A DNA stretch of 64,000 bases, from positions 367,513-431,512 of the forward strand of contig NZ_LPNO01000002.1 in assembly GCF_001952855.1 (NCBI RefSeq), read 5' to 3'. Source of the stretch: Pseudomonas sp. ATCC PTA-122608 (GTDB lineage Bacteria; Pseudomonadota; Gammaproteobacteria; Pseudomonadales; Pseudomonadaceae). Below the pieces are notes generated by a model. The model was not told where the DNA came from. It worked only from the letters and a program-made list of their open reading frames with translations, and made no database searches. Shown here one piece after another: positions 1 to 64,000 of the stretch. Each line of letters opens with the position of its first letter. Within the stretch, counting starts at the first letter, position 1. The translations under genes were made by a program, and so were the position numbers.

Positions 1-7
1 AAAAACA

Positions 8-30
8 AAACCCGCCTCTAGGGCGGGTTT
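8..30. terminator. Rho-independent terminator, probably bidirectional
   Basis: A 9-bp stem (AAACCCGCC / GGCGGGTTT) with a five-base loop, at the left edge of the window. Read on the minus strand it is followed by a T-rich run (TTTTGTTTTT), which makes that direction the stronger one. On the plus strand only three T follow. The gene it serves lies outside the window or reads into it from the left. Confidence 0.7.
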
Positions 31-174
31 GGGTACAGCCGTGCGCTATCCCGCCAAATGAGGAATGGCGGTAATAATGCTTGGCTGGCAATGATAGGTT
101 TGAAATGTCATGAATTGAAATTAACCGGCGGTGCCGGGCAAGTCAATGGCGAAACGCCAGGCTTTACGTAGAGC

Positions 175-199
175 ATACGAAACGTATACGCTTTGTATA
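175..199. promoter_or_regulatory. Candidate autoregulatory operator of the ParD-like gene
   Basis: A perfect 8-bp palindrome CGTATACG (183-190) is flanked by roughly mirror-image arms (ATACGAAA on the left, CTTTGTAT on the right). It lies 31-39 bases before the ParD-like start codon. Ribbon-helix-helix antitoxins normally repress their own promoter through such repeats, so this is a reasonable operator. No binding evidence is available here. Confidence 0.45.
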
Positions 200-221
200 T
201 CAACCCTGCACAGTGAAGCTC

Positions 222-425
222 ATGGGCATCGTCAAGATCACCGACCAATTGCACGAACAACTCCGTCTGGCCAGCGCCACCATGGACCGTTCCATCAACG
301 CCCAGGCCGAGTTCTGGATCAAGATCGGCCTGCTCGCCGAGCTCAATCCGCACCTGGCCTATAACGACCTGATCAACAAACTGTTGCTGGACAAACCCGA
401 CCTGATCCGGGGGCGCGCGCAATGA
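222..425 (+). CDS. ParD-like ribbon-helix-helix antitoxin
   Basis: A 67-residue protein beginning MGIVKITDQLHEQLRLAS. This resembles the ParD-like family of type II antitoxins: a short beta strand followed by helices, as in an RHH DNA-binding fold. A GTG nine bases upstream (213) is possible, but the ATG gives the family's usual N-terminus. The stop codon overlaps the start of the methionine aminopeptidase gene (ATGA at 422-425), so the two are translationally coupled. No ParE-type toxin is visible on either side. The likely role is a DNA-binding autoregulator of the map-like gene rather than half of a classical toxin-antitoxin pair; that role is inference. Confidence 0.75.
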   Translation: MGIVKITDQLHEQLRLASATMDRSINAQAEFWIKIGLLAELNPHLAYNDLINKLLLDKPDLIRGRAQ

Positions 426-1177
426 TCAAGACTGCGGAACAACTCGCCGTGATGCGCGAAGCCGGCCGCCTGTTGGCCCAGGTGTTTACCATGCTCGACG
501 GCTTTGTCGCCGCCGGCCAGTCAACCCTGGAGATCGACAGCGCCGTAGAAGCCTACATCCGCAGCGACCTGCAATCACGGCCTGCGAGCCTGGGCCAATA
601 CGACTACCCCTTCTGCATCAACACCTCGATCAACGAGGTGGTGTGCCATGGCATGCCGAGCGCCAAGGCGGTGCTCAAGGACGGCGACATCGTCAATATC
701 GACATCACCCTGGAAAAAGGCGGTTTCATTGCCGACTCCAGCAAGATGTACATGATCGGCAACGTCGCCCCCAAGGCCCGGCGCCTGGTGGAAATGACCT
801 TTGAAGCGATGTGGGCCGGAATTCGCCAGGTCAAGCCCGGCGCACGCCTGGGGGATATCGGCTACGCCATCCAGAGCCATGCCCAGAGCAACGGCTACAG
901 CGTGGTGCGTGAATATTGCGGGCACGGCATCGGCCGCGAGATGCACGAAGAGCCGCAGATCCTGCACTTTGGCCGTCCCGGCACCGGGCTGGAACTGCGT
1001 GAAGGCATGGTGTTTACCATTGAACCGATGCTCAACCAGGGCAGCGCCAAGGTGCGCAGCTTGAAAGACGGCTGGACGGTGGTGACGCGGGATAACAGCC
1101 TGTCGGCACAGTGGGAACATACCGTGGCGGTGACGCGGGATGGGTTTGAGGTGTTGACGTTGCAGCCGGACGTCTGA
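422..1177 (+). CDS. map: Type I methionine aminopeptidase (second copy type)
   Basis: 251 residues, the normal length for bacterial MetAP type I. It removes the initiator methionine from nascent cytosolic proteins. All five metal ligands are visible: D94 (NIDIT), D105 (IADSSKM), H168 (CGHGIGRE), E201 (FTIEP) and E232 (QWEHT); the substrate-binding H76 (VVCHGMP) is also present. Pseudomonads carry the essential map next to rpsB, so this copy, coupled to a ParD-like gene and not to rpsB, is probably an accessory paralogue. Its expression should depend on the operator upstream of the ParD-like gene. What condition calls for it cannot be read from sequence. Confidence 0.9.
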   Translation: MIKTAEQLAVMREAGRLLAQVFTMLDGFVAAGQSTLEIDSAVEAYIRSDLQSRPASLGQYDYPFCINTSINEVVCHGMPSAKAVLKDGDIVNIDITLEKGGFIADSSKMYMIGNVAPKARRLVEMTFEAMWAGIRQVKPGARLGDIGYAIQSHAQSNGYSVVREYCGHGIGREMHEEPQILHFGRPGTGLELREGMVFTIEPMLNQGSAKVRSLKDGWTVVTRDNSLSAQWEHTVAVTRDGFEVLTLQPDV

Positions 1178-1192
1178 ATGGCGCAAATCCCC

Positions 1193-1282
1193 TGTGGGAG
1201 CGGGCTTGCTCGCGAAAGCGGTGGATCAGTCGCTGTAGATGGCGACTGTCACACCGCTTTCGCGAGCAAGCCCGCTCCCACA
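1193..1282. repeat. REPIN (GTGGGAGCGGGCTTGCTCGCG type)
   Basis: Two inverted 30-base arms (1194-1223 and 1252-1281), each itself palindromic around GCTTGC/GCAAGC, separated by about 28 bases. This is the paired-REP (REPIN) layout typical of fluorescent pseudomonads. It sits between the convergent map-like and corA-like genes. Confidence 0.9.
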
Positions 1283-1312
1283 TTTAGAACTGAGTGATAC
1301 TCAGGATTTTAG

Positions 1313-2254
1313 TCAAACCGCTTTATCACCGCTCCCCGCAATCCGCTTCAACCCCAACACCATCAACCCCGCCCCCAGCCCCATCGCTGCCAAAAACAAC
1401 GGATACGAAATCCACCACGGCGTCCCCGCCGTCATCATGCTGAATTCCGACATCCCGCCCACACTCGCAATCAGGTTCAGCGGCAGGAACACCACGTTGA
1501 TCAACGTCAGCTTGCGCAGCAGGTTGTTCATGCTGTTGTTCATCAGGTTGCCCCGGGCATCGATCAGCCCGGAGAACACGTTGGAGTAAATCTCTGCCTG
1601 CTTGTAGCACTGGTTGTTCTCGATGATCAGGTCATCGATCAGGCCCAGGGTCTCAGCGCTGAAATGCTCCTTTTCCCCATGGTTACGCAGGCGCGTCAGC
1701 ACCGCGCCGTTGCTGTGCAAGGCGTTGATGTAATAGATCAGGCTTTCGCTGAGGTTGAACATCTGCATCAGGTGGCGGTTGCTCATCGATGCGTTGAACT
1801 GCTGCTGCAACTCCCGGGCGACCATCTTGATCACCTTGAGGTGGCCCAGGTAGTGGTGGATGTTGTTGAGCAGCAGGTCCAGCAACACATCCAGTGGCGT
1901 GCGTAACGGCCGGCGTGAGCCCAGCCCGGAGAGTTGGCTGTCGTCGGTGGCGATCACCAAGAGTTGGTCCCCGGAAAACAGCAGGCCGCAGGACGACACT
2001 TCAAACACCAGGTTGCCGCCGCCGGAATAGTTTTCCGGGCGCTTCCAGATCAGGAACAGGTTATCGGGGTGGAACTCGATGCGGGACACTTCGTCCGGGT
2101 CGAGCGCCGAGGCCAGGGCGTGCTCATCAAGCTTGTAGCAGTCGCGCAGGTACTTGCGCTCGTGGGGGTCCGGATTGCTGAACAGCAAGACATCCCCGCC
2201 GTCCCCCAGGCTGTTGTACAACTTGCCATCGGTTAATTCAAAGCGCTGGATCAT
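1313..2254 (-). CDS. CorA-like divalent cation transporter homologue with GMS motif
   Basis: 313 residues with CorA/ZntB topology: a large cytoplasmic N-terminal domain, a long helical stalk (about 120-240) and two C-terminal membrane helices (about 247-266 and 281-303). The family signature GMN just after the first helix is here G267-M268-S269 (SVGGMSEF). GMN is the selectivity filter of CorA channels and is nearly invariant, so substrate or transport ability is doubtful. The gene starts six bases after the stop of the RimK-like gene and is almost certainly cotranscribed with it. It may be a channel of altered specificity or a membrane partner of the ligase. Confidence 0.85.
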   Translation of the reverse strand: MIQRFELTDGKLYNSLGDGGDVLLFSNPDPHERKYLRDCYKLDEHALASALDPDEVSRIEFHPDNLFLIWKRPENYSGGGNLVFEVSSCGLLFSGDQLLVIATDDSQLSGLGSRRPLRTPLDVLLDLLLNNIHHYLGHLKVIKMVARELQQQFNASMSNRHLMQMFNLSESLIYYINALHSNGAVLTRLRNHGEKEHFSAETLGLIDDLIIENNQCYKQAEIYSNVFSGLIDARGNLMNNSMNNLLRKLTLINVVFLPLNLIASVGGMSEFSMMTAGTPWWISYPLFLAAMGLGAGLMVLGLKRIAGSGDKAV

Positions 2255-2260
2255 CGCACG

Positions 2261-3847
2261 TCACCACACCTGGCCTTGACGCTTCAACTCCAGGCGTCGT
2301 ACGAACTCTTCCAGTACCAGGGAATACAAGTCGTCTTGCAGGTAGGCATCTTCGATACCGGCGTCCATGTTGGGGTTGTCGTTGACCTCGATCACCACCA
2401 CCTTGTCGCCGGATTGCTTGAGGTCGACGCCGTACAGGCCATCGCCGATCAGGTTGGCGGTTTTTACCGCCAGTTCCACCACGGCCTTGGGTGCTTCGTG
2501 AACCGCCAGGGTGCGGCACTCGCCATTGATGTCCTGGCCGATGGCCTTGTGGTTGTAGATCTGCCAATGGCCCTTGGACATGAAGTACTGGCAGGCAAAG
2601 ATCGGTTTGCGGTTGAGGACGCCGATGCGCCAGTCGTACTCGGTGTAGAAAAATTCCTGGGCCAGCAGCAACACTGAATGCTCGAACAGTTCGGCGGTGG
2701 CGGTCAGCAGCGCTTGCTGGCTTTCGACCTTGATCACGCCACGGGAGAAACACCCGTCGGGGATCTTCAGCACCAGCGGGAAGCCAAGGCGCTCGCCCAC
2801 CCGTTCAAAGTCTTCGGGTCGTTCCTTGTAGAGAATTTCGGTGGCGGGCATGCCCAACTGGTGGCTTTTCAGCAGGTCGGTGAGGTAGACCTTGTTGGTG
2901 CAGCGCAGGATCGACGCAGGGTCGTCCATCACCACCAGCCCTTCGCTCTCGGCCTTTTTGGCGAAGCGGTAGGTGTGGTTGTCGACGCTGGTGGTCTCGC
3001 GGATCAGCAAGGCGTCGTATTCGGCCAGGCGGGCGTAGTCCTTGCGTTCGATCAGTTCCACATCGATGCCCAGGCCCTTGCCGACGCGTACAAAGTTCTC
3101 GAGAGCGCGGGCGTTGGATGGCGGCAATTGTTCCTGCGGGTCATGCAGGATCGCCAGGTCGTAGCGGGCCAAACGTCGGGAGCGCGGTTGGCGCCAAATC
3201 TTGCGGCTGAAGTTGTCCAGCGCGTTGGCAAACTGATCTTCCTGGTCATCGCGCAACTTGTGCAATACGCCAGACTTGATGCCTTCGATGTGCCAGCCGT
3301 TATTCTTGCGAAACTCAACTAACAGGATTGGACAAGGGAACGCTTCAAACAACTGACGGGCCAAATCCTGCAAGGGTTCAATATTGGTTCGGCCAAAGTA
3401 AAGTGTCAGGGTGAAGCCTTCGGTGTTGCTGTAGAGATGGTGACTCAAGGCTTTGTCGAGGGTTTTATCCAGGTCATCCAGGGCCAGGCCATACAGTGAT
3501 TTTTTGGTCAACTCGCTGATGGTGCGCACCGACGGAATCACCTTGTGGCCCCGCGCCTCGGCCAGCAGCGAGCAATAGTAACCGTGCCCCAGGTACTTGT
3601 AGCTGCGGCACAGGTTGATCACCTGGACCCGCTTGCCCGTCTCGCTTTCCCGGGTTTGCTCAAGGTATTCCTGGGCGGTGACGATGTCTTCGCTGGGAAA
3701 GTACGACGCCCAGTCTTCCTTGCGCTCGACAATGATCACGACTTGACTTGCACTCTTGGGAGGGCTGGAAAAATAACCGTTGGAAGTTATTGTCGCCGCC
3801 ACTGTTTGCTCGGATACTTCACGCCAATGACCTTGTACCGCTGACAT
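2261..3847 (-). CDS. RimK-like ATP-grasp ligase with N-terminal RimK-associated domain
   Basis: 528 residues. Roughly the first 200 form the extra N-terminal domain found in long RimK relatives; the C-terminal 300 are an ATP-grasp fold. Visible features are the nucleotide-binding stretch with KIPDGCFSRG and the metal-binding end VDLK...VIEVNDNPN. ATP-grasp enzymes of this type join a carboxylate to an amine through an acyl-phosphate; RimK itself adds glutamates to ribosomal protein S6. The extra domain and the divergent C39-peptidase/GNAT gene argue for a different target, such as a peptide or small amidated metabolite. It is first in an operon with the CorA-like gene. Substrate unknown. Confidence 0.88.
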   Translation of the reverse strand: MSAVQGHWREVSEQTVAATITSNGYFSSPPKSASQVVIIVERKEDWASYFPSEDIVTAQEYLEQTRESETGKRVQVINLCRSYKYLGHGYYCSLLAEARGHKVIPSVRTISELTKKSLYGLALDDLDKTLDKALSHHLYSNTEGFTLTLYFGRTNIEPLQDLARQLFEAFPCPILLVEFRKNNGWHIEGIKSGVLHKLRDDQEDQFANALDNFSRKIWRQPRSRRLARYDLAILHDPQEQLPPSNARALENFVRVGKGLGIDVELIERKDYARLAEYDALLIRETTSVDNHTYRFAKKAESEGLVVMDDPASILRCTNKVYLTDLLKSHQLGMPATEILYKERPEDFERVGERLGFPLVLKIPDGCFSRGVIKVESQQALLTATAELFEHSVLLLAQEFFYTEYDWRIGVLNRKPIFACQYFMSKGHWQIYNHKAIGQDINGECRTLAVHEAPKAVVELAVKTANLIGDGLYGVDLKQSGDKVVVIEVNDNPNMDAGIEDAYLQDDLYSLVLEEFVRRLELKRQGQVW

Positions 3848-3941
3848 ATTGATTGATCCGCTTTAGAGAACTAGACCTTTTCTATTAAGCACGATCTTTT
3901 AGAGAAGTCCCGTTTCGTTACGCAACTTTTACGGCGGTCAC

Positions 3942-5042
3942 ATGGCTCTTTCCTTTCGCGTTGCAACACCCGATGACGTGCCTGCATTGGTGGCATTGGA
4001 ACAGCACTGTTTCACCACGGACCGGCTCTCCACCCGCAGCTTCCAGTGGATGGTCAGCCGCGCCCACGGGCAACTGCTGGTGGCAGAAAAAGATGACGAT
4101 TTGCTGGGCTACGCCCTGGTGCTGTTCCACCGGGGCACCTCCTTGGCGCGCCTGTATTCCATCGCCATCGCCGAGTCCTCCCGGGGCCTGGGACTGGGCA
4201 AGCAACTGCTGACGCGCATCGAAGCCTGCGCCGTAGAACATGACTGCGCCTACCTGCGCCTGGAAGTGCGCACCGACAACCCCAGCGCCATCGCCCTGTA
4301 CGAGCGCAACGGCTACCGGCGCTTTGCCCTGATCAACGACTACTACGAAGACCACGCCCCGGCACTGCGCCTGGAGAAACGCATCCTCCAGCACCAGGAT
4401 GCGCGAGCCTTGAGCGTGCCCTATTACCAACAGACCACCGACTTCACCTGTGGCGCCGCCAGCCTGCTGATGGCCATGGGTGCCCTGGAACCTGCGCGTG
4501 TGGCCCAGCGCCGGGAAGAACTGCAAATCTGGCGCGAAGCAACCACCGTGTTCATGACCGCCGGCCATGGCGGTTGCAGCCCCCAAGGCCTGGCACTTGC
4601 CGCCTGGCGCCGGGGCTTTCGGGTACGCATGCAGGTCAACGTCAGCGGGCCGTTGTTTCTCGACGGAGTGCGTGATGCGCATAAAAAAGACGTCATGCGC
4701 TTGGTGCATGACGCCTTCGAGGAAGAGTTGGCCTTGAGTGACGTTGAGCGAGTACTCGGCGGCCCGCTGGATCTACCCCAGGTACTGCGCGACGGTGGAC
4801 AGCCGCTGGTGTTGATCAGCAGCTACCGGCTGACCCGCTCCAAGTCGCCCCATTGGGTGATCGTCACCGACTGCGACGAAGACTTCGTCTACCTGCATGA
4901 CCCGGACGTCGACCACAGCCAGCACCGCCAACCCATGGACTGTCAGCACTTGCCGGTCAGCCACGGGGAGTTCGAGCGAATGTGCCGGTTCGGCAACAAC
5001 AAGTTGCGTGCGGCGGTGGTGGTGTTCAGGCGACTTGCTTGA
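3942..5042 (+). CDS. GNAT acetyltransferase fused to C39-like peptidase
   Basis: 366 residues with two domains. Residues about 1-150 are a GNAT fold with the acetyl-CoA loop SSRGLGLGKQLL (79-90). Residues about 157-366 are a C39-family papain-like domain with Cys170 (DFTCGAAS), His304 (SPHWVIV) and Asp320 (LHDP), a complete triad. C39 peptidases usually cut after Gly-Gly leaders on ABC exporters; here there is no transporter and no membrane segment, so the enzyme should be cytosolic. It is divergent from the RimK-like gene across 94 bases. An acetylate-and-cleave partner to an amide ligase is the natural reading, but no substrate is evident. Its stop overlaps the sfnG stop by 17 bases on the other strand. 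Confidence 0.88.
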   Translation: MALSFRVATPDDVPALVALEQHCFTTDRLSTRSFQWMVSRAHGQLLVAEKDDDLLGYALVLFHRGTSLARLYSIAIAESSRGLGLGKQLLTRIEACAVEHDCAYLRLEVRTDNPSAIALYERNGYRRFALINDYYEDHAPALRLEKRILQHQDARALSVPYYQQTTDFTCGAASLLMAMGALEPARVAQRREELQIWREATTVFMTAGHGGCSPQGLALAAWRRGFRVRMQVNVSGPLFLDGVRDAHKKDVMRLVHDAFEEELALSDVERVLGGPLDLPQVLRDGGQPLVLISSYRLTRSKSPHWVIVTDCDEDFVYLHDPDVDHSQHRQPMDCQHLPVSHGEFERMCRFGNNKLRAAVVVFRRLA

Positions 5043-6117
5043 TCCCGGCCTTGGCTTCCAGCTCGCGCACCAGCGGCAACACGCGCTGGCCGAAGTACTC
5101 GACTTCTTCCTGGAAATGCAGGAAACCCGCCAGCACCAGGTCCACGCCGACCGCTTTCAAGGCGACGATGCGCTCGGCGATCTGTTGCGGGGTGCCGATC
5201 AGGTTGGTCTTGAAGCCGTCGTTGTATTGCACCAGATCTTCAAAGGTCGACTTGGCCCAGTTGCCCTCGCCTTCCGGCGATGCCTTGCCCGCCTGCTTCG
5301 CCGCATCGCCGAACGCATTGACGGCTTCCGGGTCGGCCTGCTCGATGATTTGCGCGAGCACGGCGCGGGCCTCTTCCTCGGTGTCGCGGGCGATCACAAA
5401 GGCGTTGACCCCGACTTTCACCGAATGGTGGTTGGCAGCGGCCTTGGCGCGAATGTCGTCCACCTGGGCCTTGATGCCTTCCGGGGTATTGCCGTTGGTG
5501 AAGTACCAGTCCGATACCCGAGCGGCCATGTCACGCGCGGCCCGTGAACTGCCGCCCTGGAAGATTTCCGGGTGCGGTTCGCCCAGTGGCTTGGGCTTGA
5601 GGCTGTAGTTGTCGAAGCGGTAGAAATCACCGCGGAAGGTGAAGTTGTCCTGGGTCCAGATGCCTTTCAGGGCGCGAATGAATTCCTCGGAGCGGCGATA
5701 ACGCTCGTCGTGCTCCAGCCAGTGTTCGCCGATGGCCTGGAACTCACCCTTGAACCAGCCGCTGACGATATTCACGGCGACGCGGCCGTTGGTGAGTTGG
5801 TCGATGGTTGCCAGTTGCTTGGCCGCCAGCGCCGGTTGCCAAGGGCCGGGCAGGATTGCCGCGATTACCTTGAGCTTGGTGGTGGCCGCCAGCAACGCGT
5901 GGCTGAACGCGACGGACTCATGCTGGTATTCAGCGCCATAGCCGGCGGTGAAGCGAATCTGCGTCAGGGCGTATTCGAAGCCGGCTTCTTCGGCCAATTG
6001 CGCCAGCTTGCGGTTGTAGTCGATGCCCCAGTGGGTGCGCTGTTCGATCTTGCTGACCACCAGCCCCCCACTGACGTTGGGCACCCAGTAGGCAAATTTA
6101 ACGGCTTGCTGACTCAT
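5026..6117 (-). CDS. sfnG: FMNH2-dependent dimethylsulfone monooxygenase
   Basis: 363 residues from the ATG at 6117 (MSQQAVKFAYWVPNVSGG). It belongs to the bacterial luciferase-like flavin monooxygenases; AVNIVSGWFKGEF and the GGSS-containing stretch are typical of the SfnG/SsuD group, and overall resemblance to SfnG is strong. SfnG oxidises dimethylsulfone to methanesulfinate with reduced FMN, letting the cell use it as a sulfur source. A longer reading frame extends upstream to 6285, but the ATG at 6117 matches the family N-terminus and sits properly behind the sigma54-type promoter at 6156-6171. Confidence 0.9.
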   Translation of the reverse strand: MSQQAVKFAYWVPNVSGGLVVSKIEQRTHWGIDYNRKLAQLAEEAGFEYALTQIRFTAGYGAEYQHESVAFSHALLAATTKLKVIAAILPGPWQPALAAKQLATIDQLTNGRVAVNIVSGWFKGEFQAIGEHWLEHDERYRRSEEFIRALKGIWTQDNFTFRGDFYRFDNYSLKPKPLGEPHPEIFQGGSSRAARDMAARVSDWYFTNGNTPEGIKAQVDDIRAKAAANHHSVKVGVNAFVIARDTEEEARAVLAQIIEQADPEAVNAFGDAAKQAGKASPEGEGNWAKSTFEDLVQYNDGFKTNLIGTPQQIAERIVALKAVGVDLVLAGFLHFQEEVEYFGQRVLPLVRELEAKAGIKQVA

Positions 6118-6155
6118 CGGACTGTACCTCGCGGATTGGCATGTACAGCGTAGGG

Positions 6156-6171
6156 AGCAGCAACTGTGCCA
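6156..6171 (-). promoter_or_regulatory. Candidate sigma54 promoter of sfnG
   Basis: On the minus strand the sequence reads TGGCACAGTTGCTGCT. It has GG and GC separated by ten bases and matches TGGCAC-N5-TTGCT except for one base in the -12 box. The -12 GC lies about 40 bases before the sfnG ATG. In P. putida sfnG is controlled by the sigma54-dependent activator SfnR, which fits. Confidence 0.7.
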
Positions 6172-6270
6172 GTGACCGTGAGAAGCCCGGCCCAAGTGGC
6201 CTGGCGCGCGGAAATGGGCGAAAAGCAACCTGCGGGAAGGTGTCATGGATTGCAGTGGTTTGTCGTTTTG

Positions 6271-6288
6271 CTGTTGCCGCAGCAACAG
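6271..6288. promoter_or_regulatory. Enhancer-like palindrome between two sigma54-type promoters
   Basis: CTGTTGC-CGCA-GCAACAG, a perfect 7-bp inverted repeat with a four-base spacer. It sits about 100 bases upstream of the sfnG -24/-12 element and about 40 upstream of the plus-strand one. That is where an SfnR-type activator would bind; the assignment is inferred from position and symmetry only. Confidence 0.5.
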
Positions 6289-6328
6289 TTAAATCCGCCC
6301 CGCGCCCGCAAACACGGTCGTTGGCACC

Positions 6329-6344
6329 CGGCATGGACCGTGCA
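6329..6344 (+). promoter_or_regulatory. Candidate sigma54 promoter of the SfnB-like gene
   Basis: CGGCATGGACCGTGCA has the GG-N10-GC spacing and agrees with TGGCAC-N5-TTGCA at GGCA and TGCA. The -12 GC lies 38 bases before the ATG at 6381, almost the same distance as on the sfnG side. Weaker than the sfnG element. Confidence 0.5.
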
Positions 6345-6380
6345 ATAGCTCCATTGTCCAACTGCCCAGGAACCGTCCCC

Positions 6381-7616
6381 ATGACCGAACACCACGTGAT
6401 CAATCCACTGTCCACCGGCGTCGATTATCACGCCCTGGCCGAACGCTTCCGCCCGATTTTCCAGCGCATCGCCGAGGGTGCCGTAGAACGCGAACACACC
6501 CGCGCCCTGCCCTACGAGCCGATCCAATGGCTCAAGCAAGCCGGCTTTGGCGCCGTGCGCGTTCCGGTGGAATACGGCGGTGGCGGCGCTTCCCTGCCCC
6601 AGCTGTTTGAACTGCTGATCGAGCTCGCCGAAGCCGACTCCAACGTGCCCCAGGCCCTGCGTGGGCATTTCGCGTTTGCCGAAGACCGCCTGAACACCGC
6701 ACCTGGCGCAGCGCGGGACATCTGGTTCAAACGCTTTGTCGACGGCGACATCGTCGGCTGCGCCTGGACCGAAATCGGCAGCGTGGCCATCGGCGATGTC
6801 GTCACTCAAGTCAGCCCCGACGGCGATAAATGGAAACTCAACGGTGAGAAGTTCTACAGCACCGGCAGCCTGTTTTCCGACTGGATCGATGTCTACGCCC
6901 AACGCAGCGACACCGGCGGCGACGTGATTGCCGCCACCCGCACCCGCCAGCCCGGCGTGGTGCAAAGCGATGACTGGGACGGCTTTGGCCAACGCACCAC
7001 CGGCAGCGGTACCTCGCGTTTTACCGATGCGGTGGTGGAGGCAGAAAACGTCATCGACTTTGCTACCCGCTTTAAATACCAGACTGCGTTCTACCAGTTG
7101 GTACTGCTCGCCACCCTGGCCGGTATCGGCCGCGCGGCCCTCAAGGATGTGGCGCATCAGGTGCGCAGCCGCAAGCGGATCTACAGCCACGGCAATGCGG
7201 CCCATGTGAGCCAGGATTCGCAGATACAGCAGGTGGTGGGCGAAGTCGCAGCACTGGTGTATGCCGCCGAAGCCAGCGCGCTGAAGGCCGCGGTTCCGGC
7301 GCAGCGGGCTTATGTGGCGCGGTTTGGTGGGGACGATGCCGTCGAGCGCGAAGCCAACGTGGCGGCCGAGATTGAGTCAGCCACGGCGCAGGTGGTGGTC
7401 TCGGAACTGATCCAGCGCGCCACCACTGAACTGTTCAACGCGCTGGGGGCTTCGGATGTGCGCCAGGGCAAAGCCCTCGATCGGCATTGGCGCAACGCAC
7501 GGACGGTGTCGTCCCACAACCCGGTGATCTACAAGGCGCGGATTGTCGGCGACTGGGTGATCAATGGCACCGAGCCGCCGTTTGTATGGCAGATCGGCAA
7601 TGGGCCAGCGCGTTAA
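6381..7616 (+). CDS. Acyl-CoA dehydrogenase-fold monooxygenase, SfnB/DszC-like
   Basis: 411 residues from ATG 6381 (MTEHHVINPLSTGVDYH). It has the acyl-CoA dehydrogenase three-domain fold with the flavin-contacting WTEIGS and GEKFYSTGS motifs, and lacks the catalytic glutamate context of true fatty acyl-CoA dehydrogenases. This places it with SfnB and DszC-type flavin-dependent sulfur-acquisition oxidoreductases. The position divergent from sfnG, with a matching promoter type, supports a role in releasing sulfur from organosulfur compounds. The reading frame extends upstream to 6141, but that part overlaps the promoter region. The 3' end overlaps the TauE gene by four bases on the opposite strand. 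Confidence 0.82.
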   Translation: MTEHHVINPLSTGVDYHALAERFRPIFQRIAEGAVEREHTRALPYEPIQWLKQAGFGAVRVPVEYGGGGASLPQLFELLIELAEADSNVPQALRGHFAFAEDRLNTAPGAARDIWFKRFVDGDIVGCAWTEIGSVAIGDVVTQVSPDGDKWKLNGEKFYSTGSLFSDWIDVYAQRSDTGGDVIAATRTRQPGVVQSDDWDGFGQRTTGSGTSRFTDAVVEAENVIDFATRFKYQTAFYQLVLLATLAGIGRAALKDVAHQVRSRKRIYSHGNAAHVSQDSQIQQVVGEVAALVYAAEASALKAAVPAQRAYVARFGGDDAVEREANVAAEIESATAQVVVSELIQRATTELFNALGASDVRQGKALDRHWRNARTVSSHNPVIYKARIVGDWVINGTEPPFVWQIGNGPAR

Positions 7617-8398
7617 AGCGCCAGCTTGAAGCCAATCATCACCAGCATGAACGCCAGGCAAGGACGCAATATCCCGTCCGGGACCTTGCCGGCCATGTGG
7701 CTGCCGACATAAATCCCCGGCAGCGAGCCCAGCAACAGGAAGCCCAGCAGGGTCCAGTCCATGTTACCCATGCTCGCGTGGCCGAGGCCTGCGACCAGGG
7801 TCAGCGGCACGGCGTGGGCGATTTCAGTGCCCACCAGGCGCTTAGTAGCCAGGAACGGGTACAGGATAAACAGCGCCACGGTGCCCAGGGCGCCGGCGCC
7901 GATGGAGGTCAGGGCAACCATGGTGCCGAGGATCGCGCCGGTAACGATGGTCAGCGCATTGAGGTTGCGCGGCGCCATCTTGTAGTCGTCGCCGGCATGC
8001 CGCTGGGCGAAGGCCAACAGCTTGTTCTTGAACAGGATCGCCGTGGCCGTCAGCAGCAACACCACGCCCAGGGATTGCTTGATGACCGCGTTCAAGGCCG
8101 CCGGATCAGTGTCCAGGCTCTTGAGGAACCACAAGGTCAGCAATACCGCAGGCACGCTGCCCAGGGTCAACCAGCCGGTGATGGTCCAGTCGATGTTGCG
8201 ATTCTTGCTGTGGACCAGCACACCACCCGACTTGGTGATGGCGGCATACAACAGGTCGGTGCCCACGGCGGTGGCCGGGTTGATGCCGAACCAGAGCAGG
8301 ATCGGCGTCATCAACGAGCCACCGCCGACACCGGTCATACCCACGATAAATCCAACAATCAGGCCAGCAATCGAGAAACCAAAATTACCTACATCCAT
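7613..8398 (-). CDS. TauE/SafE-family sulfite/sulfonate carrier
   Basis: 261 residues of mostly hydrophobic helices (about eight), starting MDVGNFGFSIAGLIVGFIVG. GMTGVGGGSLMTPIL near the N-terminus is the hallmark glycine-rich motif of the TauE/SafE (sulfite exporter) family, repeated in weaker form in the second half (TSIGAGALGTV). These inner-membrane proteins export sulfite or sulfonates or import organosulfur anions. The neighbouring sulfone oxygenases release sulfite, so export of excess sulfite is a sensible role, but the gene is convergent with the SfnB-like gene and not in its operon. Confidence 0.85.
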   Translation of the reverse strand: MDVGNFGFSIAGLIVGFIVGMTGVGGGSLMTPILLWFGINPATAVGTDLLYAAITKSGGVLVHSKNRNIDWTITGWLTLGSVPAVLLTLWFLKSLDTDPAALNAVIKQSLGVVLLLTATAILFKNKLLAFAQRHAGDDYKMAPRNLNALTIVTGAILGTMVALTSIGAGALGTVALFILYPFLATKRLVGTEIAHAVPLTLVAGLGHASMGNMDWTLLGFLLLGSLPGIYVGSHMAGKVPDGILRPCLAFMLVMIGFKLAL

Positions 8399-8480
8399 TA
8401 CAACTACCTGCGGCCTTATAAAATTCTGGCCGCAGCATAGCGATTTTTCTTATAACCACTTATATCAAAACGTTCTGACT

Positions 8481-9260
8481 TTATGCCTTTCTGGCCAGTC
8501 GCTGGCTGCGGTAGGCCTGGGTCTGATACGGGAAGGCGACCGTCTCACGACCGCGCAACGCCGGATGCGTATTGATCAGCGCCTGCAACTGCTCGGTGAC
8601 CCGTGCTTTTTCCGCCGGCGGTAGCGCTGCAATAAAGCTCACGGAGAGGAAGCGATCCATGATCACTTCCTGGGGGCTGCCCACATGGCTGTAGGGGAAG
8701 CAGGTCATTTCGGGGGCGGAGAAATATTCACCGGTGAACGCCTCACGCCATCGCCCGGTGTGAAAACGCGGGGTGTCACCCTCGTAGGGCGTGATGATCT
8801 CGGTGATCGCCGCGACCCAGTCCACCGACTCATCCCGCACATTCCAGATCAACCCAAGGCGGCCGTCCGGCTTGAGCACCCGGTGAATTTCCGCCAGGGC
8901 CGCTTCCGTGGAGAACCAGTGGAATGCCTGGGCGCACACCAGCGCATCGGCGGTGGCCGCTTCAAGGGGAATGGCTTCGGCGGTGCCCGACAGCAGGCGC
9001 ACATCCGGCAGCAGTTTCTTCAACTGCGCGCCCATCGCCTCCACCGGCTCGACCGCGATCAACGTCGGGGCCACGGTATTGAGCAAGCGGGTGAACTTGC
9101 CAGTGCCGGCCCCCAGGTCGATGACTGTGGAATGGGGATTGATCTGCAGGGCCTCCGTCAGCCAGCCCGTGAGTTGCCGTGGATAGTCCGGTCGGCCTTG
9201 GGCGTAGGTGACGGCTTGAGTAGAGAAACCCTGTTGAGCAGACGTGTGAACACCGGTCAT
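8481..9260 (-). CDS. Class I SAM-dependent methyltransferase
   Basis: 259 residues from ATG 9260, which follows AGAGGAG at proper spacing; the frame runs further upstream without a ribosome site. VIDLGAGTGKFT (motif I), VEPVEAMGAQL and LVCAQAFHWF are typical of the UbiE/Methyltransf_11 group. Cytosolic. The substrate cannot be deduced. It is a single-gene unit between the TauE carrier and the divergent DUF3455 gene. Confidence 0.85.
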   Translation of the reverse strand: MTGVHTSAQQGFSTQAVTYAQGRPDYPRQLTGWLTEALQINPHSTVIDLGAGTGKFTRLLNTVAPTLIAVEPVEAMGAQLKKLLPDVRLLSGTAEAIPLEAATADALVCAQAFHWFSTEAALAEIHRVLKPDGRLGLIWNVRDESVDWVAAITEIITPYEGDTPRFHTGRWREAFTGEYFSAPEMTCFPYSHVGSPQEVIMDRFLSVSFIAALPPAEKARVTEQLQALINTHPALRGRETVAFPYQTQAYRSQRLARKA

Positions 9261-9396
9261 TGCCAATCGCTCCTCTGGTAGTGCGGGGGCCACAGTGTGC
9301 GCCCTTGCTGATTTATTTTCTAATCGCTGCATCCGTTTTTGCGTGTCGTGGGTAGTACAGGTAGCAGCGCCTTGCTGCCCCTACGGAGAGACACTG

Positions 9397-9918
9397 ATGA
9401 ACGCCAAAGCCCTGTTCTGCGTGACCTGCCTGCTTGCCGCTGCACCGACCGCCTTTGCCCAGACCGGTTTACCCGACAGCATCAAGGTGCCGGACGGTCA
9501 CAAGGTGGCAATGGAAACCACTGGAGTCGGCGAAATCACTTACGAGTGCCGCGACAAGGCCAACGCTGCCGGCCAGACCGAATGGTTTTTCGTCGGGCCC
9601 AAGGCCGTGCTCAATGACCGCAATGGCCAGCAGGTCGGCAGCTACTTCGGCCCACCGGCCACCTGGCAGGCCAAGGACGGTTCGAAAGTCACCGGCACCC
9701 AGTTGGCGGTGGCGCCGTCCAGCCCCGGCAACCTGCCCTATCAACTGGTCAAGGCCAACCCCGCCGAAGGCAAGGGCGCGATGAGTGGCGTCGCCTACAT
9801 TCAGCGGGTCGCCCTCAAGGGTGGCGTGGCTCCGAGCACCGAATGCACCGCGGCCAACAAGGGCAAGCAGGCAGTGGTGAAGTACCAGGCTGACTACATC
9901 TTCTGGGCGGCCAATTAA
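9397..9918 (+). CDS. Exported DUF3455 protein
   Basis: 173 residues with a clear signal peptide (MNAKALFCVTCLLAAAPTAFA, cleavage after AFA), so periplasmic. The mature part, including YECRDKANAAGQTEWFFVGPKA and GSYFGPPATWQ..DGSKVTG, resembles the DUF3455 family of unknown function. Two cysteines (in YECRDK and STECTA) could form a disulfide. The ATG at 9397 has GGAGAG upstream. The ECF sigma gene begins 71 bases downstream on the same strand, followed by its anti-sigma gene, so this protein may be a target or a sensor-side component of that stress system. Confidence 0.8.
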   Translation: MNAKALFCVTCLLAAAPTAFAQTGLPDSIKVPDGHKVAMETTGVGEITYECRDKANAAGQTEWFFVGPKAVLNDRNGQQVGSYFGPPATWQAKDGSKVTGTQLAVAPSSPGNLPYQLVKANPAEGKGAMSGVAYIQRVALKGGVAPSTECTAANKGKQAVVKYQADYIFWAAN

Positions 9919-9989
9919 CCAAACTCGTCTACGCTGCTGCGAAAGCGCCCCGGGCTTACCGCCGGGGCATCCACCAGGAAGCCCTGTCT

Positions 9990-10517
9990 TTGCCTGAAGC
10001 CGATTTTGATTATGAAGCCTGCCTGCTGGCCTGCGCCGGTGGCGAACAACCGGCCTTGCGCCGACTGTACCAACAGGAAAGCAGCCGGCTGCTGGGAGTC
10101 GCATTGCGCATCGTGCGCGACAAGACGGTCGCCGAAGACATCGTGCATGACGCCTTTATCAAGATCTGGAAGGGCGCCGCCAGCTTTGACCCGCACAAGG
10201 GCTCGGCCCGCGGCTGGGTGTACAGCGTGACCCGGCACCTGGCGCTGAATGCCGTGCGCAGCAATGGACGCGAAGTGCCCCTCAGCGAAGAGCATGAAAG
10301 CGCAGAGCACACCGACACCTTCGACTATCAGGCGCGCTCGGGGCGGATCTACAGTTGCCTCGAACAACTCGACCCGGCCCGCCGCAACTGCATCCTGCAT
10401 GCGTATGTAGACGGTTATTCCCACAGCGAAATCGCGCACAAACTCGGCACCCCATTGGGCACCGTGAAAGCGTGGATCAAACGCAGCCTCGCGGCATTGC
10501 GTGAGTGCATGGCATGA
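9990..10517 (+). CDS. ECF-type RNA polymerase sigma factor
   Basis: 175 residues with a TTG start preceded by AGGAAG at 9976-9981. Region 2 is seen in QESSRLLGVALRIVRDKTVAEDIVHDAFIKIW and region 4 in the C-terminal HSEIAHKLGTPLGTVKAWIKRSLAALRECM. It resembles the SigK-like ECF group partnered by RskA-type anti-sigmas. Its stop overlaps the start of the anti-sigma gene (ATGA, 10514-10517), the usual coupling for a sigma/anti-sigma pair. Confidence 0.9.
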   Translation: MPEADFDYEACLLACAGGEQPALRRLYQQESSRLLGVALRIVRDKTVAEDIVHDAFIKIWKGAASFDPHKGSARGWVYSVTRHLALNAVRSNGREVPLSEEHESAEHTDTFDYQARSGRIYSCLEQLDPARRNCILHAYVDGYSHSEIAHKLGTPLGTVKAWIKRSLAALRECMA

Positions 10518-11197
10518 ACAGCATCGATGAACTGGCCAGCGAATATGTGCTCGGCACCTTGCCCGCCGAGCAGCGTGCCGAGGTAGAACAACGCCTGGCA
10601 ACCGACACCGCGTTGCGCGCAGCGGTGGACGCCTGGGAGCAGCGCCTGCTGCCATTGACGGAGCAGGCAGCGCCCGCAACGCCGTCGGTGTACTTATGGC
10701 GACGCATCGAGCGCAGCCTGGGGCATTCAGCCACTCACGATTCGCCCGTCTCGTGGTGGAACCGGCTGGCCCTGTGGCGCGGGCTGGCCGGTGCCGGCAT
10801 CGCGGCAAGCCTGGTGTTGGCGACGCTGCTACTGACCCGCACGGCTGCCATCAACCCGACCGCTTATGTGGTGGTGCTGGTAGCCCCGCAAAACCAGGCG
10901 CCGGGCTGGGTGATCCAGGCGAGTAACACTCAGGAAATCCAGCTGATTCCACTGGGCGTCATGGAAGTGCCGGCGGACAAGACCTTGCAGTTCTGGACCA
11001 AGGGCGAAGACTGGCAAGGCCCCGTGTCGCTGGGCTTGGTCAAGCCCGGGCAGACGTTGTCGGTGCCGCTGGACAAACTCCCGCCACTGGCGCCGAACCA
11101 GCTGTTTGAGCTGACCCTGGAAAATCCGGGCGGATCGAAAACCGGCAAGCCGACAGGTCCGATTCAGGCAATTGGCCGGGCGGTTAAAGTAATCTGA
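10514..11197 (+). CDS. RskA-type membrane anti-sigma factor
   Basis: 227 residues. The N-terminal helical region (ELASEYVLGTLPAEQRAEVEQRL) is the anti-sigma domain; it carries no His-x3-Cys-x2-Cys zinc motif. One membrane helix follows (about residues 90-110, LAGAGIAASLVLATLLL) and then a periplasmic RskA domain with the typical VPADKTLQFWTKGE stretch. It should hold the ECF sigma factor at the membrane until a periplasmic signal or regulated proteolysis frees it. It starts at ATG 10514; an in-frame GTG nine bases upstream is less likely. Confidence 0.88.
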   Translation: MNSIDELASEYVLGTLPAEQRAEVEQRLATDTALRAAVDAWEQRLLPLTEQAAPATPSVYLWRRIERSLGHSATHDSPVSWWNRLALWRGLAGAGIAASLVLATLLLTRTAAINPTAYVVVLVAPQNQAPGWVIQASNTQEIQLIPLGVMEVPADKTLQFWTKGEDWQGPVSLGLVKPGQTLSVPLDKLPPLAPNQLFELTLENPGGSKTGKPTGPIQAIGRAVKVI

Positions 11198-11199
11198 AC

Positions 11200-11242
11200 G
11201 TAATGCAATGTTGTGGAAGGCCAGCTCGCGCAGTTGCATTAC
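11200..11242. repeat. 9-bp perfect inverted repeat
   Basis: GTAATGCAA (11200-11208) and TTGCATTAC (11234-11242) with a 25-base spacer, directly after the anti-sigma stop and about 70 bases before the ClC gene. The loop is long and no T-run follows, so it is more like a two-site operator than a terminator. Function unknown. Confidence 0.5.
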
Positions 11243-11311
11243 ATCTCGGGGCTATGGCGTCACCATTGCGCTATAGAATCGGGCTCGAAAACCCGGCTCC
11301 CTGGACCCTTC

Positions 11312-12565
11312 ATGCCCTCAAAAACCCGTTCGCTGCTGATTCTTGCCCTCGTCGTCATCTTCACCGGCATCGGCGCCGGCCTGGGCGGCATGCTCCTCGC
11401 CTTGCTGCTGCACGGCATCCAGCACCTGGCCTACGGCTACAGCCTCGACAGCCTGATCAGCCATGAGACCTTTTTGCTCGGCGTCACCGCCGCCGCGCCC
11501 GAACGCCGGGTGTTGGTGCTGATCACCTGCGGCCTGGTGGCCGGCGTGGGTTGGTGGTTGATCTACCGTTATGGCCGCCCCTTGGTGAGCATCAAGCAAG
11601 CGGTCTCGGCCGACGCGCCGATCATGCCGCCCAAGACCACCCTCGCCCACGCCGTGCTGCAAATCGTCACCGTGGCCCTCGGCTCACCCTTGGGCCGTGA
11701 AGTGGCGCCACGGGAAGTCGGCGCACTGGCCGCCACCTGGTTATCACAACGGGCGCGCCTGACGCCGGACATGCATCGGTTGATTGTTGCCTGCGGCGCG
11801 GGTGCCGGGCTGGCGGCGGTGTACAACGTGCCGCTGGGGGGCGCGGTGTTTGTGCTCGAAGTGTTGGTGGGCGTGTTCAGCTGGCCGGCGGCGGTGATCG
11901 CGTTGGCCACCTCGGCCATCGGCGCGTCAGTGGCCTGGATCGGCCTGGGGGCTGAGGCGCAATACGTGGTGCCGCACTTTGTGCTCAGCCCGGGTCTGAT
12001 CGCTTGGGCCTTGATCTGCGGCCCGGTGTTTGGCCTCGCCGCCTACGGATTCACCCGCCTGACCGGCGCAGCCCGCAGCAACGCCGCCCGGGGCTGGCGG
12101 CTGCCGGTGCTGTCGCTGATCAACTTCACCATCATTGGCGGCCTGGCGATTTTCCTGCCGCAAATCCTCGGCAACGGCAAGGGCCCGGCGCAGTTGGGCT
12201 TCGACAACGAGCTGACCATCGCCCTGGCCGCCGTGCTGCTGGTGGTCAAGGTGCTGATCACCGCCAGCAGCCTGCGCGCCGGTGCCGAAGGTGGCCTGTT
12301 GACCCCGGCGCTGGCCAACGGCGCGTTGCTCGCGATCATCCTCGGTGGCGCCTGGAACCTGCTGTGGCCCGGCGTGCCCCTGGGGGCGTTCGCGATCATC
12401 GGTGCGGCGGCGTTCCTGGCATCGAGCATGAGCATGCCGTTGACGGCGATTGTACTGGTGGCGGAATTCACCCGCATCGACCATGACTTCCTGGTGCCGA
12501 TCATCCTCGCGGTGGCGGGTTCGATGTGCATGAGCAAGCTGTGCGTCATGTGGGAAAAGCGTTGA
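11312..12565 (+). CDS. ClC-family chloride channel/antiporter
   Basis: 417 residues from ATG 11312 (MPSKTRSLLILALVVIF); the frame is open to 11213 but the first hydrophobic helix begins here. About ten membrane helices. The selectivity segments are recognisable though divergent: GREVAPREVGAL (counterpart of GKEGP, with the gating glutamate) and AGAEGGLLTPALANGALL (counterpart of GxFxP). Inner-membrane anion transport is the expected role. It appears monocistronic. Confidence 0.85.
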   Translation: MPSKTRSLLILALVVIFTGIGAGLGGMLLALLLHGIQHLAYGYSLDSLISHETFLLGVTAAAPERRVLVLITCGLVAGVGWWLIYRYGRPLVSIKQAVSADAPIMPPKTTLAHAVLQIVTVALGSPLGREVAPREVGALAATWLSQRARLTPDMHRLIVACGAGAGLAAVYNVPLGGAVFVLEVLVGVFSWPAAVIALATSAIGASVAWIGLGAEAQYVVPHFVLSPGLIAWALICGPVFGLAAYGFTRLTGAARSNAARGWRLPVLSLINFTIIGGLAIFLPQILGNGKGPAQLGFDNELTIALAAVLLVVKVLITASSLRAGAEGGLLTPALANGALLAIILGGAWNLLWPGVPLGAFAIIGAAAFLASSMSMPLTAIVLVAEFTRIDHDFLVPIILAVAGSMCMSKLCVMWEKR

Positions 12566-12652
12566 AGAAGCTGGATTAAAACCCCGACACGCGCCATCCT
12601 CCGCGCTTTAAGCCGCCCCATCAGCGGCGTTCTACGCACAAAGGATATGCCC

Positions 12653-13207
12653 ATGCACGACCAACCCCTCGCCCCCGCCGATTTCGAGTTCATCGACGAA
12701 ACCCTGCTCAAGTACGGCGACGACCATTCGGTGCTGAACCTGGCCGAGCTTGACGGCTACTTCACCGCACTGGTTTCAAGCCCTGCCCAAGTGGACGTTG
12801 CCGAATGGTTCCCGGGGATCTTTGGTGGGCAGAACCCGGATTGGGAAAGCTCGGAAGAAGCCGGGCAGTTCCTTGAACTGTGCGTGCGGCATATGAACGC
12901 GATTGCCACGCAACTGGCGACCGATGCCCAAGGCTTCAAGGCGCGTTTCGAACAAACCGAGCATCAGGACCAGCCACTGACCCTGGCGGAAGAATGGTGC
13001 TTTGGCTATATCCGTGGTGCCGCCATTGGCAACTGGCCAGAGCTGCCCGCCGAACAGGCCGGGCAACTGGAGAAGATTTCCTGGTGCGCCGAGCAGGACA
13101 ACTTCGAACTGCCGGCAGACCTGGATGTTGATGCCCATCAGCAACGAGTAGCCGCTATCGAACCGGCCGCCCGCGCGTTGCACGACTACTGGTTGGCCCA
13201 GCGCTGA
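12653..13207 (+). CDS. UPF0149 (YecA/YgfB) family protein
   Basis: 184 residues. Two ATGs compete: AGGA at 12642-12645 is seven bases from the ATG at 12653 but only one base from that at 12647, so 12653 is chosen. Typical family features are LNLAELDGYFTALVSSP near the N-terminus and LTLAEEWCFGYIRGA in the middle. There is no C-terminal SEC-C zinc motif, so it is the short form. Cytosolic, function unknown. Confidence 0.85.
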   Translation: MHDQPLAPADFEFIDETLLKYGDDHSVLNLAELDGYFTALVSSPAQVDVAEWFPGIFGGQNPDWESSEEAGQFLELCVRHMNAIATQLATDAQGFKARFEQTEHQDQPLTLAEEWCFGYIRGAAIGNWPELPAEQAGQLEKISWCAEQDNFELPADLDVDAHQQRVAAIEPAARALHDYWLAQR

Positions 13208-13233
13208 TTGATCTTGTGCTGAACGCAACACCT

Positions 13234-13325
13234 GTGGCGAGGGAGCTTGCTCCCGCTGGGGTGCGAAGCGCCCCTAATTTTTTGGGGCTGCTCCGCAGCC
13301 CAGCGGGAGCAAGCTCCCTCGCCAC
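13234..13325. repeat. REPIN (GTGGCGAGGGAGCTTGCTCCC type)
   Basis: Inverted arms GTGGCGAGGGAGCTTGCTCC (from 13234) and GGAGCAAGCTCCCTCGCCAC (to 13325) around a loop containing GGGGTGCGAAGCGCCCC and TTTTTTGGGGC. Located between the UPF0149 gene and the convergent LPMO-like gene, where it can also act as a terminator for both. Confidence 0.92.
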
Positions 13326-13355
13326 GTTATGTTTTGCCTCCAGGTTCAGTTGCCG

Positions 13356-13985
13356 CTATTTGAAATCGACGTCAAACGCCTGATAGAACGCATTGCCGGT
13401 ATTGGCCACGATCCACATCAACACCAGCACATGCCGGCCCTTCTTGCCCTTGGGCAATGTCACTTGATGTTCAACCTTGGCCTTCAATTCTGCCGAGTGC
13501 TGGTAATACGGCACCTGGGTGTAGAAGTCCTCAAAGAAAGGCTTGGCCTCCAGTTGAGCGCGGCTGATGCGCTGCTTGGGGTCCCAACCGTCCTTGGTGA
13601 TCAACCAGCGATAGCCTCGGGTTACGTGCGCGGCGGTGTAAGCCCACTGCACCTTGAACACCTGGCCGGCTTCAACATTCAGTAACGGCCAGTTAAACGG
13701 GGTGTTGAGCTTTTTACCCATTTCTTCGTCGGTGAAGTTGACGCAGTCGCGGGCGTCGGTTTTGCCGCCGCTGAGGATGTGCCCGTCAGCGGGTGGCGTG
13801 ACACTTTGATCGTCGGTTTCGTAAGGCGCCGGAAACGGGCCTGCGTTGAGGGCCGGGAAGTTCTTGCCGCCTTCCATTTCGTTGACTTGCCAGCCTTCCA
13901 GCAGCCCACGTTCTACCGCTACCGCGCCACGGCTGGCCGGGGTCACGACGCGACCATGCTTGAGTTGAGTCTGGGGTTTGTTCAT
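13356..13985 (-). CDS. AA10 lytic polysaccharide monooxygenase-like (chitin-binding) protein without signal peptide
   Basis: 209 residues from ATG 13985, with AAGGAG eight bases upstream. The core is AA10: HGRVVTPASRG at the N-terminal side, WAYTAAHVTRGYRWLITKDGWDP in the middle and NAFYQAFDVDF at the end. The copper brace would be His10 and His120 with axial Phe200. In active LPMOs the first histidine is the mature N-terminus created by signal peptidase; here it follows nine hydrophilic residues (MNKPQTQLK) and no hydrophobic stretch precedes it. The protein therefore looks cytosolic, needs another processing or secretion route, or is not a working LPMO. Confidence 0.85.
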   Translation of the reverse strand: MNKPQTQLKHGRVVTPASRGAVAVERGLLEGWQVNEMEGGKNFPALNAGPFPAPYETDDQSVTPPADGHILSGGKTDARDCVNFTDEEMGKKLNTPFNWPLLNVEAGQVFKVQWAYTAAHVTRGYRWLITKDGWDPKQRISRAQLEAKPFFEDFYTQVPYYQHSAELKAKVEHQVTLPKGKKGRHVLVLMWIVANTGNAFYQAFDVDFK

Positions 13986-14197
13986 TTCAGTCACTCCTTG
14001 ATTGAAGACCTCCCGTCATGGGAAGCGCCTTGAACTTAGCCCACCCCGCCGGGTTGTCTACCCGACGGTTCTGTCAGACAAATCGCGTCATGTCCTTGTT
14101 TTGCGGAGTTTTCGTACTGGTCTTGCACCGCAGGTGTCGTCGGTCCTACCCTGCATCAGGCGATCGGACTACAGCTGCCGTCCGTTAACACCTGGCC

Positions 14198-14551
14198 TCA
14201 AGTGTTGAGGATCATCTCAAACCCGCCATAGATCATCCGCTGCCCATCAAACGGCATCGGATTGACGTCCGCCTTCAGGCGCGGGTCTTCCATCACCTTA
14301 CTCATCCCGGCATCACGCACCTGGCGTGACGGCCACACAATCCAGGAAAACACCACGGTCTCATCGTCCTTGAGCTTGACCGCCATCGGGAACGAGGTCA
14401 CCTGCCCTTGGGGCACATCATCGCCCCAGCACTCGATGATATTCAGCGCACCGTGTTCCTTGAACACCACGGCGGCGGCTTTGGCGTGCTGGATGAATTG
14501 TTCGCGCTTTGCGGTGGGCACCGCGATGACACAGCCATCTACGTAAGACAT
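14198..14551 (-). CDS. DUF1428 family protein
   Basis: 117 residues from ATG 14551 (MSYVDGCVIAVPTAKREQF), preceded by AGGAG. YVDGCV near the N-terminus, IECWGDDVPQGQVTSFP and DPRLKADVNPMPFDGQRMIYGGFE match the DUF1428 ferredoxin-like (dimeric alpha-beta barrel) family. Unknown function, cytosolic. The 212 bases between it and the LPMO-like gene hold no further gene that I can support. Confidence 0.85.
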   Translation of the reverse strand: MSYVDGCVIAVPTAKREQFIQHAKAAAVVFKEHGALNIIECWGDDVPQGQVTSFPMAVKLKDDETVVFSWIVWPSRQVRDAGMSKVMEDPRLKADVNPMPFDGQRMIYGGFEMILNT

Positions 14552-14665
14552 GATCACTCTCCTGATTCGACGGGTTGTTGTGCTTGTAGTCGATCCATCA
14601 GGCGCTTAATCGACATCAACATGGGAAATGTCGACCAGTGGTGGTTTAACCAGTGCGATGCCGGG

Positions 14666-15577
14666 CTAAGGCGCTCCACGCACCAACGGCATATTCGCAA
14701 CAATAAACTCGATAAACACCCGCAGCTTGGGCGGCACCTGTCGCCCCGACGGCCACAGCAGGTTGAATTGGCCACCCTCCCAGGTGTAATCCCCGAGCAC
14801 CTCCACCAGACGCCCGTCTGCCAACGCGTCGCGCACCACGAAGTCCGCTGCATAAGTCAGGCCCTGGCCTTGCACGGCGAGCTCCATGCGCCCTTCCACC
14901 GAATTGCAGATCATCGAGCGCGGCAGCTCAAGTTCAAGCGCGCGCTCGTCACGGCGCATCTGCCAGGCCTGGAGTTTGCCGGAGGCAGGAAAGCGGAAAT
15001 GGATGCAGCGATGTGCGTGCAGGTCTTCCGGGCAACGCGGCGTTCCGTTCCGAGCCAGATAATCCGGGGAGCCAACGACCAACATTCGATAAGTGCCCAG
15101 TGGGCGTGCCGACAACCCCGAATCCTTCGGCGCCCCGCTGCGGATCACTGCATCGAAACCTTCGGCGATCACGTCCGCCAAGCGATCGTTGAAATCCAGG
15201 TCCAGCTGGATCTGCGGGTACAACGCCTGGAACTCACCGAACATCCCCAGGAACGGCCGGGCAATCATCGGCAGGCCAACCCGCAGCGGTCCCTGGGGCG
15301 CGGTAAGGGTTTGCGACAGTTCTTCACCCGCCACTTCCAGTTCCGCGAGTACCCGCCGGCAGCGCTCGACAAACTGCGTGCCCTGGGCCGTGAGGGTGAT
15401 GCTGCGGGTGCTGCGATGGAACAGCCGCACACCAAACTTTGCCTCCAGCCGGGCAATGCTCTTGCTCACCGCCGACGCCGAGATGCCCAGCGCCCTGCCC
15501 GCGCCGACAAAGCTGCGGGCTTCAGCCGCCGCCACAAATACGCCGATGGCATTCAGGCTTTCCATACGCTCACTCAT
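14666..15577 (-). CDS. LysR-family transcriptional regulator
   Basis: 303 residues. N-terminal winged helix (FVAAAEARSFVGAGRALGISASAVSKSIARLE) followed by a LysR substrate-binding domain of the group that includes PP-type repressor/activators with FHRSTRSITLT. Divergent from the epimerase-SDR-SnoaL operon across about 100 bases, which makes that operon its probable target. A near-palindrome GGACTC-TG-GAGTCC (15581-15594) sits immediately before the start codon and could be an autoregulatory site. Confidence 0.9.
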   Translation of the reverse strand: MSERMESLNAIGVFVAAAEARSFVGAGRALGISASAVSKSIARLEAKFGVRLFHRSTRSITLTAQGTQFVERCRRVLAELEVAGEELSQTLTAPQGPLRVGLPMIARPFLGMFGEFQALYPQIQLDLDFNDRLADVIAEGFDAVIRSGAPKDSGLSARPLGTYRMLVVGSPDYLARNGTPRCPEDLHAHRCIHFRFPASGKLQAWQMRRDERALELELPRSMICNSVEGRMELAVQGQGLTYAADFVVRDALADGRLVEVLGDYTWEGGQFNLLWPSGRQVPPKLRVFIEFIVANMPLVRGAP

Positions 15578-15679
15578 TAAGGACTCTGGAGTCCATTCTA
15601 AACAGAACTGAGGCCTGTTTTTCCGCTAATTGTTCACGCCTATGGTGGTGGCTCGTTCCCCATCGACAGGCTTTTACCC

Positions 15680-16579
15680 ATGAAGATTTTCCTTACCGGT
15701 GCCAATGGTTTCGTTGGCGGCAGCGTCGCCCATCACTTGATTGCCCAAGGGCACAGCGTGCGCGGCCTGCTGCGGGACCCGCAGAAAGCCGAACGCCTGC
15801 AAGCCAAGGGCATCACTCCAGTGATCGGCAGCCTGGATGACCGCCAATTACTGATCGACGAAGCTCGACAGGCCGATGCCGTGATCGATGCCGCCAACAG
15901 CGACCACGCCGGCGCCGTCGACGCGTTTATCGAGGCGCTGCGTGGCTCAGGCAAACTGCTGATCCACACCAGCGGCTCCAGCATCATCGGCGATGATGCG
16001 TTGGGTAATACGCTGTCCGAACACATCTTCGACGAAGACACGCCGTTTATCATCGAGGCCCCCAAGCAAGCCCGCTACGACATCGACCTGCGCATGATGG
16101 CCGCCGCCAACCTGGGCATTCGCAGCGTTGTGATCTGCCCGAGCAATATCTATGGCGTGGGCCATGGCCTGACCGATCACAGCTTCCAGCTGCCATTCCT
16201 GATGGCCCGCGCTCGGGAAACCGGGGTGATGCGTATCGTTGGGCGCGGGGTCAATCGCTGGTCAAACGTGCACATTGATGACGTTGCGCAACTGTTCCTG
16301 TTGGCCATGGAAAAAGCCCCGGCCGGCGCGTTTTATTTTCTGGAGAACGGTGAAGCGTCGTTTATCGATATGGCCGCCGCACTGGCCAAGCGCATGAACC
16401 TCGGCGCGGTGCAGTCATGGCCGGCCGAAGACGCCGAGCAACATTGGGACCCGATGCACGTGCATTACACCTTCGGCACCAATAGCCGGGTCAAGGCCAA
16501 GCGTGCGCGTGCCGAGCTGGGTTGGGCGCCGCGTCATAGCTCGATCCTCGACTGGATCAGCAGCGAGATGCCGCTATGA
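15680..16579 (+). CDS. NAD(P)-dependent epimerase/dehydratase (extended SDR)
   Basis: 299 residues starting MKIFLTGANGFVGGSVAHHL; the glycine-rich TGANGFVG binds NAD(P). It lacks a clear YxxxK in the usual spacing (ARYDIDLRM is the nearest), suggesting an NAD(P)H-binding reductase or atypical member. First gene of a three-gene operon; its stop overlaps the next start (ATGA 16576-16579). Confidence 0.85.
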   Translation: MKIFLTGANGFVGGSVAHHLIAQGHSVRGLLRDPQKAERLQAKGITPVIGSLDDRQLLIDEARQADAVIDAANSDHAGAVDAFIEALRGSGKLLIHTSGSSIIGDDALGNTLSEHIFDEDTPFIIEAPKQARYDIDLRMMAAANLGIRSVVICPSNIYGVGHGLTDHSFQLPFLMARARETGVMRIVGRGVNRWSNVHIDDVAQLFLLAMEKAPAGAFYFLENGEASFIDMAAALAKRMNLGAVQSWPAEDAEQHWDPMHVHYTFGTNSRVKAKRARAELGWAPRHSSILDWISSEMPL

Positions 16580-17406
16580 GCCGAGTCTGGATGATTACCG
16601 GCAGCGCTGGCGGCCTGGGTGCCGGCATCGCCCGCGCGGCGCTGGACCACGGCGACCAGGTGGTGGTCACCGACCTGGACCTGGCCCGCCTGGATCAAAC
16701 CTACAGCGGCGACCAAGTGATGACCGCCGCCCTGGACATCCGCGATGAGCAACAGGCCCAAACGGTGGTGGCCGCAGCCATCGCACGATTCGGACGCATC
16801 GATGTGCTGGTCAATAACGCCGGCTACGGACAGTTCGGGCCTTTCGAGGAAGTCGAACCCGAGGCCATCGAGCGCCAGTTCGCCACCAACGTGTTCGGCA
16901 CCTTCAACGTCACCCGCGCGGTGCTGCCGGTGATGCGCCGCCAGCGCAGCGGCCACCTGGTGATGATGTCGTCCAATGGCGGCTTCAAGGGCGTGCGTGG
17001 GGCCTCGATGTATTCGGCGTCGAAGTTTGCGATTGAAGGGTTTTCCGAAGCCCTGGCCGAGGAAGTCGCCGAGTTCGGCATCCGCCTGACGCTGTTGGAG
17101 CCCGGGGCGTTTCGTACTGACTTTCTCGACAGCCGAATGCTCAAGCTCGGCACCCGGGCACTTGAGGATTACGCCGAACTTCGTGCGCGCACGCTGGCGG
17201 TCTTCGAGGCTCGCAATCACCGGCAAATCGGTGACCCGGACCGGCTAGGCCTGGCGGTTGTGCAATTGGCGGCTCTGGCAGCGCCGCCCTTGCGCTTCGT
17301 CGCCGGCAGCGATGCAGTCAGCGTTGTCGAGGCAAAACTGGGCCAGGTCCACGCCGATCTTGAACACTGGCGCTCGCTGTCCCTCTCCACCGATTTCCCT
17401 CAGTAA
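16576..17406 (+). CDS. Short-chain dehydrogenase/reductase (classical SDR)
   Basis: 276 residues. TGSAGGLGAGIA binds the cofactor, NNAGYG is the structural motif, and YSASKFAIEG contains the catalytic Tyr and Lys. Classical SDR of the kind that oxidises or reduces a secondary alcohol/ketone. Translationally coupled to the epimerase-like gene upstream; the SnoaL-like gene starts 11 bases downstream. Substrate unknown. Confidence 0.9.
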   Translation: MSRVWMITGSAGGLGAGIARAALDHGDQVVVTDLDLARLDQTYSGDQVMTAALDIRDEQQAQTVVAAAIARFGRIDVLVNNAGYGQFGPFEEVEPEAIERQFATNVFGTFNVTRAVLPVMRRQRSGHLVMMSSNGGFKGVRGASMYSASKFAIEGFSEALAEEVAEFGIRLTLLEPGAFRTDFLDSRMLKLGTRALEDYAELRARTLAVFEARNHRQIGDPDRLGLAVVQLAALAAPPLRFVAGSDAVSVVEAKLGQVHADLEHWRSLSLSTDFPQ

Positions 17407-17417
17407 AGGCCCCTGTC

Positions 17418-17876
17418 ATGACCGACCTCAACACCCGCGTGGAATACCTGGAAACCCGCTTCGCCCTTGAGCGCCTGATCAGTGAGTACGCCCACGCCTT
17501 CGACTCCCGCGACGAAACGCTGCTGCGCAGCATCTGGCACGACGACGCACGGCTGGACCTCGGTGCCGCGTTCGGCTGCCATGACGGCGTCGCAGCGATC
17601 ATTGCTTCAGCCCACCTCAACTGGGCAGCCATGCCGCATATGCATCACTGGATGGCCAACCCGCTGATCGACATCAGCGGCGATACCGCCGTCGCGAGGG
17701 TTGCGGTGGATTGCCTGTGCACCCATAACGAACTGGGGCAGGTGCAGATCAGCGGTCTTTATCACGACCGTTTCGAACGCCGGCAAGGGCGCTGGGCGTT
17801 CAGCGAGCGGCGCTTTGAGCTGCATTTCCTGACGCCATTGGCCGGCTGGAAGCCGGTGGCAGGGCTGGAGGCGTAG
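17418..17876 (+). CDS. SnoaL-like / NTF2-fold protein
   Basis: 152 residues. The pattern LERLISEYAHAFDSRDETLLRSIWHDDARL is the start of the SnoaL_4-type NTF2 fold, with paired MHHWMANPLIDI and AVDCLCTHN strands. These are small-molecule hydratase, isomerase or dehydratase-like proteins. Last gene of the LysR-flanked operon; a ketone/aldehyde degradation route is possible, but no substrate can be named. Confidence 0.82.
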   Translation: MTDLNTRVEYLETRFALERLISEYAHAFDSRDETLLRSIWHDDARLDLGAAFGCHDGVAAIIASAHLNWAAMPHMHHWMANPLIDISGDTAVARVAVDCLCTHNELGQVQISGLYHDRFERRQGRWAFSERRFELHFLTPLAGWKPVAGLEA

Positions 17877-17891
17877 ATCCACCCTCGACAA

Positions 17892-17936
17892 GGGTGGCGT
17901 GTTTGGCCGATTATTCGTGTCCGCCAAACGCCACCC
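17892..17936. promoter_or_regulatory. Long stem-loop in the aroA leader
   Basis: GGGTGGCGTGTTTGGC (17892-17907) pairs with GCCAAACGCCACCC (17923-17936) apart from a two-base bulge, with a 15-base loop. It begins 16 bases after the SnoaL stop and ends 10 bases before the aroA ribosome site AGGAG. No T-run follows, so it is a weak intrinsic terminator at best; it could be a leader structure or an operator. Confidence 0.65.
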
Positions 17937-17960
17937 GCCTTGAAGCAGGAGCCTTGTACC

Positions 17961-19217
17961 TTGAGTTCGCAGAAAACCGTGACCGTTACACCGCCCAACT
18001 TTCCATTGAACGGCAAGGTAGCGCCCCCCGGCTCCAAATCCATTACCAACCGTGCCTTGCTGCTGGCGGCCCTGGCCAAGGGCACCAGTCGCTTGAGCGG
18101 CGCGTTGAAAAGCGATGACACCCGCCACATGTCGGTGGCCCTGCGGCAGATGGGCGTGGTGATCGATGAACCGGATGACACCACGTTCGTCGTCACCAGC
18201 GTTGGCACGCTGCAATTGCCGGCACAACCGCTGTTCCTTGGCAACGCCGGTACCGCGATGCGCTTCCTCACTGCCGCCGTGGCCACCGTACAAGGCACCG
18301 TGGTGCTGGATGGCGACGCCTACATGCAAAAACGCCCGATCGGCCCGCTGCTGGCGACCCTCGGCCAGAATGGCATCAAGGTCGACAGCCCAACTGGTTG
18401 CCCGCCCGTGACCGTCCATGGCACTGGCCGTGTGCAAGCCAAGCGTTTCGAGATCGACGGCGGGCTGTCGAGCCAGTACGTGTCGGCGCTGTTGATGTTG
18501 GCGGCGTGCGGCGAAGCGCCGATTGAAGTGGCGTTGACCGGCAAGGACATCGGCGCCCGTGGCTACGTCGACCTGACCCTGGACTGCATGCGCGCCTTCG
18601 GTGCTCAGGTGGACATCGTTGATGAAAGCACCTGGCGCGTGGCCCCAACCGGCTACACCGCCCACGACTACCTGATCGAGCCTGACGCTTCCGCCGCCAC
18701 CTACTTGTGGGCTGCCGAAGTGTTGACCGGTGGCCGCATCGACCTCGGTGTCGCCCCGCAGGATTTCACCCAGCCCGATGCCAAGGCCCAGGCAGTGATC
18801 GCGCAGTTCCCGCAGATGCAGCCGGTGGTCATTGGCTCGCAGATGCAGGACGCAATCCCGACCCTCGCCGTACTGGCCGCGTTCAACAACACGCCGGTAC
18901 GTTTCACGGAACTGGCCAACCTGCGGGTCAAGGAATGTGATCGGGTGCAGGCACTGCATGACGGCCTGAATGAAATCCGTCCGGGGCTGGCGACCATTGA
19001 AGGTGATGACTTGCTGGTGGCCAGCGATCCGGCCCTGGCGGGCACTACGTGCAACGCGCTGATCGACACCCACGCCGACCACCGCATCGCGATGTGCTTT
19101 GCCTTGGCGGGCCTGAAGGTTTCAGGCATCAGGATTCAAGACCCGGACTGCGTCGGCAAGACCTATCCTGAGTACTGGAAAGAGCTGGAAAGCCTTGGGG
19201 TCCATCTGACCTGGTAA
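17961..19217 (+). CDS. aroA: 3-phosphoshikimate 1-carboxyvinyltransferase (EPSP synthase)
   Basis: 418 residues with a TTG start at 17961, nine bases after AGGAG (17947-17951); family N-terminus SSQKTVTVTPPNFPLNGK. It transfers enolpyruvyl from PEP to shikimate 3-phosphate. PPGSKSITNRALLLAAL, LGNAGTAMRF, DGDAYMQKRPI and RVKECDRV are the substrate-binding signatures; LIDTHADHRIAM is the C-terminal signature. Pseudomonads usually carry EPSP synthase fused to or beside prephenate dehydrogenase; a stand-alone copy of this type is known in the P. fluorescens group and related forms have been studied for glyphosate tolerance. Tolerance here is not shown. Confidence 0.92.
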   Translation: MSSQKTVTVTPPNFPLNGKVAPPGSKSITNRALLLAALAKGTSRLSGALKSDDTRHMSVALRQMGVVIDEPDDTTFVVTSVGTLQLPAQPLFLGNAGTAMRFLTAAVATVQGTVVLDGDAYMQKRPIGPLLATLGQNGIKVDSPTGCPPVTVHGTGRVQAKRFEIDGGLSSQYVSALLMLAACGEAPIEVALTGKDIGARGYVDLTLDCMRAFGAQVDIVDESTWRVAPTGYTAHDYLIEPDASAATYLWAAEVLTGGRIDLGVAPQDFTQPDAKAQAVIAQFPQMQPVVIGSQMQDAIPTLAVLAAFNNTPVRFTELANLRVKECDRVQALHDGLNEIRPGLATIEGDDLLVASDPALAGTTCNALIDTHADHRIAMCFALAGLKVSGIRIQDPDCVGKTYPEYWKELESLGVHLTW

Positions 19218-19249
19218 GCCGCCGGCGCCGGTAACGGGAGGGAGACTGC

Positions 19250-19639
19250 ATGACGATTCGCCAACCCTGCCCACCCGGCGTCTGCGACTGCAATCGTGAG
19301 CAACTGCTCGACCTTCCCGGCGCCGATGCACGCATCCTGCACCTGACGCGCCAGGAAGAAAAACGCCTGCTCGAACGCCTCGAAAACCTGCAAAGCCTGC
19401 CCGACCTGGAGCGCATGCAACAGCTGATGCACCAGCAACTGGGGATTCGCGTGCATGTCGCGCCGGGCCATACGGAAGTGAAGACAATGCGCGGGATTCA
19501 GATCGTTATCGATGACTTGCCGGGGTTGTGTCGCAAGACCCGGCAGTCGATCCCGGCAGCAATTCGCAAGGGCATGGAGAAACGGCCGGAGATTGCGTAT
19601 CGGTTGCTGGATGCCCATGACTTGTTTCGCGAGGGTTGA
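19250..19639 (+). CDS. Uncharacterised small protein, CPPGVCDC motif
   Basis: 129 residues, start MTIRQPCPPGVCDCNREQLL, preceded by GGGAGGGAG. Three cysteines within eight residues at the N-terminus suggest a metal or iron-sulfur site; a further cysteine is at LCRKTRQ. The middle is a charged helix (EEKRLLERLENL). Starts 32 bases after aroA on the same strand and may be cotranscribed. I recognise the type as a conserved Pseudomonas hypothetical but know no function. Confidence 0.7.
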   Translation: MTIRQPCPPGVCDCNREQLLDLPGADARILHLTRQEEKRLLERLENLQSLPDLERMQQLMHQQLGIRVHVAPGHTEVKTMRGIQIVIDDLPGLCRKTRQSIPAAIRKGMEKRPEIAYRLLDAHDLFREG

Positions 19640-19640
19640 G

Positions 19641-20015
19641 TCAGTTCCCTCTGCCCCCCGCAAACGACCACTCATCCGCCGCGGTCGTCGTAATCACCAC
19701 CATCACATCCTCAGGGCTCAGCCCAATCGCGACCTCCAGCCGCTCCACCAACACCTGGTAAAACCGCCGTTTGGTCTCGGTATCACGAGGTTTCCCGCCC
19801 GTGATCGCGATGAGTACATAGTCGTGGCTGCGCGGGCCGCCCAAATAGTTGGGGTCGATGATCATCTCGCCAATTTCGTGCTGGTGGATCACGTGGAAGC
19901 GATCCGCGTCAGGAATCTTGAAGCTTTCAACCAGGGCATCATGCAATCCCTGTGAAAGCGCTTGCAGATACTCAGGGGATTTCCCGCGGTGCAGGGAGAT
20001 TCGAGCGTAAGGCAT
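19641..20015 (-). CDS. Tautomerase-family protein
   Basis: 124 residues. After removal of Met the N-terminus is Pro (MPYARISLHRGKSPEY), the catalytic base of the tautomerase superfamily. RSHDYVLIAITGGKPRDTETKRRFYQVLVERLE matches the longer Tautomerase_2 group. Cytosolic. It starts four bases after the stop of the carboxymuconolactone decarboxylase-like gene, so the two are one operon, divergent from LysR at 20406. Confidence 0.85.
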   Translation of the reverse strand: MPYARISLHRGKSPEYLQALSQGLHDALVESFKIPDADRFHVIHQHEIGEMIIDPNYLGGPRSHDYVLIAITGGKPRDTETKRRFYQVLVERLEVAIGLSPEDVMVVITTTAADEWSFAGGRGN

Positions 20016-20019
20016 GGGG

Positions 20020-20298
20020 TTACTCCGCAGGATGGATGGCTGCCAACAGGTTCAGCGCCGACGCCGCTGTCGGCCAGCCGGAGTAAAACGCCAGGTGAGT
20101 GATGACTTCACCCAGTTCCTCTACGCTCAAGCCATTGCCAACCGCCCGCTGCAAGTGAAACGGTAGTTGCTCCAGACGGTACATCGCCACCAGCGCCGCC
20201 ACGGTGATCAGGCTGCGCTCCCTGGGCGACAGGCCCTCGCGCTCCCAGATATCGGCGAACAGCACGTCGCGGGTCAGCTCGGTAAATTTGTTGCTCAT
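20020..20298 (-). CDS. Carboxymuconolactone decarboxylase/AhpD-like protein
   Basis: 92 residues from ATG 20298 with GGAG nine bases upstream. TRDVLFADIWEREGLSPRERSLITVAALVA and ELGEVITHLAFYSGWPTAASAL match the CMD family. The AhpD Cys-x-x-Cys peroxidase motif is absent, so a decarboxylase/isomerase-like role is more likely than an antioxidant one. Paired with the tautomerase gene. Confidence 0.87.
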   Translation of the reverse strand: MSNKFTELTRDVLFADIWEREGLSPRERSLITVAALVAMYRLEQLPFHLQRAVGNGLSVEELGEVITHLAFYSGWPTAASALNLLAAIHPAE

Positions 20299-20405
20299 GG
20301 ACGCTCGCTCCGACAATTCAGTTGACGGGCAAAAACTAGCAAGCCAGGATCATTCCGAATATCAGATTTAATGGCATCCACCATCCCGTTTTAATGGACC
20401 ATTCA

Positions 20406-21263
20406 ATGCGCCGCCCCACCTTCGACCTTGATGTACTGCGCACCTTCGTCACCGGCGTCGAGCTGAACAGCTTTGCCAAGGCGGCGGATCGCCTGGGCCG
20501 TTCGACCTCAGCCGTCAGCGCGCAATTAAAGAAACTCGAAGAACAGGTCGGCACGCCGGTGCTGAGCAAATCCGGGCGCGGGCTGGTGTTGACGCCGGTG
20601 GGTGAAGCGCTGCTCGGCCACGCCAGGCGGTTGCTGGACCTCAATGACACTGTCTTCAGCAGCCTTAACGAAACCCAAACCGCCGGCACCTTGCGCCTCG
20701 GCTTGCAGGAGGATTTTGGCGAGCATGTGCTCAGTGACATCTTGCGGCGCTTCGCCAGGCTGTATCCGATGATCAGCCTTGAAGTGCGGATTGGCCGCAA
20801 TGCCGAGTTGCTGACCCTGATCAACAGCGCGAGCCTGGACCTGGCGCTGACCTGGGAAACCGGTCAAACATCGTCCTGCCGCACCCGCCTGGGGCAAACA
20901 CCCATGCATTGGATCGGGCCCCGGGACAAACCCCAACTACCGCGTGCCGAAGATGCGCCGCTGCCCCTGGTGATGTTCGAGGCGCCCTGCGTATTGCGCA
21001 GCGCGGCCACTGAAGCCCTGGACCGCGCCGGCATTGCCTGGCGTATTGCATTGACCAGCCCCAGCGTGGGTGGGATCTGGGCGGCGGTCGATGCCGGGTT
21101 GGGCGTGACCTTGCGCACCCGCATCGGTTTGCCCGCGCACCTGCGGGTGCTCGACGGCCTGCCGCCGGTGCCGTCCCTTGGCTATGAATTGCATTGCAGC
21201 CATCCAGCGCCAGGCCCTGCGGTAGCACAGCTGGCAGCGCTCATACAGAGCAGCCTGGTTTAG
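20406..21263 (+). CDS. LysR-family transcriptional regulator
   Basis: 285 residues from ATG 20406 (MRRPTFDLDVLRTFVTGVELNSFAKAAD). An in-frame ATG at 20394 lies inside the palindrome AATGG-A-CCATT (20393-20403), which looks like an operator, so the later start is preferred. HTH SAVSAQLKKLEEQVG, then an effector domain of the group with two-helix linker. Divergent from the CMD/tautomerase operon, its probable target. Its stop overlaps the end of the convergent flavoprotein gene by four bases. Confidence 0.87.
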   Translation: MRRPTFDLDVLRTFVTGVELNSFAKAADRLGRSTSAVSAQLKKLEEQVGTPVLSKSGRGLVLTPVGEALLGHARRLLDLNDTVFSSLNETQTAGTLRLGLQEDFGEHVLSDILRRFARLYPMISLEVRIGRNAELLTLINSASLDLALTWETGQTSSCRTRLGQTPMHWIGPRDKPQLPRAEDAPLPLVMFEAPCVLRSAATEALDRAGIAWRIALTSPSVGGIWAAVDAGLGVTLRTRIGLPAHLRVLDGLPPVPSLGYELHCSHPAPGPAVAQLAALIQSSLV

Positions 21264-21865
21264 GCGGTTTCGCAGGGTTCCAGGGTGACGAACAGTTGTC
21301 GCCCCAACTTCGCCACCGTTTCCAAGTGCTGTTCGGCAGCGCCGCTTTCCGAGTCCAGTAGCAGCTCGGATGTCAGCACTTTCGCTCCGCAGTAATCAAA
21401 GATCCCGTGGTCGATTTGCGTACGCATGGCGTTGGCATAGCCGTGGCGTTCAAACACACCTTCGTCCGCCCCGCCGACGCCCAGCAAGTGAACCTGCAAA
21501 TGGCCGAGCTTTTTCACCACCTTCGTCTCAAGGCTGTAGTCGATCGCCCAACCGTTGACGAATACCCTGTCGATCCAGCCCTTGAGCAAGGCCGGCATCG
21601 ACCACCAGAAGATCGGGAACACCAGCACCAAGGCGTCGGCGCGGTCGAGTCGGGCCTGTTCGGCCATTACGTCGGCCGGCGGCGTGGCGCGGGTGCGGTG
21701 CACTTTATGGTCGGCGGCGCTGTAGCGCGGGTCAAAACCTTCGGCGGCGAGGTCGGCAATTTCAAAGGTGTGGCCGGCGGCGGTTATGCCGGCGGCGGCC
21801 TGTTTGGCAAGGCTGTGGGTCAGGGAGTGTGAGTCGTGATGAGCAACAACGATCAGCGCGTGCAT
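21260..21865 (-). CDS. NAD(P)H:quinone oxidoreductase, flavodoxin-2 fold
   Basis: 201 residues from ATG 21865, with AAGGAG eight bases upstream. LIVVAHHDSHSLTHSLA is the flavin phosphate loop; LVLVFPIFWWSMPALLKGWIDRVF is the diagnostic Flavodoxin_2/MdaB motif. It should reduce quinones or azo/nitro compounds by two electrons with FMN or FAD. Divergent from a TetR regulator with a palindromic operator between them, the classic arrangement for inducible electrophile defence. Confidence 0.9.
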   Translation of the reverse strand: MHALIVVAHHDSHSLTHSLAKQAAAGITAAGHTFEIADLAAEGFDPRYSAADHKVHRTRATPPADVMAEQARLDRADALVLVFPIFWWSMPALLKGWIDRVFVNGWAIDYSLETKVVKKLGHLQVHLLGVGGADEGVFERHGYANAMRTQIDHGIFDYCGAKVLTSELLLDSESGAAEQHLETVAKLGRQLFVTLEPCETA

Positions 21866-21922
21866 GGCAGTGACTCCTTCGGGGTAGCGATGAGAAGGCA
21901 AATTGAGTAGGCTTGAGCTAAG

Positions 21923-21935
21923 TTACCGTTGGTAA
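21923..21935. promoter_or_regulatory. Candidate TetR operator
   Basis: TTACC-GTT-GGTAA, a perfect 5-bp inverted repeat, followed by a partial second copy (GTTAC TTTTGGTA) to 21948. It lies 21 bases before the TetR start and about 58 bases before the divergent flavoprotein start, where it could control both. Confidence 0.6.
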
Positions 21936-21955
21936 GTTACTTTTGGTATATAAGC

Positions 21956-22558
21956 ATGTCAAGCGATCAATCCCCTGCCCCTCGCCGTCGACTGTCCCGG
22001 GATGACCGGTTGCGCCAGCTGCTCGACGTGGCCTGGCAACTGGTGCGAGAAGAAGGCACCGATGCCCTGACACTGGGGCATCTGGCTGAGTTGGCCGGCG
22101 TTACAAAGCCGGTGGTGTATGACCATTTTGGCGATCGCGCGGGGCTGTTGGCCGCGCTGTATGAAGATTTCGACGCCCGTCAGAACCAGGTATTTGCCGC
22201 CGCAATCGAGGCCAGCGAACCCACCCTGGACGACCGCGCCTGGGTGATCGCCTCGTGCTACGTCGACTGTGTGTTGCTGCAGGGACGTGAAATTCCGGGG
22301 GTGATTGCGGCCTTGGCCGGCAGCCCGGAACTGGAGAGCATCAAGCGTGAGTACGACGTGATTTTCCTCGGCAAGTGCCGCGATGCCCTCGCCCCCTTTG
22401 CCGTGGACGGCGTGATTACCCAGGCCGGTTTGAGGGGAATGTTGGGCGCGGCGGAAGCCTTGTCCCATGCCGCAGCGAGCGAGGAAATCAGCGCGCTGGA
22501 GGCACAGGAGGAACTGTTTGCGAGCATCAAGTCGATGGTGAGTCGAGGCGTACGTTAA
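21956..22558 (+). CDS. TetR-family transcriptional regulator
   Basis: 200 residues from ATG 21956 (MSSDQSPAPRRRLSRDD). The HTH is LTLGHLAELAGVTKPVVYDHFGDRAGLLAALYEDF. The C-terminal ligand domain has two cysteines in ASCYVDCVLLQG that could sense electrophiles. Probable repressor of the divergent quinone oxidoreductase. Its end overlaps the GNAT gene on the other strand by four bases. Confidence 0.9.
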   Translation: MSSDQSPAPRRRLSRDDRLRQLLDVAWQLVREEGTDALTLGHLAELAGVTKPVVYDHFGDRAGLLAALYEDFDARQNQVFAAAIEASEPTLDDRAWVIASCYVDCVLLQGREIPGVIAALAGSPELESIKREYDVIFLGKCRDALAPFAVDGVITQAGLRGMLGAAEALSHAAASEEISALEAQEELFASIKSMVSRGVR

Positions 22559-23229
22559 CCCAGCCTTGCGTGCACAAACATCCGGGCCTTGTGGGTCATC
22601 TGGTCGAAGTGACGATCACGCTGTTTTTCGGCATCGACCATCGCCCGCTTGCCGTGCTTTTGCAGCAGGTAGGTGTGGATCTGCCGCACCTCCAGCGAGC
22701 TGTAGATCGACGCCACATCCAGCAAACCCATCAGACCGTCAGTGCTGTAGTCGCGGGTGTTCATCATCACCTGGGTACCGCGCACGCCGCGCAGTTGAAA
22801 GCCCATGGACTCGAACGCCGGCACCTTCTCCACCGCGCAGGTCAGTTCGGCATGGGGGTAGCGAGCGAGCATGTCCTGCATCATCGCCCGCGCCACGCCT
22901 TTGCGCCGATGGCTGGCGTGCACCGCCATGTAGGCAACGCCGCAGGCTTCTGGATCATCCTTCACCGGCAGGTACAGCAGAAAGCCGATCACCTGCTCCT
23001 GTGTGTCCAGCGCGACGATCAATTCAACCGCAATGCCCTTGGAGCCGCCCAGCGCTTCGAGGTACAGGTGCACTTCGTAGCCGATCGCGTACTGGTAGAC
23101 GTTGTACAGCAGGTTGCTCGGCGGGATGGCGACCATGCTGATGTCCGTCAGGTAGTCGACCACCATCTGCAGGATCTGCGCGTTGATAGGCTCGGGGCAT
23201 GGGGTTTCATAATGGGTAAGGCTGAACAT
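22555..23229 (-). CDS. GNAT-family N-acetyltransferase
   Basis: 224 residues. VAYMAVHASHRRKGVARAMMQDML is the acetyl-CoA-binding motif A; the C-terminal 90 residues (YSTDGLMGLLDVASIYSSLEVRQIHTYLLQKHG) go beyond a minimal GNAT and are conserved-looking but unassigned. Substrate unknown, cytosolic. The 464 bases downstream toward lhgR hold a REPIN and the lhgR promoter only. Confidence 0.85.
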   Translation of the reverse strand: MFSLTHYETPCPEPINAQILQMVVDYLTDISMVAIPPSNLLYNVYQYAIGYEVHLYLEALGGSKGIAVELIVALDTQEQVIGFLLYLPVKDDPEACGVAYMAVHASHRRKGVARAMMQDMLARYPHAELTCAVEKVPAFESMGFQLRGVRGTQVMMNTRDYSTDGLMGLLDVASIYSSLEVRQIHTYLLQKHGKRAMVDAEKQRDRHFDQMTHKARMFVHARLG

Positions 23230-23307
23230 TTGAATTCCTGGTGTTTCATTTTAAGGCCCGGCGGATTGTACCTGCTCAAGGGCCGCCGTGGACCCGGAAG
23301 CACCCAT

Positions 23308-23439
23308 TGTGGCGAGGGAGCTTGCTCCCGCTGGGCTGCGTAGCAGCCCCATTAAGCGCACCGCGTTCTTTCAGCGGGAAACAGGATGCAGGTTTTGGGG
23401 CCGCTTCGCAGCCCAGCGGGAGCAAGCTCCCTCGCCACA
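23308..23439. repeat. REPIN (GTGGCGAGGGAGCTTGCTCCC type)
   Basis: TGTGGCGAGGGAGCTTGCTC at 23308 onward and its complement ending at 23439, with GCTGGGCTGCG / CGCAGCCCAGC completing the stem. About 50 bases of unique loop. From its end to 23635 I see no gene or clear signal. Confidence 0.9.
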
Positions 23440-23635
23440 GGGGGGTTGGTGCTTTCCAAAGCGATGGGCCAGGTCGCCGCCCTGTCACGTCTTTGCGCAC
23501 GTTTCAGGTGACCTCGCCACGGCCACTCCCGCCGACGTGGGAAGTGGGATGCAAGCCACGTTCGGCGTGGCATTGGCACTGATTGGTGTAAGCCTTTTCC
23601 TGGGCCTACACGCCCGGTTCCGCGTAACAGCTGTC

Positions 23636-23672
23636 TTGACAAGGTAAAATCGTAACGACTATTGTCTGACAA
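23636..23672 (+). promoter_or_regulatory. lhgR promoter with overlapping operator
   Basis: TTGACA (23636-23641), an 18-base spacer and TATTGT (23660-23665). The palindrome TTGTC-T-GACAA (23662-23672) overlaps the -10 box. The same 15-base core GTCTGACAACCTGAT recurs before lhgO. FadR-type regulators bind TNGTNNNACNA sites, so this is a good autorepression operator. Confidence 0.75.
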
Positions 23673-23693
23673 CCTGATTACCAAGGTTTTCCC

Positions 23694-24404
23694 ATGCTTG
23701 AGCTCCAGCGCCCTGATTCGCTCGTTATGCGTGTTGTCAGCGCCATTCGTGCAGAAATCGATTCCGGCCAACTGGCGCCCGAAGCGCGCCTGCCCACCGA
23801 ACAGCAACTGGCAGAACAACTCAACGTCAGCCGTTCGGTGGTGCGTGAAGCGATCGCCCAGCTCAAGGCCGACGGCGTACTGACTGCGCGGCGTGGCCTG
23901 GGCTCATTTATTTCCCAGACCCCGGCCGGCACCGTGTTCCGTTTCCCGGAAAAAAACGGCCGCCGTCCGGACCTGGCGCAGATGTTCGAAGTACGCCTGT
24001 GGATCGAAACCCAGGCCGCCTCGATTGCCGCCCAGCGCCGCGATGCCGCTGACCTGCACCGCATGAAAACCGCCCTGCAGGAAATGCACGACAAACGCGC
24101 CGACTTCGAAGCCGCCGCCTTGGCCGATGTGGAATTCCACCGCGCCATCGCCGAGGCCAGCAAGAACGACTATTTCGTGGCCTTCCATGACTTCCTCCGC
24201 AGCCAGCTGGCCAGTGCGCGCAAGACCGCCTGGGAAAACTCTGCCACCCGTTTTGTCAGTGGTTCAGCCGACGCCACCCAGGAACACACCGCGCTGTACC
24301 AGGCCATCGTCGACGGTGACGCCCAAGGCGCCGCTGCCTGTGCCGAAGCCCATTTGCGCGCGGCAGCACGGCGTTTGCACCTGGAATTGCCCGCCATCAA
24401 TTAA
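23694..24404 (+). CDS. lhgR: FCD-domain GntR regulator of L-2-hydroxyglutarate use
   Basis: 236 residues. The N-terminal winged helix ARLPTEQQLAEQLNVSRSVVREAIAQLKADGVLTARRGLGSFI is GntR/FadR type; the C-terminal all-helical FCD domain carries the usual metal-binding Asp/His set (DVEFHRAIAEAS, EHTALYQAI, AEAHLRAA). LhgR of P. putida is known to repress lhgO until L-2-hydroxyglutarate binds; this gene has the same neighbour. Ends in a clean terminator before the lhgO operator. Confidence 0.85.
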   Translation: MLELQRPDSLVMRVVSAIRAEIDSGQLAPEARLPTEQQLAEQLNVSRSVVREAIAQLKADGVLTARRGLGSFISQTPAGTVFRFPEKNGRRPDLAQMFEVRLWIETQAASIAAQRRDAADLHRMKTALQEMHDKRADFEAAALADVEFHRAIAEASKNDYFVAFHDFLRSQLASARKTAWENSATRFVSGSADATQEHTALYQAIVDGDAQGAAACAEAHLRAAARRLHLELPAIN

Positions 24405-24424
24405 ACGATCCAGACCCGTTTGAA

Positions 24425-24451
24425 GCGTGCCTTCGGGCGCGCCGGTTTTTT
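24425..24451 (+). terminator. Rho-independent terminator of lhgR
   Basis: GCGTGCC-TTCG-GGCGCGC, a seven-pair stem (one G-T pair) with a UUCG tetraloop, followed by CGG and six T. It separates lhgR from lhgO, which therefore needs its own promoter. Confidence 0.85.
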
Positions 24452-24461
24452 AACAAAATCA

Positions 24462-24473
24462 TTAGTCTGACAA
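24462..24473. promoter_or_regulatory. Candidate LhgR operator before lhgO
   Basis: TTAGTCTGACAA, followed by CCTGATA; it shares GTCTGACAACCTGAT exactly with the site in the lhgR promoter. Located 38-50 bases before the lhgO start. Confidence 0.75.
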
Positions 24474-24511
24474 CCTGATAAGCAGACTGAAATGCGTAGG
24501 TACCTAAAACA

Positions 24512-25705
24512 ATGATTTATGACTTTTGCATCATCGGCGGCGGCATCGTCGGTTTGGCCACCGCGATGGAGTTGCTCAAGCGCCAGCCGAACGCTTCCCT
24601 GGTAATCCTGGAAAAGGAAAGCCTACTGGCCAAGCACCAGACCGGCCATAACAGCGGCGTGATCCATGCCGGCATCTACTACGCGCCGGGCAGCCTCAAA
24701 GCCGATTTGTGTAAACGCGGCGCCGAGGCCACCAAGCAGTTCTGCACCGAGCACGGGATCAAGTTTGAGGTGTGCGGCAAGTTGCTGGTGGCCTCGACCC
24801 CGCTGGAAGTGCAGCGGATGGAAGCGCTGTACGCCCGCTCGCAGCTCAACGGCATGAAAGTCGAACGCCTGGACGCCGACCAGTTGCGCCAGCGCGAACC
24901 GAACATCGTCGGGCTGGGCGGGTTGTTTCTCGACGCCACCGGCATCGTCGACTACCGCGAAGTCTGCGAAACCATGGCCCGGGTCATCCGCCGTGCCGGT
25001 GGAGAAATCTGCCTGGAACGCACGGTGACCTCGATCGTTGAAGACACCGACAAAGTCACCGTCAACACCCGTGGCGAAAGCTGGCAGGCCAAGCACCTGG
25101 TGGTCTGCGCCGGCTTGCAATCGGACCGTTTGGCGAAGATGGCCGGGGTCAAGATCGACCACCAGATCATCCCGTTTCGCGGCGAGTACTTCCGCCTACC
25201 GGAATCGAAAAACAACATCGTCAACCACCTGATCTACCCGATCCCTGATCCGGAGTTGCCGTTCCTCGGCGTGCACCTGACCCGCATGATCGACGGCAGC
25301 GTCACCGTCGGCCCGAATGCCGTACTCGGCCTGGGCCGTGAAAACTACCGCAAGTTCTCGGTCAACTGGCGCGATGTGGCGCAGTACGCGAGCTTCCCGG
25401 GCTTCTGGAAAACCCTCTGGCAGAACCTCGGTTCCGGCAGCGTCGAGATGAAGAACTCGCTGTTCAAATCCGGCTACCTGGAGCAATGCCGCAAGTACTG
25501 TCCGTCGCTGAACATCGAAGACCTGTTGCCTTACGAAGCCGGCATCCGCGCCCAGGCCGTGATGCGCGACGGCACCCTGGTGCACGACTTCCTGTTCGCC
25601 CAGACCGCACGAATGCTCCACGTGTGCAATGCGCCCTCACCCGCTGCCACCTCCGCAATTCCCATCGGCGCGATGATCGCCGACCGCATGTTCAAGCCCG
25701 ACTGA
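24512..25705 (+). CDS. lhgO: L-2-hydroxyglutarate oxidase/dehydrogenase
   Basis: 397 residues. The N-terminal FAD motif CIIGGGIVGLATAMELL and the segment KHQTGHNSGVIHAGIYYAPGSLKADLCKRGA are diagnostic for LhgO/YgaF within the DAO family. It oxidises L-2-hydroxyglutarate to 2-oxoglutarate and passes electrons to the membrane quinone pool. Clustered with lhgR upstream and an MHS transporter downstream (57-base gap), which form one functional unit. Confidence 0.93.
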   Translation: MIYDFCIIGGGIVGLATAMELLKRQPNASLVILEKESLLAKHQTGHNSGVIHAGIYYAPGSLKADLCKRGAEATKQFCTEHGIKFEVCGKLLVASTPLEVQRMEALYARSQLNGMKVERLDADQLRQREPNIVGLGGLFLDATGIVDYREVCETMARVIRRAGGEICLERTVTSIVEDTDKVTVNTRGESWQAKHLVVCAGLQSDRLAKMAGVKIDHQIIPFRGEYFRLPESKNNIVNHLIYPIPDPELPFLGVHLTRMIDGSVTVGPNAVLGLGRENYRKFSVNWRDVAQYASFPGFWKTLWQNLGSGSVEMKNSLFKSGYLEQCRKYCPSLNIEDLLPYEAGIRAQAVMRDGTLVHDFLFAQTARMLHVCNAPSPAATSAIPIGAMIADRMFKPD

Positions 25706-25762
25706 CACTCGCAACACGCCTCACTTTGACAATAAATATAATGACCAGGAAGGAACTCCAGA

Positions 25763-27088
25763 ATGACGGCAACCGCCCACACCCCGGACGTTGAAACGCC
25801 CGAGCAAACCAAGAAACGCCTGCGCAAAGTCGCGGCCGCGACGATCTTCGGCTCGATGCTGGAGTGGTATGACTTTTACCTGTACGCCACCATGGCGGCG
25901 ATTGTGTTTTCGAAGATCTTCTTCGATAACAGCGACCCGAAAGCCGCCACGCTGATGGCGTTTTCCACCTTTGCCATCGGCTTTATCGCCCGCCCGTTCG
26001 GCGGCATTCTGTTTGGCTACCTGGGCGACAAGTTCGGACGTAAACAAGTGCTGGTGCTGACCTTCTGCATGATGGGCGTGTGCACCACGCTGATCGGCCT
26101 GATCCCCAGCTACGCCTCCATCGGCATCTGGGCGCCGATCGTGCTGGTGTTTATCCGCATCATCCAGGGCCTGGGCGCCGGTGCCGAATTGTCCGGCGCG
26201 GCGGTTACGTCCTACGAGCACGCCTCGGAAGGCAAGCGCGGCAGCCAGGGTGCGTGGCCGGCGCTGGGCTTGAACCTGGGCTTGCTGCTGTCGTCCCTGA
26301 CCGTGTACCTGCTGACCATCAACGGCAACGAGTTCCTGCTGGCCGGCGGCTGGCGGATTCCGTTCATTTGCAGCATCGCGCTGGTGGGTGTGGGCCTGTG
26401 GGTGCGCAACAGCATCCCGGAAACCCCGGAGTTCAAAGAGCTGAGCAAGGAAACCGCGAAAGCCAAGGCCTCGCCGCTCAAGGCGCTGTTCAAGAACGAC
26501 CTCAAGGGTTTGGCCGTGGTGTTCTTCGTGGCGATTGGCTACAACGCCCTGAGCTACATCTTCAAGACGTTTTCCCTGGCGTACCTGACCCAGTTCAAGG
26601 GCGTTGATGTGCACGTCACGTCGCTGTCGGTGACCATCGCCAGCCTGATCGCCATCGTCGCCGTGCCGTGCTTCGGCTGGTTGTGCGACAAGTGGAGCAG
26701 CAAGACCGTGCTGATGCTCGGTGGCGTGTTCTCGCTGTTGTTTGCCTATCCGTTCCTGGCGCTGCTCAACACCGGTGAAAGCCTGATGATCTACGTTGCA
26801 ATCGGCGTAGGCACCGGCATCCTCGCACCGATGATGTTCGCGCCGCAGGGTTCGTTCCTGAGCCGACAGTTTCCGACTCAGACCCGCTCTTCAGGCTTTG
26901 GCACCGGGCGTGAAATCGGCACCGCGATCGCGGGTGGCCTCGCGCCATTAGGCGCCTTGTCGATGGTCGCGGCATCGGCCACCCACTCCACTGATGGCGT
27001 TGTGATAATTCTCGCCATCTCGTCACTGCTGGTGGTGGTGTTTGCCTTGTGCGATCAGGGCCGTAAACACTCGGCATTCAAGAACTGA
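25763..27088 (+). CDS. MFS metabolite:H+ symporter (MHS family)
   Basis: 441 residues, 12 predicted helices. GSMLEWYDFYLYATMAA at the N-terminus and RPFGGILFGYLGDKFGRKQVL (the loop 2-3 motif) are typical of the MHS family that imports 2-oxoglutarate, citrate, proline/betaine or shikimate. The location immediately after lhgO suggests import of 2-hydroxyglutarate or a related dicarboxylate; this is inference from context. AGGAAGG precedes the start. Confidence 0.88.
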   Translation: MTATAHTPDVETPEQTKKRLRKVAAATIFGSMLEWYDFYLYATMAAIVFSKIFFDNSDPKAATLMAFSTFAIGFIARPFGGILFGYLGDKFGRKQVLVLTFCMMGVCTTLIGLIPSYASIGIWAPIVLVFIRIIQGLGAGAELSGAAVTSYEHASEGKRGSQGAWPALGLNLGLLLSSLTVYLLTINGNEFLLAGGWRIPFICSIALVGVGLWVRNSIPETPEFKELSKETAKAKASPLKALFKNDLKGLAVVFFVAIGYNALSYIFKTFSLAYLTQFKGVDVHVTSLSVTIASLIAIVAVPCFGWLCDKWSSKTVLMLGGVFSLLFAYPFLALLNTGESLMIYVAIGVGTGILAPMMFAPQGSFLSRQFPTQTRSSGFGTGREIGTAIAGGLAPLGALSMVAASATHSTDGVVIILAISSLLVVVFALCDQGRKHSAFKN

Positions 27089-27169
27089 GGTAAAAAGTTC
27101 GGACCAACGGGTGCATGGATGCCCCTTCATCACGCATCATGGGCACTTTCAAGCTCAAGGGAAACGTCC

Positions 27170-28024
27170 ATGCGCGTTCTGTCATTGATGATGGGTCTTA
27201 CGACGCTGGCCGCCAGTCTGGTGTTTACCGCCCAGGCGCAGGCGGGTGAAGAAAGCCTGTTGGTCGACTCGATCAATCAATACCGCAGCCAGGTCCAGCG
27301 CTGCGGCAACCAGGGTTCCCAGGAATTGCCACCACTGGCCAGCGACACGCGGCTGGTGTTGCCGGTCAACAGCGTCGGCGACCTGCAACAGGCGCTGGCG
27401 CGCGCGGCCTACCCGATGGTCAACGTCCAGGCCATCAGCCTGTCCGGGCCCAAGAACGCTGAAGCCGCGATGAAAGCCGTGCGCGAAAGTTTTTGCCGGG
27501 TGGTGCTCGACCCGCAATTCATTGATATCGGTGTGAGCAACAGCGGCCAGGACTGGCGCATTGTGCTGGCCCGTCCGCTGTTGACCAGCGGCCTGGGCGA
27601 GAGCCAGACCGAAGGTAAAAAGGTCCTCGACCTCATCAACACCGCCCGCCAGCAACCACGCCAATGTGGCGGCCAGGCCTTTGCCGCCACCACGCCGCTG
27701 AGCTGGAACGAAGCACTCGCCAACGCCGCCGCCGGCCACGCCCGCAACATGGCCAACGGCAACTTCTTCGATCACCTCGACCACGACGGCCGCACGCCGG
27801 GGGACCGGGCTGAGCTGGCGGGCTACATCGGCCAGCAGATCGGCGAAAACATCGCCGCCGGCATGGACACCCCGCGCAAGGTGGTCGACGGCTGGCTCGC
27901 CAGCCCCGGGCATTGCGCCAACCTGATGAACCCGCAGTTCCGCGAAATGGGCGCCGCCTATGCCATGGACCCGAAAAGTGATGCCGGCATCTACTGGACG
28001 GGGCTGTTTGGGGTGCAGCAGTAG
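27170..28024 (+). CDS. Exported CAP-domain (SCP/PR1-like) protein
   Basis: 284 residues from ATG 27170; signal peptide to about residue 24 (SLVFTAQAQA-G). The C-terminal CAP domain starts near residue 150: LDLINTARQQPRQCG, AAAGHARNMANGNFFDHLDHDGRTPGDRAELAGY and IGENIAAGMDTPRKVVDGWLASPGHCANLMNPQFREMG. These include the histidines and glutamate of the CAP cavity. The N-terminal 120 residues are a less common extension that begins with a second CAP-like phrase (LLVDSINQYRSQ..RCG). Periplasmic or secreted, function unknown. Confidence 0.88.
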   Translation: MRVLSLMMGLTTLAASLVFTAQAQAGEESLLVDSINQYRSQVQRCGNQGSQELPPLASDTRLVLPVNSVGDLQQALARAAYPMVNVQAISLSGPKNAEAAMKAVRESFCRVVLDPQFIDIGVSNSGQDWRIVLARPLLTSGLGESQTEGKKVLDLINTARQQPRQCGGQAFAATTPLSWNEALANAAAGHARNMANGNFFDHLDHDGRTPGDRAELAGYIGQQIGENIAAGMDTPRKVVDGWLASPGHCANLMNPQFREMGAAYAMDPKSDAGIYWTGLFGVQQ

Positions 28025-28164
28025 CGGTTTGTATCCCAACGTATCTTCGCGCCAAGGCGACACACTGCGAGGCGCGCAGCCACTGGCGATGACACATTGC
28101 GGATACGCCAGCACGGTTTCCTGTGCACACCGGCCCACCCCGGGCCACTCACAAGGAAACCGTC

Positions 28165-28584
28165 ATGTCCCAGAACAGCACCGTGCTCTACACCGGCAAA
28201 ACCCACACCACTGGCGGCCGTGAAGGCGCGTCCCACAGCGATGACCTGCAACTGGACATCAAGCTGTCGCCACCCGGTTCCAAGGCGGCCGGCACCAACC
28301 CCGAGCAACTGTTTGGCGCCGGCTGGTCCGCGTGCTTTATCGGCGCGATGGGCAAGGCCGCTCAAACCCTGCAAATCCGCCTGCCGGCCGACACTGCGAT
28401 AAGCGCCGAAGTGGACTTGGTGAACAGCCCGGAAAACGGCTATTACCTGCAAGCGCGGCTGCGGGTCAGCCTGCCGGGTATCGAGCACTCTGCCGCCCAG
28501 GCGCTGGTGGATCGTGCCCACCAGACGTGCCCGTATTCCAAGGCAACTCGTGGCAATATCGATGTGCTGATCACCGTGGTTTGA
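28165..28584 (+). CDS. Organic hydroperoxide resistance protein, OsmC/Ohr family
   Basis: 139 residues from ATG 28165 with AAGGAAA upstream. The two reactive cysteines are in the expected settings: AGWSACFIGAM and HQTCPYSKATRGN. Ohr enzymes reduce fatty acid and other organic hydroperoxides with dihydrolipoyl cofactors. No OhrR regulator gene is adjacent. Monocistronic as far as can be seen. Confidence 0.9.
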   Translation: MSQNSTVLYTGKTHTTGGREGASHSDDLQLDIKLSPPGSKAAGTNPEQLFGAGWSACFIGAMGKAAQTLQIRLPADTAISAEVDLVNSPENGYYLQARLRVSLPGIEHSAAQALVDRAHQTCPYSKATRGNIDVLITVV

Positions 28585-28724
28585 AGGCGGTTAGCGGGGT
28601 CATTATTTGGCGGAGGTATTAAATTGCCATCTAGCGGATAATCCCGCTGAACTGGCGGGGTCCAGGGGTGTCTGTTGCTTGGCACCCCTACTCAGCAAAC
28701 CGTGGCAAAGAAGGCGTTCAGCGA

Positions 28725-30401
28725 ATGACAAACTGGCTGCAAGGCGGCGGCGAAATGGCCGAGCGAGTCCGGCATCACGACTGGGCAAGTACGCCGCTGG
28801 GGCCGCTGGATCAATGGCCGGACGTGTTGAAGACCACTGTCGCGCTGTGCCTTGCCTCCAGTTTCCCCCAGGCGATCGTCTGGGGACCTTCGCTGATCAC
28901 CCTTTATAACGACGGTTTTATCCCGATTCTTGGCGACAAACCCGATGCACTCGGGCGGCCCTTCAGCCAGATCTGGCAGGAAGCCTGGAGCGAAATCAGC
29001 CCGATCGCAGATGCCGCTTTCGCCGGTGACGCCACCTTTATCGAAAATTTTCCGTTAATCGTCGAACGCGGCGGCGCGCCGGAACAGGCGTACTTCACCT
29101 TCTGCTACAGCCCGATTCGCGACGTGCAAGGCAAGGTTGTCGGCATGCTCGACACCGTCACCGAAACCACCGCCACCGTCGTTTTGTCCCGGCGATTGAC
29201 CGAGTTGAATGCGAGCCTGGAGCAGCGCGTCAACGAAAGAACCACCCTGTTGACCGAGACAGAAGCGGCATTGCGTCAATCCCAAAAGCTCGAAGCCATC
29301 GGCCAGTTGACCGGCGGCGTGGCCCACGACTTCAATAACCTGCTGACCATCATTCGCTCATCTGTCGACTTCCTGCGCATGCCCACCCTGTCCGAAGAAC
29401 GTCGCCAGCGCTACATGAGCGCCGTCACCGACACCGTGGAGCGGGCGAGTAAATTGACCAGCCAGTTGCTCGCGTTCGCCCGCCGCCAGCCGCTTAACCC
29501 GGAAGTGTTTGATGCGGCCCAGCGGGTCAAGAACATCGGCGAGATGCTCGAGACGGTCACCGGCGCGCGGATTCAGGTGCGGATCGAACTGCCTGGCCAG
29601 CCATGTTATATCCGCGCCGACTCCAGCCAGTTTGAAACCGCCTTGATCAACATCGCCCTCAACGCCCGGGACGCCATGAACGGCCAGGGCACCCTGACCC
29701 TGCGCCTGGATGCTGACCAACCGCTGCCGAGCATCCGTGGCGATGCCGGCTCGCGCCAGGCGTTTATTGCGATTTCACTGACCGACACCGGTAGCGGTAT
29801 TCCCGGCGAGACGTTCGAGCGCATCTTCGAACCCTTCTTCACCACCAAGGAAGTCGGCAAGGGCACCGGGCTTGGGCTGTCCCAAGTGTTCGGCTTCGCC
29901 AAGCAGTCGGGCGGCAACGTCGATGTGGCGAGCAGGGTCGGCCAAGGCACGGTGTTTACCCTGTACCTGCCGCAAGTGGTGCCTGAAGAAGGCTTCGAGC
30001 ATTGCCCGCAGGACACTTGTGGCCTGATCGCGGACTGCGCCCAGCGCCATATCCTGGTGGTGGAAGACAACCTGGAAGTGGGCCGTTTTGCCAATCAGAT
30101 CCTCCAGGACCTGGGCTACCAGACCACCTGGGCGACCAATGCTGAGCAGGCGCTGGAGCTGGCCGGCTCAGACGTGATGGGGTTCGACGCGGTGTTTTCC
30201 GATGTGATGATGCCCGGCATCACCGGCGTGGCGCTGGCCAGGGAATTGCGCCGGCGCAGGCCGGGCCTGCCGGTGGTGCTGACCTCGGGCTACAGCGAAG
30301 AACTGGCTGAGAGCGGCTATGAAGGCCTGGCGTTCCTGCCCAAGCCCTACTCCGCCGACCAAATCTCTCAGGTGCTGGCCAAGGCGCTGTTCAAGGGCTG
30401 A
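28725..30401 (+). CDS. Hybrid histidine kinase with C-terminal receiver
   Basis: 558 residues from ATG 28725 ([15 protein letters not shown]). An N-terminal PAS-like sensor (about 10-150), coiled-coil linker, HisKA with His201 ([11 protein letters not shown]), HATPase (N box ALNARD, G1 DTGSGIP, G2 GKGTGLGL), and a receiver with Asp493 (VFSDVMMPG). No membrane segment, so a cytosolic sensor. No separate output regulator lies beside it; a hairpin (AGGGGTG / CACCCCT, 28664-28689) precedes the gene. It is tail-to-tail with the diguanylate cyclase gene. Confidence 0.9.
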
Positions 30402-30404
30402 GCC

Positions 30405-31532
30405 CTACTCCGCCACGGCCACCTGGTTGCGCCCGAGGGCCTTGGCGCGGTACAGGGCCTTGTCTGCGGTGTTCATCAAGCCGTGCAGGTCTTGGTCCAC
30501 CGCCCGGGCCCAGGCCACGCCGAGGCTCGCGGTCAACCCATGGACCGGCTCGCTGGCCAGCCCCGCGATGGCCTTGATCAACTGCTCGGCGATGTGCCGC
30601 CCGGTCTCCAGCGACGTATCCGGCAGCAGCACCGCAAACTCCTCGCCACCTAACCGCCCGTAGACATCGGCCTGGCGAAACGACGTGCTGATTACCCCGC
30701 CGATCTGCCGCAGCACCTCGTCCCCAGCTTGGTGGCCATAGGTGTCGTTGATGTTTTTGAAGTGGTCCATGTCCATCATCAGCGCGCACAACGGCTGCTG
30801 GTTATGCCGACACTGTTCGTAGAGCAACTGCGCGTGCTCGAAGAACGCCCGGCGGTTCATCAGGCCAGTGAGTTCGTCGGTTTGTGCGGCGCGGGTGGAG
30901 ATGTTGTGGGCACGTTCCATTTGCCGGGTCAGGCGAAAGGCCTTCTCCAGGGCGTCGGACAGCTTGCGCGTGGCGCCACCGACAAACGAGGAGAACACCA
31001 GAACCGCCAGGGCCATGCCGACTTGCATCGAGGACGGTTGAAACAGCAGCCACAGGGTGCACGGCAGCAAGACCAGTCCCATGGAAACCAGGGTCATGTA
31101 GCGATAGGCCGAGTAACACGAGACTGCGCTGACCGACATGCCCACGGTGAACAACATCACCAGGGCCTGGGACAGCCGGTCGTCGGTGGGCATCAGCGCG
31201 AGTGCGCCTGCGCCCCAGACCCCGGCAGACAACATCAGCGTCACCCAGTAGCGCCGTTCCCAGCGTGCGGGGGTGCGATCACTGTTGGGGCAGCGAAACC
31301 AGGCCATGAACATCGAGACTCGCAGCAATGACGTGCCCGTCAACACCACCAGCCAGACCAGCATTACCGAGTGATCAAAACGTTCCCAGCACAGCCAGCA
31401 GAGCATGGCGGCTGCCATATAACTGCCGAACACAGCCGAAAATGATTGGCGAAACAGCTGATGCAAGCGATCGGTTCGTACCTGCTCCTCGATGAAGCAA
31501 TCCTGGTCCTGCCCACGTCCAAGGCCATTCAT
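30405..31532 (-). CDS. Membrane diguanylate cyclase
   Basis: 375 residues. About six membrane helices in the first 190, then a helical linker and a GGDEF domain with the active GGEEF signature (RLGGEEFAVLLPD) and DMDHFKNINDTYGHQAGDEVL. It should synthesise cyclic di-GMP. An RxxD inhibitory site five residues before the motif is not evident (RQADVYGRLGGEEF has RQAD, at an unusual but possible place). Stop is four bases from the end of the kinase gene. Confidence 0.92.
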   Translation of the reverse strand: MNGLGRGQDQDCFIEEQVRTDRLHQLFRQSFSAVFGSYMAAAMLCWLCWERFDHSVMLVWLVVLTGTSLLRVSMFMAWFRCPNSDRTPARWERRYWVTLMLSAGVWGAGALALMPTDDRLSQALVMLFTVGMSVSAVSCYSAYRYMTLVSMGLVLLPCTLWLLFQPSSMQVGMALAVLVFSSFVGGATRKLSDALEKAFRLTRQMERAHNISTRAAQTDELTGLMNRRAFFEHAQLLYEQCRHNQQPLCALMMDMDHFKNINDTYGHQAGDEVLRQIGGVISTSFRQADVYGRLGGEEFAVLLPDTSLETGRHIAEQLIKAIAGLASEPVHGLTASLGVAWARAVDQDLHGLMNTADKALYRAKALGRNQVAVAE

Positions 31533-31682
31533 TGGGTCCGCCTGATCTTACTGCCGCGACAAAGTGCCATTGTGGCATCCTGCCAGTACCCCTAACAACT
31601 GAATCAAGCGTGCTAGAGCATCGAAAGCAGGATAAATATAGGTGATCACCTTCTCTTTCGCTCCAGGGATCAGAGCCTATCC

Positions 31683-32210
31683 ATGAATACCCACCCAATA
31701 AGCACCCAACGATTGATCCTCAGGCCCCCAACGGTCGACGATGCGCCCAGTGTATTCGCCATCTATGGCGATCCCGAGACCAACCGCTACAACCCGTCAG
31801 GCCCCCTCGCCGACATGGATCAAGCAAAAGCCGTGCTGGATCGCTGGCTGGAACATTGGGCAGAACATGGCTTTGGCCAATGGGCGATCGTGACCCAAGA
31901 GGCGCCGCAACGCGTGATCGGCTTTGGGGGCATCACGCTGTACCACTACAACGAGGTTGAGCGGATCAACCTGGGTTACCGCTTCGCCGTCAGCGCCTGG
32001 GGCCAGGGTTATGCGACAGAGCTTGCCAGGGCCGCGTTGCAATTTGGTTTTGTGCAGCTGGATCAGCCAGAGGTATACGGCGTGGTGCGCCCGGCGCACC
32101 AGGCATCAATCAACGTGCTGGAAAAAATCGGCATGCAACGCATCGATGAGTTGGACGATGTGCCCGGGCAGGCGCCGAGCCTCGTATACCGGGCGACCCG
32201 GCCTCTCTGA
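31683..32210 (+). CDS. RimJ/RimL-type GNAT acetyltransferase
   Basis: 175 residues: TQRLILRPPTVDDAPSVFAIYGDPETNRY is the N-terminal signature, and YRFAVSAWGQGYATELARAAL the CoA motif. Acts on an alpha-amino group or small amine; no substrate assigned. The 150 bases upstream separate it from the diguanylate cyclase. Confidence 0.88.
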   Translation: MNTHPISTQRLILRPPTVDDAPSVFAIYGDPETNRYNPSGPLADMDQAKAVLDRWLEHWAEHGFGQWAIVTQEAPQRVIGFGGITLYHYNEVERINLGYRFAVSAWGQGYATELARAALQFGFVQLDQPEVYGVVRPAHQASINVLEKIGMQRIDELDDVPGQAPSLVYRATRPL

Positions 32211-32214
32211 GCTA

Positions 32215-32249
32215 TGTATCGCAGTGTGTCCAGACCACCCTGCGATACA
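32215..32249. promoter_or_regulatory. 10-bp perfect inverted repeat before hydrolase/P460 operon
   Basis: TGTATCGCAG (32215-32224) and CTGCGATACA (32240-32249) with a 15-base spacer; a further GGATACA lies at 32283. TGTATC/GATACA arms are common in TetR-type operators. It could instead act as a terminator of the GNAT gene, but no T-run follows. Confidence 0.5.
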
Positions 32250-32343
32250 AAACGTTTAACCCGATGGTTTTCTCGAAACAGGCCGGATACACAACTGCGT
32301 TCAACTGTGAGCCAGGCACACAACCCGCCGCTGGAGACTCACC

Positions 32344-33396
32344 ATGCACCCACAGTTGAACACCTCACCCGGTTTCACACCCCGCCGCCTGATGGGCGCG
32401 TCGCTGCTGGCCCTTGCGCTGTTGCAGTTCGGTGCCCCCGGCGTTGCCAGTGCACAGGACACCCAGCCGCCAGCGGCTGCCAGCGCAAGCAGCCACACCA
32501 CGCTTGGCCCGTTGAAGCATGTGAAGACCGGCTTGCTGGACGTGGCCTACGCCGAAGTCGGCCCGGCCGAAGGCCCGGTGGTGATCCTGCTGCACGGCTG
32601 GCCCTACGACATTGACAGCTACTCCGAGGTAGCGCCGCTGCTGGCCGCCCAAGGCTATCGGGTGCTGGTGCCCTACGCCCGCGGCTACGGCGACACGCAC
32701 TTCCTGTCGGCAAAGACCCTGCGCAACGGCCAGCCGGCCGCACTCGCCGTCGACCTGATCGACTTCATGGATGCACTGAACATCAAACAAGCCGTGCTCG
32801 GCGGCTACGACTGGGGCGCACGCACCGCCGACATCGTCTCCGCGCTGTGGCCGGAGCGGGTCAAGGCGCTGGTGTCGGTCAGCGGCTACCTGATCGGCAA
32901 CCAGGCTGCCGGCAAGAACCCGCTGCCGCCCAAGGCCGAGTTGCAATGGTGGTACCAGTTCTACTTCGCCACCGACCGCGGCGCCGCCGGCTATGCAAAA
33001 AACACCCACGACTTCGCCAAGCTGATCTGGCAGATCGCCTCGCCGAAATGGGCGTTTGACGACGCCACCTTCGACCGCAGCGCCAAAGGCCTGGACAACC
33101 CCGACCACGTCGCCGTGTCGATCTTCAACTACCGCTGGCGCCTGGGCCTGGTGCAGGGCGAGAAGAAATACGCTGCGCTGGAGCAGAAACTCGCCACCGC
33201 CCCGTCCATCGGCGTGCCCACCATCACCCTGGAAGGCGACGCCAACGGCGCACCGCACCCGGCGGCGGAAGACTACGCCAAGCGTTTCACCGGCAAGTAC
33301 GAATACCGGTTGATCAGCGGCGGCATCGGCCACAACCTGCCGCAGGAAGCCCCGCAAGCCTTTGCCAAGGCTGTGATTGATGCGGACCATTTGTGA
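32344..33396 (+). CDS. Exported alpha/beta hydrolase, epoxide hydrolase-like
   Basis: 350 residues. The N-terminus has a twin arginine before a hydrophobic stretch (TPRRLMGASLLALALL) and a cleavage site near GVASA, so export is expected, possibly by Tat. The fold signature HGWPYDIDSYSEV and the nucleophile elbow GGYDWGAR place Asp as the nucleophile, as in epoxide hydrolases and haloalkane dehalogenases; GGIGHNLPQEAP supplies the His. Its stop overlaps the P460 start (TGATG), so the pair is coupled. Confidence 0.85.
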   Translation: MHPQLNTSPGFTPRRLMGASLLALALLQFGAPGVASAQDTQPPAAASASSHTTLGPLKHVKTGLLDVAYAEVGPAEGPVVILLHGWPYDIDSYSEVAPLLAAQGYRVLVPYARGYGDTHFLSAKTLRNGQPAALAVDLIDFMDALNIKQAVLGGYDWGARTADIVSALWPERVKALVSVSGYLIGNQAAGKNPLPPKAELQWWYQFYFATDRGAAGYAKNTHDFAKLIWQIASPKWAFDDATFDRSAKGLDNPDHVAVSIFNYRWRLGLVQGEKKYAALEQKLATAPSIGVPTITLEGDANGAPHPAAEDYAKRFTGKYEYRLISGGIGHNLPQEAPQAFAKAVIDADHL

Positions 33397-33905
33397 TGAA
33401 GCGCCTGCATCTTGCGGCACTCGTCGCAGCGACAGCGGCCATTGTGGCCACGGCTACCGGATTCGCCTTTGGCGGCTCACCCACCAGCGAACCGTCACCG
33501 ATCTACGGCGTGACCATTCCCGACGGCTACCGCCAATGGGAGCTGATCGCACCGGCCCAGGAAGCCGACCCGCTGAATGAACTGCGGGTGGTGCTGGGCA
33601 ACAAGATCGCGCTCAAGGCCTACCGCGACGGCACGCTGCCCTTCCCGGACGGCACCGTGCTGGCGAAGCTGGCCTGGAAACATGTGCAGTCGTCCGAGTT
33701 CAAGACGGCATCGATTCCCGGTGCGGCCACCACCGTGCAATTCATGGTCAAGGACTCGAAGAAATACGCGGCGACGGGAGGCTGGGGCTTTGGACGGTTC
33801 ATCAACGGCAAGCCAGCGGATCAGGCGCAGCATGAAACGTGCTTTGCCTGCCATCAGGCGTTGGTGAAGAACCATGATTACGTGTTTACCCGGCTGGCGC
33901 CTTAG
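33396..33905 (+). CDS. Cytochrome P460-family haem protein
   Basis: 169 residues from ATG 33396. An N-terminal signal sequence (about 28 residues) is followed by the P460 domain (YGVTIPDGYRQWELIAPA, LRVVLGNKIALKAYRDGTLPFPDGTVLAKLAWK) and one haem site CFACH near the C-terminus. P460 proteins oxidise hydroxylamine or nitric oxide; many in non-nitrifiers have no known role. It is coupled to the exported hydrolase, an unusual partner. Confidence 0.88.
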   Translation: MKRLHLAALVAATAAIVATATGFAFGGSPTSEPSPIYGVTIPDGYRQWELIAPAQEADPLNELRVVLGNKIALKAYRDGTLPFPDGTVLAKLAWKHVQSSEFKTASIPGAATTVQFMVKDSKKYAATGGWGFGRFINGKPADQAQHETCFACHQALVKNHDYVFTRLAP

Positions 33906-33951
33906 CGCAATAACCCGCTCCCCCAACAAACGCCGCCGCAACCGGCCCCCC

Positions 33952-33984
33952 GTAGCAGCCTCGCTTGGGCTCGACAGCTGCTAC
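33952..33984. repeat. Single REP element (GTAGCAGC type)
   Basis: GTAGCAGCCTCGC and GACAGCTGCTAC form an imperfect hairpin around a CTTGGGCTC loop. It is a different repeat class from the REPINs elsewhere in the window and stands alone after the P460 gene. Confidence 0.7.
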
Positions 33985-34033
33985 GTTGCTGGTGTTTTAT
34001 CAGGCCCTGGCCCTGCCACCGCATCGCGGGTCG

Positions 34034-34063
34034 CAAAAAAAGGGCCGCCCAGTAGGCGGCCCT
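34034..34063 (-). terminator. Rho-independent terminator of the OprD-family porin
   Basis: AGGGCCGCC-TACTG-GGCGGCCCT on the minus strand, followed by seven T. It begins 27 bases after the porin stop codon. Confidence 0.92.
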
Positions 34064-34089
34064 CTTTTAGAGCATTTACCGGCGTCTTA

Positions 34090-35499
34090 TTAAAAGATCG
34101 CGTAGGTGTAGTTGAGGATCAGGCGGGTTTGATCCTGGTCAGCAGTGCCGGTGTTATGGCCGTGGTAGCTACCGGTACGGAAGGTGGTACCGAAGCCTTT
34201 CAGCGGGCCTGCTTGCACGACGTAATCCAGACGGAAATCGGTTTCGCGTTCCGACTGATCGCTGCCGCCGGCAACCTTGGACTTGATGTCGCTACCGTTG
34301 AGGTAGGCAATCGAGGCTTTCAAGCCAGGCACCAGGGTTCTGAAGTCATACAGGTACTGACCGAAATTGACCTGCTCTCCCGCACGGGAGAACTGCCCAA
34401 CCACCGCGTCGGTGAACAGGTAGAAGTCTGAGCCCGCCGCGCCTTGTGCGGTGGGGTCGGCGATGCTGCCCTGGTTGACCCAGACGAAGCCGCCGTCATC
34501 GCTTACGCCAATGTGGCCGAGCATCAACTGGCTGCCACCCAACTGGTAGGTGAATGCAGCACTGTAGGTTTTGTTGTCGACTTCACCGGCGTGCTTGGCA
34601 TAGCCACCGTTGTTGTTGAACGCGTAGCCAGCCGAACCGTTTTTGCCGTCGCTGGTGCTGTCGAAATAGCGCAGGTCGGTCTTGAACGATTGGTCATTGC
34701 CCAACGGCAGTACGTGCACCAGGCCGAAATAGTTCTGTTTGTAGAAGTCTTCAAGGTCGGCGTAGTAGTACTGCAACGTCAGGTTTTTAGCGATGACGTT
34801 GTCAGAAGACCCAAACGGCTGGTAGTCAACGCCGCCGAAACGGAAGCTGTCGCTGTCACGCGTCGCACCGGCGACGCTCAGGCCAGTGGAGTTACTCGAT
34901 GCACGGCCTTCAGCCTTGTTCAGCTCGCCACCGGTGAAGGTGACGTTAGGAATGTCCTTGGAGGTCAGGATACCGCCGTCGAATGTTTGCGGTGCGGCAC
35001 GGCTATCGTTGGACACCAGGATCGGCAGGATCGGCGCCAAACCACCGCCCACGTGCAATTCAGTCTGGGAAATACGGAATTTAACGTTGCCGGCTGCGCG
35101 ACCGAAGCTGTCAGCAGGCTCGGTGCCGTTGTTCTTGACCGGGAAGAAGCTGTTGCCGTTACCCGACAGGCCGGCACCCGCTGCGTGGCCATCACCACCG
35201 TCAAGACGCAACGCGCCGAAAGCCATCACGTCGAACCCGACGCCTACGGTGCCTTGGGTATAGCCGGATTTGTAGTCGAAACGCAGTACTTGAGCCGCCT
35301 CGCGCAGGTCGTTCGCGGTGCCGGAGTGAACGTCGGCGTTGTAGTACATGGTGCGCGAACTGATCGACGAGTGACTGTCTTCGAGAAAGCCGCTATGACC
35401 GTTGCCCGTGCCGAGTGAACCAAGCCCAAAGTCATCTGCGCAGGCCTGTTGTGCGAGGACAGCCGCGGTGATAGCCAAAGCTAATGTAGAGAGTTTCAT
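34090..35499 (-). CDS. OprD-family outer-membrane porin
   Basis: 469 residues with a signal peptide (MKLSTLALAITAAVLAQQACA). The mature start DDFGLGSLG...GFLEDSHSSISSRTMYYN is an OprD-family signature, and the chain ends in phenylalanine (NYTYAIF), as required for outer-membrane insertion. OprD porins carry basic amino acids, carboxylates or aromatic acids; the substrate cannot be told from sequence. Monocistronic, with its own terminator. An amino acid permease gene lies upstream in the same orientation. Confidence 0.93.
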   Translation of the reverse strand: MKLSTLALAITAAVLAQQACADDFGLGSLGTGNGHSGFLEDSHSSISSRTMYYNADVHSGTANDLREAAQVLRFDYKSGYTQGTVGVGFDVMAFGALRLDGGDGHAAGAGLSGNGNSFFPVKNNGTEPADSFGRAAGNVKFRISQTELHVGGGLAPILPILVSNDSRAAPQTFDGGILTSKDIPNVTFTGGELNKAEGRASSNSTGLSVAGATRDSDSFRFGGVDYQPFGSSDNVIAKNLTLQYYYADLEDFYKQNYFGLVHVLPLGNDQSFKTDLRYFDSTSDGKNGSAGYAFNNNGGYAKHAGEVDNKTYSAAFTYQLGGSQLMLGHIGVSDDGGFVWVNQGSIADPTAQGAAGSDFYLFTDAVVGQFSRAGEQVNFGQYLYDFRTLVPGLKASIAYLNGSDIKSKVAGGSDQSERETDFRLDYVVQAGPLKGFGTTFRTGSYHGHNTGTADQDQTRLILNYTYAIF

Positions 35500-35642
35500 T
35501 TACTGCGCCCCTGTGAACATTATTTTTTTACTGTCCTTCGAGCGAATACCGTTGCGGCCCTGCAAACGCTGCGGATTGTGGCATGGGGCTTATGGCGCAG
35601 AATGTGAAATCTTTGTCATGTGGTGATGAAAAAACCGTCATG

Positions 35643-35669
35643 AAAAGGCCGTAAAAGACGGCCTTTTTT
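35643..35669. terminator. Bidirectional terminator
   Basis: AAAAGGCCGT-AAAAG-ACGGCCTTTT followed by two T on the plus strand; on the minus strand the stem itself ends in four T. It lies 35 bases after the permease stop and should end that transcript. Confidence 0.85.
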
Positions 35670-35703
35670 GAGGCTTGAGTGCCCGTGAGTGGTATGACGA
35701 CTG

Positions 35704-37113
35704 CTAGAGCGCTGCGCGCTGATCAGGCTGAAGTCGGCTGCGAAAATGCGAAAATTGGTAGGCAACTGCCAGCCACACAAACCACGCAGGCATCACGCAA
35801 AGGGCCAGCCGCGTGTCTGGTCGCAGTGCCAGCAGGCAAAGTACAAACGCCATGAACCCAAGTGAAACCCAGGCCATCGGTACGCCACCGGGCATTTTGT
35901 AGAGGGATTTTGCGTGCAGCTCCGGTCGTTTTTTACGATAGGCAATGTAGGACGCCAGGATGGTCGACCAGGTAAAAATCACTAGGATCGCCGAAACGGT
36001 GGAGACGATGGTAAAGGCCGTCATCACTTCCGGGACTATAAAGAGCAGCAACAAGCCCAGCAACATCAGGAAGGTGGTAAACGCCAGGCTGATAAACGGC
36101 ACGCTGTGTTTCGACAGGCGCCGGAAGATTCCCGGTGCATCACCCAGGTCCGCCAAACCAAACAGCATCCGACTGGCCGAAAACACCCCGCTGTTGGCCG
36201 ACGACGCCGCTGACGTCAGCACCACAAAATTCACAATCCCGGCGGCGGCGGGAAAGCCGGCCACCAGGAACAGCTCGACAAACGGACTCTTGCTCGGCGA
36301 CACCTGCTGCCAGGACGTCACCGCGATGATGCACGCCAGGGCCAGCACGTAGAACAGGATGATCCGCAGCGGAATCGAGTTGATCGCCTTGGGCAGCGTC
36401 TTCTCCGGCGAGCGGGTTTCCGCCGCCGCCGTACCGATCAACTCAGTGCCGGCAAACGAAAAGATCGCCATCTGAAACCCGGCAAAGAACCCGAACAAGC
36501 CATTAGGAAACGCCGCCTGCTTATCCAGCAAATGGTTGAGGGAAGCCGTGACGCCAGTGGGCGAAACAAACGAGCTGGCAATCAGCACCACGCTCACGCT
36601 GATCAAGGTCACCACGGCGATGATCTTGATGATCGCGAACCAGAACTCCACCTCACCAAACAGCCGTACCGTCAGCACATTCAGCGCAAACAGGGTCAGC
36701 AGCATGGCGATCGCCGGGATCCAGGCCGGCACATCCGGAAACCAGTACTGGAAAAAGCCCCCGACCACCACCGCATCCCCCACCACCGCTACGCTCCAGC
36801 TCAGCCAATACGACCAGCCGAGAAAAAACGCCGCACGCGGCCCCAGATAGGCACCGGCAAAGTCGGCGAAGCTCTTGAAGTTCAGGTTGGATAACAGCAG
36901 CTCGCCCATGGCGCGCATCACGAAATACACAAACAGCCCGATGATCATGTAGATCAGGATGATCGAGGTGCCGGACAGCGCAATAATCTTGCCCGAGCCC
37001 ATAAACAGGCCGGTGCCAATCGCACCGCCCATGGCCATCAGTTGGATATGTCGGTTATTGAGGGTGCGTTGCAAAGCGGGCTTTTCAATAAGCCCGGGCG
37101 CGGTTGTTTTCAT
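35704..37113 (-). CDS. APC-family amino acid permease (AAT type)
   Basis: 469 residues, 12 helices. LNNRHIQLMAMGGAIGTGLFMGSGK at the N-terminus and FSFAGTELIGTAAAETRSPEKTLPKAI are hallmarks of the AAT group (CycA, GabP, LysP). Closest in style to the D-serine/D-alanine/glycine transporter. It starts 77 bases after the polyamine amidohydrolase gene on the same strand, so import may be linked to amine or polyamine metabolism. Confidence 0.9.
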   Translation of the reverse strand: MKTTAPGLIEKPALQRTLNNRHIQLMAMGGAIGTGLFMGSGKIIALSGTSIILIYMIIGLFVYFVMRAMGELLLSNLNFKSFADFAGAYLGPRAAFFLGWSYWLSWSVAVVGDAVVVGGFFQYWFPDVPAWIPAIAMLLTLFALNVLTVRLFGEVEFWFAIIKIIAVVTLISVSVVLIASSFVSPTGVTASLNHLLDKQAAFPNGLFGFFAGFQMAIFSFAGTELIGTAAAETRSPEKTLPKAINSIPLRIILFYVLALACIIAVTSWQQVSPSKSPFVELFLVAGFPAAAGIVNFVVLTSAASSANSGVFSASRMLFGLADLGDAPGIFRRLSKHSVPFISLAFTTFLMLLGLLLLFIVPEVMTAFTIVSTVSAILVIFTWSTILASYIAYRKKRPELHAKSLYKMPGGVPMAWVSLGFMAFVLCLLALRPDTRLALCVMPAWFVWLAVAYQFSHFRSRLQPDQRAAL

Positions 37114-37190
37114 CACAAAACCTCTTGTTATGTTTTTGAGTTTTGGCAGAAAAAAGTCAGGCGTTTTTTATTGTTGAAATGGCATCGGGA

Positions 37191-38225
37191 TCAGGCTTGT
37201 TTGTTCTCGAAACCATGCAGCACGTTGACGGCATTGATGCCGATTTCATCGACCATGTAGCCGCCTTCCATCACAAACAGGGTGGGCACGCCGACGCTGG
37301 CGATGATCTCGCCAATGCCCAGGAAGTCGCGGCTTTCGAGGAGGAAATGGCTGATGGGATCGTCCTTGAAGGTGTCGACGCCGAGGGAGATCACCAACAC
37401 TTCCGGCGAGAACTTTCGCAGTTGGATGCAGGCGTCGAGCAACGCGTCTCTATAGGTGCTCCAACCGGTGTTTTTTACCAGCGGATAGTTGAGGTTGAAC
37501 CCCTCGCCCGCCCCTGCGCCGTGCTCGGCACTGAAGCCCGAATAGTAGGGATACGACACGGACGGTTCGCCATGCAGCGAGACGAACATCACGTCACTAC
37601 GGTCGTAGAAAATGTTCTGCGTGCCATTGCCGTGGTGGAAATCCACGTCCAGCACCGCAACACGCTTGGCGCCTTGAGTGATCGCCTGTTGCGCTGCGAT
37701 GGCCGCGTTATTCAGGTAGCAATAACCGCCCATGTATTCCCGCGCCGCATGGTGGCCCGGTGGACGGCACAGGGCGAAGGCACTGTTGTGGCCTTCATCG
37801 ATCAACGCCAGGCCGGTGAGCGCGATATCGGCGCTGGTCTTCACCGCTTCCCAGGTGGTGCTGGTGATGGGCGAACCGGCGTCCATTGCGAAGAATCCGA
37901 GCTTGCCGTCAATAAATTCCGGCACCTGCTCATTGGCCAAGTCACGCACCGGCCACACCAGCGGCAACGCATCATGGGCCCGGCCGATGGCGGTCCATTC
38001 AGCCCAGGCGGTTTCCAGGAAAGACACGTAGCGTTCACTGTGGGCGTTGACGTAACAGGCCCGGTCAAACTTGCGCGGGACGATAATATCGCCCAGGCCC
38101 ACATGCTTGACCCGGTCACGCACGGTGTCGGCCCGGCTGGGTTGTTCGAAGGACGGCTTGAGCACGCCATCCTTGAGTTCGGTGCCATGGTGCAAACGAT
38201 GAGAGTCGCTAAAAACAGTCAACAT
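37191..38225 (-). CDS. Acetylpolyamine amidohydrolase (histone deacetylase fold)
   Basis: 344 residues from ATG 38225, behind GGTGGA; another ATG nine bases earlier lacks a ribosome site. The active site is complete: His158-His159 (RPPGHHAA), zinc ligands Asp195 and His197 (DVDFHHGNG) and Asp284 (GVDTF), and Tyr323 (EGGYM). Pseudomonas homologues deacetylate acetylputrescine and acetylcadaverine. The neighbours (permease downstream, divergent Lrp regulator) suggest an amine-use unit. Confidence 0.9.
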   Translation of the reverse strand: MLTVFSDSHRLHHGTELKDGVLKPSFEQPSRADTVRDRVKHVGLGDIIVPRKFDRACYVNAHSERYVSFLETAWAEWTAIGRAHDALPLVWPVRDLANEQVPEFIDGKLGFFAMDAGSPITSTTWEAVKTSADIALTGLALIDEGHNSAFALCRPPGHHAAREYMGGYCYLNNAAIAAQQAITQGAKRVAVLDVDFHHGNGTQNIFYDRSDVMFVSLHGEPSVSYPYYSGFSAEHGAGAGEGFNLNYPLVKNTGWSTYRDALLDACIQLRKFSPEVLVISLGVDTFKDDPISHFLLESRDFLGIGEIIASVGVPTLFVMEGGYMVDEIGINAVNVLHGFENKQA

Positions 38226-38343
38226 AAAAGACATCCACCCGTGAAAGACAGGTGATTATTTTGTTCTGGCTGCGGTGGGCTTTCTTTGCTTTTACGTGCG
38301 CCGATGCTAGCGTAATCGGGTATTTTTACCCCAAAGAGCCGTC

Positions 38344-38844
38344 ATGAAGAAAAATAAAACCAAACAGGTCGCACTTGACGACACCGATCTCGCCATCCTC
38401 GCATTGCTGCAGGAAGACGCGAGTATCTCCAACGCCGAACTCAGCGAGCGCCTGTCCCTTAGCCTCACGCCGTGCTGGCGACGGCGTAAGCGACTGGAAG
38501 AAGAAGGCGTGATCAAGGACTACCAGGCCAACCTCGATCGGAAGATGCTGGGCCTGGAAATCATGGCGTTTGTGCACGTGCGGTTTGCGGTGCATTCCGA
38601 CCACACGCCGGAAGATTTTGAAGCAGTGATCAAGGAACTGCCGCAGGTGCAGGCGTGCCACAAGATCACCGGGGATGCGGATTATCTGTTGCAGGTGTTG
38701 GCGGAGGATCTGGATGCGTACAGCGATTTTGTGGAGAGCGTGTTGCGGCGACAGTTGGGGATTGCGTCGATTCAGTCGAGTTTGGCGTTAAGGGAGGTCA
38801 AGGCGACGAGTCGGGTGGCGATTCCTGGGCGGGTGGGAAAGTGA
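38344..38844 (+). CDS. Lrp/AsnC-family regulator
   Basis: 166 residues. HTH LDDTDLAILALLQEDASISNAELSERLSLSLTPCWRRRKRLEEEGVI followed by the RAM ligand domain (HVRFAVHSDHTPEDFEAVIKELPQVQACHKITGDADYLLQV). Divergent from the acetylpolyamine amidohydrolase gene across about 118 bases; probable regulator of it and the permease. Confidence 0.92.
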   Translation: MKKNKTKQVALDDTDLAILALLQEDASISNAELSERLSLSLTPCWRRRKRLEEEGVIKDYQANLDRKMLGLEIMAFVHVRFAVHSDHTPEDFEAVIKELPQVQACHKITGDADYLLQVLAEDLDAYSDFVESVLRRQLGIASIQSSLALREVKATSRVAIPGRVGK

Positions 38845-38977
38845 TCCAGTGGGAAATCAGCTTTTGTTTTCTATGCCGGCGACCCTAGGCCAGAGCCGCG
38901 ATGGATGTGATTGGCCAGCGCTTGCAGGAAACGGTTGAGGCCGCAACCGAGTCGGCAACCCAGCAACACAAAACGAC

Positions 38978-39158
38978 TGTGGCGAGGGGGCTTGTCCCCC
39001 GTTGGGCTGCGTAGCAGTCCTGTTTTTGGGGGCGCTTCGCACCCCAGCGGGAGCAAGCTCCCTCGCCACGGGGTAAGTGGTTTTATGCCAGGGCATGATG
39101 TTGGACGGATTGCCGGGGCTGCTGCGCAGCCCAACGGGGGACAAGCCCCCTCGCCACA
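38978..39158. repeat. Composite REPIN: three REP half-elements of two types
   Basis: An outer pair GGCGAGGGGGCTTGTCCCC (from 38978) and its complement (to 39158) encloses one half of the other type, GGGAGCAAGCTCCCTCGCCAC (39041-39069). The outer pair lacks an adjacent partner, so the inner half looks inserted or recombined. Together they fill most of the 344-base gap between the Lrp gene and the hydrolase gene. Confidence 0.85.
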
Positions 39159-39188
39159 GGTTGTGTGTTGTCCGAAGATATGTGACGG

Positions 39189-40226
39189 CTAGCGCAGGGA
39201 TTGCTGCAAAAACTCGCTGATTAAGCTGAGTATCTGTTGCTGAATCTGCGGCTTGGGACGGGCGCCCTTGGCATCCAGGCAGATGAAGCCTTCGCCGGGG
39301 TCGCTCTGTTCAATTCGCTCCACCGCGCCCGGCTTGCACAGGGGCAGGAAGCTGAAGTGCGTGGCGTCGCTGATTTCCACGTAGCGCGAAGTCTTCTGCG
39401 GCAGGCGTTTGGCCAAGTCGGCCGACTCCAGCGCTGCGGGCAATTCCGGGGACGGCGTGCCCGCCGCAATCACCAGCGTGGGGCGGTTAAGCGCCGCCAG
39501 GCTTTCGTCGCTGAAGCCGCGGGCGAAGCCCAGGTCCAGGGAGACGATGGCGGCCACACGCTTGTCGCTCAAGTCCTCGGCCAGGCGCTGTTTGGCCTGC
39601 TCCGTGCGACCCACCTCGATCAGGTCGTACGCTTTGCAAGGGGCGATCTCGGGATGCACTTTGCAATCCTCGGTGAAGCGCTGCGGGTCGAAGCGTGCGC
39701 CGCCAACTTCCATCGCGGTCCAGCCACCGAGGGAATGCCCCACTACCGCGATCCTGTGGTCGGCCACCGCGCCAAAACGCTTGGGCTGGGCGATCACGGC
39801 ATCAATCACCCGATGGATATCCAGGGGACGTTTCCATAGCTCGGAGGCCGCAGGCTGGGTGCGGTCCTTGCTGGTGGTGCCGGGGTGGTTGGGTGAGGCG
39901 ACGATGTAACCCTGCCCGGCCAACGCACTGGCGAGCCACGATTGGTTGATCCAGTTGCCAAAGATGCCGTGGGAGATCACCACCAGCGGATGCTCACCGG
40001 CAGCCGGCGTGGCGTCCTTCAAGGCGGGTGCGCCGACAAACACCGGATTGTCAGCAATCAGTTCTGGTGTGCCGGAAGCATGGGTCGGGTACCACACCGC
40101 CACCTGCAACGGCCTGCCGTGCTCCGCGTCGGGAATCACTATTTCCTGGAAACCGATCCGAACCTCATTGGCCTGGGCCAGACCGGTTACAACCGTCAAC
40201 AACAGCGCAGCACACAGCGTTTTCAT
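39189..40226 (-). CDS. Exported alpha/beta hydrolase, dienelactone hydrolase-like
   Basis: 345 residues from ATG 40226, with a signal peptide (MKTLCAALLLTVVTGLAQA). Nucleophile elbow VVGHSLGGW gives Ser; HPLVVISHGIFGN is the oxyanion-hole strand; DATHFSF the His. Resembles platelet-activating factor acetylhydrolase/dienelactone hydrolase-like periplasmic enzymes that act on lipids or polyester fragments. The frame is open far upstream (to 40604), but only the ATG at 40226 gives a signal sequence. Confidence 0.88.
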   Translation of the reverse strand: MKTLCAALLLTVVTGLAQANEVRIGFQEIVIPDAEHGRPLQVAVWYPTHASGTPELIADNPVFVGAPALKDATPAAGEHPLVVISHGIFGNWINQSWLASALAGQGYIVASPNHPGTTSKDRTQPAASELWKRPLDIHRVIDAVIAQPKRFGAVADHRIAVVGHSLGGWTAMEVGGARFDPQRFTEDCKVHPEIAPCKAYDLIEVGRTEQAKQRLAEDLSDKRVAAIVSLDLGFARGFSDESLAALNRPTLVIAAGTPSPELPAALESADLAKRLPQKTSRYVEISDATHFSFLPLCKPGAVERIEQSDPGEGFICLDAKGARPKPQIQQQILSLISEFLQQSLR

Positions 40227-40341
40227 CCTTGAGTTCCCTAAGTGGCTAAGCGCCATATTCTTGCACAGTATCGACAGCCCTGCGTCCATGACAGTAACCT
40301 GCCTCACTGATGAGGAAAGCCACGTATCCAGGGAGCGCAGC

Positions 40342-40923
40342 ATGGGCATTTTTGATCGTCTGTTTGGTGGGCGCTTTACCATGCCGCCGCCCGAGGAAAC
40401 CAACGCCAGCCATGCCGCAATCATGCGAGAGATGCGCCCTCCCGAATTCGCGCAGCAGAAGCAGGCGCTCAAAACACTGACCCAAACGCTGCTGGCCCGT
40501 GCACCGGAAGAGGAAAGCGCCAGGCTGGTCAGGCGAGTGCTGCGCCAGTACGCCGTCCGGCAAGACGCAGCCACGGCACTGTCGTTGGGTTTGCTTGAAG
40601 ACACCCGCGGACAGAAACTCGACTACCTGACGCTGCTGGCGGTCGATTGGCGTGGGTATGACAGCTTTGAATACCTCGCGCCCTACCTGGCAAGTGCCAG
40701 CGGCGTGCAAGAACCTTACGTCTACGTGCATGACGGCAAGTCATCAATGGCTGAGGTGCTGGGCCGTTTCGACCAATGGCTGGCTCGATTCGGCAAGCGT
40801 TACGTCCACCTGGACTCGGGAGATGACGACTTCCAGGGCTTTATCATCGATGCTGAACAGGTCGAAGCAACCATTGAGTTGGCGCGTGTAGCGGGTATCA
40901 ACACCCGTCTCGAGAGCTTCTGA
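40342..40923 (+). CDS. Uncharacterised protein (possibly DUF6630-like)
   Basis: 193 residues from ATG 40342 (MGIFDRLFGGRFTMPPPEE), with GGGAG upstream. Mostly helical N-terminal half; the second half (AVDWRGYDSFEYLAPYLASASGV, DDDFQGFIIDAEQVEATIELARVAGI) looks like a small alpha/beta domain. I recall similar Pseudomonas proteins listed as unknown. No signal peptide. The LysE gene follows 16 bases downstream. Confidence 0.7.
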   Translation: MGIFDRLFGGRFTMPPPEETNASHAAIMREMRPPEFAQQKQALKTLTQTLLARAPEEESARLVRRVLRQYAVRQDAATALSLGLLEDTRGQKLDYLTLLAVDWRGYDSFEYLAPYLASASGVQEPYVYVHDGKSSMAEVLGRFDQWLARFGKRYVHLDSGDDDFQGFIIDAEQVEATIELARVAGINTRLESF

Positions 40924-40939
40924 TTTCAGGTAACTATCC

Positions 40940-41560
40940 ATGTCCATCACCGATAACCTGCTGGCCTTTACCTTCGCCGCCACACTGCTGACGCTGACTC
41001 CAGGGCTGGACACGGCCCTGGTGCTGCGCACTGCAACCGTCGAGGGCAAGCAGCAAGCGCTGCGCGCCACCCTGGGCATCAACGCCGGTTGTTTGTTGTG
41101 GGGTGCAGCGGTGGCCTTTGGGCTGGGGGCGCTGATTGCCGTGTCCGAGGTGGCCTTCAACGTCTTGAAGTATTGCGGCGCCGCTTACCTGGCCTGGCTG
41201 GGCCTGAACATGCTGATGCGTCCGCGCAGCTCGCTGGCGCCCGTCGAGGCCGACGGAAAACCCGGTGCCAACTGGTTCTTGAAGGGCATGATGGGCAACG
41301 TGCTCAACCCCAAGATCGGGATTTTCTACGTGTCTTTCCTGCCGCAGTTCATTCCCCAGGGGCATTCCCTGGTGGCCTGGACGTTCGGCCTGGTGAGCAT
41401 CCATGTGGTGATCAGCCTGATCTGGGCACTGATACTGATCGGCGCCACGCAGCCACTCGCCGGCGTGCTGCGGCGCGAAAAGGTGATCAAGTGGATGGAC
41501 CGCACCACCGGCATGATTTTTGTGCTGTTCGCAGTCCGGCTGGCGTTCAGCAAGCGCTGA
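40940..41560 (+). CDS. LysE/RhtB-family exporter
   Basis: 206 residues, six helices. TLTPGLDTALVLRTATVEGKQQALRATLGINAGCLLWG is the family signature and GNVLNPKIGIFYVSFLPQF the conserved central motif. Exports an amino acid or homoserine lactone-like compound. Same orientation as the uncharacterised gene before it. Confidence 0.9.
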   Translation: MSITDNLLAFTFAATLLTLTPGLDTALVLRTATVEGKQQALRATLGINAGCLLWGAAVAFGLGALIAVSEVAFNVLKYCGAAYLAWLGLNMLMRPRSSLAPVEADGKPGANWFLKGMMGNVLNPKIGIFYVSFLPQFIPQGHSLVAWTFGLVSIHVVISLIWALILIGATQPLAGVLRREKVIKWMDRTTGMIFVLFAVRLAFSKR

Positions 41561-41569
41561 GGTCAGCGT

Positions 41570-41662
41570 GTGGCGAGGGGGGCTTGTCCCCGGCTGGGCT
41601 GCGCAGCGGCCCCAAAAAAAGGACTGCTACGCAGTCCAACGGGGGACAAGCCCCCTCGCCAC
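41570..41662. repeat. REPIN (GTGGCGAGGGGGCTTGTCCCC type)
   Basis: Arms GTGGCGAGGGGGGCTTGTCC (from 41570) and GGACAAGCCCCCTCGCCAC (to 41662), loop with CCCCAAAAAAAGG. Between the convergent LysE and YcaO genes; the A-run can serve as a terminator for the minus-strand gene. Confidence 0.92.
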
Positions 41663-41697
41663 AACAAGCCCTCTCACCACAGGTACGGTGTTAGCTT

Positions 41698-43893
41698 TTA
41701 ATTGGCCGTATTGGCCCGCGCCGCGTGCAGCTTCTTGTAGCTGTCGACCAACCGCAGATGCCGATCCAGCCCTTCCAGCTTCATGCTCGTCGGCGTCAAA
41801 CCATAGAACCGCACGCTACCGTTCACCGAACCAATCGCCGCATCCATCCGCTCGTTGCCAAACATCCGGCGGAAATTCACTTCGTAATCCGCCAGTTCCA
41901 GATCTTCGTCCAGCTCCATCTCCAACACTGCATTCACGGCCTGGTAGAACAAGCCACGCTCGACCGTGTTGTCGTTGTACTGCTGGAACATCTCCACCAG
42001 TTCTTTCGCTTCCTCGAACTGCTGCAAGGCCAGGTAAATCAGCAGCTTCAGTTCCAGAATGGTCAGTTGACCCCACGCCGTGTTGTCATCAAATTCGATG
42101 CCGATCAAGGAGGTGATGTCGGTGTAATCGTCCAGCTCACTTTCCACCAGACGCTCAACCAGGCCCTTCAATTCGGCTTCGTCGAGGCGATGCAGGTTCA
42201 AGATGTCTTCGCGGAAAAACAGCGCCTTGTTGGTGTTGTCCCAGATCAGATCGTCGATCGGATAGATCTCCGAATAATCCGGCACCAGGATGCGGCAGGC
42301 GGTCGCGCCGATGTGCTCGTACACCGCCATGTAGACTTCCTTGCCCATGCCTTCGAGGATGCCGAACAAGGTTGCAGCTTCTTCGGCGTTGGAGTTTTCA
42401 CCCTGGCCGGAGAAGTCCCATTCGACGAACTCGTAATCCGACTTGGAGCTGAAGAAGCGCCACGACACCACGCCGCTGGAGTCGATGAAGTGCTCGACAA
42501 AGTTGTTCGGCTCGGTCACTGCGTGGCCTTCAAACGTCGGCTGCGGCAAGTCGTTCAGGCCTTCGAAGCTGCGGCCTTGCAGCAGTTCCGTCAGGCTGCG
42601 TTCCAGCGCCACTTCCAGGCTCGGGTGGGCGCCGAACGAGGCGAATACACCGCCGGTGCGCGGGTTCATCAACGTCACGCACATCACCGGGAATTCGCCG
42701 CCCAGGGACGCATCCTTCACCAGTACCGGAAAGCCTTGGGCTTCCAGGCCCTGAATACCGGCGAGGATGCCCGGGAACTTCGCCAGCACTTCCTGCGGCA
42801 CATCCGGCAGCGCGAATTCGCCTTCGATGATTTCGCGTTTTACCGCGCGCTCGAAAATCTCCGACAGGCACTGCACCTGCGCTTCAGCCAGGGTGTTACC
42901 GGCACTCATGCCGTTGCTGAGGTACAGGTTCTCGATCAGGTTGGACGGGAAATACACCACCTCACCATCGGACTGGCGCACGAACGGCAGCGAAACAATG
43001 CCGCGCTCTTCATTGCCGGAGTTGGTGTCGTACAGGTGCGAGCCACGCAGCTCGCCGTCGCGGTTGTAGATATGCAGGCAGTGCGCGTCGAGGATTTCCG
43101 GCGGCAGTTCGTCTTTACGGCCCGGCTTGAACCAGCGCTCGTCCGGGTAATGCACAAACGCCGCGTTGGCGATGTCTTCACCCCAGAACTGGTCGTTGTA
43201 GAAGAAGTTGCAGTTCAGTCGTTCGATAAACTCGCCCAACGCCGACGCCAGCGCGCCTTCCTTGGTCGCGCCCTTGCCGTTGGTAAAGCACATCGGCGAG
43301 TGCGCATCGCGAATATGCAGCGACCACACGTTGGGCACGATATTGCGCCACGACGCGATTTCAATCTTCATGCCCAGGCCCGCCAGGATGGCCGACATGT
43401 TGGCAATGGTTGTTTCCAGCGGCAGGTCCTTGCCCGCGATGTAGGTGCCTGCATCCGACGCCGCGCTCGGCATCAGCAATGCCTGGGCATCGGCATCCAG
43501 GTTTTCCACTTCCTCGATCACAAACTCCGGCCCGGCCTGCACCACTTTTTTCACGGTGCAACGGTCGATGGAACGCAGGATGCCCTGGCGGTCTTTGTCG
43601 GAGATGTCCGCCGGCAACTCGACCTGGATCTTGAATATCTGGTTGTAGCGGTTTTCCGGATCGACAATGTTGTTCTGGGACAGGCGAATGTTGTCAGTGG
43701 GGATGTTGCGGGTTTCGCAGTACAACTTCACAAAGTAAGCCGCACACAACGCCGACGAAGCCAGGAAGTAATCGAACGGACCCGGGGCCGAGCCATCGCC
43801 CTTGTAGCGAATAGGCTGGTCGGCCACCACGGTGAAGTCGTCGAACTTGGCTTCAAGTCGAAGGTTGTCGAGAAAGTTGACCTTGATTTCCAT
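41698..43893 (-). CDS. ycaO: OsmC-YcaO fusion protein
   Basis: 731 residues in three parts. Residues about 1-140 are an OsmC-like domain (DYFLASSALCAAYFVKLYC); about 150-560 are the YcaO ATP-binding amidophosphoribosyl-like fold, with the conserved ATP-site stretch GKGATKEGALASALGEFIERLNC and LAEAQVQCLSEIFERAVK; the C-terminal 130 residues are acidic and TPR-like. This is the E. coli YcaO arrangement, linked genetically to RimO and beta-methylthiolation of ribosomal S12. YcaO enzymes activate peptide amides with ATP, as in thiazole or thioamide formation. No azoline partner genes are near. Confidence 0.9.
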   Translation of the reverse strand: MEIKVNFLDNLRLEAKFDDFTVVADQPIRYKGDGSAPGPFDYFLASSALCAAYFVKLYCETRNIPTDNIRLSQNNIVDPENRYNQIFKIQVELPADISDKDRQGILRSIDRCTVKKVVQAGPEFVIEEVENLDADAQALLMPSAASDAGTYIAGKDLPLETTIANMSAILAGLGMKIEIASWRNIVPNVWSLHIRDAHSPMCFTNGKGATKEGALASALGEFIERLNCNFFYNDQFWGEDIANAAFVHYPDERWFKPGRKDELPPEILDAHCLHIYNRDGELRGSHLYDTNSGNEERGIVSLPFVRQSDGEVVYFPSNLIENLYLSNGMSAGNTLAEAQVQCLSEIFERAVKREIIEGEFALPDVPQEVLAKFPGILAGIQGLEAQGFPVLVKDASLGGEFPVMCVTLMNPRTGGVFASFGAHPSLEVALERSLTELLQGRSFEGLNDLPQPTFEGHAVTEPNNFVEHFIDSSGVVSWRFFSSKSDYEFVEWDFSGQGENSNAEEAATLFGILEGMGKEVYMAVYEHIGATACRILVPDYSEIYPIDDLIWDNTNKALFFREDILNLHRLDEAELKGLVERLVESELDDYTDITSLIGIEFDDNTAWGQLTILELKLLIYLALQQFEEAKELVEMFQQYNDNTVERGLFYQAVNAVLEMELDEDLELADYEVNFRRMFGNERMDAAIGSVNGSVRFYGLTPTSMKLEGLDRHLRLVDSYKKLHAARANTAN

Positions 43894-43994
43894 GCGGGTT
43901 TACCAGAATAGCGAGCAAAATATGGCCGCCATTATCCGGGTTTCGAGGCGTAAGTCTTGTGCTTTCGGGCTTGTCTGATCGCTGGTGGTTGAGA

Positions 43995-44801
43995 TCAGCT
44001 GTGCTGAAAGTCCGCAATCTGCTGCCACATCGCGATCGGGTTGGAGTACATCGGGAAGTGCCCGCACTGGGCAATCGGTGCCAGCCGCACGCCCTGCGCC
44101 TGGATATGCGCCAGGTACGACAGGTGTGCATTCTGCTCGCCGTACATGAACAGGCGCGGGCATTCCAGGCCGAGAAACTTGCCCATCAGGTCGGCGTTAT
44201 CGGACAGCTCGACCATGGACTGGAAAATCCCCCGCACCGCACCGGCGCGCACCTTGTGCCTCAGGCTCGCCGAGTACAGCGCGCTGGCGTAGGCCGGTGC
44301 CTGGCGAGTGCGCTCGATAAAAGCGCTGAAGAACGCCTCGGGATCATCTGCCGGGTAGTCGACGATCTGCCGGCTGAGGAAGCAGTCTTCCGGAGCGATA
44401 TTGCCTTCGATATCGACAAAGCCCAGCACCCTGCCCGGGAACTGGTGCGCCAGCATCAGAGCGGTGAGCCCGCCCATGGAGTGGCCTACCAGATGGAAGC
44501 GCTCGATGTTGAAGTGGTCAAGCACTTGCTTGGCGGTTTGCAGCAGGAACGGGATTGAGATCTTCGACAGGTCGCTGCACTGGCTTTCACCGCAACCGGG
44601 GGCGTCGTAGGCCACAAACGGGTGACCATCGAATGCAGGTTGCTGGACGATGTCGGCGTAGTCTTCCTTGGTGGAGCCAAAGCCATGCAGGAACACGATT
44701 GGCGCCAGGCCGCCCGCGCGGTGGATCGTTGCGATGTTCAACGGCACACCGTCGACCGTCATGGGGAGCTGTGCATGGGTGAACGGTTCGGGTAGGGGCA
44801 T
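43995..44801 (-). CDS. Alpha/beta hydrolase
   Basis: 268 residues. FLHGFGSTKEDYADIVQQ, VGHSMGGLTALMLA and CGHFPMYSNP give a complete Ser-Asp-His hydrolase of the BioH/epoxide-like class; no signal peptide. The ribosome site CTCCTT (minus AAGGAG) sits directly behind a terminator-like hairpin with a T-run, so expression may be attenuated. It lies 101 bases upstream of ycaO on the same strand and could be cotranscribed with it. Confidence 0.88.
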   Translation of the reverse strand: MPLPEPFTHAQLPMTVDGVPLNIATIHRAGGLAPIVFLHGFGSTKEDYADIVQQPAFDGHPFVAYDAPGCGESQCSDLSKISIPFLLQTAKQVLDHFNIERFHLVGHSMGGLTALMLAHQFPGRVLGFVDIEGNIAPEDCFLSRQIVDYPADDPEAFFSAFIERTRQAPAYASALYSASLRHKVRAGAVRGIFQSMVELSDNADLMGKFLGLECPRLFMYGEQNAHLSYLAHIQAQGVRLAPIAQCGHFPMYSNPIAMWQQIADFQHS

Positions 44802-44816
44802 ATGGCTGACTCCTTG

Positions 44817-44874
44817 AAAAAAACGACCGCGCTAAGCGGATTGGCGGCCCAAAGCCGCCAATCTCAAGGAGATT
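44817..44874 (-). promoter_or_regulatory. Terminator-like attenuator in the hydrolase leader
   Basis: On the minus strand, AATCT-CCTTG-AGATT is followed by GATTGGCGGC-TTTGG-GCCGCCAATC (44839-44863), then a short CGCTTAGCG palindrome and seven T (44817-44823), ending two bases before AAGGAG of the hydrolase gene. The first stem shares bases with the second, so they exclude each other. This could be simply the terminator of the lipoprotein gene 44957-45583. Confidence 0.6.
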
Positions 44875-44956
44875 CAGACCGGTGTAAATTCCTGAGTCAG
44901 TAAGGCACTCATAGCCCAATCGTATGATTCAGCGCGTCATGGTCAAGGACAACGCA

Positions 44957-45583
44957 TTACTTCTTAACCGGCGCATCCCAGCACTCCGGGTTACGTGCGC
45001 ACACGTTGTATTGTCGGTCCATCAAGGCCATACGATTGATATGCGTATCGGCAGCGGCGCGCAACGATTGCTCACTGGTCTTTATGTACTGCGACAGTCT
45101 ATCGGCCATGCGGGCGTTCCACTGACGCCGCGTCTGCTCATCCAGCGTCGTGGGCGCCGTGGCCATGACTTGCAGCGTGCTGTCGTCGACTCGGCCCAAC
45201 TCATCACGATAAGTCTGCTCGTACTGCACGCGGGCGGCGTCATGCTGGTGATTGAGGTCGTACTGCATCGCTTCAAGGTTTTGCTTATAGAGTGCCCAGT
45301 AACCGTCAGGCAGTGCGCCGCCGTCTGCTTTGCGTAGTTTGGCGATGCGCGCATCGTTATCAGAGGGCGCGAGAACCGGCTTTTGCGCTGAGATCACCAC
45401 TGGGTCCTTGACGATGATCTGGTCGATCAGCGCAGTACGGACGCTGGTCTGCGCCATCGGCTGGCCCAGGGGTTCAAGATCAAAGGGCGCCGCCGGTGCG
45501 ACAGCGACCTGAGGGTTTGCACAGCCTGAAAGCAACAGCGCTACGGCGAGATGGGTAAAAACGGGGACGTTACGAAATGGCAT
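44957..45583 (-). CDS. Uncharacterised lipoprotein
   Basis: 208 residues. N-terminal lipobox LLLSGC at about residues 16-21, so a lipid-anchored envelope protein. The rest is charged and helical (QNLEAMQYDLNHQHDAARVQYEQTYRDELGRV, RMADRLSQYIKTSEQSLRAAADTHINRM) with a C-terminal cysteine pair (NVCARNPECWDAP). GGAG precedes the ATG. I do not recognise the family. The DUF2388 lipoprotein gene lies just upstream, and the two may form one unit. Confidence 0.75.
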   Translation of the reverse strand: MPFRNVPVFTHLAVALLLSGCANPQVAVAPAAPFDLEPLGQPMAQTSVRTALIDQIIVKDPVVISAQKPVLAPSDNDARIAKLRKADGGALPDGYWALYKQNLEAMQYDLNHQHDAARVQYEQTYRDELGRVDDSTLQVMATAPTTLDEQTRRQWNARMADRLSQYIKTSEQSLRAAADTHINRMALMDRQYNVCARNPECWDAPVKK

Positions 45584-45624
45584 AAGCTCTCCATGAGCAG
45601 GTCAGGTTCAGGGTTGAAACGTGT

Positions 45625-45957
45625 TTACTCAATGATCGCCACCGCCTCGGCAAACTGCGCATCGCTGACATCCGCGTTACCGCCAGCACCGCGAAAATCC
45701 CGCAACGCCTGCTCAAAATATGCACCCCGGATCTTGCCCTCGGACCCTACAAACGCCAATGCGTCATTCTTGGCTGAAAAAAAACTACCTGGACGTGTGG
45801 TCAGTTCCGAAGTCAGCAAGGTGAAGGTGGAGAACTTCAGGCATGACCACCCAAGCGGATCGTCGCCAAAGGAGACACCGTCTTTAGCCTCGGCAACGCT
45901 GCAACCGAGCAACAGGCCTAATCCCGCCAACCCGGTCACTCCTCGAAAAATCTTCAC
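45625..45957 (-). CDS. DUF2388-like small lipoprotein
   Basis: 110 residues with a GTG start behind AAGGAAG. Lipobox LGLLLGC at about residue 19. The stretch SAKNDALAFVGSEGKIRGAYFEQALRDFR matches what I remember of the Pseudomonas DUF2388 family. Usual members have a plain signal peptide; here the lipobox predicts lipid attachment. Function unknown. The next gene downstream on the strand is the 208-residue lipoprotein. Confidence 0.75.
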   Translation of the reverse strand: MKIFRGVTGLAGLGLLLGCSVAEAKDGVSFGDDPLGWSCLKFSTFTLLTSELTTRPGSFFSAKNDALAFVGSEGKIRGAYFEQALRDFRGAGGNADVSDAQFAEAVAIIE

Positions 45958-46039
45958 GCGCGCTTCCTTCCTTGAAATGGCTAGTTACATCGGGGCGCAA
46001 GGCTACCCGTCCCGCCCTGAACACACAACTTAAAGGCGG

Positions 46040-46924
46040 CTACCCCGCACTCAACCCCCACAACACATCCAGCACATGTTGCGTTGGCCGCTCGATGTCC
46101 CCGGCGCGGTGGGCAATCCCCAGTTGGCGCCACAGCAAGGGCTGGATTGGGCGCATCACGATCCGGCTGTCAGGCAAAGGCGTGGACGCCTCATGGGGCA
46201 ACAACGTAGCGCCATAACCGGCAGCCACCAGGCTTTTGATTGCGTCGTTATAGTTGAGTTGAATACGCGGCGTGGGCTGATGCCCGTCACTGGCGAACCA
46301 CTCCGAAGTCAGGCGTGAAAGCCGGGTGGTGGTGTCATTCAGAATCAACGGCTGGGCGGCCAGCCAAGCAGGTGTCACCACCTCCGGGCATTCCCGGCGC
46401 GCTGGCAAAAACGCCATGACCGGATCCCGCCGCCAGGGCTCGATCCGCAAACCCTTCACTGGCGCCTGCGGCAGCGCCACCAGGCCGATTTCGAGTGCGC
46501 CTTCGGCAAGTTTCTTCAGCGTGTCCTGCGAGGTGAGCACTGCAACCTGCACATCGATGGCTGGGTGGTGTTGGCTCAAGGTCTCGAGGGCCTGCGGCAG
46601 CAACTGTGCGATGGCCCCGGTGGATGCGCCCAGCCGCACGCGACCGGCCAGGCCCAGCACCTGACGCTCCACGTCTTCAAGCGCCTGTTCCGCATCCGCC
46701 AACAACCGGCGTGCGCGCTCCACCAGGGTTTCGCCAATCGCCGAAGGCTGAACCCGCCCACGGGCACGCGATAACAGCTTGCCGCCCACTCGCGACTCAA
46801 GATCAGCAATGTGCAGGCTGACGGTGGGTGGCGCCAGGTTGAGCATGCGGGCCGCCTCGGCGAACGAACCAAGGTCGGCAATCGCCACGAGTGTGCGCAG
46901 GCGGTCCAGGCTGATTTCGCGCAA
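46040..46924 (-). CDS. LysR-family transcriptional regulator
   Basis: 294 residues. HTH RLRTLVAIADLGSFAEAARMLNLAPPTVSLHIADLESRVG; effector domain of the usual type. Divergent from argC across 112 bases, so argC is its likely target. Expected to bind the T-N11-A sites in that gap, which I did not resolve. Confidence 0.9.
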   Translation of the reverse strand: MREISLDRLRTLVAIADLGSFAEAARMLNLAPPTVSLHIADLESRVGGKLLSRARGRVQPSAIGETLVERARRLLADAEQALEDVERQVLGLAGRVRLGASTGAIAQLLPQALETLSQHHPAIDVQVAVLTSQDTLKKLAEGALEIGLVALPQAPVKGLRIEPWRRDPVMAFLPARRECPEVVTPAWLAAQPLILNDTTTRLSRLTSEWFASDGHQPTPRIQLNYNDAIKSLVAAGYGATLLPHEASTPLPDSRIVMRPIQPLLWRQLGIAHRAGDIERPTQHVLDVLWGLSAG

Positions 46925-47036
46925 GGCTAATTCCTCATTCAGAAAATCTGAATTTCATCGTTTGGAAATTCAACTTTTCCTATCCTAGCGGCTCGCCGAA
47001 GATTGGAACACCTGATTTCCTCTGCGAGTGCATCCC

Positions 47037-47969
47037 ATGGCAAATCCTCTTGTATTTATCGACGGCGACCAAGGCACCACCGGGTTGCAGATCCATCAGC
47101 GCCTGCGCGACCGCACCGATCTGCAACTGATCACCCTGAGCCCGGAACACCGCAAGGACCCGCAGCAGCGCGCCGAGATGATCAACGCTTGCGACATCGC
47201 GATTCTCTGCCTGCCCGACGACGCCGCACGCGACGCCGTCGCGAGCATCCAGAACCCGGCTGTGCGGGTGATCGACGCGAGTTCGGCCCACCGTACTCAT
47301 CCTGACTGGACCTACGGTTTCGCCGAGATGAGCCCGCAACAGGCGCAACGCATTGCCACGGCGCAGCGGGTCAGCAATCCCGGTTGCTACCCCACCGGAG
47401 CGATTGGACTGTTGCGCCCCTTGCTTGAGGCCGGGTTGCTGCCCAAGGATTACCCAACGACCATTCATGCCGTGTCGGGCTATTCCGGCAAGGGCCGCGC
47501 CGGGGTGCAGGAGCATGAGGGCGCCGACGCCTCACAAGCGCCCGCCTTCCTGGTGTATGGGCTTGGGCTGGCACACAAGCATGTGCCGGAGATTCAGTTG
47601 CAAAGCGGGCTGACGGAGCGGCCGACCTTTGTGCCGGCCTACGGAGCTTTTCGCCAGGGAATCGTATTGACCATCCCGCTGCAACGTCGGTTATTGGCGC
47701 CGGGTGTGGATGGCTCGCGGTTGCATGACTGTTTGACTCAGCACTACCGCGATACGAATCACGTCCAGGTGCTGTCGATGCAGGCCGCCAAGGAGCTGAC
47801 CTACCTTGACCCTCAAGCGCTGAACGGCACGGACGATGTGCGCCTGATCGTGTGTGAAAACCACGAGACGGGCCAGGTCCTGCTGGCGGCGGTGTTCGAC
47901 AACCTCGGCAAGGGCGCTGCGGGTGCTGCTGTGCAGAACCTGGATTTGATGATCAGGGCAAAACAATAG
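47037..47969 (+). CDS. argC: N-acetyl-gamma-glutamyl-phosphate reductase, short type
   Basis: 310 residues from ATG 47037. It is the short ArgC (type 2) form: [18 protein letters not shown] binds [23 protein letters not shown] contains the catalytic Cys, and [18 protein letters not shown] contains the substrate-site His. It reduces N-acetylglutamyl phosphate to the semialdehyde in arginine synthesis. Pseudomonads usually have a longer ArgC elsewhere, so this is probably a second copy under the divergent LysR. Confidence 0.9.
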
Positions 47970-48008
47970 CGGGCGCCGATTTTTCCGGGGCCCTGCGGTC
48001 GTAATCCG

Positions 48009-48380
48009 TCACGACTGTGCAACAAGCTCGACGTAGCTGGACTCCCCGCCGCCCTCCGCGCCCGACAGCCAACCCCACACGAAGGTCAGAGTGGTATGCC
48101 CGGCGTCATCAACGCCTACGGTGCCCCTTGACCAGCCGGCAAGAATCTCGCCCTCGGTAGTCAGGCACTGATACAGCAACTCGATGGTATCGGGGCCTGT
48201 AGCGCGCCCGACTTGATTGCCCATGCGAATCCGGCCGCCCTGGTAAGTGCCCCAGATGGCGTCTTCATCGACGTGATATTCAAACACGGTGCCCGTACCG
48301 GACAGCCCGTGGGTGTTGCCCGCTACGATAAACCGGCGATTGTTCAGGCGTTCGCTGATTTGGGGAAAGGCGGTTGGCAT
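48009..48380 (-). CDS. Uncharacterised small beta-rich protein
   Basis: 123 residues beginning MPTAFPQISERLNNRRFIVAGNTHG; repeated short strands (GTGTVFEYHVDEDAIWGTYQGGRIRMGNQVGRATGPDTIELLYQCLTTEG) suggest an eight- to ten-stranded barrel. Similar Gram-positive proteins are often labelled 'N-acetylglutamate synthase' without support; the location next to argC should not be read as confirmation. AAGGAAG precedes the start. No known function. Confidence 0.65.
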   Translation of the reverse strand: MPTAFPQISERLNNRRFIVAGNTHGLSGTGTVFEYHVDEDAIWGTYQGGRIRMGNQVGRATGPDTIELLYQCLTTEGEILAGWSRGTVGVDDAGHTTLTFVWGWLSGAEGGGESSYVELVAQS

Positions 48381-48547
48381 ATGAAGGCGCTTCCTTGGTC
48401 GACAGGGTCCGTTCCCTGGGTGGTCAACCTACCGCAAATGGCTTTAACCGGTCATGCAAAACCTGCACAATTCCCGTCGGCTTTAGCGATAAGCTCGACC
48501 GCTTGCCCGCAGCGGCTGAAGGCGGCCTTGAATAGATGGAGCGGGAT

Positions 48548-49606
48548 ATGAAGGAGCAAGGAGAAAAGCGCATCGTGGTCATTGGCGCAGGCATCGTCGG
48601 CGCTTCCCTGGCGTATCACCTTGCCGTCAAAGGCGCTAGCGTGACCCTGCTCGAGGCTGCAGAAGTCGCCTCCGGCGTGACGGCCACTTCATTTGCCTGG
48701 ATCACCACTTCACACCGAGGGCCGGACCCGATCGCCGCCCTGCGTGGCGAGGCCATCAACGACTATCACCGTCTTGAAACCCAACTGCCGGGCCTGAACA
48801 TTCGTTGGACAGGCGCCCTGTCTTACGGCGCGAACTCAAGGGCGTTGCAGCAGCCTTCGGCGCACCGGTTGTCGCGCTCGCAGATTCTCGACCTTGAGCC
48901 AAACCTGAAAAACCCTCCTGAACATGCCCTGTATGTGGCCGAAGAAGGCGCCCTGGATGCGGTGCACGTCACCCATACGTTGGTCGCTGGCGCCCAGGAG
49001 CTGGGCGCGAAGGTACACACACAGACCCGGGTTCTCGGCTTCAAAACCGCGAATGGCCGGGTGACGGGCGTCGAAACCGCCAAGGGCATCATCGATGCCG
49101 ACGTTGTGGTAATGGCCGCCGGGACAGGCATCTCGACGCTGGCAGACATGCTTGGGGCGACCCTTCCCATACACGCCTCGCCGTCCATTTTCATCCGCTA
49201 CACCGCGCAATCCAACCTGGTGCAGACACTTATCTCCAGCCCGGAAATGGAAGTCAGGCAAGCGGCCGACGGTACGTTGCTGGCGGCAGAGGATTACCTG
49301 GGCGATGCCGTGGAAAACCAGCCGATGGCGATCGCGCTACGCACGGCCAACACCATTCGGCACGAGTTCCATGGCGTTGATTCGATTGAGCCGGAGTTGG
49401 CGTGTATCGGCCTCAGGCCCATCCCCGCAGACAACATCCCCATCATCGGTTATCTACCCAACGTCGAGGGCGTGTACATATGTGTGATGCACCCTGGGGT
49501 TGCGTTGGCCGCAATAGTGGGACGTCTTGCCAGTGAAGAAATCACTGATGGCAAGACCTCCGCCGCTTTCGGGCCATGCCGTCCTGAAAGGTTTTTTCAA
49601 CGGTAG
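48548..49606 (+). CDS. FAD-dependent amino acid/amine oxidoreductase (DAO family)
   Basis: 352 residues from ATG 48548, six bases behind GGAG; an ATG twelve bases earlier lacks that spacing. FAD motif IVVIGAGIVGASLAYHLAVKG, then VASGVTATSFAWITTSHR and CIGLRPIPADNIPIIGYLPNVEGVYICVMHPGV near the C-terminus. It matches glycine/D-amino acid oxidase-type enzymes. Monocistronic; 167 bases upstream contain nothing else recognisable. Confidence 0.88.
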   Translation: MKEQGEKRIVVIGAGIVGASLAYHLAVKGASVTLLEAAEVASGVTATSFAWITTSHRGPDPIAALRGEAINDYHRLETQLPGLNIRWTGALSYGANSRALQQPSAHRLSRSQILDLEPNLKNPPEHALYVAEEGALDAVHVTHTLVAGAQELGAKVHTQTRVLGFKTANGRVTGVETAKGIIDADVVVMAAGTGISTLADMLGATLPIHASPSIFIRYTAQSNLVQTLISSPEMEVRQAADGTLLAAEDYLGDAVENQPMAIALRTANTIRHEFHGVDSIEPELACIGLRPIPADNIPIIGYLPNVEGVYICVMHPGVALAAIVGRLASEEITDGKTSAAFGPCRPERFFQR

Positions 49607-49649
49607 GGGCTTGTTGGCACCCGCTCCCGCGTGCGACCTGAAGAAGCCC

Positions 49650-50213
49650 CTATCCAGATCTCAAGTACCGATAGAGCGTCTGCCGACTGATTTCAAAATC
49701 ACGCGCCAACTTGGATTTACTTTCTCCTGCACCGGCCCGGTCAATTAAGTTTACAACCTGATTGTCAGACAGTTTCTTCTTGCGACCTCTATAAGTCCCA
49801 CGATGCTTTGCGCTGGCAATTCCCGCCGCCTGTCTTTCCCTCATCGCAGCGCGCTCGAACTCTGCAATCAGCTCCATTACCGCAATGATGGACTCCACGA
49901 CTTCAAGACAGTCATGCCGGAACACCAGGTTTTCGTTCAAACACTCCAGCGTGACCTGCTTTTCAATCAACCGGCGAATGATGGTGCACAACTGGTCCGT
50001 GTTGGAGGTGAGCGCTGCCATGCTGTCCACCACCACGGTATCCCCGCACTGCAGGTGGCGGAGTAGCCTCTCCAGGCCTGCAGGATTCGCGGCATTGTCT
50101 GCCGGCTCATCGCAAAACACGGCATCAAATACATCATCGCTTGTTATTTTCTCTACGGCGATCTCGGGCTCTTGTAGAGCGCGCCGGAAATATTTGATGC
50201 GATGCAATCTCAT
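49650..50213 (-). CDS. Resolvase/invertase homologue with inactivated catalytic site
   Basis: 187 residues from ATG 50213, with AAGGAGG four bases upstream. The family frame is clear: the long E helix and arm [22 protein letters not shown], then a C-terminal HTH (about 150-187, [12 protein letters not shown]). But the catalytic serine of Y-A-R-V-S is Ala12 (YFRRA), and the two conserved arginines of the D-R-L-G-R-S motif are replaced (DSMAALTSN, 63-71). It should still bind DNA as a dimer but cannot cut it. It is probably a regulator; an operator-like repeat overlies its own promoter. The desaturase gene is divergent. Confidence 0.85.
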
Positions 50214-50232
50214 GGTGCCTCCTTGGCAATAC

Positions 50233-50261
50233 TTGTACAGCGTCATTTTATACCTGTACAA
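50233..50261. promoter_or_regulatory. Operator/promoter of the inactive resolvase gene
   Basis: TTGTACAG (50233-50240) and CTGTACAA (50254-50261) form a perfect 8-bp inverted repeat with half-sites 21 bases apart, two turns of the helix. A minus-strand TATAAA (-10 box) lies between the arms. Binding of a resolvase-like dimer here would block the promoter. Confidence 0.6.
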
Positions 50262-50527
50262 ACTGTAACTAAATCATCAATTCCTTACACCAACACTTGT
50301 AACATTGAACCCACCCAAAATACACAGTTGCAAAGAGTTGAACTTGCCCTATCATTTTGAAGCATGGAATTCTAACAAGCTTTTCGCAAAAAAGTCGATT
50401 TCGTATTTCTTGAATGACCCGCGCAATTCAAGCAACCCATATGAGCAACTACTGTTTTATAGCCTCAACAATTGACTTGACCGACTTGACGCGCTGGTAT
50501 TTATCGATGCAATCAGAGGATGAATGG

Positions 50528-51595
50528 ATGAAGGTCATGGAAAACACCATCGAAATTGATCACCCAACTACCGATCAGCAAAAGATTGACAAGGTAACTC
50601 GGAGTATTACGGATCATGGGAACTACCTGCGAAAGCGTTATCCGATCCTGCAGCACCAGGATGCTCTGGGCGCGAGTGTCATGGCGTTTTCCCTGCTAGG
50701 GATGGTCATTACGGGAGGGCTCTATATAAAGGGTTTTATCCCCGCATGGACGTGTATTTTGGTCAATGCGCTGCTGACTTCGTTCATTCATGAAATCGAA
50801 CATGACCTGATTCATCGCCTTTATTTTAGAAAGCAGCCGCTTGCCCATAATGCCATGATGCTCTTCTGCTGGCTGGCTCGGCCGGGAATGCCCAGTCCGT
50901 GGCTAAGGCGCAATCTGCACTTTCATCACCATAAGGAGTCCGGAACTGATTCGGATGTCGAGGCCTGGATCACCACGAGCGGCAGCCCTTGGGGAATACT
51001 GCGATTATTAAAACTGGTGGACGGATTTGTATTTGGTTTTCTAAATGCGGTTTTTGCCCCGGGATGGGGGCAAAAGGTAAAATTGTTAGGCAAGATTATT
51101 CGGCTCAATACACCATTCGGGCTTCTGTATTGGGGGTGCTGGTATGTGTTCCTCGGCTACCACCTGTATGTCTGGTTTGGGTCAATGATTGGGATGGAGG
51201 TTCACAGCTCTGCCACGACGCTGGAATTAATGGGCATCATCAATAGCGCAGTAGTTATTCTTATAGCGCCCAATATGATACGGCAGTTCTGCCTATTCTT
51301 TATAAGCTCAAATATGCACTACTACGGCGATGTTGCCCCGCGTAACGCATTACAACAAACCCAAGTGATGAACCCTTGGTGGCTGTGGCCGTTCCAGTTG
51401 TTCTGTTTTAACTTTGGCAGCACCCACAGCATCCATCACTTCGTGGTGAGAGACCCGTTTTATCTGCGCCAGATGACGGCACCGTATGCTCATAAAGTCA
51501 TGGCCCAGGCCGGTGTCAGGTTCAATGACTTCGGCACCTACAAGCGAGCGAACCGCTTCTCCATGGAGCACTCCCAAACTCGGTCTCGTGGGTGA
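50528..51595 (+). CDS. Membrane fatty acid desaturase
   Basis: 355 residues from ATG 50528, behind AGAGGA; upstream ATGs at 50414 and 50444 lack one. Hydrophobic helices alternate with three histidine boxes HEIEHD, HFHHH and HSIHH, which hold the di-iron centre. Such enzymes insert double bonds (or hydroxylate) in acyl chains. The 314 bases upstream are notably AT-rich and hold the operator above. Codon use is less GC-biased than neighbours. The substrate (acyl lipid, acyl-ACP or free acid) is unknown. Confidence 0.85.
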   Translation: MKVMENTIEIDHPTTDQQKIDKVTRSITDHGNYLRKRYPILQHQDALGASVMAFSLLGMVITGGLYIKGFIPAWTCILVNALLTSFIHEIEHDLIHRLYFRKQPLAHNAMMLFCWLARPGMPSPWLRRNLHFHHHKESGTDSDVEAWITTSGSPWGILRLLKLVDGFVFGFLNAVFAPGWGQKVKLLGKIIRLNTPFGLLYWGCWYVFLGYHLYVWFGSMIGMEVHSSATTLELMGIINSAVVILIAPNMIRQFCLFFISSNMHYYGDVAPRNALQQTQVMNPWWLWPFQLFCFNFGSTHSIHHFVVRDPFYLRQMTAPYAHKVMAQAGVRFNDFGTYKRANRFSMEHSQTRSRG

Positions 51596-51665
51596 AGTCC
51601 CCCACGACCATTATCGGTGTTCGGCAAGTATCAAGGGCCGCACTTCAAATAGAGGACATTGAGGT

Positions 51666-52811
51666 ATGAAAGCGCAAGGGATGTGTGCGAAGCCGTTTGA
51701 AGCGGTCAAGCAGGCCTTCGAGGACATGTTTGATGATCCGCAGGAACGTGGGGCCGGCCTATGCGTGCAGGTAGGCGCAGAGACAGTTGTCGACCTCTGG
51801 GCGGGCATGGCGGATCTGGCAGGCACGAAGCCCTGGACCCGCGATACGCTGGCCAATACCTTTTGCGTTATAAAACCCTATGTCGCGGTGGCCGTCCTGA
51901 TGTTGGTCGAGGACGGCAAATTGGAGCTGGATGCGCCCGTGGCCCGTTACTGGCCTGAATTCGCCCAGAGCGGGAAAGCACGGGTCACCTTGCGCCAAGT
52001 GATGAACCACACCGCAGGCCTGCCGGCGCTGCGAGCACCCGACCATAACCCCATGATGTATGACTGGGAACATATGCTGCGGGTCCTGGAAGCCGAGCCG
52101 CTTTGGTGGGAAGCGGGAACAGACCTGGGGTACGGCACCACCACGTTTGGCTGGATTCTCGGTGAATTGATTCGTCGGGTGGACGGGCGAGATCCTTGTG
52201 TGTTTATCCACGAAGAGATTCTGGATCCCCATGAGTTGGACGTGCACCTTGGCGTGGACGCAGAACACTTTCATCGTATCGCGCGTTTCGACAGTGCCAC
52301 GGGACGGGTCGGTGATCCTTACTCGCAGGCATTGCGAACCGTGGTGAAAAACGAGCCGTCACATATCGCGACACTCGCCTTCACCAATCCCGGAATGGTG
52401 CCAAGACGAACCAGTGACCCGCGCTGGTGGGCCTACCGGCAACCCGCCGTGTGTGGACACGGTTCGGCTCACGGCTTGGCCGGTTTCTACAGCGCACTGA
52501 TGGCGGGAAACTTTATCGGTCCCGAACTGCTTAGTGAGTTCACTCGAGAGCACAGTCACGGCATGGATCGGGTATGGATGCGCCCCATGCGTTATGGATT
52601 GGGTTGCATGCTGGAGCAGCAACGAGACCCGACGGCTTCCCATGCGATGGGCCCAAACACCTTCGGCCATATCGGGCTTGGCGGCCCGATCAGTTTCGCC
52701 GATCCCGAAAGGCAAGTGAGCTTTGGCTTTGTCACCACCACCTCGGGCAGCCATTCGATGATTGATCCCCGTCCCGGCCTGCTTTCATCCCTTGTCTATG
52801 CGGCTCTTTGA
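51666..52811 (+). CDS. Beta-lactamase-fold hydrolase with CxxK in place of SxxK
   Basis: 381 residues, behind AGAGGA nine bases before ATG 51666. It aligns with class C beta-lactamase/EstB-type esterases: DTLANTFCVIKPYVAVAVLMLVEDGKL corresponds to the S-x-x-K helix, but the nucleophile is Cys67, with Lys70 kept. Tyr156 (GYGTTT) and His335-Gly337 (FGHIG) fit the other two motifs. No signal peptide, so cytosolic. Gene order with the desaturase (70-base gap) suggests a shared role in acyl-chain modification and release or transfer; that is inference. Confidence 0.8.
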   Translation: MKAQGMCAKPFEAVKQAFEDMFDDPQERGAGLCVQVGAETVVDLWAGMADLAGTKPWTRDTLANTFCVIKPYVAVAVLMLVEDGKLELDAPVARYWPEFAQSGKARVTLRQVMNHTAGLPALRAPDHNPMMYDWEHMLRVLEAEPLWWEAGTDLGYGTTTFGWILGELIRRVDGRDPCVFIHEEILDPHELDVHLGVDAEHFHRIARFDSATGRVGDPYSQALRTVVKNEPSHIATLAFTNPGMVPRRTSDPRWWAYRQPAVCGHGSAHGLAGFYSALMAGNFIGPELLSEFTREHSHGMDRVWMRPMRYGLGCMLEQQRDPTASHAMGPNTFGHIGLGGPISFADPERQVSFGFVTTTSGSHSMIDPRPGLLSSLVYAAL

Positions 52812-53013
52812 AGGTAAGGGGCGGATCTATGCATCTGAGGCTTTCAACAGTGCGCAAGATTGCATAATGCAACGCAGCAGGTTTATGGCAAGATGCGGCC
52901 TTGTGCCACCCACCTGTTGAACCTGCAGAATTAGGCTTTAATTGCCGATATGGATTCACCCAGGAAACTAATCGACTACGGAGCGCGGATGCGCCGTTAC
53001 AAGCCTTAACTGA

Positions 53014-53370
53014 ATGGGTAATCACTTGCCGCGATTTTCAATTTACAGCGGGACGGTTCTAGCCGGGTACTCGGCACTCGATGAGGGCGACCCTCCTATG
53101 GGTGTCGCATTCGGCAGATTCGAGCCAGTCGATGGATACCGATTGATCCAAAACGAGTGCCGTACGAACCACCGTGATCAGTCGGCTCTGGGGCTTTCGG
53201 TTCAAACCGAAACGGGCCAAGTCATTCAGTGTGCAGGCGTTAGTATCCTGGATTACTCGGAAGCGCTTCTACCTGACTTAATTGAGGTTAACGTTCTTGG
53301 CATTTCCCACCCCCCTTATGGTGAGCTGTTTCCTGAACAGGTCGCCCGATATGCAAGGCAACTAAGCTAA
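53014..53370 (+). CDS. Uncharacterised protein
   Basis: 118 residues, MGNHLPRFSIYSGTVLAGYSALDEGDPPMGVAFGRFEP. I have the impression of a conserved but unnamed bacterial family with the pattern GYSALE.GDPPMGVAFG and a C-terminal ILD.S..LPDLIEVNVLGI.....GELFP. No motif suggests an enzyme. The 202 bases before it hold nothing I can name beyond a 13-base palindrome TTGCAT-A-ATGCAA (52860-52872). Confidence 0.7.
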   Translation: MGNHLPRFSIYSGTVLAGYSALDEGDPPMGVAFGRFEPVDGYRLIQNECRTNHRDQSALGLSVQTETGQVIQCAGVSILDYSEALLPDLIEVNVLGISHPPYGELFPEQVARYARQLS

Positions 53371-53501
53371 GCCAGTTATTCACCGGTACCTTGCAACCAG
53401 CTTCCGGTCACAAGTGACTGATGGCAAACCGAAACCTATCCCTCCCGGCTCACAATGAGCCGTTGGTTTATGAACGAGGGTGGGTAAAACGACGACATGA
53501 T

Positions 53502-54068
53502 TTATTTATAAATAAATTCATACGCCTCAATATAAGAACCTATCTTGTTTGAATGAGCAGTCACCCACACTGCATTCATGCCTTTCTTTCTTTGATCGTT
53601 GAGTTCCGACTGAGTGGTACAAAGCTCAACCCAGCGCTCAGTCTTTAAATCCTTAATCCGCAGACCCGCCTCACAACGACTGAACTTTCCAACGTAGGGC
53701 CCCGGAGTATCCAGCTCGTAAGGTGACGCATACTGAACAATGTCGCCGGGCAACAGGTACGTAACGACGTCATAACTGTGTAAGGACAAAATCAGACCCA
53801 GGCAAAAACCACCAAAAAAAGATTCTCCAACACGGTTCGGGTTTCTTACAGCCGGACGATAGTAGGTGGCCCTTGCAGCAAAAAAGAGTCCAACCAGACA
53901 ACCAACGACTATATAGGTCGTCCACTCGGGAATCGATGGCATTAAAACCGTTCGCATTCCAATACGAGCGGCCCAGAGCATATAAGCAATCCATGCTCCA
54001 AATACCAGACACACCACCAACAACAAGGTTCTTTTCTTTGATTTGTTTTCAAATGAAGGATATTCCAT
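53502..54068 (-). CDS. Uncharacterised membrane protein
   Basis: 188 residues with three hydrophobic segments (about 13-33, 47-66 and 84-104) and a soluble C-terminal part (KFSRCEAGLRIKDLKTERWVELCTTQSELNDQRKKGMNAVWVTAH). Two cysteines in the C-terminal part may pair. AT-rich by the standard of this window. Resembles no family I know. Confidence 0.7.
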   Translation of the reverse strand: MEYPSFENKSKKRTLLLVVCLVFGAWIAYMLWAARIGMRTVLMPSIPEWTTYIVVGCLVGLFFAARATYYRPAVRNPNRVGESFFGGFCLGLILSLHSYDVVTYLLPGDIVQYASPYELDTPGPYVGKFSRCEAGLRIKDLKTERWVELCTTQSELNDQRKKGMNAVWVTAHSNKIGSYIEAYEFIYK

Positions 54069-54308
54069 TCCCTGCCTACTCTATTTTTAAATTCCCGGGA
54101 AAAGCACTTCGTGCTTCACGCCAACTTCCTTTACCCGATTGGCATGCCGGGCATATTAACGAATGAGCGTCACGGGTAACGGCCTATTTATCCGCGACTC
54201 ACAGACATGGGCAGAGCGCCATCGGTTCTACCCATTAGCGCAAATTGTTCAACCGCCTCACATCCCTTATCCTCGTGGCCTTACCTGCCAACGCCCGCCG
54301 GAGCCCTC

Positions 54309-54929
54309 ATGGACCTCGCCACCCTAACCCTCTTCCTCCCGGCCTGCTTCGCCCTGAACATGGCGCCCGGCCCGAACAACCTGCTGTCCGTGAGCAACTC
54401 CACCCGCTACGGCTACCGTACTTCGTGCCTGGCGGGCGTCGGGCGCTTGCTGGCCTTCGCCGGGATGATCGCCCTCGCGTCCGCCGGGCTGGCGGTGGTG
54501 TTGCAAACTTCAGAATTGCTGTTCTACGGGATCAAGATCCTGGGCGCCGCGTATCTGTTTTATCTGGCGTATCAACTGTGGCGGGCCAACCCGCAAGCGG
54601 AGGCTGAGTCGACAGCGCCCAAGGCCGGTTTGTGGGCATTGGCAAGACAGGAGTTCCTGGTGGCCGCCGGCAATCCCAAGGCAATCCTGATTTTTACCGC
54701 CTTCCTACCGCAATTCGTCGACCCGGCACAGCCGATCACACCGCAATTCGCCCTGCTGGGTGTGATGTTCCTGGCCCTGGAATGGATCGCCATCAGCGCC
54801 TACGCCTATATGGGTTTGCATATGCGCCGCTGGTTTTCGCAGGCTCGGGGCAAGCGGATTTTCAACCGCTGCTGTGCGGGGTTGTTGTCGGCCGCCGCGA
54901 CGGTGTTGCTGATGGCACGCAGAGCCTGA
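54309..54929 (+). CDS. LysE/RhtB-family exporter
   Basis: 206 residues from ATG 54309 (MDLATLTLFLPACFALNMAPGPNNLLSVSNSTRYGYR); six helices. GNPKAILIFTAFLPQFVDP is the central motif. Followed 15 bases downstream by a phosphinothricin-type acetyltransferase gene, a pairing that suggests export or detoxification of an amino acid analogue. The 240 bases upstream show no gene. Confidence 0.9.
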   Translation: MDLATLTLFLPACFALNMAPGPNNLLSVSNSTRYGYRTSCLAGVGRLLAFAGMIALASAGLAVVLQTSELLFYGIKILGAAYLFYLAYQLWRANPQAEAESTAPKAGLWALARQEFLVAAGNPKAILIFTAFLPQFVDPAQPITPQFALLGVMFLALEWIAISAYAYMGLHMRRWFSQARGKRIFNRCCAGLLSAAATVLLMARRA

Positions 54930-54944
54930 AAAAGAGGATAAAGG

Positions 54945-55496
54945 ATGAGTTTCACCGTCAATGTAAGGGTGGCAGTCGTAGCAGATGCACCCGCCATCCA
55001 GGCGATTTATGCACCCATGGTTGAACGCACGGCGATCTCTTTCGAGCAGGAAGCTCCGAGCATCGAAGAGATGGCCCAGCGGATCACTACCACGCTGGAT
55101 CTTTATCCCTACCTGGTAGCCGAGCGCGACGGTCAGGTCGTGGGCTACGCCTATGCCAGCCCGCATCGCGCCCGGCAAGCGTATCGCTGGTCGGTGGATG
55201 TCACGGTGTATATCGATCCTGCGGCACATCGCAACGGAATCGGCCGAGCGTTATACCAACAGTTATTGCCCCTGCTCGTGCGCCAGGGCTACCACGCGGC
55301 CTATGCCGGGATCGCCCTGCCGAACGCCGGGAGTGTGGGGTTGCATGAAGCGTTGGGCTTCACGCATATCGGGACGTATCCTGAAGTCGGATTCAAGCAT
55401 GGTCAGTGGCATGACGTAGGTTATTGGCGCAAGGCACTGGATGGATCAACACCGCCCAGGTCGATCATTCCATTCAACGAGTTGCCGGGGAAATAG
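54945..55496 (+). CDS. Phosphinothricin/methionine-sulfone-type N-acetyltransferase
   Basis: 183 residues. VRVAVVADAPAIQAIYAPMVERTAISFEQEAPS, and YIDPAAHRNGIGRALYQQLLPLL with GIALPNAGSVGLHEALGFTHIGTYPEVGFKHGQWHDVGYWRK, follow the PAT/Bar family closely. Homologues in Pseudomonas often acetylate methionine sulfoximine and phosphinothricin. Ribosome site AAAGAGGATAAAGG upstream; probably cotranscribed with the LysE-type exporter. Confidence 0.9.
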   Translation: MSFTVNVRVAVVADAPAIQAIYAPMVERTAISFEQEAPSIEEMAQRITTTLDLYPYLVAERDGQVVGYAYASPHRARQAYRWSVDVTVYIDPAAHRNGIGRALYQQLLPLLVRQGYHAAYAGIALPNAGSVGLHEALGFTHIGTYPEVGFKHGQWHDVGYWRKALDGSTPPRSIIPFNELPGK

Positions 55497-55644
55497 GTTG
55501 GGCGGTGACGAGTTTGTGATCCTGCTTAACAACACCTCGAACGAGCGCACCGTCGCGCTGGGCCGCGTCGGCTTGATTGAACAAAGTGATGCGGCGCTGT
55601 ATGAATCCAAGCGTGGCGGACGCGTTCAGCCGCTCAACCTTTAA
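55495..55644 (+). pseudogene. GGDEF-domain remnant (diguanylate cyclase fragment)
   Basis: Begins RLGGDEFVILLNN, the GGDEF active-site signature, and ends SDAALYESKRGGR, the C-terminal signature of the same domain, but with about 30 residues between where about 65-70 are normal. There is no start codon or upstream part; the fragment touches the PAT stop codon. It is best read as a leftover of a diguanylate cyclase gene with an internal deletion. Confidence 0.8.
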
Positions 55645-56113
55645 GCGCCGCCTCAATCCCCGCGACATCGATCTTGGTCATCCCCATCATCGCCTCAAAC
55701 GCCCGCTTGGCCGCTGCCGGATCGGGATGGGTGATCGCCGTGCTCAGCACCCTCGGGGTAATCTGCCACCTCACACCCCATTTATCCTGACACCAGCCGC
55801 AGACATTTTCCTGGCCGCCATGGCTGACAATTGCGTGCCACAAGCGATCGGTTTCCGCCTGATCGTCGGTGGCCACCTGGAACGAGAATGCCTCGTTGTG
55901 CTGCACGCCAGAGCCGCCGTTCAGGCCAAGGCAAGGAATGCCCATGACCGTGAATTCCACGGTCAACACATCGCCCTGCTTGCCCGCCGGGTAATCCCCG
56001 GGCGCGTGATGGACAGCGGTCACCGCACTGTCCGGGAAGGTCTTGGCGTAGAAGTTGGCAGCGTCCAGTGCGCTGCCGTCGTACCAAAGGCACACCGTGT
56101 TTTTGCTGAGCAT
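55634..56113 (-). CDS. VOC-superfamily PhnB-like protein
   Basis: 159 residues from ATG 56113 behind GGAGAAC. LWYDGSALDAANFYAKTFPDS and WCQDKWGVRWQITPRVL are typical of the PhnB / '3-demethylubiquinone-9 3-methyltransferase' group of the VOC fold, whose real function is unknown. Overlaps the end of the GGDEF remnant by 11 bases. Confidence 0.88.
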   Translation of the reverse strand: MLSKNTVCLWYDGSALDAANFYAKTFPDSAVTAVHHAPGDYPAGKQGDVLTVEFTVMGIPCLGLNGGSGVQHNEAFSFQVATDDQAETDRLWHAIVSHGGQENVCGWCQDKWGVRWQITPRVLSTAITHPDPAAAKRAFEAMMGMTKIDVAGIEAALKG

Positions 56114-56219
56114 GAGTGTTCTCCAGCGTGGAGGTTCGGACTTGCAGTGTAGTACCGCTACCGACAAGAATGCGTTCGCGTCCTGGCACGCCCCCCGCTT
56201 TAACCCCACGGTGCAGATA

Positions 56220-57197
56220 ATGAGTAACGGTGTAAGGATCGACCCGCGAACACTCCCGGTCCCGCAATCCATCAGCCCCGAGGCCCAGGCGATGCTGCGT
56301 CGCTCGGTGAATGACGAGGGCGTGCCGCTGAACAGCCTGTACGCCATGCCCGCCGCCGATGACCACGATGGCTGGCGTCGCATGCAAGCCGCCGTCGCCC
56401 AAAACTACGCCGCGTCACAGGTGGGGCAAGCGGCGAGCCTGCGCGCCCTCGTCGAGACGATCACCGTCGCAAGCGCCACCGTGTACCGGGCAACCCCAGC
56501 CGACGGCGCCGAGTTCGCTTATATCGACCTGCACGGCGGCGCCCTGGTGTTCGGTGGCGGCGAAAACGCCCGCCTCGCCGCCGGCAGACATGCCGACCTG
56601 CATGGCATGACCTGCTACGGCGTGGACTACCGCATGCCGCCTGACTATCCGTACCCGGCGGCACTCGATGACTGCATGGCCACCTACCGGCACGTACTGG
56701 CGCACCACACCCCGGACAAGATCGTGATCGGCGGCCGCTCGGCCGGAGGCAACCTTGCCGCCGCAACGGTGCTGCGGGCCCGCGACGAAGGCTTGCCGCT
56801 GCCGGCCGCGCTGGTATTGCTGTCACCCGAAGTGGACCTGACCGAATCGGGCGACAGCTTCCAGGTCAACCGCACCGTCGACGTGGTGCTGCCCAACCCG
56901 CTGATGAGCACCAACCTGCTGTACGCCGCCGGCGCGGAGTTGTCTCACCCGTACCTGTCGCCATTGTTCGGAGATTTCGCAAAGGGCTTCCCGCCGACGT
57001 TCGTGCAAAGCGGCACCCGTGACCTGTTCCTCTCCAACGCCGTGCGCCTGCATCGCGCGCTGCGAAGGGCCGAGGTGCCGGTGGATCTGCATATTTTTGA
57101 AGCGATGCCCCACGGCGGTTTCATGGGCGCGCCGGAAGACGCAGAACTGTCGGCGGAACAGGTGCGTTTTGTGCGCCACTGGTTGAACCGCGCCTGA
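56220..57197 (+). CDS. HSL-type alpha/beta hydrolase (esterase)
   Basis: 325 residues from ATG 56220 (MSNGVRIDPRTLPVPQ). DLHGGALVFGGG is a variant of the HGGG oxyanion motif (HGGA), GGRSAGGNLAAA the nucleophile Ser, and MPHGGFM the His. Cytosolic carboxylesterase of the hormone-sensitive-lipase family. The frame runs upstream to 56055, but that part overlaps the divergent VOC gene. Confidence 0.88.
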   Translation: MSNGVRIDPRTLPVPQSISPEAQAMLRRSVNDEGVPLNSLYAMPAADDHDGWRRMQAAVAQNYAASQVGQAASLRALVETITVASATVYRATPADGAEFAYIDLHGGALVFGGGENARLAAGRHADLHGMTCYGVDYRMPPDYPYPAALDDCMATYRHVLAHHTPDKIVIGGRSAGGNLAAATVLRARDEGLPLPAALVLLSPEVDLTESGDSFQVNRTVDVVLPNPLMSTNLLYAAGAELSHPYLSPLFGDFAKGFPPTFVQSGTRDLFLSNAVRLHRALRRAEVPVDLHIFEAMPHGGFMGAPEDAELSAEQVRFVRHWLNRA

Positions 57198-57207
57198 TCG
57201 CTGCGAG

Positions 57208-57260
57208 TTGACACACCCTGTAATAATCCATAAAGATGAGCGTCTTATTCAGGGTGTGTC
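57208..57260 (+). promoter_or_regulatory. Promoter framed by a long inverted repeat
   Basis: TTGACA (57208-57213), 17 bases, TAAAGA (57231-57236). GACACACCCTG (57210-57220) and CAGGGTGTGTC (57250-57260) are a perfect 11-bp inverted repeat, continued inward by AATAA / TTATT. One arm covers the -35 box and the other the start of the transcript. It could bind a repressor or, as RNA, fold into a hairpin. Confidence 0.6.
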
Positions 57261-57264
57261 CTCA

Positions 57265-57366
57265 ATGTCTGCAACGACCTTCAACTTTTCCGTCATTGGC
57301 TTGATTGCCAAGGCGCAAGGTTGCGTTGCGCACGCCCTCAAATCGAAGAAACAGTCGCTCATGTGA
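57265..57366 (+). CDS. 33-residue open frame, possible small protein or leader peptide
   Basis: ATG 57265 to TGA 57364; encodes MSATTFNFSVIGLIAKAQGC followed by VAHALKSKKQSLM. The first half is hydrophobic and the end is lysine-rich (ALKSKKQ). It lies right behind the promoter at 57208 and just before a large hairpin and the DapA-like gene. No strong ribosome site (GGGTGTG at best). Either a conserved small protein or a regulatory leader; conservation would tell. Confidence 0.45.
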   Translation: MSATTFNFSVIGLIAKAQGCVAHALKSKKQSLM

Positions 57367-57368
57367 CC

Positions 57369-57421
57369 GGGGCGCGCTGTCCCGTCAGATGAGCTGACAG
57401 GACATTGAGCGCGAAGGCCCC
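57369..57421 (+). ncRNA. Large stem-loop in the leader of the DapA-like gene
   Basis: GGGGC-GCGCT-GTCC-C-GTCAG, loop ATGAG, CTGAC-A-GGAC-ATTG-AGCGC-GAAG-GCCCC: 19 pairs interrupted by one mismatch and two bulges, starting three bases after the small-ORF stop. No U-run follows (CTCCTCTTGCTTACTTCC), so it is not a standard terminator. A structured 5' UTR element is likely. Confidence 0.6.
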
Positions 57422-57489
57422 CTCCTCTTGCTTACTTCCCTCTGCCCTTCTGACGGTGACGAAATCGGTCAACCATCAGGAGAAAGCGC

Positions 57490-58353
57490 ATGTCATCATT
57501 TCAAGGTATCTGGGTTCCCGTGGTTACACCGTTTCATAACGGCGCCATCGACTTCATTGGCTTGCGCCGCCTGGTCTGCCATCTGCTGGAAGAAGGCGTG
57601 GCCGGGATCATGGTCTGTACCACCACCGGCGAAGCTGCCTCGTTGAGCCGCCATGAGCAGTTGGCGATGCTGGATGCAGTACTAGAACTGGTACCGGCGC
57701 AGCAAGTGGTGATGGGTCTGGCCGGGTATAACCAGATTGAGCTGTTGCAGTTCCAGGCCGAAATCCTGAAGCGCCCGGTGGCCGGCTTGCTGGTGCCGCC
57801 GCCGAGCTACATACGCCCGTCCCAGGCGGGCCTTGAGGCGTTCTTCCGCACCGTGGCCGATGCCTCCAGTGTGCCGATCATTCTGTATGACATTCCCTAT
57901 CGCACCGGCATTGCCTTCGAACAGGCGACGCTGCTGAACATCGTTGCCCATGAACGGATCGTCGCGATCAAGGATTGCGGCGGCAACCTGGCCAACACCC
58001 TGGCGTTGTTGGCCAGTGGGAAGGTTGATGTGTTGTGTGGCGAGGATGTGCAGATATTCAACGCACTGTGCCTGGGAGCGACCGGTGCGATTGCCGCGTC
58101 GGCGCATGTGCGGACCGAGGATTTTGTGACGCTGCATCGGCAGGTTCGGGATAACCAATTGATGGCGGCTCGTAAGACGTTTTTCGGTTTGCTGCCGTTG
58201 ATTCACACAATGTTCGTGGAGCCCAATCCGGCGCCGGTGAAGGCGGCACTGGCGATGGAAGGGTTGATCGGCAGTGAGTTGCGGGCGCCGATGCTGGCGG
58301 CGAGTGAGACGGTGGTGAATCAATTGCAGCAAGTCTTGGCCACGCTCGAATAA
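57490..58353 (+). CDS. Dihydrodipicolinate synthase-family aldolase/lyase
   Basis: 287 residues, behind AGGAGAAAG. The DapA fold is clear: VPVVTPFHNGAIDF, TTGEAASLSRHEQ, the Tyr of ILYDIPYRTG and the Schiff-base Lys of IVAIKDCGG. Family members include dihydrodipicolinate synthase, N-acetylneuraminate lyase and several keto-acid aldolases. The chain is close to true DapA, but no lysine-pathway gene is adjacent, so an accessory aldolase is equally possible. Confidence 0.85.
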   Translation: MSSFQGIWVPVVTPFHNGAIDFIGLRRLVCHLLEEGVAGIMVCTTTGEAASLSRHEQLAMLDAVLELVPAQQVVMGLAGYNQIELLQFQAEILKRPVAGLLVPPPSYIRPSQAGLEAFFRTVADASSVPIILYDIPYRTGIAFEQATLLNIVAHERIVAIKDCGGNLANTLALLASGKVDVLCGEDVQIFNALCLGATGAIAASAHVRTEDFVTLHRQVRDNQLMAARKTFFGLLPLIHTMFVEPNPAPVKAALAMEGLIGSELRAPMLAASETVVNQLQQVLATLE

Positions 58354-58355
58354 CC

Positions 58356-58487
58356 TGTGGCGAGGGAGCTTGCTCCCGCTGGGGTGCGAAGCGCCCCCAA
58401 AACCAGACACCCCATTTTATCTGCCGAAAAGAGGTGTCTGGACTAGGGCTGCTGCGCAGCCCAGCGGGAGCAAGCTCCCTCGCCACA
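58356..58487. repeat. REPIN (GTGGCGAGGGAGCTTGCTCCC type) with palindromic loop
   Basis: Arms from TGTGGCGAG (58356) to CTCGCCACA (58487). The loop contains an unrelated 9-bp inverted repeat CCAGACACC (58403-58411) / GGTGTCTGG (58433-58441). Located between the convergent DapA-like and GntR genes. Confidence 0.9.
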
Positions 58488-58497
58488 GGGGTGCGGT

Positions 58498-59184
58498 TTA
58501 TCCTCTCGCCACCGCCAATCTGTGCAACGTGATCTTGCGCACTTCCTGCTTGCTCACCTCAATGTGGGTCTTGAGCAGTTGCTGCGCCTGGTCGCTTTGC
58601 CGTTGCAAGATCGCATCGAGGATTCTTCCGTGCTCCTCATACGTCGCCGCAATTCGCGATTGCTGAGTGAAATCCAGCCGCCGAATGATGCGGATTTTCT
58701 CGGTAATCTCGTAATGCATGCGCGCCATTTCTGCGTTGCCCGTGGCCTGCACCAGCCCGCAGTGGAACGCCTCATCCAGCGCCGAAACGAGCTGAGCGTC
58801 ATCCAGCCGGGCACTTTCGTCCACCTGCCAAATCGCCTCAAGCCCTTCAAGGCCCTGCTCCGCCATGCCACACAAGCGATTGACGGCGGCTAACTCCAGC
58901 ACGATCCGAACGTCGTAAAGCTCTTCGAAATAGTTGAAGTCGAACGGCCGCACCTGCCAGCCGCTCCTGAAAAAAACTTCCAGGTACCCTTCCCGCGCCA
59001 GCCGATACAGCGCCTGGCGCACCGGCGTGCGGCTGGCCTGCATGCGTTCGGCCACGTCACCTTCGCTGAAGCGATCACCCGGTAACAAACGAAAGTCGAA
59101 GATGTCGTCCTTCAACTGCTGGTAGACCCGCTCTGCCAGGCTGTCCGGGCGTTCGCTGGGTTTTCTCGTGGTTGAGAGCTGCAT
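58498..59184 (-). CDS. FCD-domain GntR regulator
   Basis: 228 residues from ATG 59184. HTH LPGDRFSEGDVAERMQASRTPVRQALYRLAREGYLEV followed by the FCD ligand domain (YDVRIVLELAAVNRL, LDEAFHCGLVQATGN, EEHGRILDAI). Starts two bases after the allophanate hydrolase stop and is cotranscribed with it. The palindrome before that operon is its likely site. Confidence 0.9.
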   Translation of the reverse strand: MQLSTTRKPSERPDSLAERVYQQLKDDIFDFRLLPGDRFSEGDVAERMQASRTPVRQALYRLAREGYLEVFFRSGWQVRPFDFNYFEELYDVRIVLELAAVNRLCGMAEQGLEGLEAIWQVDESARLDDAQLVSALDEAFHCGLVQATGNAEMARMHYEITEKIRIIRRLDFTQQSRIAATYEEHGRILDAILQRQSDQAQQLLKTHIEVSKQEVRKITLHRLAVARG

Positions 59185-59186
59185 GC

Positions 59187-60998
59187 CTATTTCCTGCTCG
59201 CCATGTAGGCGCGCCAGCCGCCGAATTCGGTGATGTCGGTGGCGCCTGCCAGGGCCCAGGGCTCGCAGATAAACCCTTTCACACTGCGCCCGTCCGCCAG
59301 GGTCAGGTTGCCGATGCCCAGTGGCGCGGGAATCTCCGCGACGAACTCGCCAAAGCGAGCGATGGGCATGTCCCACAGCTCGACGATGATCGCGCTGCCC
59401 GAATCGTCCTTGACCAGCCCAGGCTTGGGCGGAACCGTGCCAGGCAGTGCATGCAAGCGGTAGTGGCTCGCCGTCAGGGTTTGCTCCACAAGCACAGCGT
59501 TGCGGGTGGTCAGTTGGAAATTCAGCGGCATCCCGGTGAGGTGCGCACCCACCACCGCCACCCGCACGCTGCCCGGAGCCTGCCGTGCAGGGGCCGGTTG
59601 TGGCAGGTGGCGTCCGGTGGCGCCCAACGGCAGATCGAGGCCGGCCTGCCAGCGTTTGCCCAGGTGCGCCAGGGCCGTGTCGTGCCAGGCAGGCGCGATA
59701 AGCGTGACGCCGCACGGCAGGCCATCGCTGCGCAGCCCGGCGGGCACGGCCAGCGCCGAGAGATCGGCCAGGTTGGTGAAGTTGGTGTAGAAGCCAAACT
59801 GCGAGTTGTACAGCACCGGCTCCAAGGCCATTTCCGCCAGGGTACGAATCGTCGGCGAGGTCGGCACCAGCAAGGCGTCGAAACCGGCCAGGCTGTCGTT
59901 GATGCGTCGGCTCAGTTCGGCGCGCAGGTATTCGGCTTTATAGGCATCGCAGGCGCTGTACTGGTGGCCGTTTTCAACGATGCCGCGCACCACCGGGTTG
60001 ATTGCTCCGGGGTTGCTGGCGAGCATGCCTTCCAGCGCCACCGTACGCTCCGCGACCCAGGAGCCGTAATAGAGTTGCTCGGCGAGTTGCTGGAACGGGC
60101 TGAAATCCACCTCCGTTATCTCGGCACCGAGTGCCTGAAACCTGAGCAGCGCCTGTTCGAACACGGCCTGGTTCTGCGCGTCGCCAAAAAACTCCAGGCT
60201 GGCCGGCACCGCCAGCTTGATTGTGGCGCCGACCGCTACGGGAGCGGTGTTGGGGTTGACGCGTGAATAGGCGTCGCTGGCGTCGTAAGCAGCAGCGACG
60301 CCCGCAACCGTCTCGGCATCTTCAACCGTCAGCGCAAACACCGAAATACAGTCCACAGTACGGCACGCAGGCACCAACCCGGAGTTAGACAAACGCCCCT
60401 TGGTCGGCTTCAACCCGACGATATTGTTGAAGCCCGCCGGCACCCGGCCGGAACCGGCGGTGTCGGTGCCCAGGGAGAACGCTACCAGGCCACGGGCAAC
60501 CACCGACGCAGAACCTGAGCTGGAGCCGCCGCTGACGTAATCCGGATTGAAACTGTTGCCCACTGCACCGTAGGGCGAGCGCGTACCGACTAGGCCGGTG
60601 GCGAACTGATCCAGGTTGGTCTTGCCCATCAGGATCGCCCCGGCCGCCCGCAGCCGGGCCACCACCGTGGCATCCGCCGCAGCGCGATAGGCAAACTCCG
60701 GACACGCCGCCGTGGTCTCCCAACCCGCCGCATCGATGTTGTCCTTGATGGCAAACGGCACGCCATACAACGGCAGCTTGTCGATATCGCCACCGACCGC
60801 CGCAAGCCGCTCGGCCAGTTGCGCCAACTGGTCACGCAGTTGCTGCGGCTGCACCCGGCTGATCCAGGCGTTGTCCTCGGCGGGAAACGTGCCCGCGAGG
60901 GTCAACAGGATTTCGGGGGTCAGCGCCTGGCTGCGGTAAGCGGCCTGCCATTCGCCAAGGGTCCAGCCAAGTTGTTCGTTGCGCATTGAGGATTCCAT
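59187..60998 (-). CDS. atzF: Allophanate hydrolase
   Basis: 603 residues (ATG 60998; an ATG at 60986 is also possible and gives the family-like MRNEQLGWT start). The N-terminal amidase-signature domain has Lys (FAIKDNIDA) and the Ser-Ser pair (GGSSSGSASVVARG, TDTAGSGRVPAG); the C-terminal AH_C domain starts near residue 470. It cleaves allophanate to ammonia and CO2. Usually it works with urea carboxylase, which is not in this window, or after biuret hydrolase. Upstream is a perfect palindromic operator. Confidence 0.9.
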   Translation of the reverse strand: MESSMRNEQLGWTLGEWQAAYRSQALTPEILLTLAGTFPAEDNAWISRVQPQQLRDQLAQLAERLAAVGGDIDKLPLYGVPFAIKDNIDAAGWETTAACPEFAYRAAADATVVARLRAAGAILMGKTNLDQFATGLVGTRSPYGAVGNSFNPDYVSGGSSSGSASVVARGLVAFSLGTDTAGSGRVPAGFNNIVGLKPTKGRLSNSGLVPACRTVDCISVFALTVEDAETVAGVAAAYDASDAYSRVNPNTAPVAVGATIKLAVPASLEFFGDAQNQAVFEQALLRFQALGAEITEVDFSPFQQLAEQLYYGSWVAERTVALEGMLASNPGAINPVVRGIVENGHQYSACDAYKAEYLRAELSRRINDSLAGFDALLVPTSPTIRTLAEMALEPVLYNSQFGFYTNFTNLADLSALAVPAGLRSDGLPCGVTLIAPAWHDTALAHLGKRWQAGLDLPLGATGRHLPQPAPARQAPGSVRVAVVGAHLTGMPLNFQLTTRNAVLVEQTLTASHYRLHALPGTVPPKPGLVKDDSGSAIIVELWDMPIARFGEFVAEIPAPLGIGNLTLADGRSVKGFICEPWALAGATDITEFGGWRAYMASRK

Positions 60999-61003
60999 CT
61001 TGT

Positions 61004-61017
61004 ATCCAAGTTTGGAT
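61004..61017. promoter_or_regulatory. Candidate GntR operator of the atzF operon
   Basis: ATCCAA-GT-TTGGAT, a 6-bp perfect inverted repeat within 20 bases of the atzF start. FCD regulators bind short palindromes of this kind. Confidence 0.65.
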
Positions 61018-61251
61018 TTCTTTTAGCAAGCGCTGGGCCAATCAGCTGCAAGCCAATGAATACGTGGCGTTGGCAGAAAACCGCCGGATTGGCCGCCCTC
61101 AACCGTGCTCCGTGATGAAGCAGCAATGCGCCAAAAAAAGACATTCAGGCGGCCGCGCGGTTGCGAGCGGGTCGATACCGGCCTATGTTCGAAACCATGC
61201 TTTAAAAACTGCTGTCCATCCCATACGCCCATTCCGTAGCCAGGTGACGAC

Positions 61252-62628
61252 ATGCCCACCGCTTCCCGCCCCGCCGTGCTCGAACTGATCGGCAACACCC
61301 CGCTGGTGCGGGTCAGCCGCTTCGATACCGGCCCATGCACGCTGTTCCTCAAGCTTGAATCCCAGAACCCCGGCGGCTCGATCAAGGACCGCATCGGCCT
61401 GGCCATGATCGACGCCGCCGAACGCGACGGCCGCCTGCGCCCCGGTGGCACCATCATCGAAGCCACCGCCGGCAATACTGGCCTCGGCCTGGCGCTGGTG
61501 GGTCGCGCCAAAGGTTACCGTGTGGTGTTGGTTGTGCCGGACAAGATGTCCACCGAAAAGGTCTTGCACCTGAAAGCCATGGGCGCCGAGGTGCACATCA
61601 CCCGCTCCGACGTCGGCAAGGGCCACCCCGAGTATTACCAGGACGTCGCCGCGCGGCTGGCCAAGGACATTCCCGATTCGTTCTTCGCCGACCAGTTCAA
61701 CAACCCGGCCAATCCCCTGGCCCACGAGACCAGCACTGCGCCGGAAATCTGGGCTCAGACCCAGCATGATCTCGACGCCATCGTGGTCGGCGTCGGCTCG
61801 GCCGGCACCCTCACCGGCCTGACCCGTTTCTTCAAGCGCGTACAACCCGACCTGGCCATGGTGCTGGCCGATCCGGTCGGCTCGGTAATGGCTGAGTACA
61901 GCCGCAGCGGCACCATGACCGAACCCGGCTCATGGGCCGTGGAAGGGATCGGCGAAGACTTCATCCCCTCCATCGCCGACCTCTCCAGCGTGCGCCACGC
62001 CTATTCCATCAGCGACGAAGAAAGCTTCGACCACGCCCGCCAACTGCTGCGGGCCGAAGGCATTCTCGGCGGCTCTTCAACCGGCACCCTGCTCGCCGCC
62101 GCCCTGCACTATTGCCGCGAACAGACCGAGCCCAAGCGCGTCGTCACCTTCGTCTGCGACACCGGTACCCGCTACCTGTCGAAGGTCTACAACGACCAAT
62201 GGATGAACGACGCCGGCCTGCTGCAATACAAACACTACGGCGACCTGCGCGACCTGATCGCCCGCCGTTTCGAGGACGGCAGAGTGATCAGCGTCGGCCC
62301 CGACGACAGCCTGCTCACCGCCTTCCAGCGTATGCGCCTGGCGGACGTGTCGCAATTGCCGGTGCTGGTGGACGGCCAAAAACTGGTGGGGGTGCTCGAC
62401 GAGTCAGATGTATTGCTCGGCCTGCATCAGAACGCCGCGCACTTTTCCATGACCGTGGCCAGCGCCATGACCAACGCCCTGCACACCCTTGCGCCCAGCG
62501 CCAGCCTTGCGCAATTGCAGGCCGAACTGGATCGCGGACTGGTGGCAATCATTGCTGACGCGTCGGGCTTTCACGGCCTGATCACCCGCGTCGACCTGCT
62601 TAATCACCTACGGAGATCCCTTGCATGA
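61252..62628 (+). CDS. Cystathionine beta-synthase
   Basis: 458 residues. PLP-fold catalytic domain (about 1-330) with the Schiff-base Lys in PGGSIKDRIGLAM, the serine/phosphate loop EATAGNTGLGLAL and GGSSTGTLLAAAL; then a C-terminal pair of CBS domains (about 340-458: VGVLDESDVLLGLH, GLITRVDLLNH). It condenses serine and homocysteine to cystathionine. Overlaps the next gene by ATGA (62625-62628). Confidence 0.92.
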   Translation: MPTASRPAVLELIGNTPLVRVSRFDTGPCTLFLKLESQNPGGSIKDRIGLAMIDAAERDGRLRPGGTIIEATAGNTGLGLALVGRAKGYRVVLVVPDKMSTEKVLHLKAMGAEVHITRSDVGKGHPEYYQDVAARLAKDIPDSFFADQFNNPANPLAHETSTAPEIWAQTQHDLDAIVVGVGSAGTLTGLTRFFKRVQPDLAMVLADPVGSVMAEYSRSGTMTEPGSWAVEGIGEDFIPSIADLSSVRHAYSISDEESFDHARQLLRAEGILGGSSTGTLLAAALHYCREQTEPKRVVTFVCDTGTRYLSKVYNDQWMNDAGLLQYKHYGDLRDLIARRFEDGRVISVGPDDSLLTAFQRMRLADVSQLPVLVDGQKLVGVLDESDVLLGLHQNAAHFSMTVASAMTNALHTLAPSASLAQLQAELDRGLVAIIADASGFHGLITRVDLLNHLRRSLA

Positions 62629-63791
62629 CCCAGCACGATAAGAGCGCCTTCGCCACCCGCGTGATCCATGCCGGGCAATCCCCCGACCCGACCACCGGGG
62701 CGCTGATGCCGCCGATCTACGCCAACTCCACCTACCTGCAGGAAAGCCCCGGCGTTCACAAAGGCTTCGACTACGGGCGCTCCCATAACCCGACGCGCTT
62801 CGCCCTGGAACGCTGCGTGGCCGACCTGGAAGGCGGCACCCAGGCCTTCGCGTTCGCCTCCGGCCTGGCGGCGATTTCCACCGTGCTGGAACTGCTCGAC
62901 GCCGGTTCCCACGTGGTCTCCGGCAACGACTTGTACGGCGGCACCTTCCGCCTGTTCGACAAAGTTCGCCAACGCAGCGCCGGGCATCGTTTCAGCTTCG
63001 TCGACCTGACCGACCTGTCGGCTTTCGAAGCCGCGTTGCAGGACGACACGCGGATGGTCTGGGTCGAAACCCCGAGCAACCCGCTGCTGAGCCTGACCGA
63101 CCTCAGTGCCATCTCCCGTATCTGCAAAGCCCGGGGCATCATCTGCGTGGCCGACAACACCTTCGCCAGCCCATGGATCCAGCGCCCGCTGGAACTGGGT
63201 TTCGACATCGTGGTGCACTCCACCACCAAGTACCTCAACGGCCACTCCGATGTGATTGGCGGTATTGCCGTGGTGGGCCAGAATCCTGAGCTGGCCGAGC
63301 GCGTGGGCTTCCTGCAAAACTCCGTGGGTGCGATTGCCGGGCCGTTTGACGCGTTCCTGACCCTGCGTGGGGTGAAGACATTGGCGCTGCGCATGGAGCG
63401 CCATTGCAGCAATGCGCTGGAGCTGGCGACATGGCTGGAGCACCAGCCGCAGGTGGCACGGGTTTACTACCCCGGCCTGGCATCGCATCCGCAGCATGAG
63501 CTGGCACGCCGGCAAATGCGTGGGTTTGGCGGGATGATTTCGGTGGACCTGAAAAGCGACCTGGCGGGTGCGACGCGCTTCCTGGAAAGCGTGAAGATCT
63601 TTGCGTTGGCTGAAAGCCTGGGGGGCGTTGAAAGTTTGATCGAACACCCGGCGATCATGACCCATGCGAGCATTCCGGCAGCGACGCGGGCGCAGTTGGG
63701 GATTGGAGATGGGTTGGTGCGGTTGTCGGTGGGAGTTGAGGACGTGGAAGACCTGCGGGCGGATCTGGCGCAGGCGTTGGCGCGGATCTAA
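62625..63791 (+). CDS. Cystathionine gamma-lyase (PLP, Cys/Met metabolism family)
   Basis: 388 residues. DYGRSHNPTRFALERCVADLEGG, FASGLAAISTVLELLDAGSHV, the PLP lysine in VVHSTTKYLNGHSDVIGG, and FALAESLGGVESLIEHPA are family hallmarks. With the preceding CBS it forms the reverse transsulfuration pathway from homocysteine to cysteine. Could also be a cystathionine gamma-synthase; the pairing favours gamma-lyase. Confidence 0.9.
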   Translation: MTQHDKSAFATRVIHAGQSPDPTTGALMPPIYANSTYLQESPGVHKGFDYGRSHNPTRFALERCVADLEGGTQAFAFASGLAAISTVLELLDAGSHVVSGNDLYGGTFRLFDKVRQRSAGHRFSFVDLTDLSAFEAALQDDTRMVWVETPSNPLLSLTDLSAISRICKARGIICVADNTFASPWIQRPLELGFDIVVHSTTKYLNGHSDVIGGIAVVGQNPELAERVGFLQNSVGAIAGPFDAFLTLRGVKTLALRMERHCSNALELATWLEHQPQVARVYYPGLASHPQHELARRQMRGFGGMISVDLKSDLAGATRFLESVKIFALAESLGGVESLIEHPAIMTHASIPAATRAQLGIGDGLVRLSVGVEDVEDLRADLAQALARI

Positions 63792-63804
63792 AAAAACTGC
63801 CTCC

Positions 63805-63906
63805 CTGTAGGAGCGAGCTTGCTCGCGAAGGTCGCTAACGATGACGCTCGCACCCTGTTTCAACGCGGCGCCCTCCGGTTCTTCGCGAGCAAGCTCGCTC
63901 CTACAG
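63805..63906. repeat. REPIN (CTGTAGGAGCGAGCTTGCTCGCG type)
   Basis: Arms CTGTAGGAGCGAGCTTGCTC (from 63805) and GAGCAAGCTCGCTCCTACAG (to 63906). A third REP class in this window, related to but distinct from the first repeat at 1193. Confidence 0.9.
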
Positions 63907-63913
63907 TGGGTTG

Positions 63914-64000
63914 TCATCGCCACATGAATCTCAATCCAATGGCACCCGCAAGTCCCAATAAACAGATCAGGCCCACGCCATAAGCGACCGTACGCCATGG
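63914..64000 (-). CDS. C-terminal fragment of a membrane protein (cut by window edge)
   Basis: The last 28 codons of a minus-strand gene: PWRTVAYGVGLICLLGLAGA then IGLRFMWR and stop. It is a single hydrophobic helix ending in a positive cap. The frame fits better than the other open minus-strand frame, which is arginine/histidine-rich throughout. The rest of the gene lies beyond the window. Confidence 0.6.
   Translation of the reverse strand, partial: PWRTVAYGVGLICLLGLAGAIGLRFMWR

Follow-up and report, generated by a model that had tools for sequence, protein, structure and literature searches.

In the vertebrate NAA/NAAG cycle, a GNAT enzyme forms an N-acetyl amino acid, a RimK-like ATP-grasp enzyme adds a residue, and a peptidase and an acylase carry out degradation. 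Gene neighbourhoods that combine RLAN/ATP-grasp proteins with GNAT and papain-like domains were reportedly predicted by Iyer et al. 2009, a work cited in a 2023 paper that, in the excerpt consulted, mentions a DUF3335-GNAT fusion (PMC10318531). The NAGGN synthetase Ngg (TIGR03103; P. aeruginosa PA3459-PA3461) acetylates glutamine and also forms the peptide bond, according to part of the source (PMC8070244). The consulted part of another report describes RloABC of P. aeruginosa, in which mutating the ATP-grasp protein rescues the loss of proteases (PMC12239564). GNAT capping has been proposed for R2K, ATP-grasp families other than the RLAN type (PMC4431377, in extract). Fosmids from Pseudomonas sp. 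ANT_H4 carry a RimK family protein together with a GNAT next to a dimethyl sulfone monooxygenase, in the gene order found here (PMC9756463, in extract).

The present locus lies in a window of 64,000 nucleotides, the whole stretch of Pseudomonas sp. ATCC PTA-122608 DNA that was analysed. A sequence-only reading had placed three open reading frames between positions 1313 and 5042, and all three are present there. On the minus strand, the ligase gene (2261..3847) encodes 528 residues with an RLAN domain (residues 58-209) and a pre-ATP-grasp/RimK-like ATP-grasp region (about residues 229-521), as assigned from Pfam, alignment and a structure model. A 313-residue CorA-superfamily membrane protein, assigned by Pfam, begins 6 bp past it on the same strand (1313..2254). 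Divergent from these, the plus strand (3942..5042) carries a 366-residue fusion of a GNAT domain (about residues 3-150) with a DUF3335 C39/papain-like domain (residues 159-361), again defined by Pfam, alignment and a structure model. The 94-bp intergenic region (3848..3941) contains a block, CCGTAAAAGTTGCGTAACGAAACGGGACTT in the window's letters, with many invariant columns in an alignment of 17 Pseudomonas-type sequences, window included. The 30-base pattern occurs once in the genome with no second copy at up to three mismatches, so that no regulon was found. A sigma-70 promoter scan of positions 1150-5200 returned one site against 0.9 expected and is uninformative.

In its domain families, and reportedly in their association, the locus matches the predicted RLAN/ATP-grasp and GNAT/papain-like neighbourhoods and is a plain member of them, a typical example of a widespread system of uncharacterised function. 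Calling it undescribed, as the sequence-only reading did, was too strong, since Pfam already lists RLAN and DUF3335, and the 2023 excerpt (PMC10318531) mentions the fusion of DUF3335 with GNAT. That reading had itself allowed for prior comparative-genomic predictions. Among the matches listed in the open-licence literature, we found neither an experimental function for the RLAN ligase/DUF3335 system nor a phenotype for the ligase/GNAT system.

Like Ngg, the locus brings together GNAT, ATP-grasp and peptidase domains, and in one fused homologue (L097, below) the GNAT precedes the ATP-grasp as it does in Ngg. However, the window ligase belongs to another ATP-grasp subfamily, with RLAN; no asparagine-synthetase partner is found among the window proteins scanned; and the peptidase-like domain is of the cysteine type, whereas the Ngg system has a glutamyl aminopeptidase. 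The likeness of the window pair to the vertebrate cycle is by analogy only. RimK/RimB shares with it the ligase fold, the catalytic core and a peptidase that may undo the work of the ligase, but ligase similarity is low, the chain contacts are partly kept and the peptidase class is unrelated. RloABC likewise pairs an ATP-grasp protein with proteases, but these are signal-peptide aspartic proteases accompanied by an inactive-transglutaminase membrane protein, and the part of the report consulted mentions neither GNAT nor C39 (PMC12239564).

The ligase has the architecture that defines the RLAN type, an RLAN domain (PF14401, E 1.1e-53, 181.3 bits against a cut-off of 25) followed by a RimK-type ATP-grasp domain (PF08443, E 8.8e-9, 35.7 bits against 21), both above curated thresholds. 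Residues K319, K361, D405, R407, D475, E487 and N489 are invariant in all 36 aligned sequences, window included, and K319, K361, D475, E487 and N489 are presumably the ATP/Mg ligands by homology to RimK. The structure model (pLDDT 82.5) has a RimK/LysX-like fold with RimK as the closest solved structure (Z 27.3); the ATP-grasp part fills the match list, leaving no room there for matches to the RLAN domain. Sequence alignment shows that RimK positions R64, R189, D248, E260 and N262 are retained. Seven RimK residues contact the poly-glutamate chain in the extract consulted (S7, R8, S14, R64, S68, R189 and N262; PMC10092738), and three of these, R64, R189 and N262, are kept in 36/36 ligase sequences. 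In the same alignment, whose roughly 20% identity leaves positions uncertain, S7 and S14 are replaced, R8 faces a gap, and S68 is Ser in the window ligase, yet in just 11 of the 36 sequences. The genome encodes a canonical RimK at another locus (E 1.4e-69, where the window ligase has 6.1e-9), and the ligase scores below the S6 RimK cut-offs (NF007764, 31.5 against 331 bits; TIGR00768, 78.9 against 143.4 bits). Glutamylation of S6, which the sequence-only reading had weighed as the outcome opposed to its proposal, is therefore an unlikely role for the ligase because the genome has a separate RimK. A canonical S6 glutamylase as main role was set aside on this ground, together with the sub-cut-off scores and the partial retention of chain contacts.

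In the fusion protein, the GNAT domain (PF00583, E 5.5e-18, residues 27-125 in Pfam) is closest in the model to N-alpha-acetyltransferases (Ard1, Z 23.3; RimI, Z 22.6). It scores 81.1 bits against RimI TIGR01575 (83.8 in the genome search), just short of the cut-off of 86.4, and so a protein N-terminus would be an equally good acceptor; the genome's own RimI lies elsewhere (145.5 bits). The second half matches DUF3335, 'Peptidase_C39 like' (PF11814, E 7.7e-86, 287.3 bits against a cut-off of 25, residues 159-361), with no match to Peptidase_C39 PF03412 at E 0.01. Its proposed triad is complete, as Cys170 and His304 are found in 29/29 aligned sequences (window included) and position 320 is Asp in 24 and Glu in five. 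The structure-match lists are filled by the GNAT half, leaving no room there for matches to the DUF3335 half, and among PDB sequences the latter matches only proteins with a BtrH N-terminal domain (best E 0.28, not significant). The absence of an ABC exporter, also part of the original description, holds for the eight window proteins scanned with Pfam (positions 422-9332). Bacteriocin processing was rejected as a role for the C39 domain, which is fused to a GNAT and has no ABC protein among these eight.

The association of RLAN with DUF3335 is far beyond chance. Among 299 sampled genomes of the phylum, RLAN occurs in 56 (about a fifth) and DUF3335 in 47, with 46 in common (Fisher p 4.5e-43, uncorrected for relatedness); of the 59 RLAN copies, 44 have a DUF3335 match no more than 3 kb away. 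Methanosarcina acetivorans has a DUF3335 match but no RLAN match, and a small number of MAGs that bear the labels of other phyla also have the ligase system. Within the genus, RLAN is present in 107 of 249 sampled genomes (109 copies) and its function is dispensable, since the other 142 are without it. Gene neighbourhoods were examined in 40 phylum regions hand-picked for diversity, 20 genus regions hand-picked from the 109 RLAN copies, and 80 named loci, the best 80 among 584 confirmed ones, a set that leans to close relatives.

The conserved unit in these neighbourhoods is the ligase and GNAT pair, not the trio. In 75 of the 80 named loci (best 80 of 584) and in 35 of 36 phylum ligase loci, window included, a GNAT is encoded no more than 5 kb from the ligase; in the single phylum exception the GNAT-C39 gene sits on another contig. 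Two of the five named loci that lack a GNAT (L208 and L218) end at a contig edge. Tight linkage is not obligatory, since the available ligase flanks of L189, L216 and L221 hold no GNAT and the two genes are apart in genome G193. Linked genes may be codirectional, divergent or downstream of one another, and a 659-residue open reading frame (L097:8553-10532) carries GNAT, RLAN and ATP-grasp in one chain, in that order. This linkage and the fusion bear out the suggestion that the bond-making and N-capping activities belong together. The trio as a whole was not conserved: ligase and GNAT stay together, but C39 is found at 41/80 named loci (best 80 of 584) and CorA is missing from 11 of 30 Pseudomonas-type loci.

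The C39 domain is thus an optional part of the system. Of the 75 named loci with a GNAT (among the best 80 of 584), 34 are without it, and even among close relatives it is cut off at the domain boundary in five of the 30 Pseudomonas-type loci, with ligase and GNAT retained. Its presence and absence require at least nine changes on a ligase tree of 93 rows; this tree omits L192, L208, L217, L218 and L221, near contig ends (although C39 is present in L192 and L217), together with 18 of the 29 loci L146-L174, including the C39-less L150, L151, L153 and L173, so that L211 is the only one of the five C39-less Pseudomonas-type loci in it. Eight of the 80 named loci (best 80 of 584) have a DUF2817 protein no more than 5 kb from the ligase. 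Thirteen DUF2817 sequences share an invariant HxxE, an NRN and a later His and Glu, which we take to be an M14 signature; a PDB sequence search with one such neighbour protein gave no hit at E values up to 1. The source genome has no DUF2817 match, which shows little, as the control genomes gave none either.

The membrane protein matches CorA (PF01544, E 4.8e-32) but falls under the cut-off for the CorA Mg/Co transporter (TIGR00383, 65 against 200.75 bits). GMN is the signature motif of CorA Mg/Co transporters, and these proteins bear GMS instead in 38/38 sequences. With the window protein as phmmer query, no homologue was found in the 40 phylum loci (35 with ligase), and the neighbour was encountered in Pseudomonas-type loci only; it is a lineage-specific accessory. 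An obligate trio including CorA was rejected on these counts (0/40 phylum loci; missing in 11/30 Pseudomonas-type loci). The loci examined show a ligase-GNAT core, with C39 and CorA optional, DUF2817 recurring and fusion possible, which may go beyond the predicted RLAN/GNAT neighbourhoods.

We propose, with confidence evenly divided between acceptance and doubt, that the GNAT/RLAN-ATP-grasp pair synthesises a dipeptide or other short peptide with an acetylated N-terminus, and that C39 and DUF2817 are hydrolases which a locus may or may not include. The two enzymes would act in the cytoplasm on one substrate. An amino acid or peptide would be acetylated on its alpha-amine by the GNAT half. The ligase, with ATP, would convert a carboxylate to an acyl-phosphate (the simplest order being that this carboxylate belongs to the N-acetyl product) and couple it to another residue through the amine of the latter. 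C39, or elsewhere the M14-carboxypeptidase-like DUF2817 protein, may then cleave the product for recycling or control of its level. In favour of this reading are the linkage of ligase and GNAT, their fusion in L097, the RimK/LysX-like fold with its retained RimK positions, the closeness of the GNAT half to N-alpha-acetyltransferases, the DUF2817 neighbours, the precedent of Ngg and the conserved intergenic block shared by the two genes. It is also favoured by the retention of both genes where C39 is missing, under purifying selection in the pairs examined (dN/dS for the ligase 0.03-0.08, for GNAT 0.09-0.36). Certain observations count against a two-enzyme peptide pathway. Loci L189, L216 and L221, genome G193, the DUF3335 match without RLAN in Methanosarcina acetivorans and the genus genomes that lack RLAN are among them, and so is the weaker constraint on GNAT in pairs with a C39-less copy (0.19-0.36 against 0.09-0.15 otherwise). 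Ligases that act on widely differing substrates also share the ATP-grasp fold. Among the annotated neighbour clusters, no amino-acid supply gene recurred that might point to the substrate.

Alternatively, the ligase could add residues to a protein C-terminus or side chain, the GNAT could acetylate either that protein or the new residues, and C39 could strip the tag, in the way that RimB trims residues attached by RimK. Such protein modification would suit a ligase whose nearest solved fold is RimK itself, a GNAT half resembling protein N-terminal acetyltransferases and slightly under the RimI cut-off, and the opposing roles reported in the consulted text for the RimK/RimB ligase/protease pair (PMC12239564). 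We nevertheless consider it rather unlikely: canonical RimK is separate in the genome, the chain contacts S7, R8, S14 and S68 are not conserved although R64, R189 and N262 are, and the annotated neighbour clusters hold no obvious recurrent target protein. The C39-like domain might also be an acyl- or peptidyl-transferase performing a third building step in place of hydrolysis. BtrH performs an acyltransferase-type building step in butirosin synthesis. The papain-fold BtrH family is ranked among possible transacylases in the extract consulted (PMC2922099), and BtrH-type proteins provide the only, non-significant, PDB matches of the C39 half. The frequent absence of C39 from GNAT-bearing loci and its repeated changes on the ligase tree disfavour an obligatory building step, and we find this role improbable.

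The genes might instead be neighbours by chance or shared regulation, serving unrelated housekeeping acetylation and ligation, as ligases standing away from any GNAT in G193 and in the available flanks of L189, L216 and L221 would allow. Set against this are the ligase in 46 of 47 DUF3335 genomes, the several linked arrangements and the fusion, which make coincidence very hard to credit. Equally far-fetched is a second NAGGN-type osmolyte synthetase duplicating the known pathway. The GNAT and ATP-grasp domain pair and the peptidase are shared with that pathway, and the GNAT half weakly matches TIGR03103 (23.2 bits, cut-off 569), but the true synthetase lies elsewhere in the genome (894.8 bits), the ligase has RLAN and no TIGR03103 match at E 0.01, and none of the eight scanned window proteins is asparagine-synthetase-like. 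The duplicate was rejected on the first two of these grounds.

Returning to the N-acetyl-peptide reading, the ligase family is found in 56/299 phylum and 107/249 genus genomes, yet its product was not found in print in the open-licence literature. With ligase and GNAT identified as the core, and with natural lineages lacking C39 and CorA, a vague prediction can give way to an assay of two enzymes, and it becomes clear which mutants to compare. Tentatively, and with less than even confidence, we suggest that Pseudomonadota, together with a small number of MAGs labelled otherwise, may contain a widespread unseen N-acetyl-peptide metabolite with dedicated breakdown by a cysteine peptidase and a metallo-carboxypeptidase. 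It would be either the bacterial counterpart of the vertebrate NAAG cycle or, after NAGGN, a second solute or signal of that type.

The three open reading frames that the sequence-only reading had described at the locus are present and placed as it had them. On the minus strand, a 528-residue ligase (2261–3847) matches the Pfam RLAN and RimK-like ATP-grasp families (181.3 and 35.7 bits, respectively) and adjoins a 313-residue membrane protein of the CorA superfamily (1313–2254; 111.9 bits). Divergent from the ligase, a 366-residue fusion (3942–5042, plus strand) carries a GNAT domain (65.8 bits) and the C39/papain-like DUF3335 domain (287.3 bits). The intervening 94-bp region (3848–3941) contains a block that is conserved in 17 Pseudomonas-type sequences, occurs once in the genome, and is perhaps a local operator or promoter common to both genes. 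The genome is Pseudomonas-like (6.98 Mb), and the closest named relative of the ligase, in a set that may omit records very close to the window, is from Pseudomonas costantinii (97% identity). At 5026–7616, dimethylsulfone monooxygenase SfnG (626.6 bits, above cut-off) and an adjoining SfnB-like oxidoreductase (269 bits, below the cut-off of 430.9) are ordinary sulfur-scavenging genes.

The conserved core of the locus is the pair of ligase and GNAT. With a profile built from the family itself, GNAT was detected no more than 5 kb from the ligase at 75 of the 80 named loci (best 80 of 584), 41 with C39 and 34 without it. Two of the five GNAT-less loci (L208 and L218) meet a contig end on that side, and three (L189, L216 and L221) gave no GNAT in the available flank, permissive search included. 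Within the phylum set, window included, GNAT lies beside the ligase in 35 of 36 loci; the sole exception, L072, comes from a genome (G193) with a GNAT-C39 gene on a different contig. In genome G247 (locus L097), a single 659-residue reading frame joins GNAT, RLAN and ATP-grasp, with a separate GNAT-C39 gene beside it. Of the trio in the sequence-only reading, ligase and GNAT are the conserved part, and C39 and CorA are optional.

Some gammaproteobacterial ligases (L072, L216 and L221) have no adjoining GNAT; the neighbour at L072 is by Pfam the cytochrome c maturation gene CcmE, and those at L216 and L221 were judged CcmE-like by eye. In a few genus copies (L128, at 6708–8306, L143, L144 and L174) the ligase gene is split or shortened, and L144 has no GNAT-C39 match, suggesting ongoing decay of the module in some strains. 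A Pseudomonas-like locus with a 73% identical ligase is titled Pantoea sp. Cy-639 (L169), a label that may be wrong.

Across 299 phylum genomes, RLAN occurs in 56, DUF3335 in 47 and both in 46 (Fisher p = 4.5e-43, relatedness ignored), ten having RLAN without DUF3335 and one the reverse. A DUF3335 match lies within 3 kb of 44 of the 59 RLAN copies; 26 of these pairs are codirectional with DUF3335 upstream, 14 are divergent as in the window and four are arranged otherwise. RLAN matched none of 14 control genomes, and DUF3335 matched Methanosarcina acetivorans among them. Additional DUF3335 copies away from any ligase occur in two genomes (L103, 4133–5194 and 13189–14397; L104), and the single copy scanned lacks the GNAT part by Pfam.

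C39 presence requires at least nine changes on a 93-row ligase tree, seven forced by well supported branches, against a shuffled mean of 31.3; on this quick tree, read without direction and with several long branches meeting, C39 is clustered yet repeatedly lost or gained. At five of 30 Pseudomonas-type loci (L150, L151, L153, L173 and L211) the GNAT match stops at about residue 141–160, and tblastn found no C39 remnant there. The gene order of the window (SfnB, SfnG, GNAT, ligase, methionine aminopeptidase) is retained at L150, where neither C39 nor CorA is present, most simply through loss. Pairwise Nei-Gojobori dN/dS between the window and L146, L148, L150, L151 and L153 was 0.03–0.08 for the ligase and 0.09–0.36 for GNAT, larger where the pair includes a C39-less copy; the C39 domain gave 0.05–0.06 (three intact copies compared). 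Ligase and GNAT are therefore maintained without C39 and CorA, GNAT being less tightly constrained.

A CorA homologue accompanies the ligase and GNAT-C39 genes at 18 of 20 hand-picked genus loci, occurs at 19 of the 30 named loci of Pseudomonas type (one homologue being partial), and was found at none of 40 phylum loci, 35 of them with a ligase. All 38 sequences carry GMS in place of the CorA signature motif GMN, so magnesium or cobalt transport is not to be assumed; the sequence change hints at altered ion selectivity or a non-transport role. Other partners within 5 kb of the ligase are DUF2817 (8) and DUF155 (2) among the best 80 of 584 loci, and each recurs in five phylum loci by Pfam of representatives. 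In 13 DUF2817 proteins encoded near the ligase or the GNAT-C39 gene, HxxE (75, 78), NRN (126–128), H228 and E296 are invariant, a pattern that we take to be an M14 carboxypeptidase signature.

Residues 229–521 of the predicted ligase model (pLDDT 82.5) match RimK (Z 27.3, rmsd 2.6, 270 aligned, 21% identity) as well as LysX and ArgX, with D-Ala-D-Ala ligases ranking lower. The RimK metal ligands D248 and E260 correspond to D475 and E487 in all 36 sequences. The RimK contact residues R64, R189 and N262 (PMC10092738) correspond to R283, R407 and N489, again in 36 of 36, and the R203 position is Y421 in every one. The predicted model of the GNAT half (pLDDT 88.9) matches Ard1 (Z 23.3) and RimI (Z 22.6), pointing to an alpha-amine as the probable acceptor. 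In structure searches with models of both proteins, ATP-grasp and GNAT matches took up the lists, and neither RLAN nor C39 received a placement.

Both families are already named in Pfam, such systems were reportedly predicted by Iyer et al. in 2009, and no experimental function for the system was found among the matches listed in the open-licence literature. A 2023 paper citing Iyer et al. mentions DUF3335-GNAT fusions (PMC10318531). Thus, the locus belongs to a known, uncharacterised kind. Canonical RimK (E 1.4e-69), NAGGN synthetase (Ngg; 894.8 bits) and RimI (145.5 bits) are encoded elsewhere in the genome, making the locus dispensable for those functions. According to PMC8070244, Ngg acetylates one glutamine and couples it to a second; the ligase and GNAT pair with its optional hydrolase resembles this enzyme. 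We propose that acetylation comes first and that ATP-dependent ligation follows to give a blocked small peptide, for which C39 or DUF2817 would serve as turnover enzymes. The domain anatomy, its conservation and the natural absences are observed here, and the substrates, step order and hydrolysis are inferred. The main rival reading is that the target is a protein rather than a small peptide.
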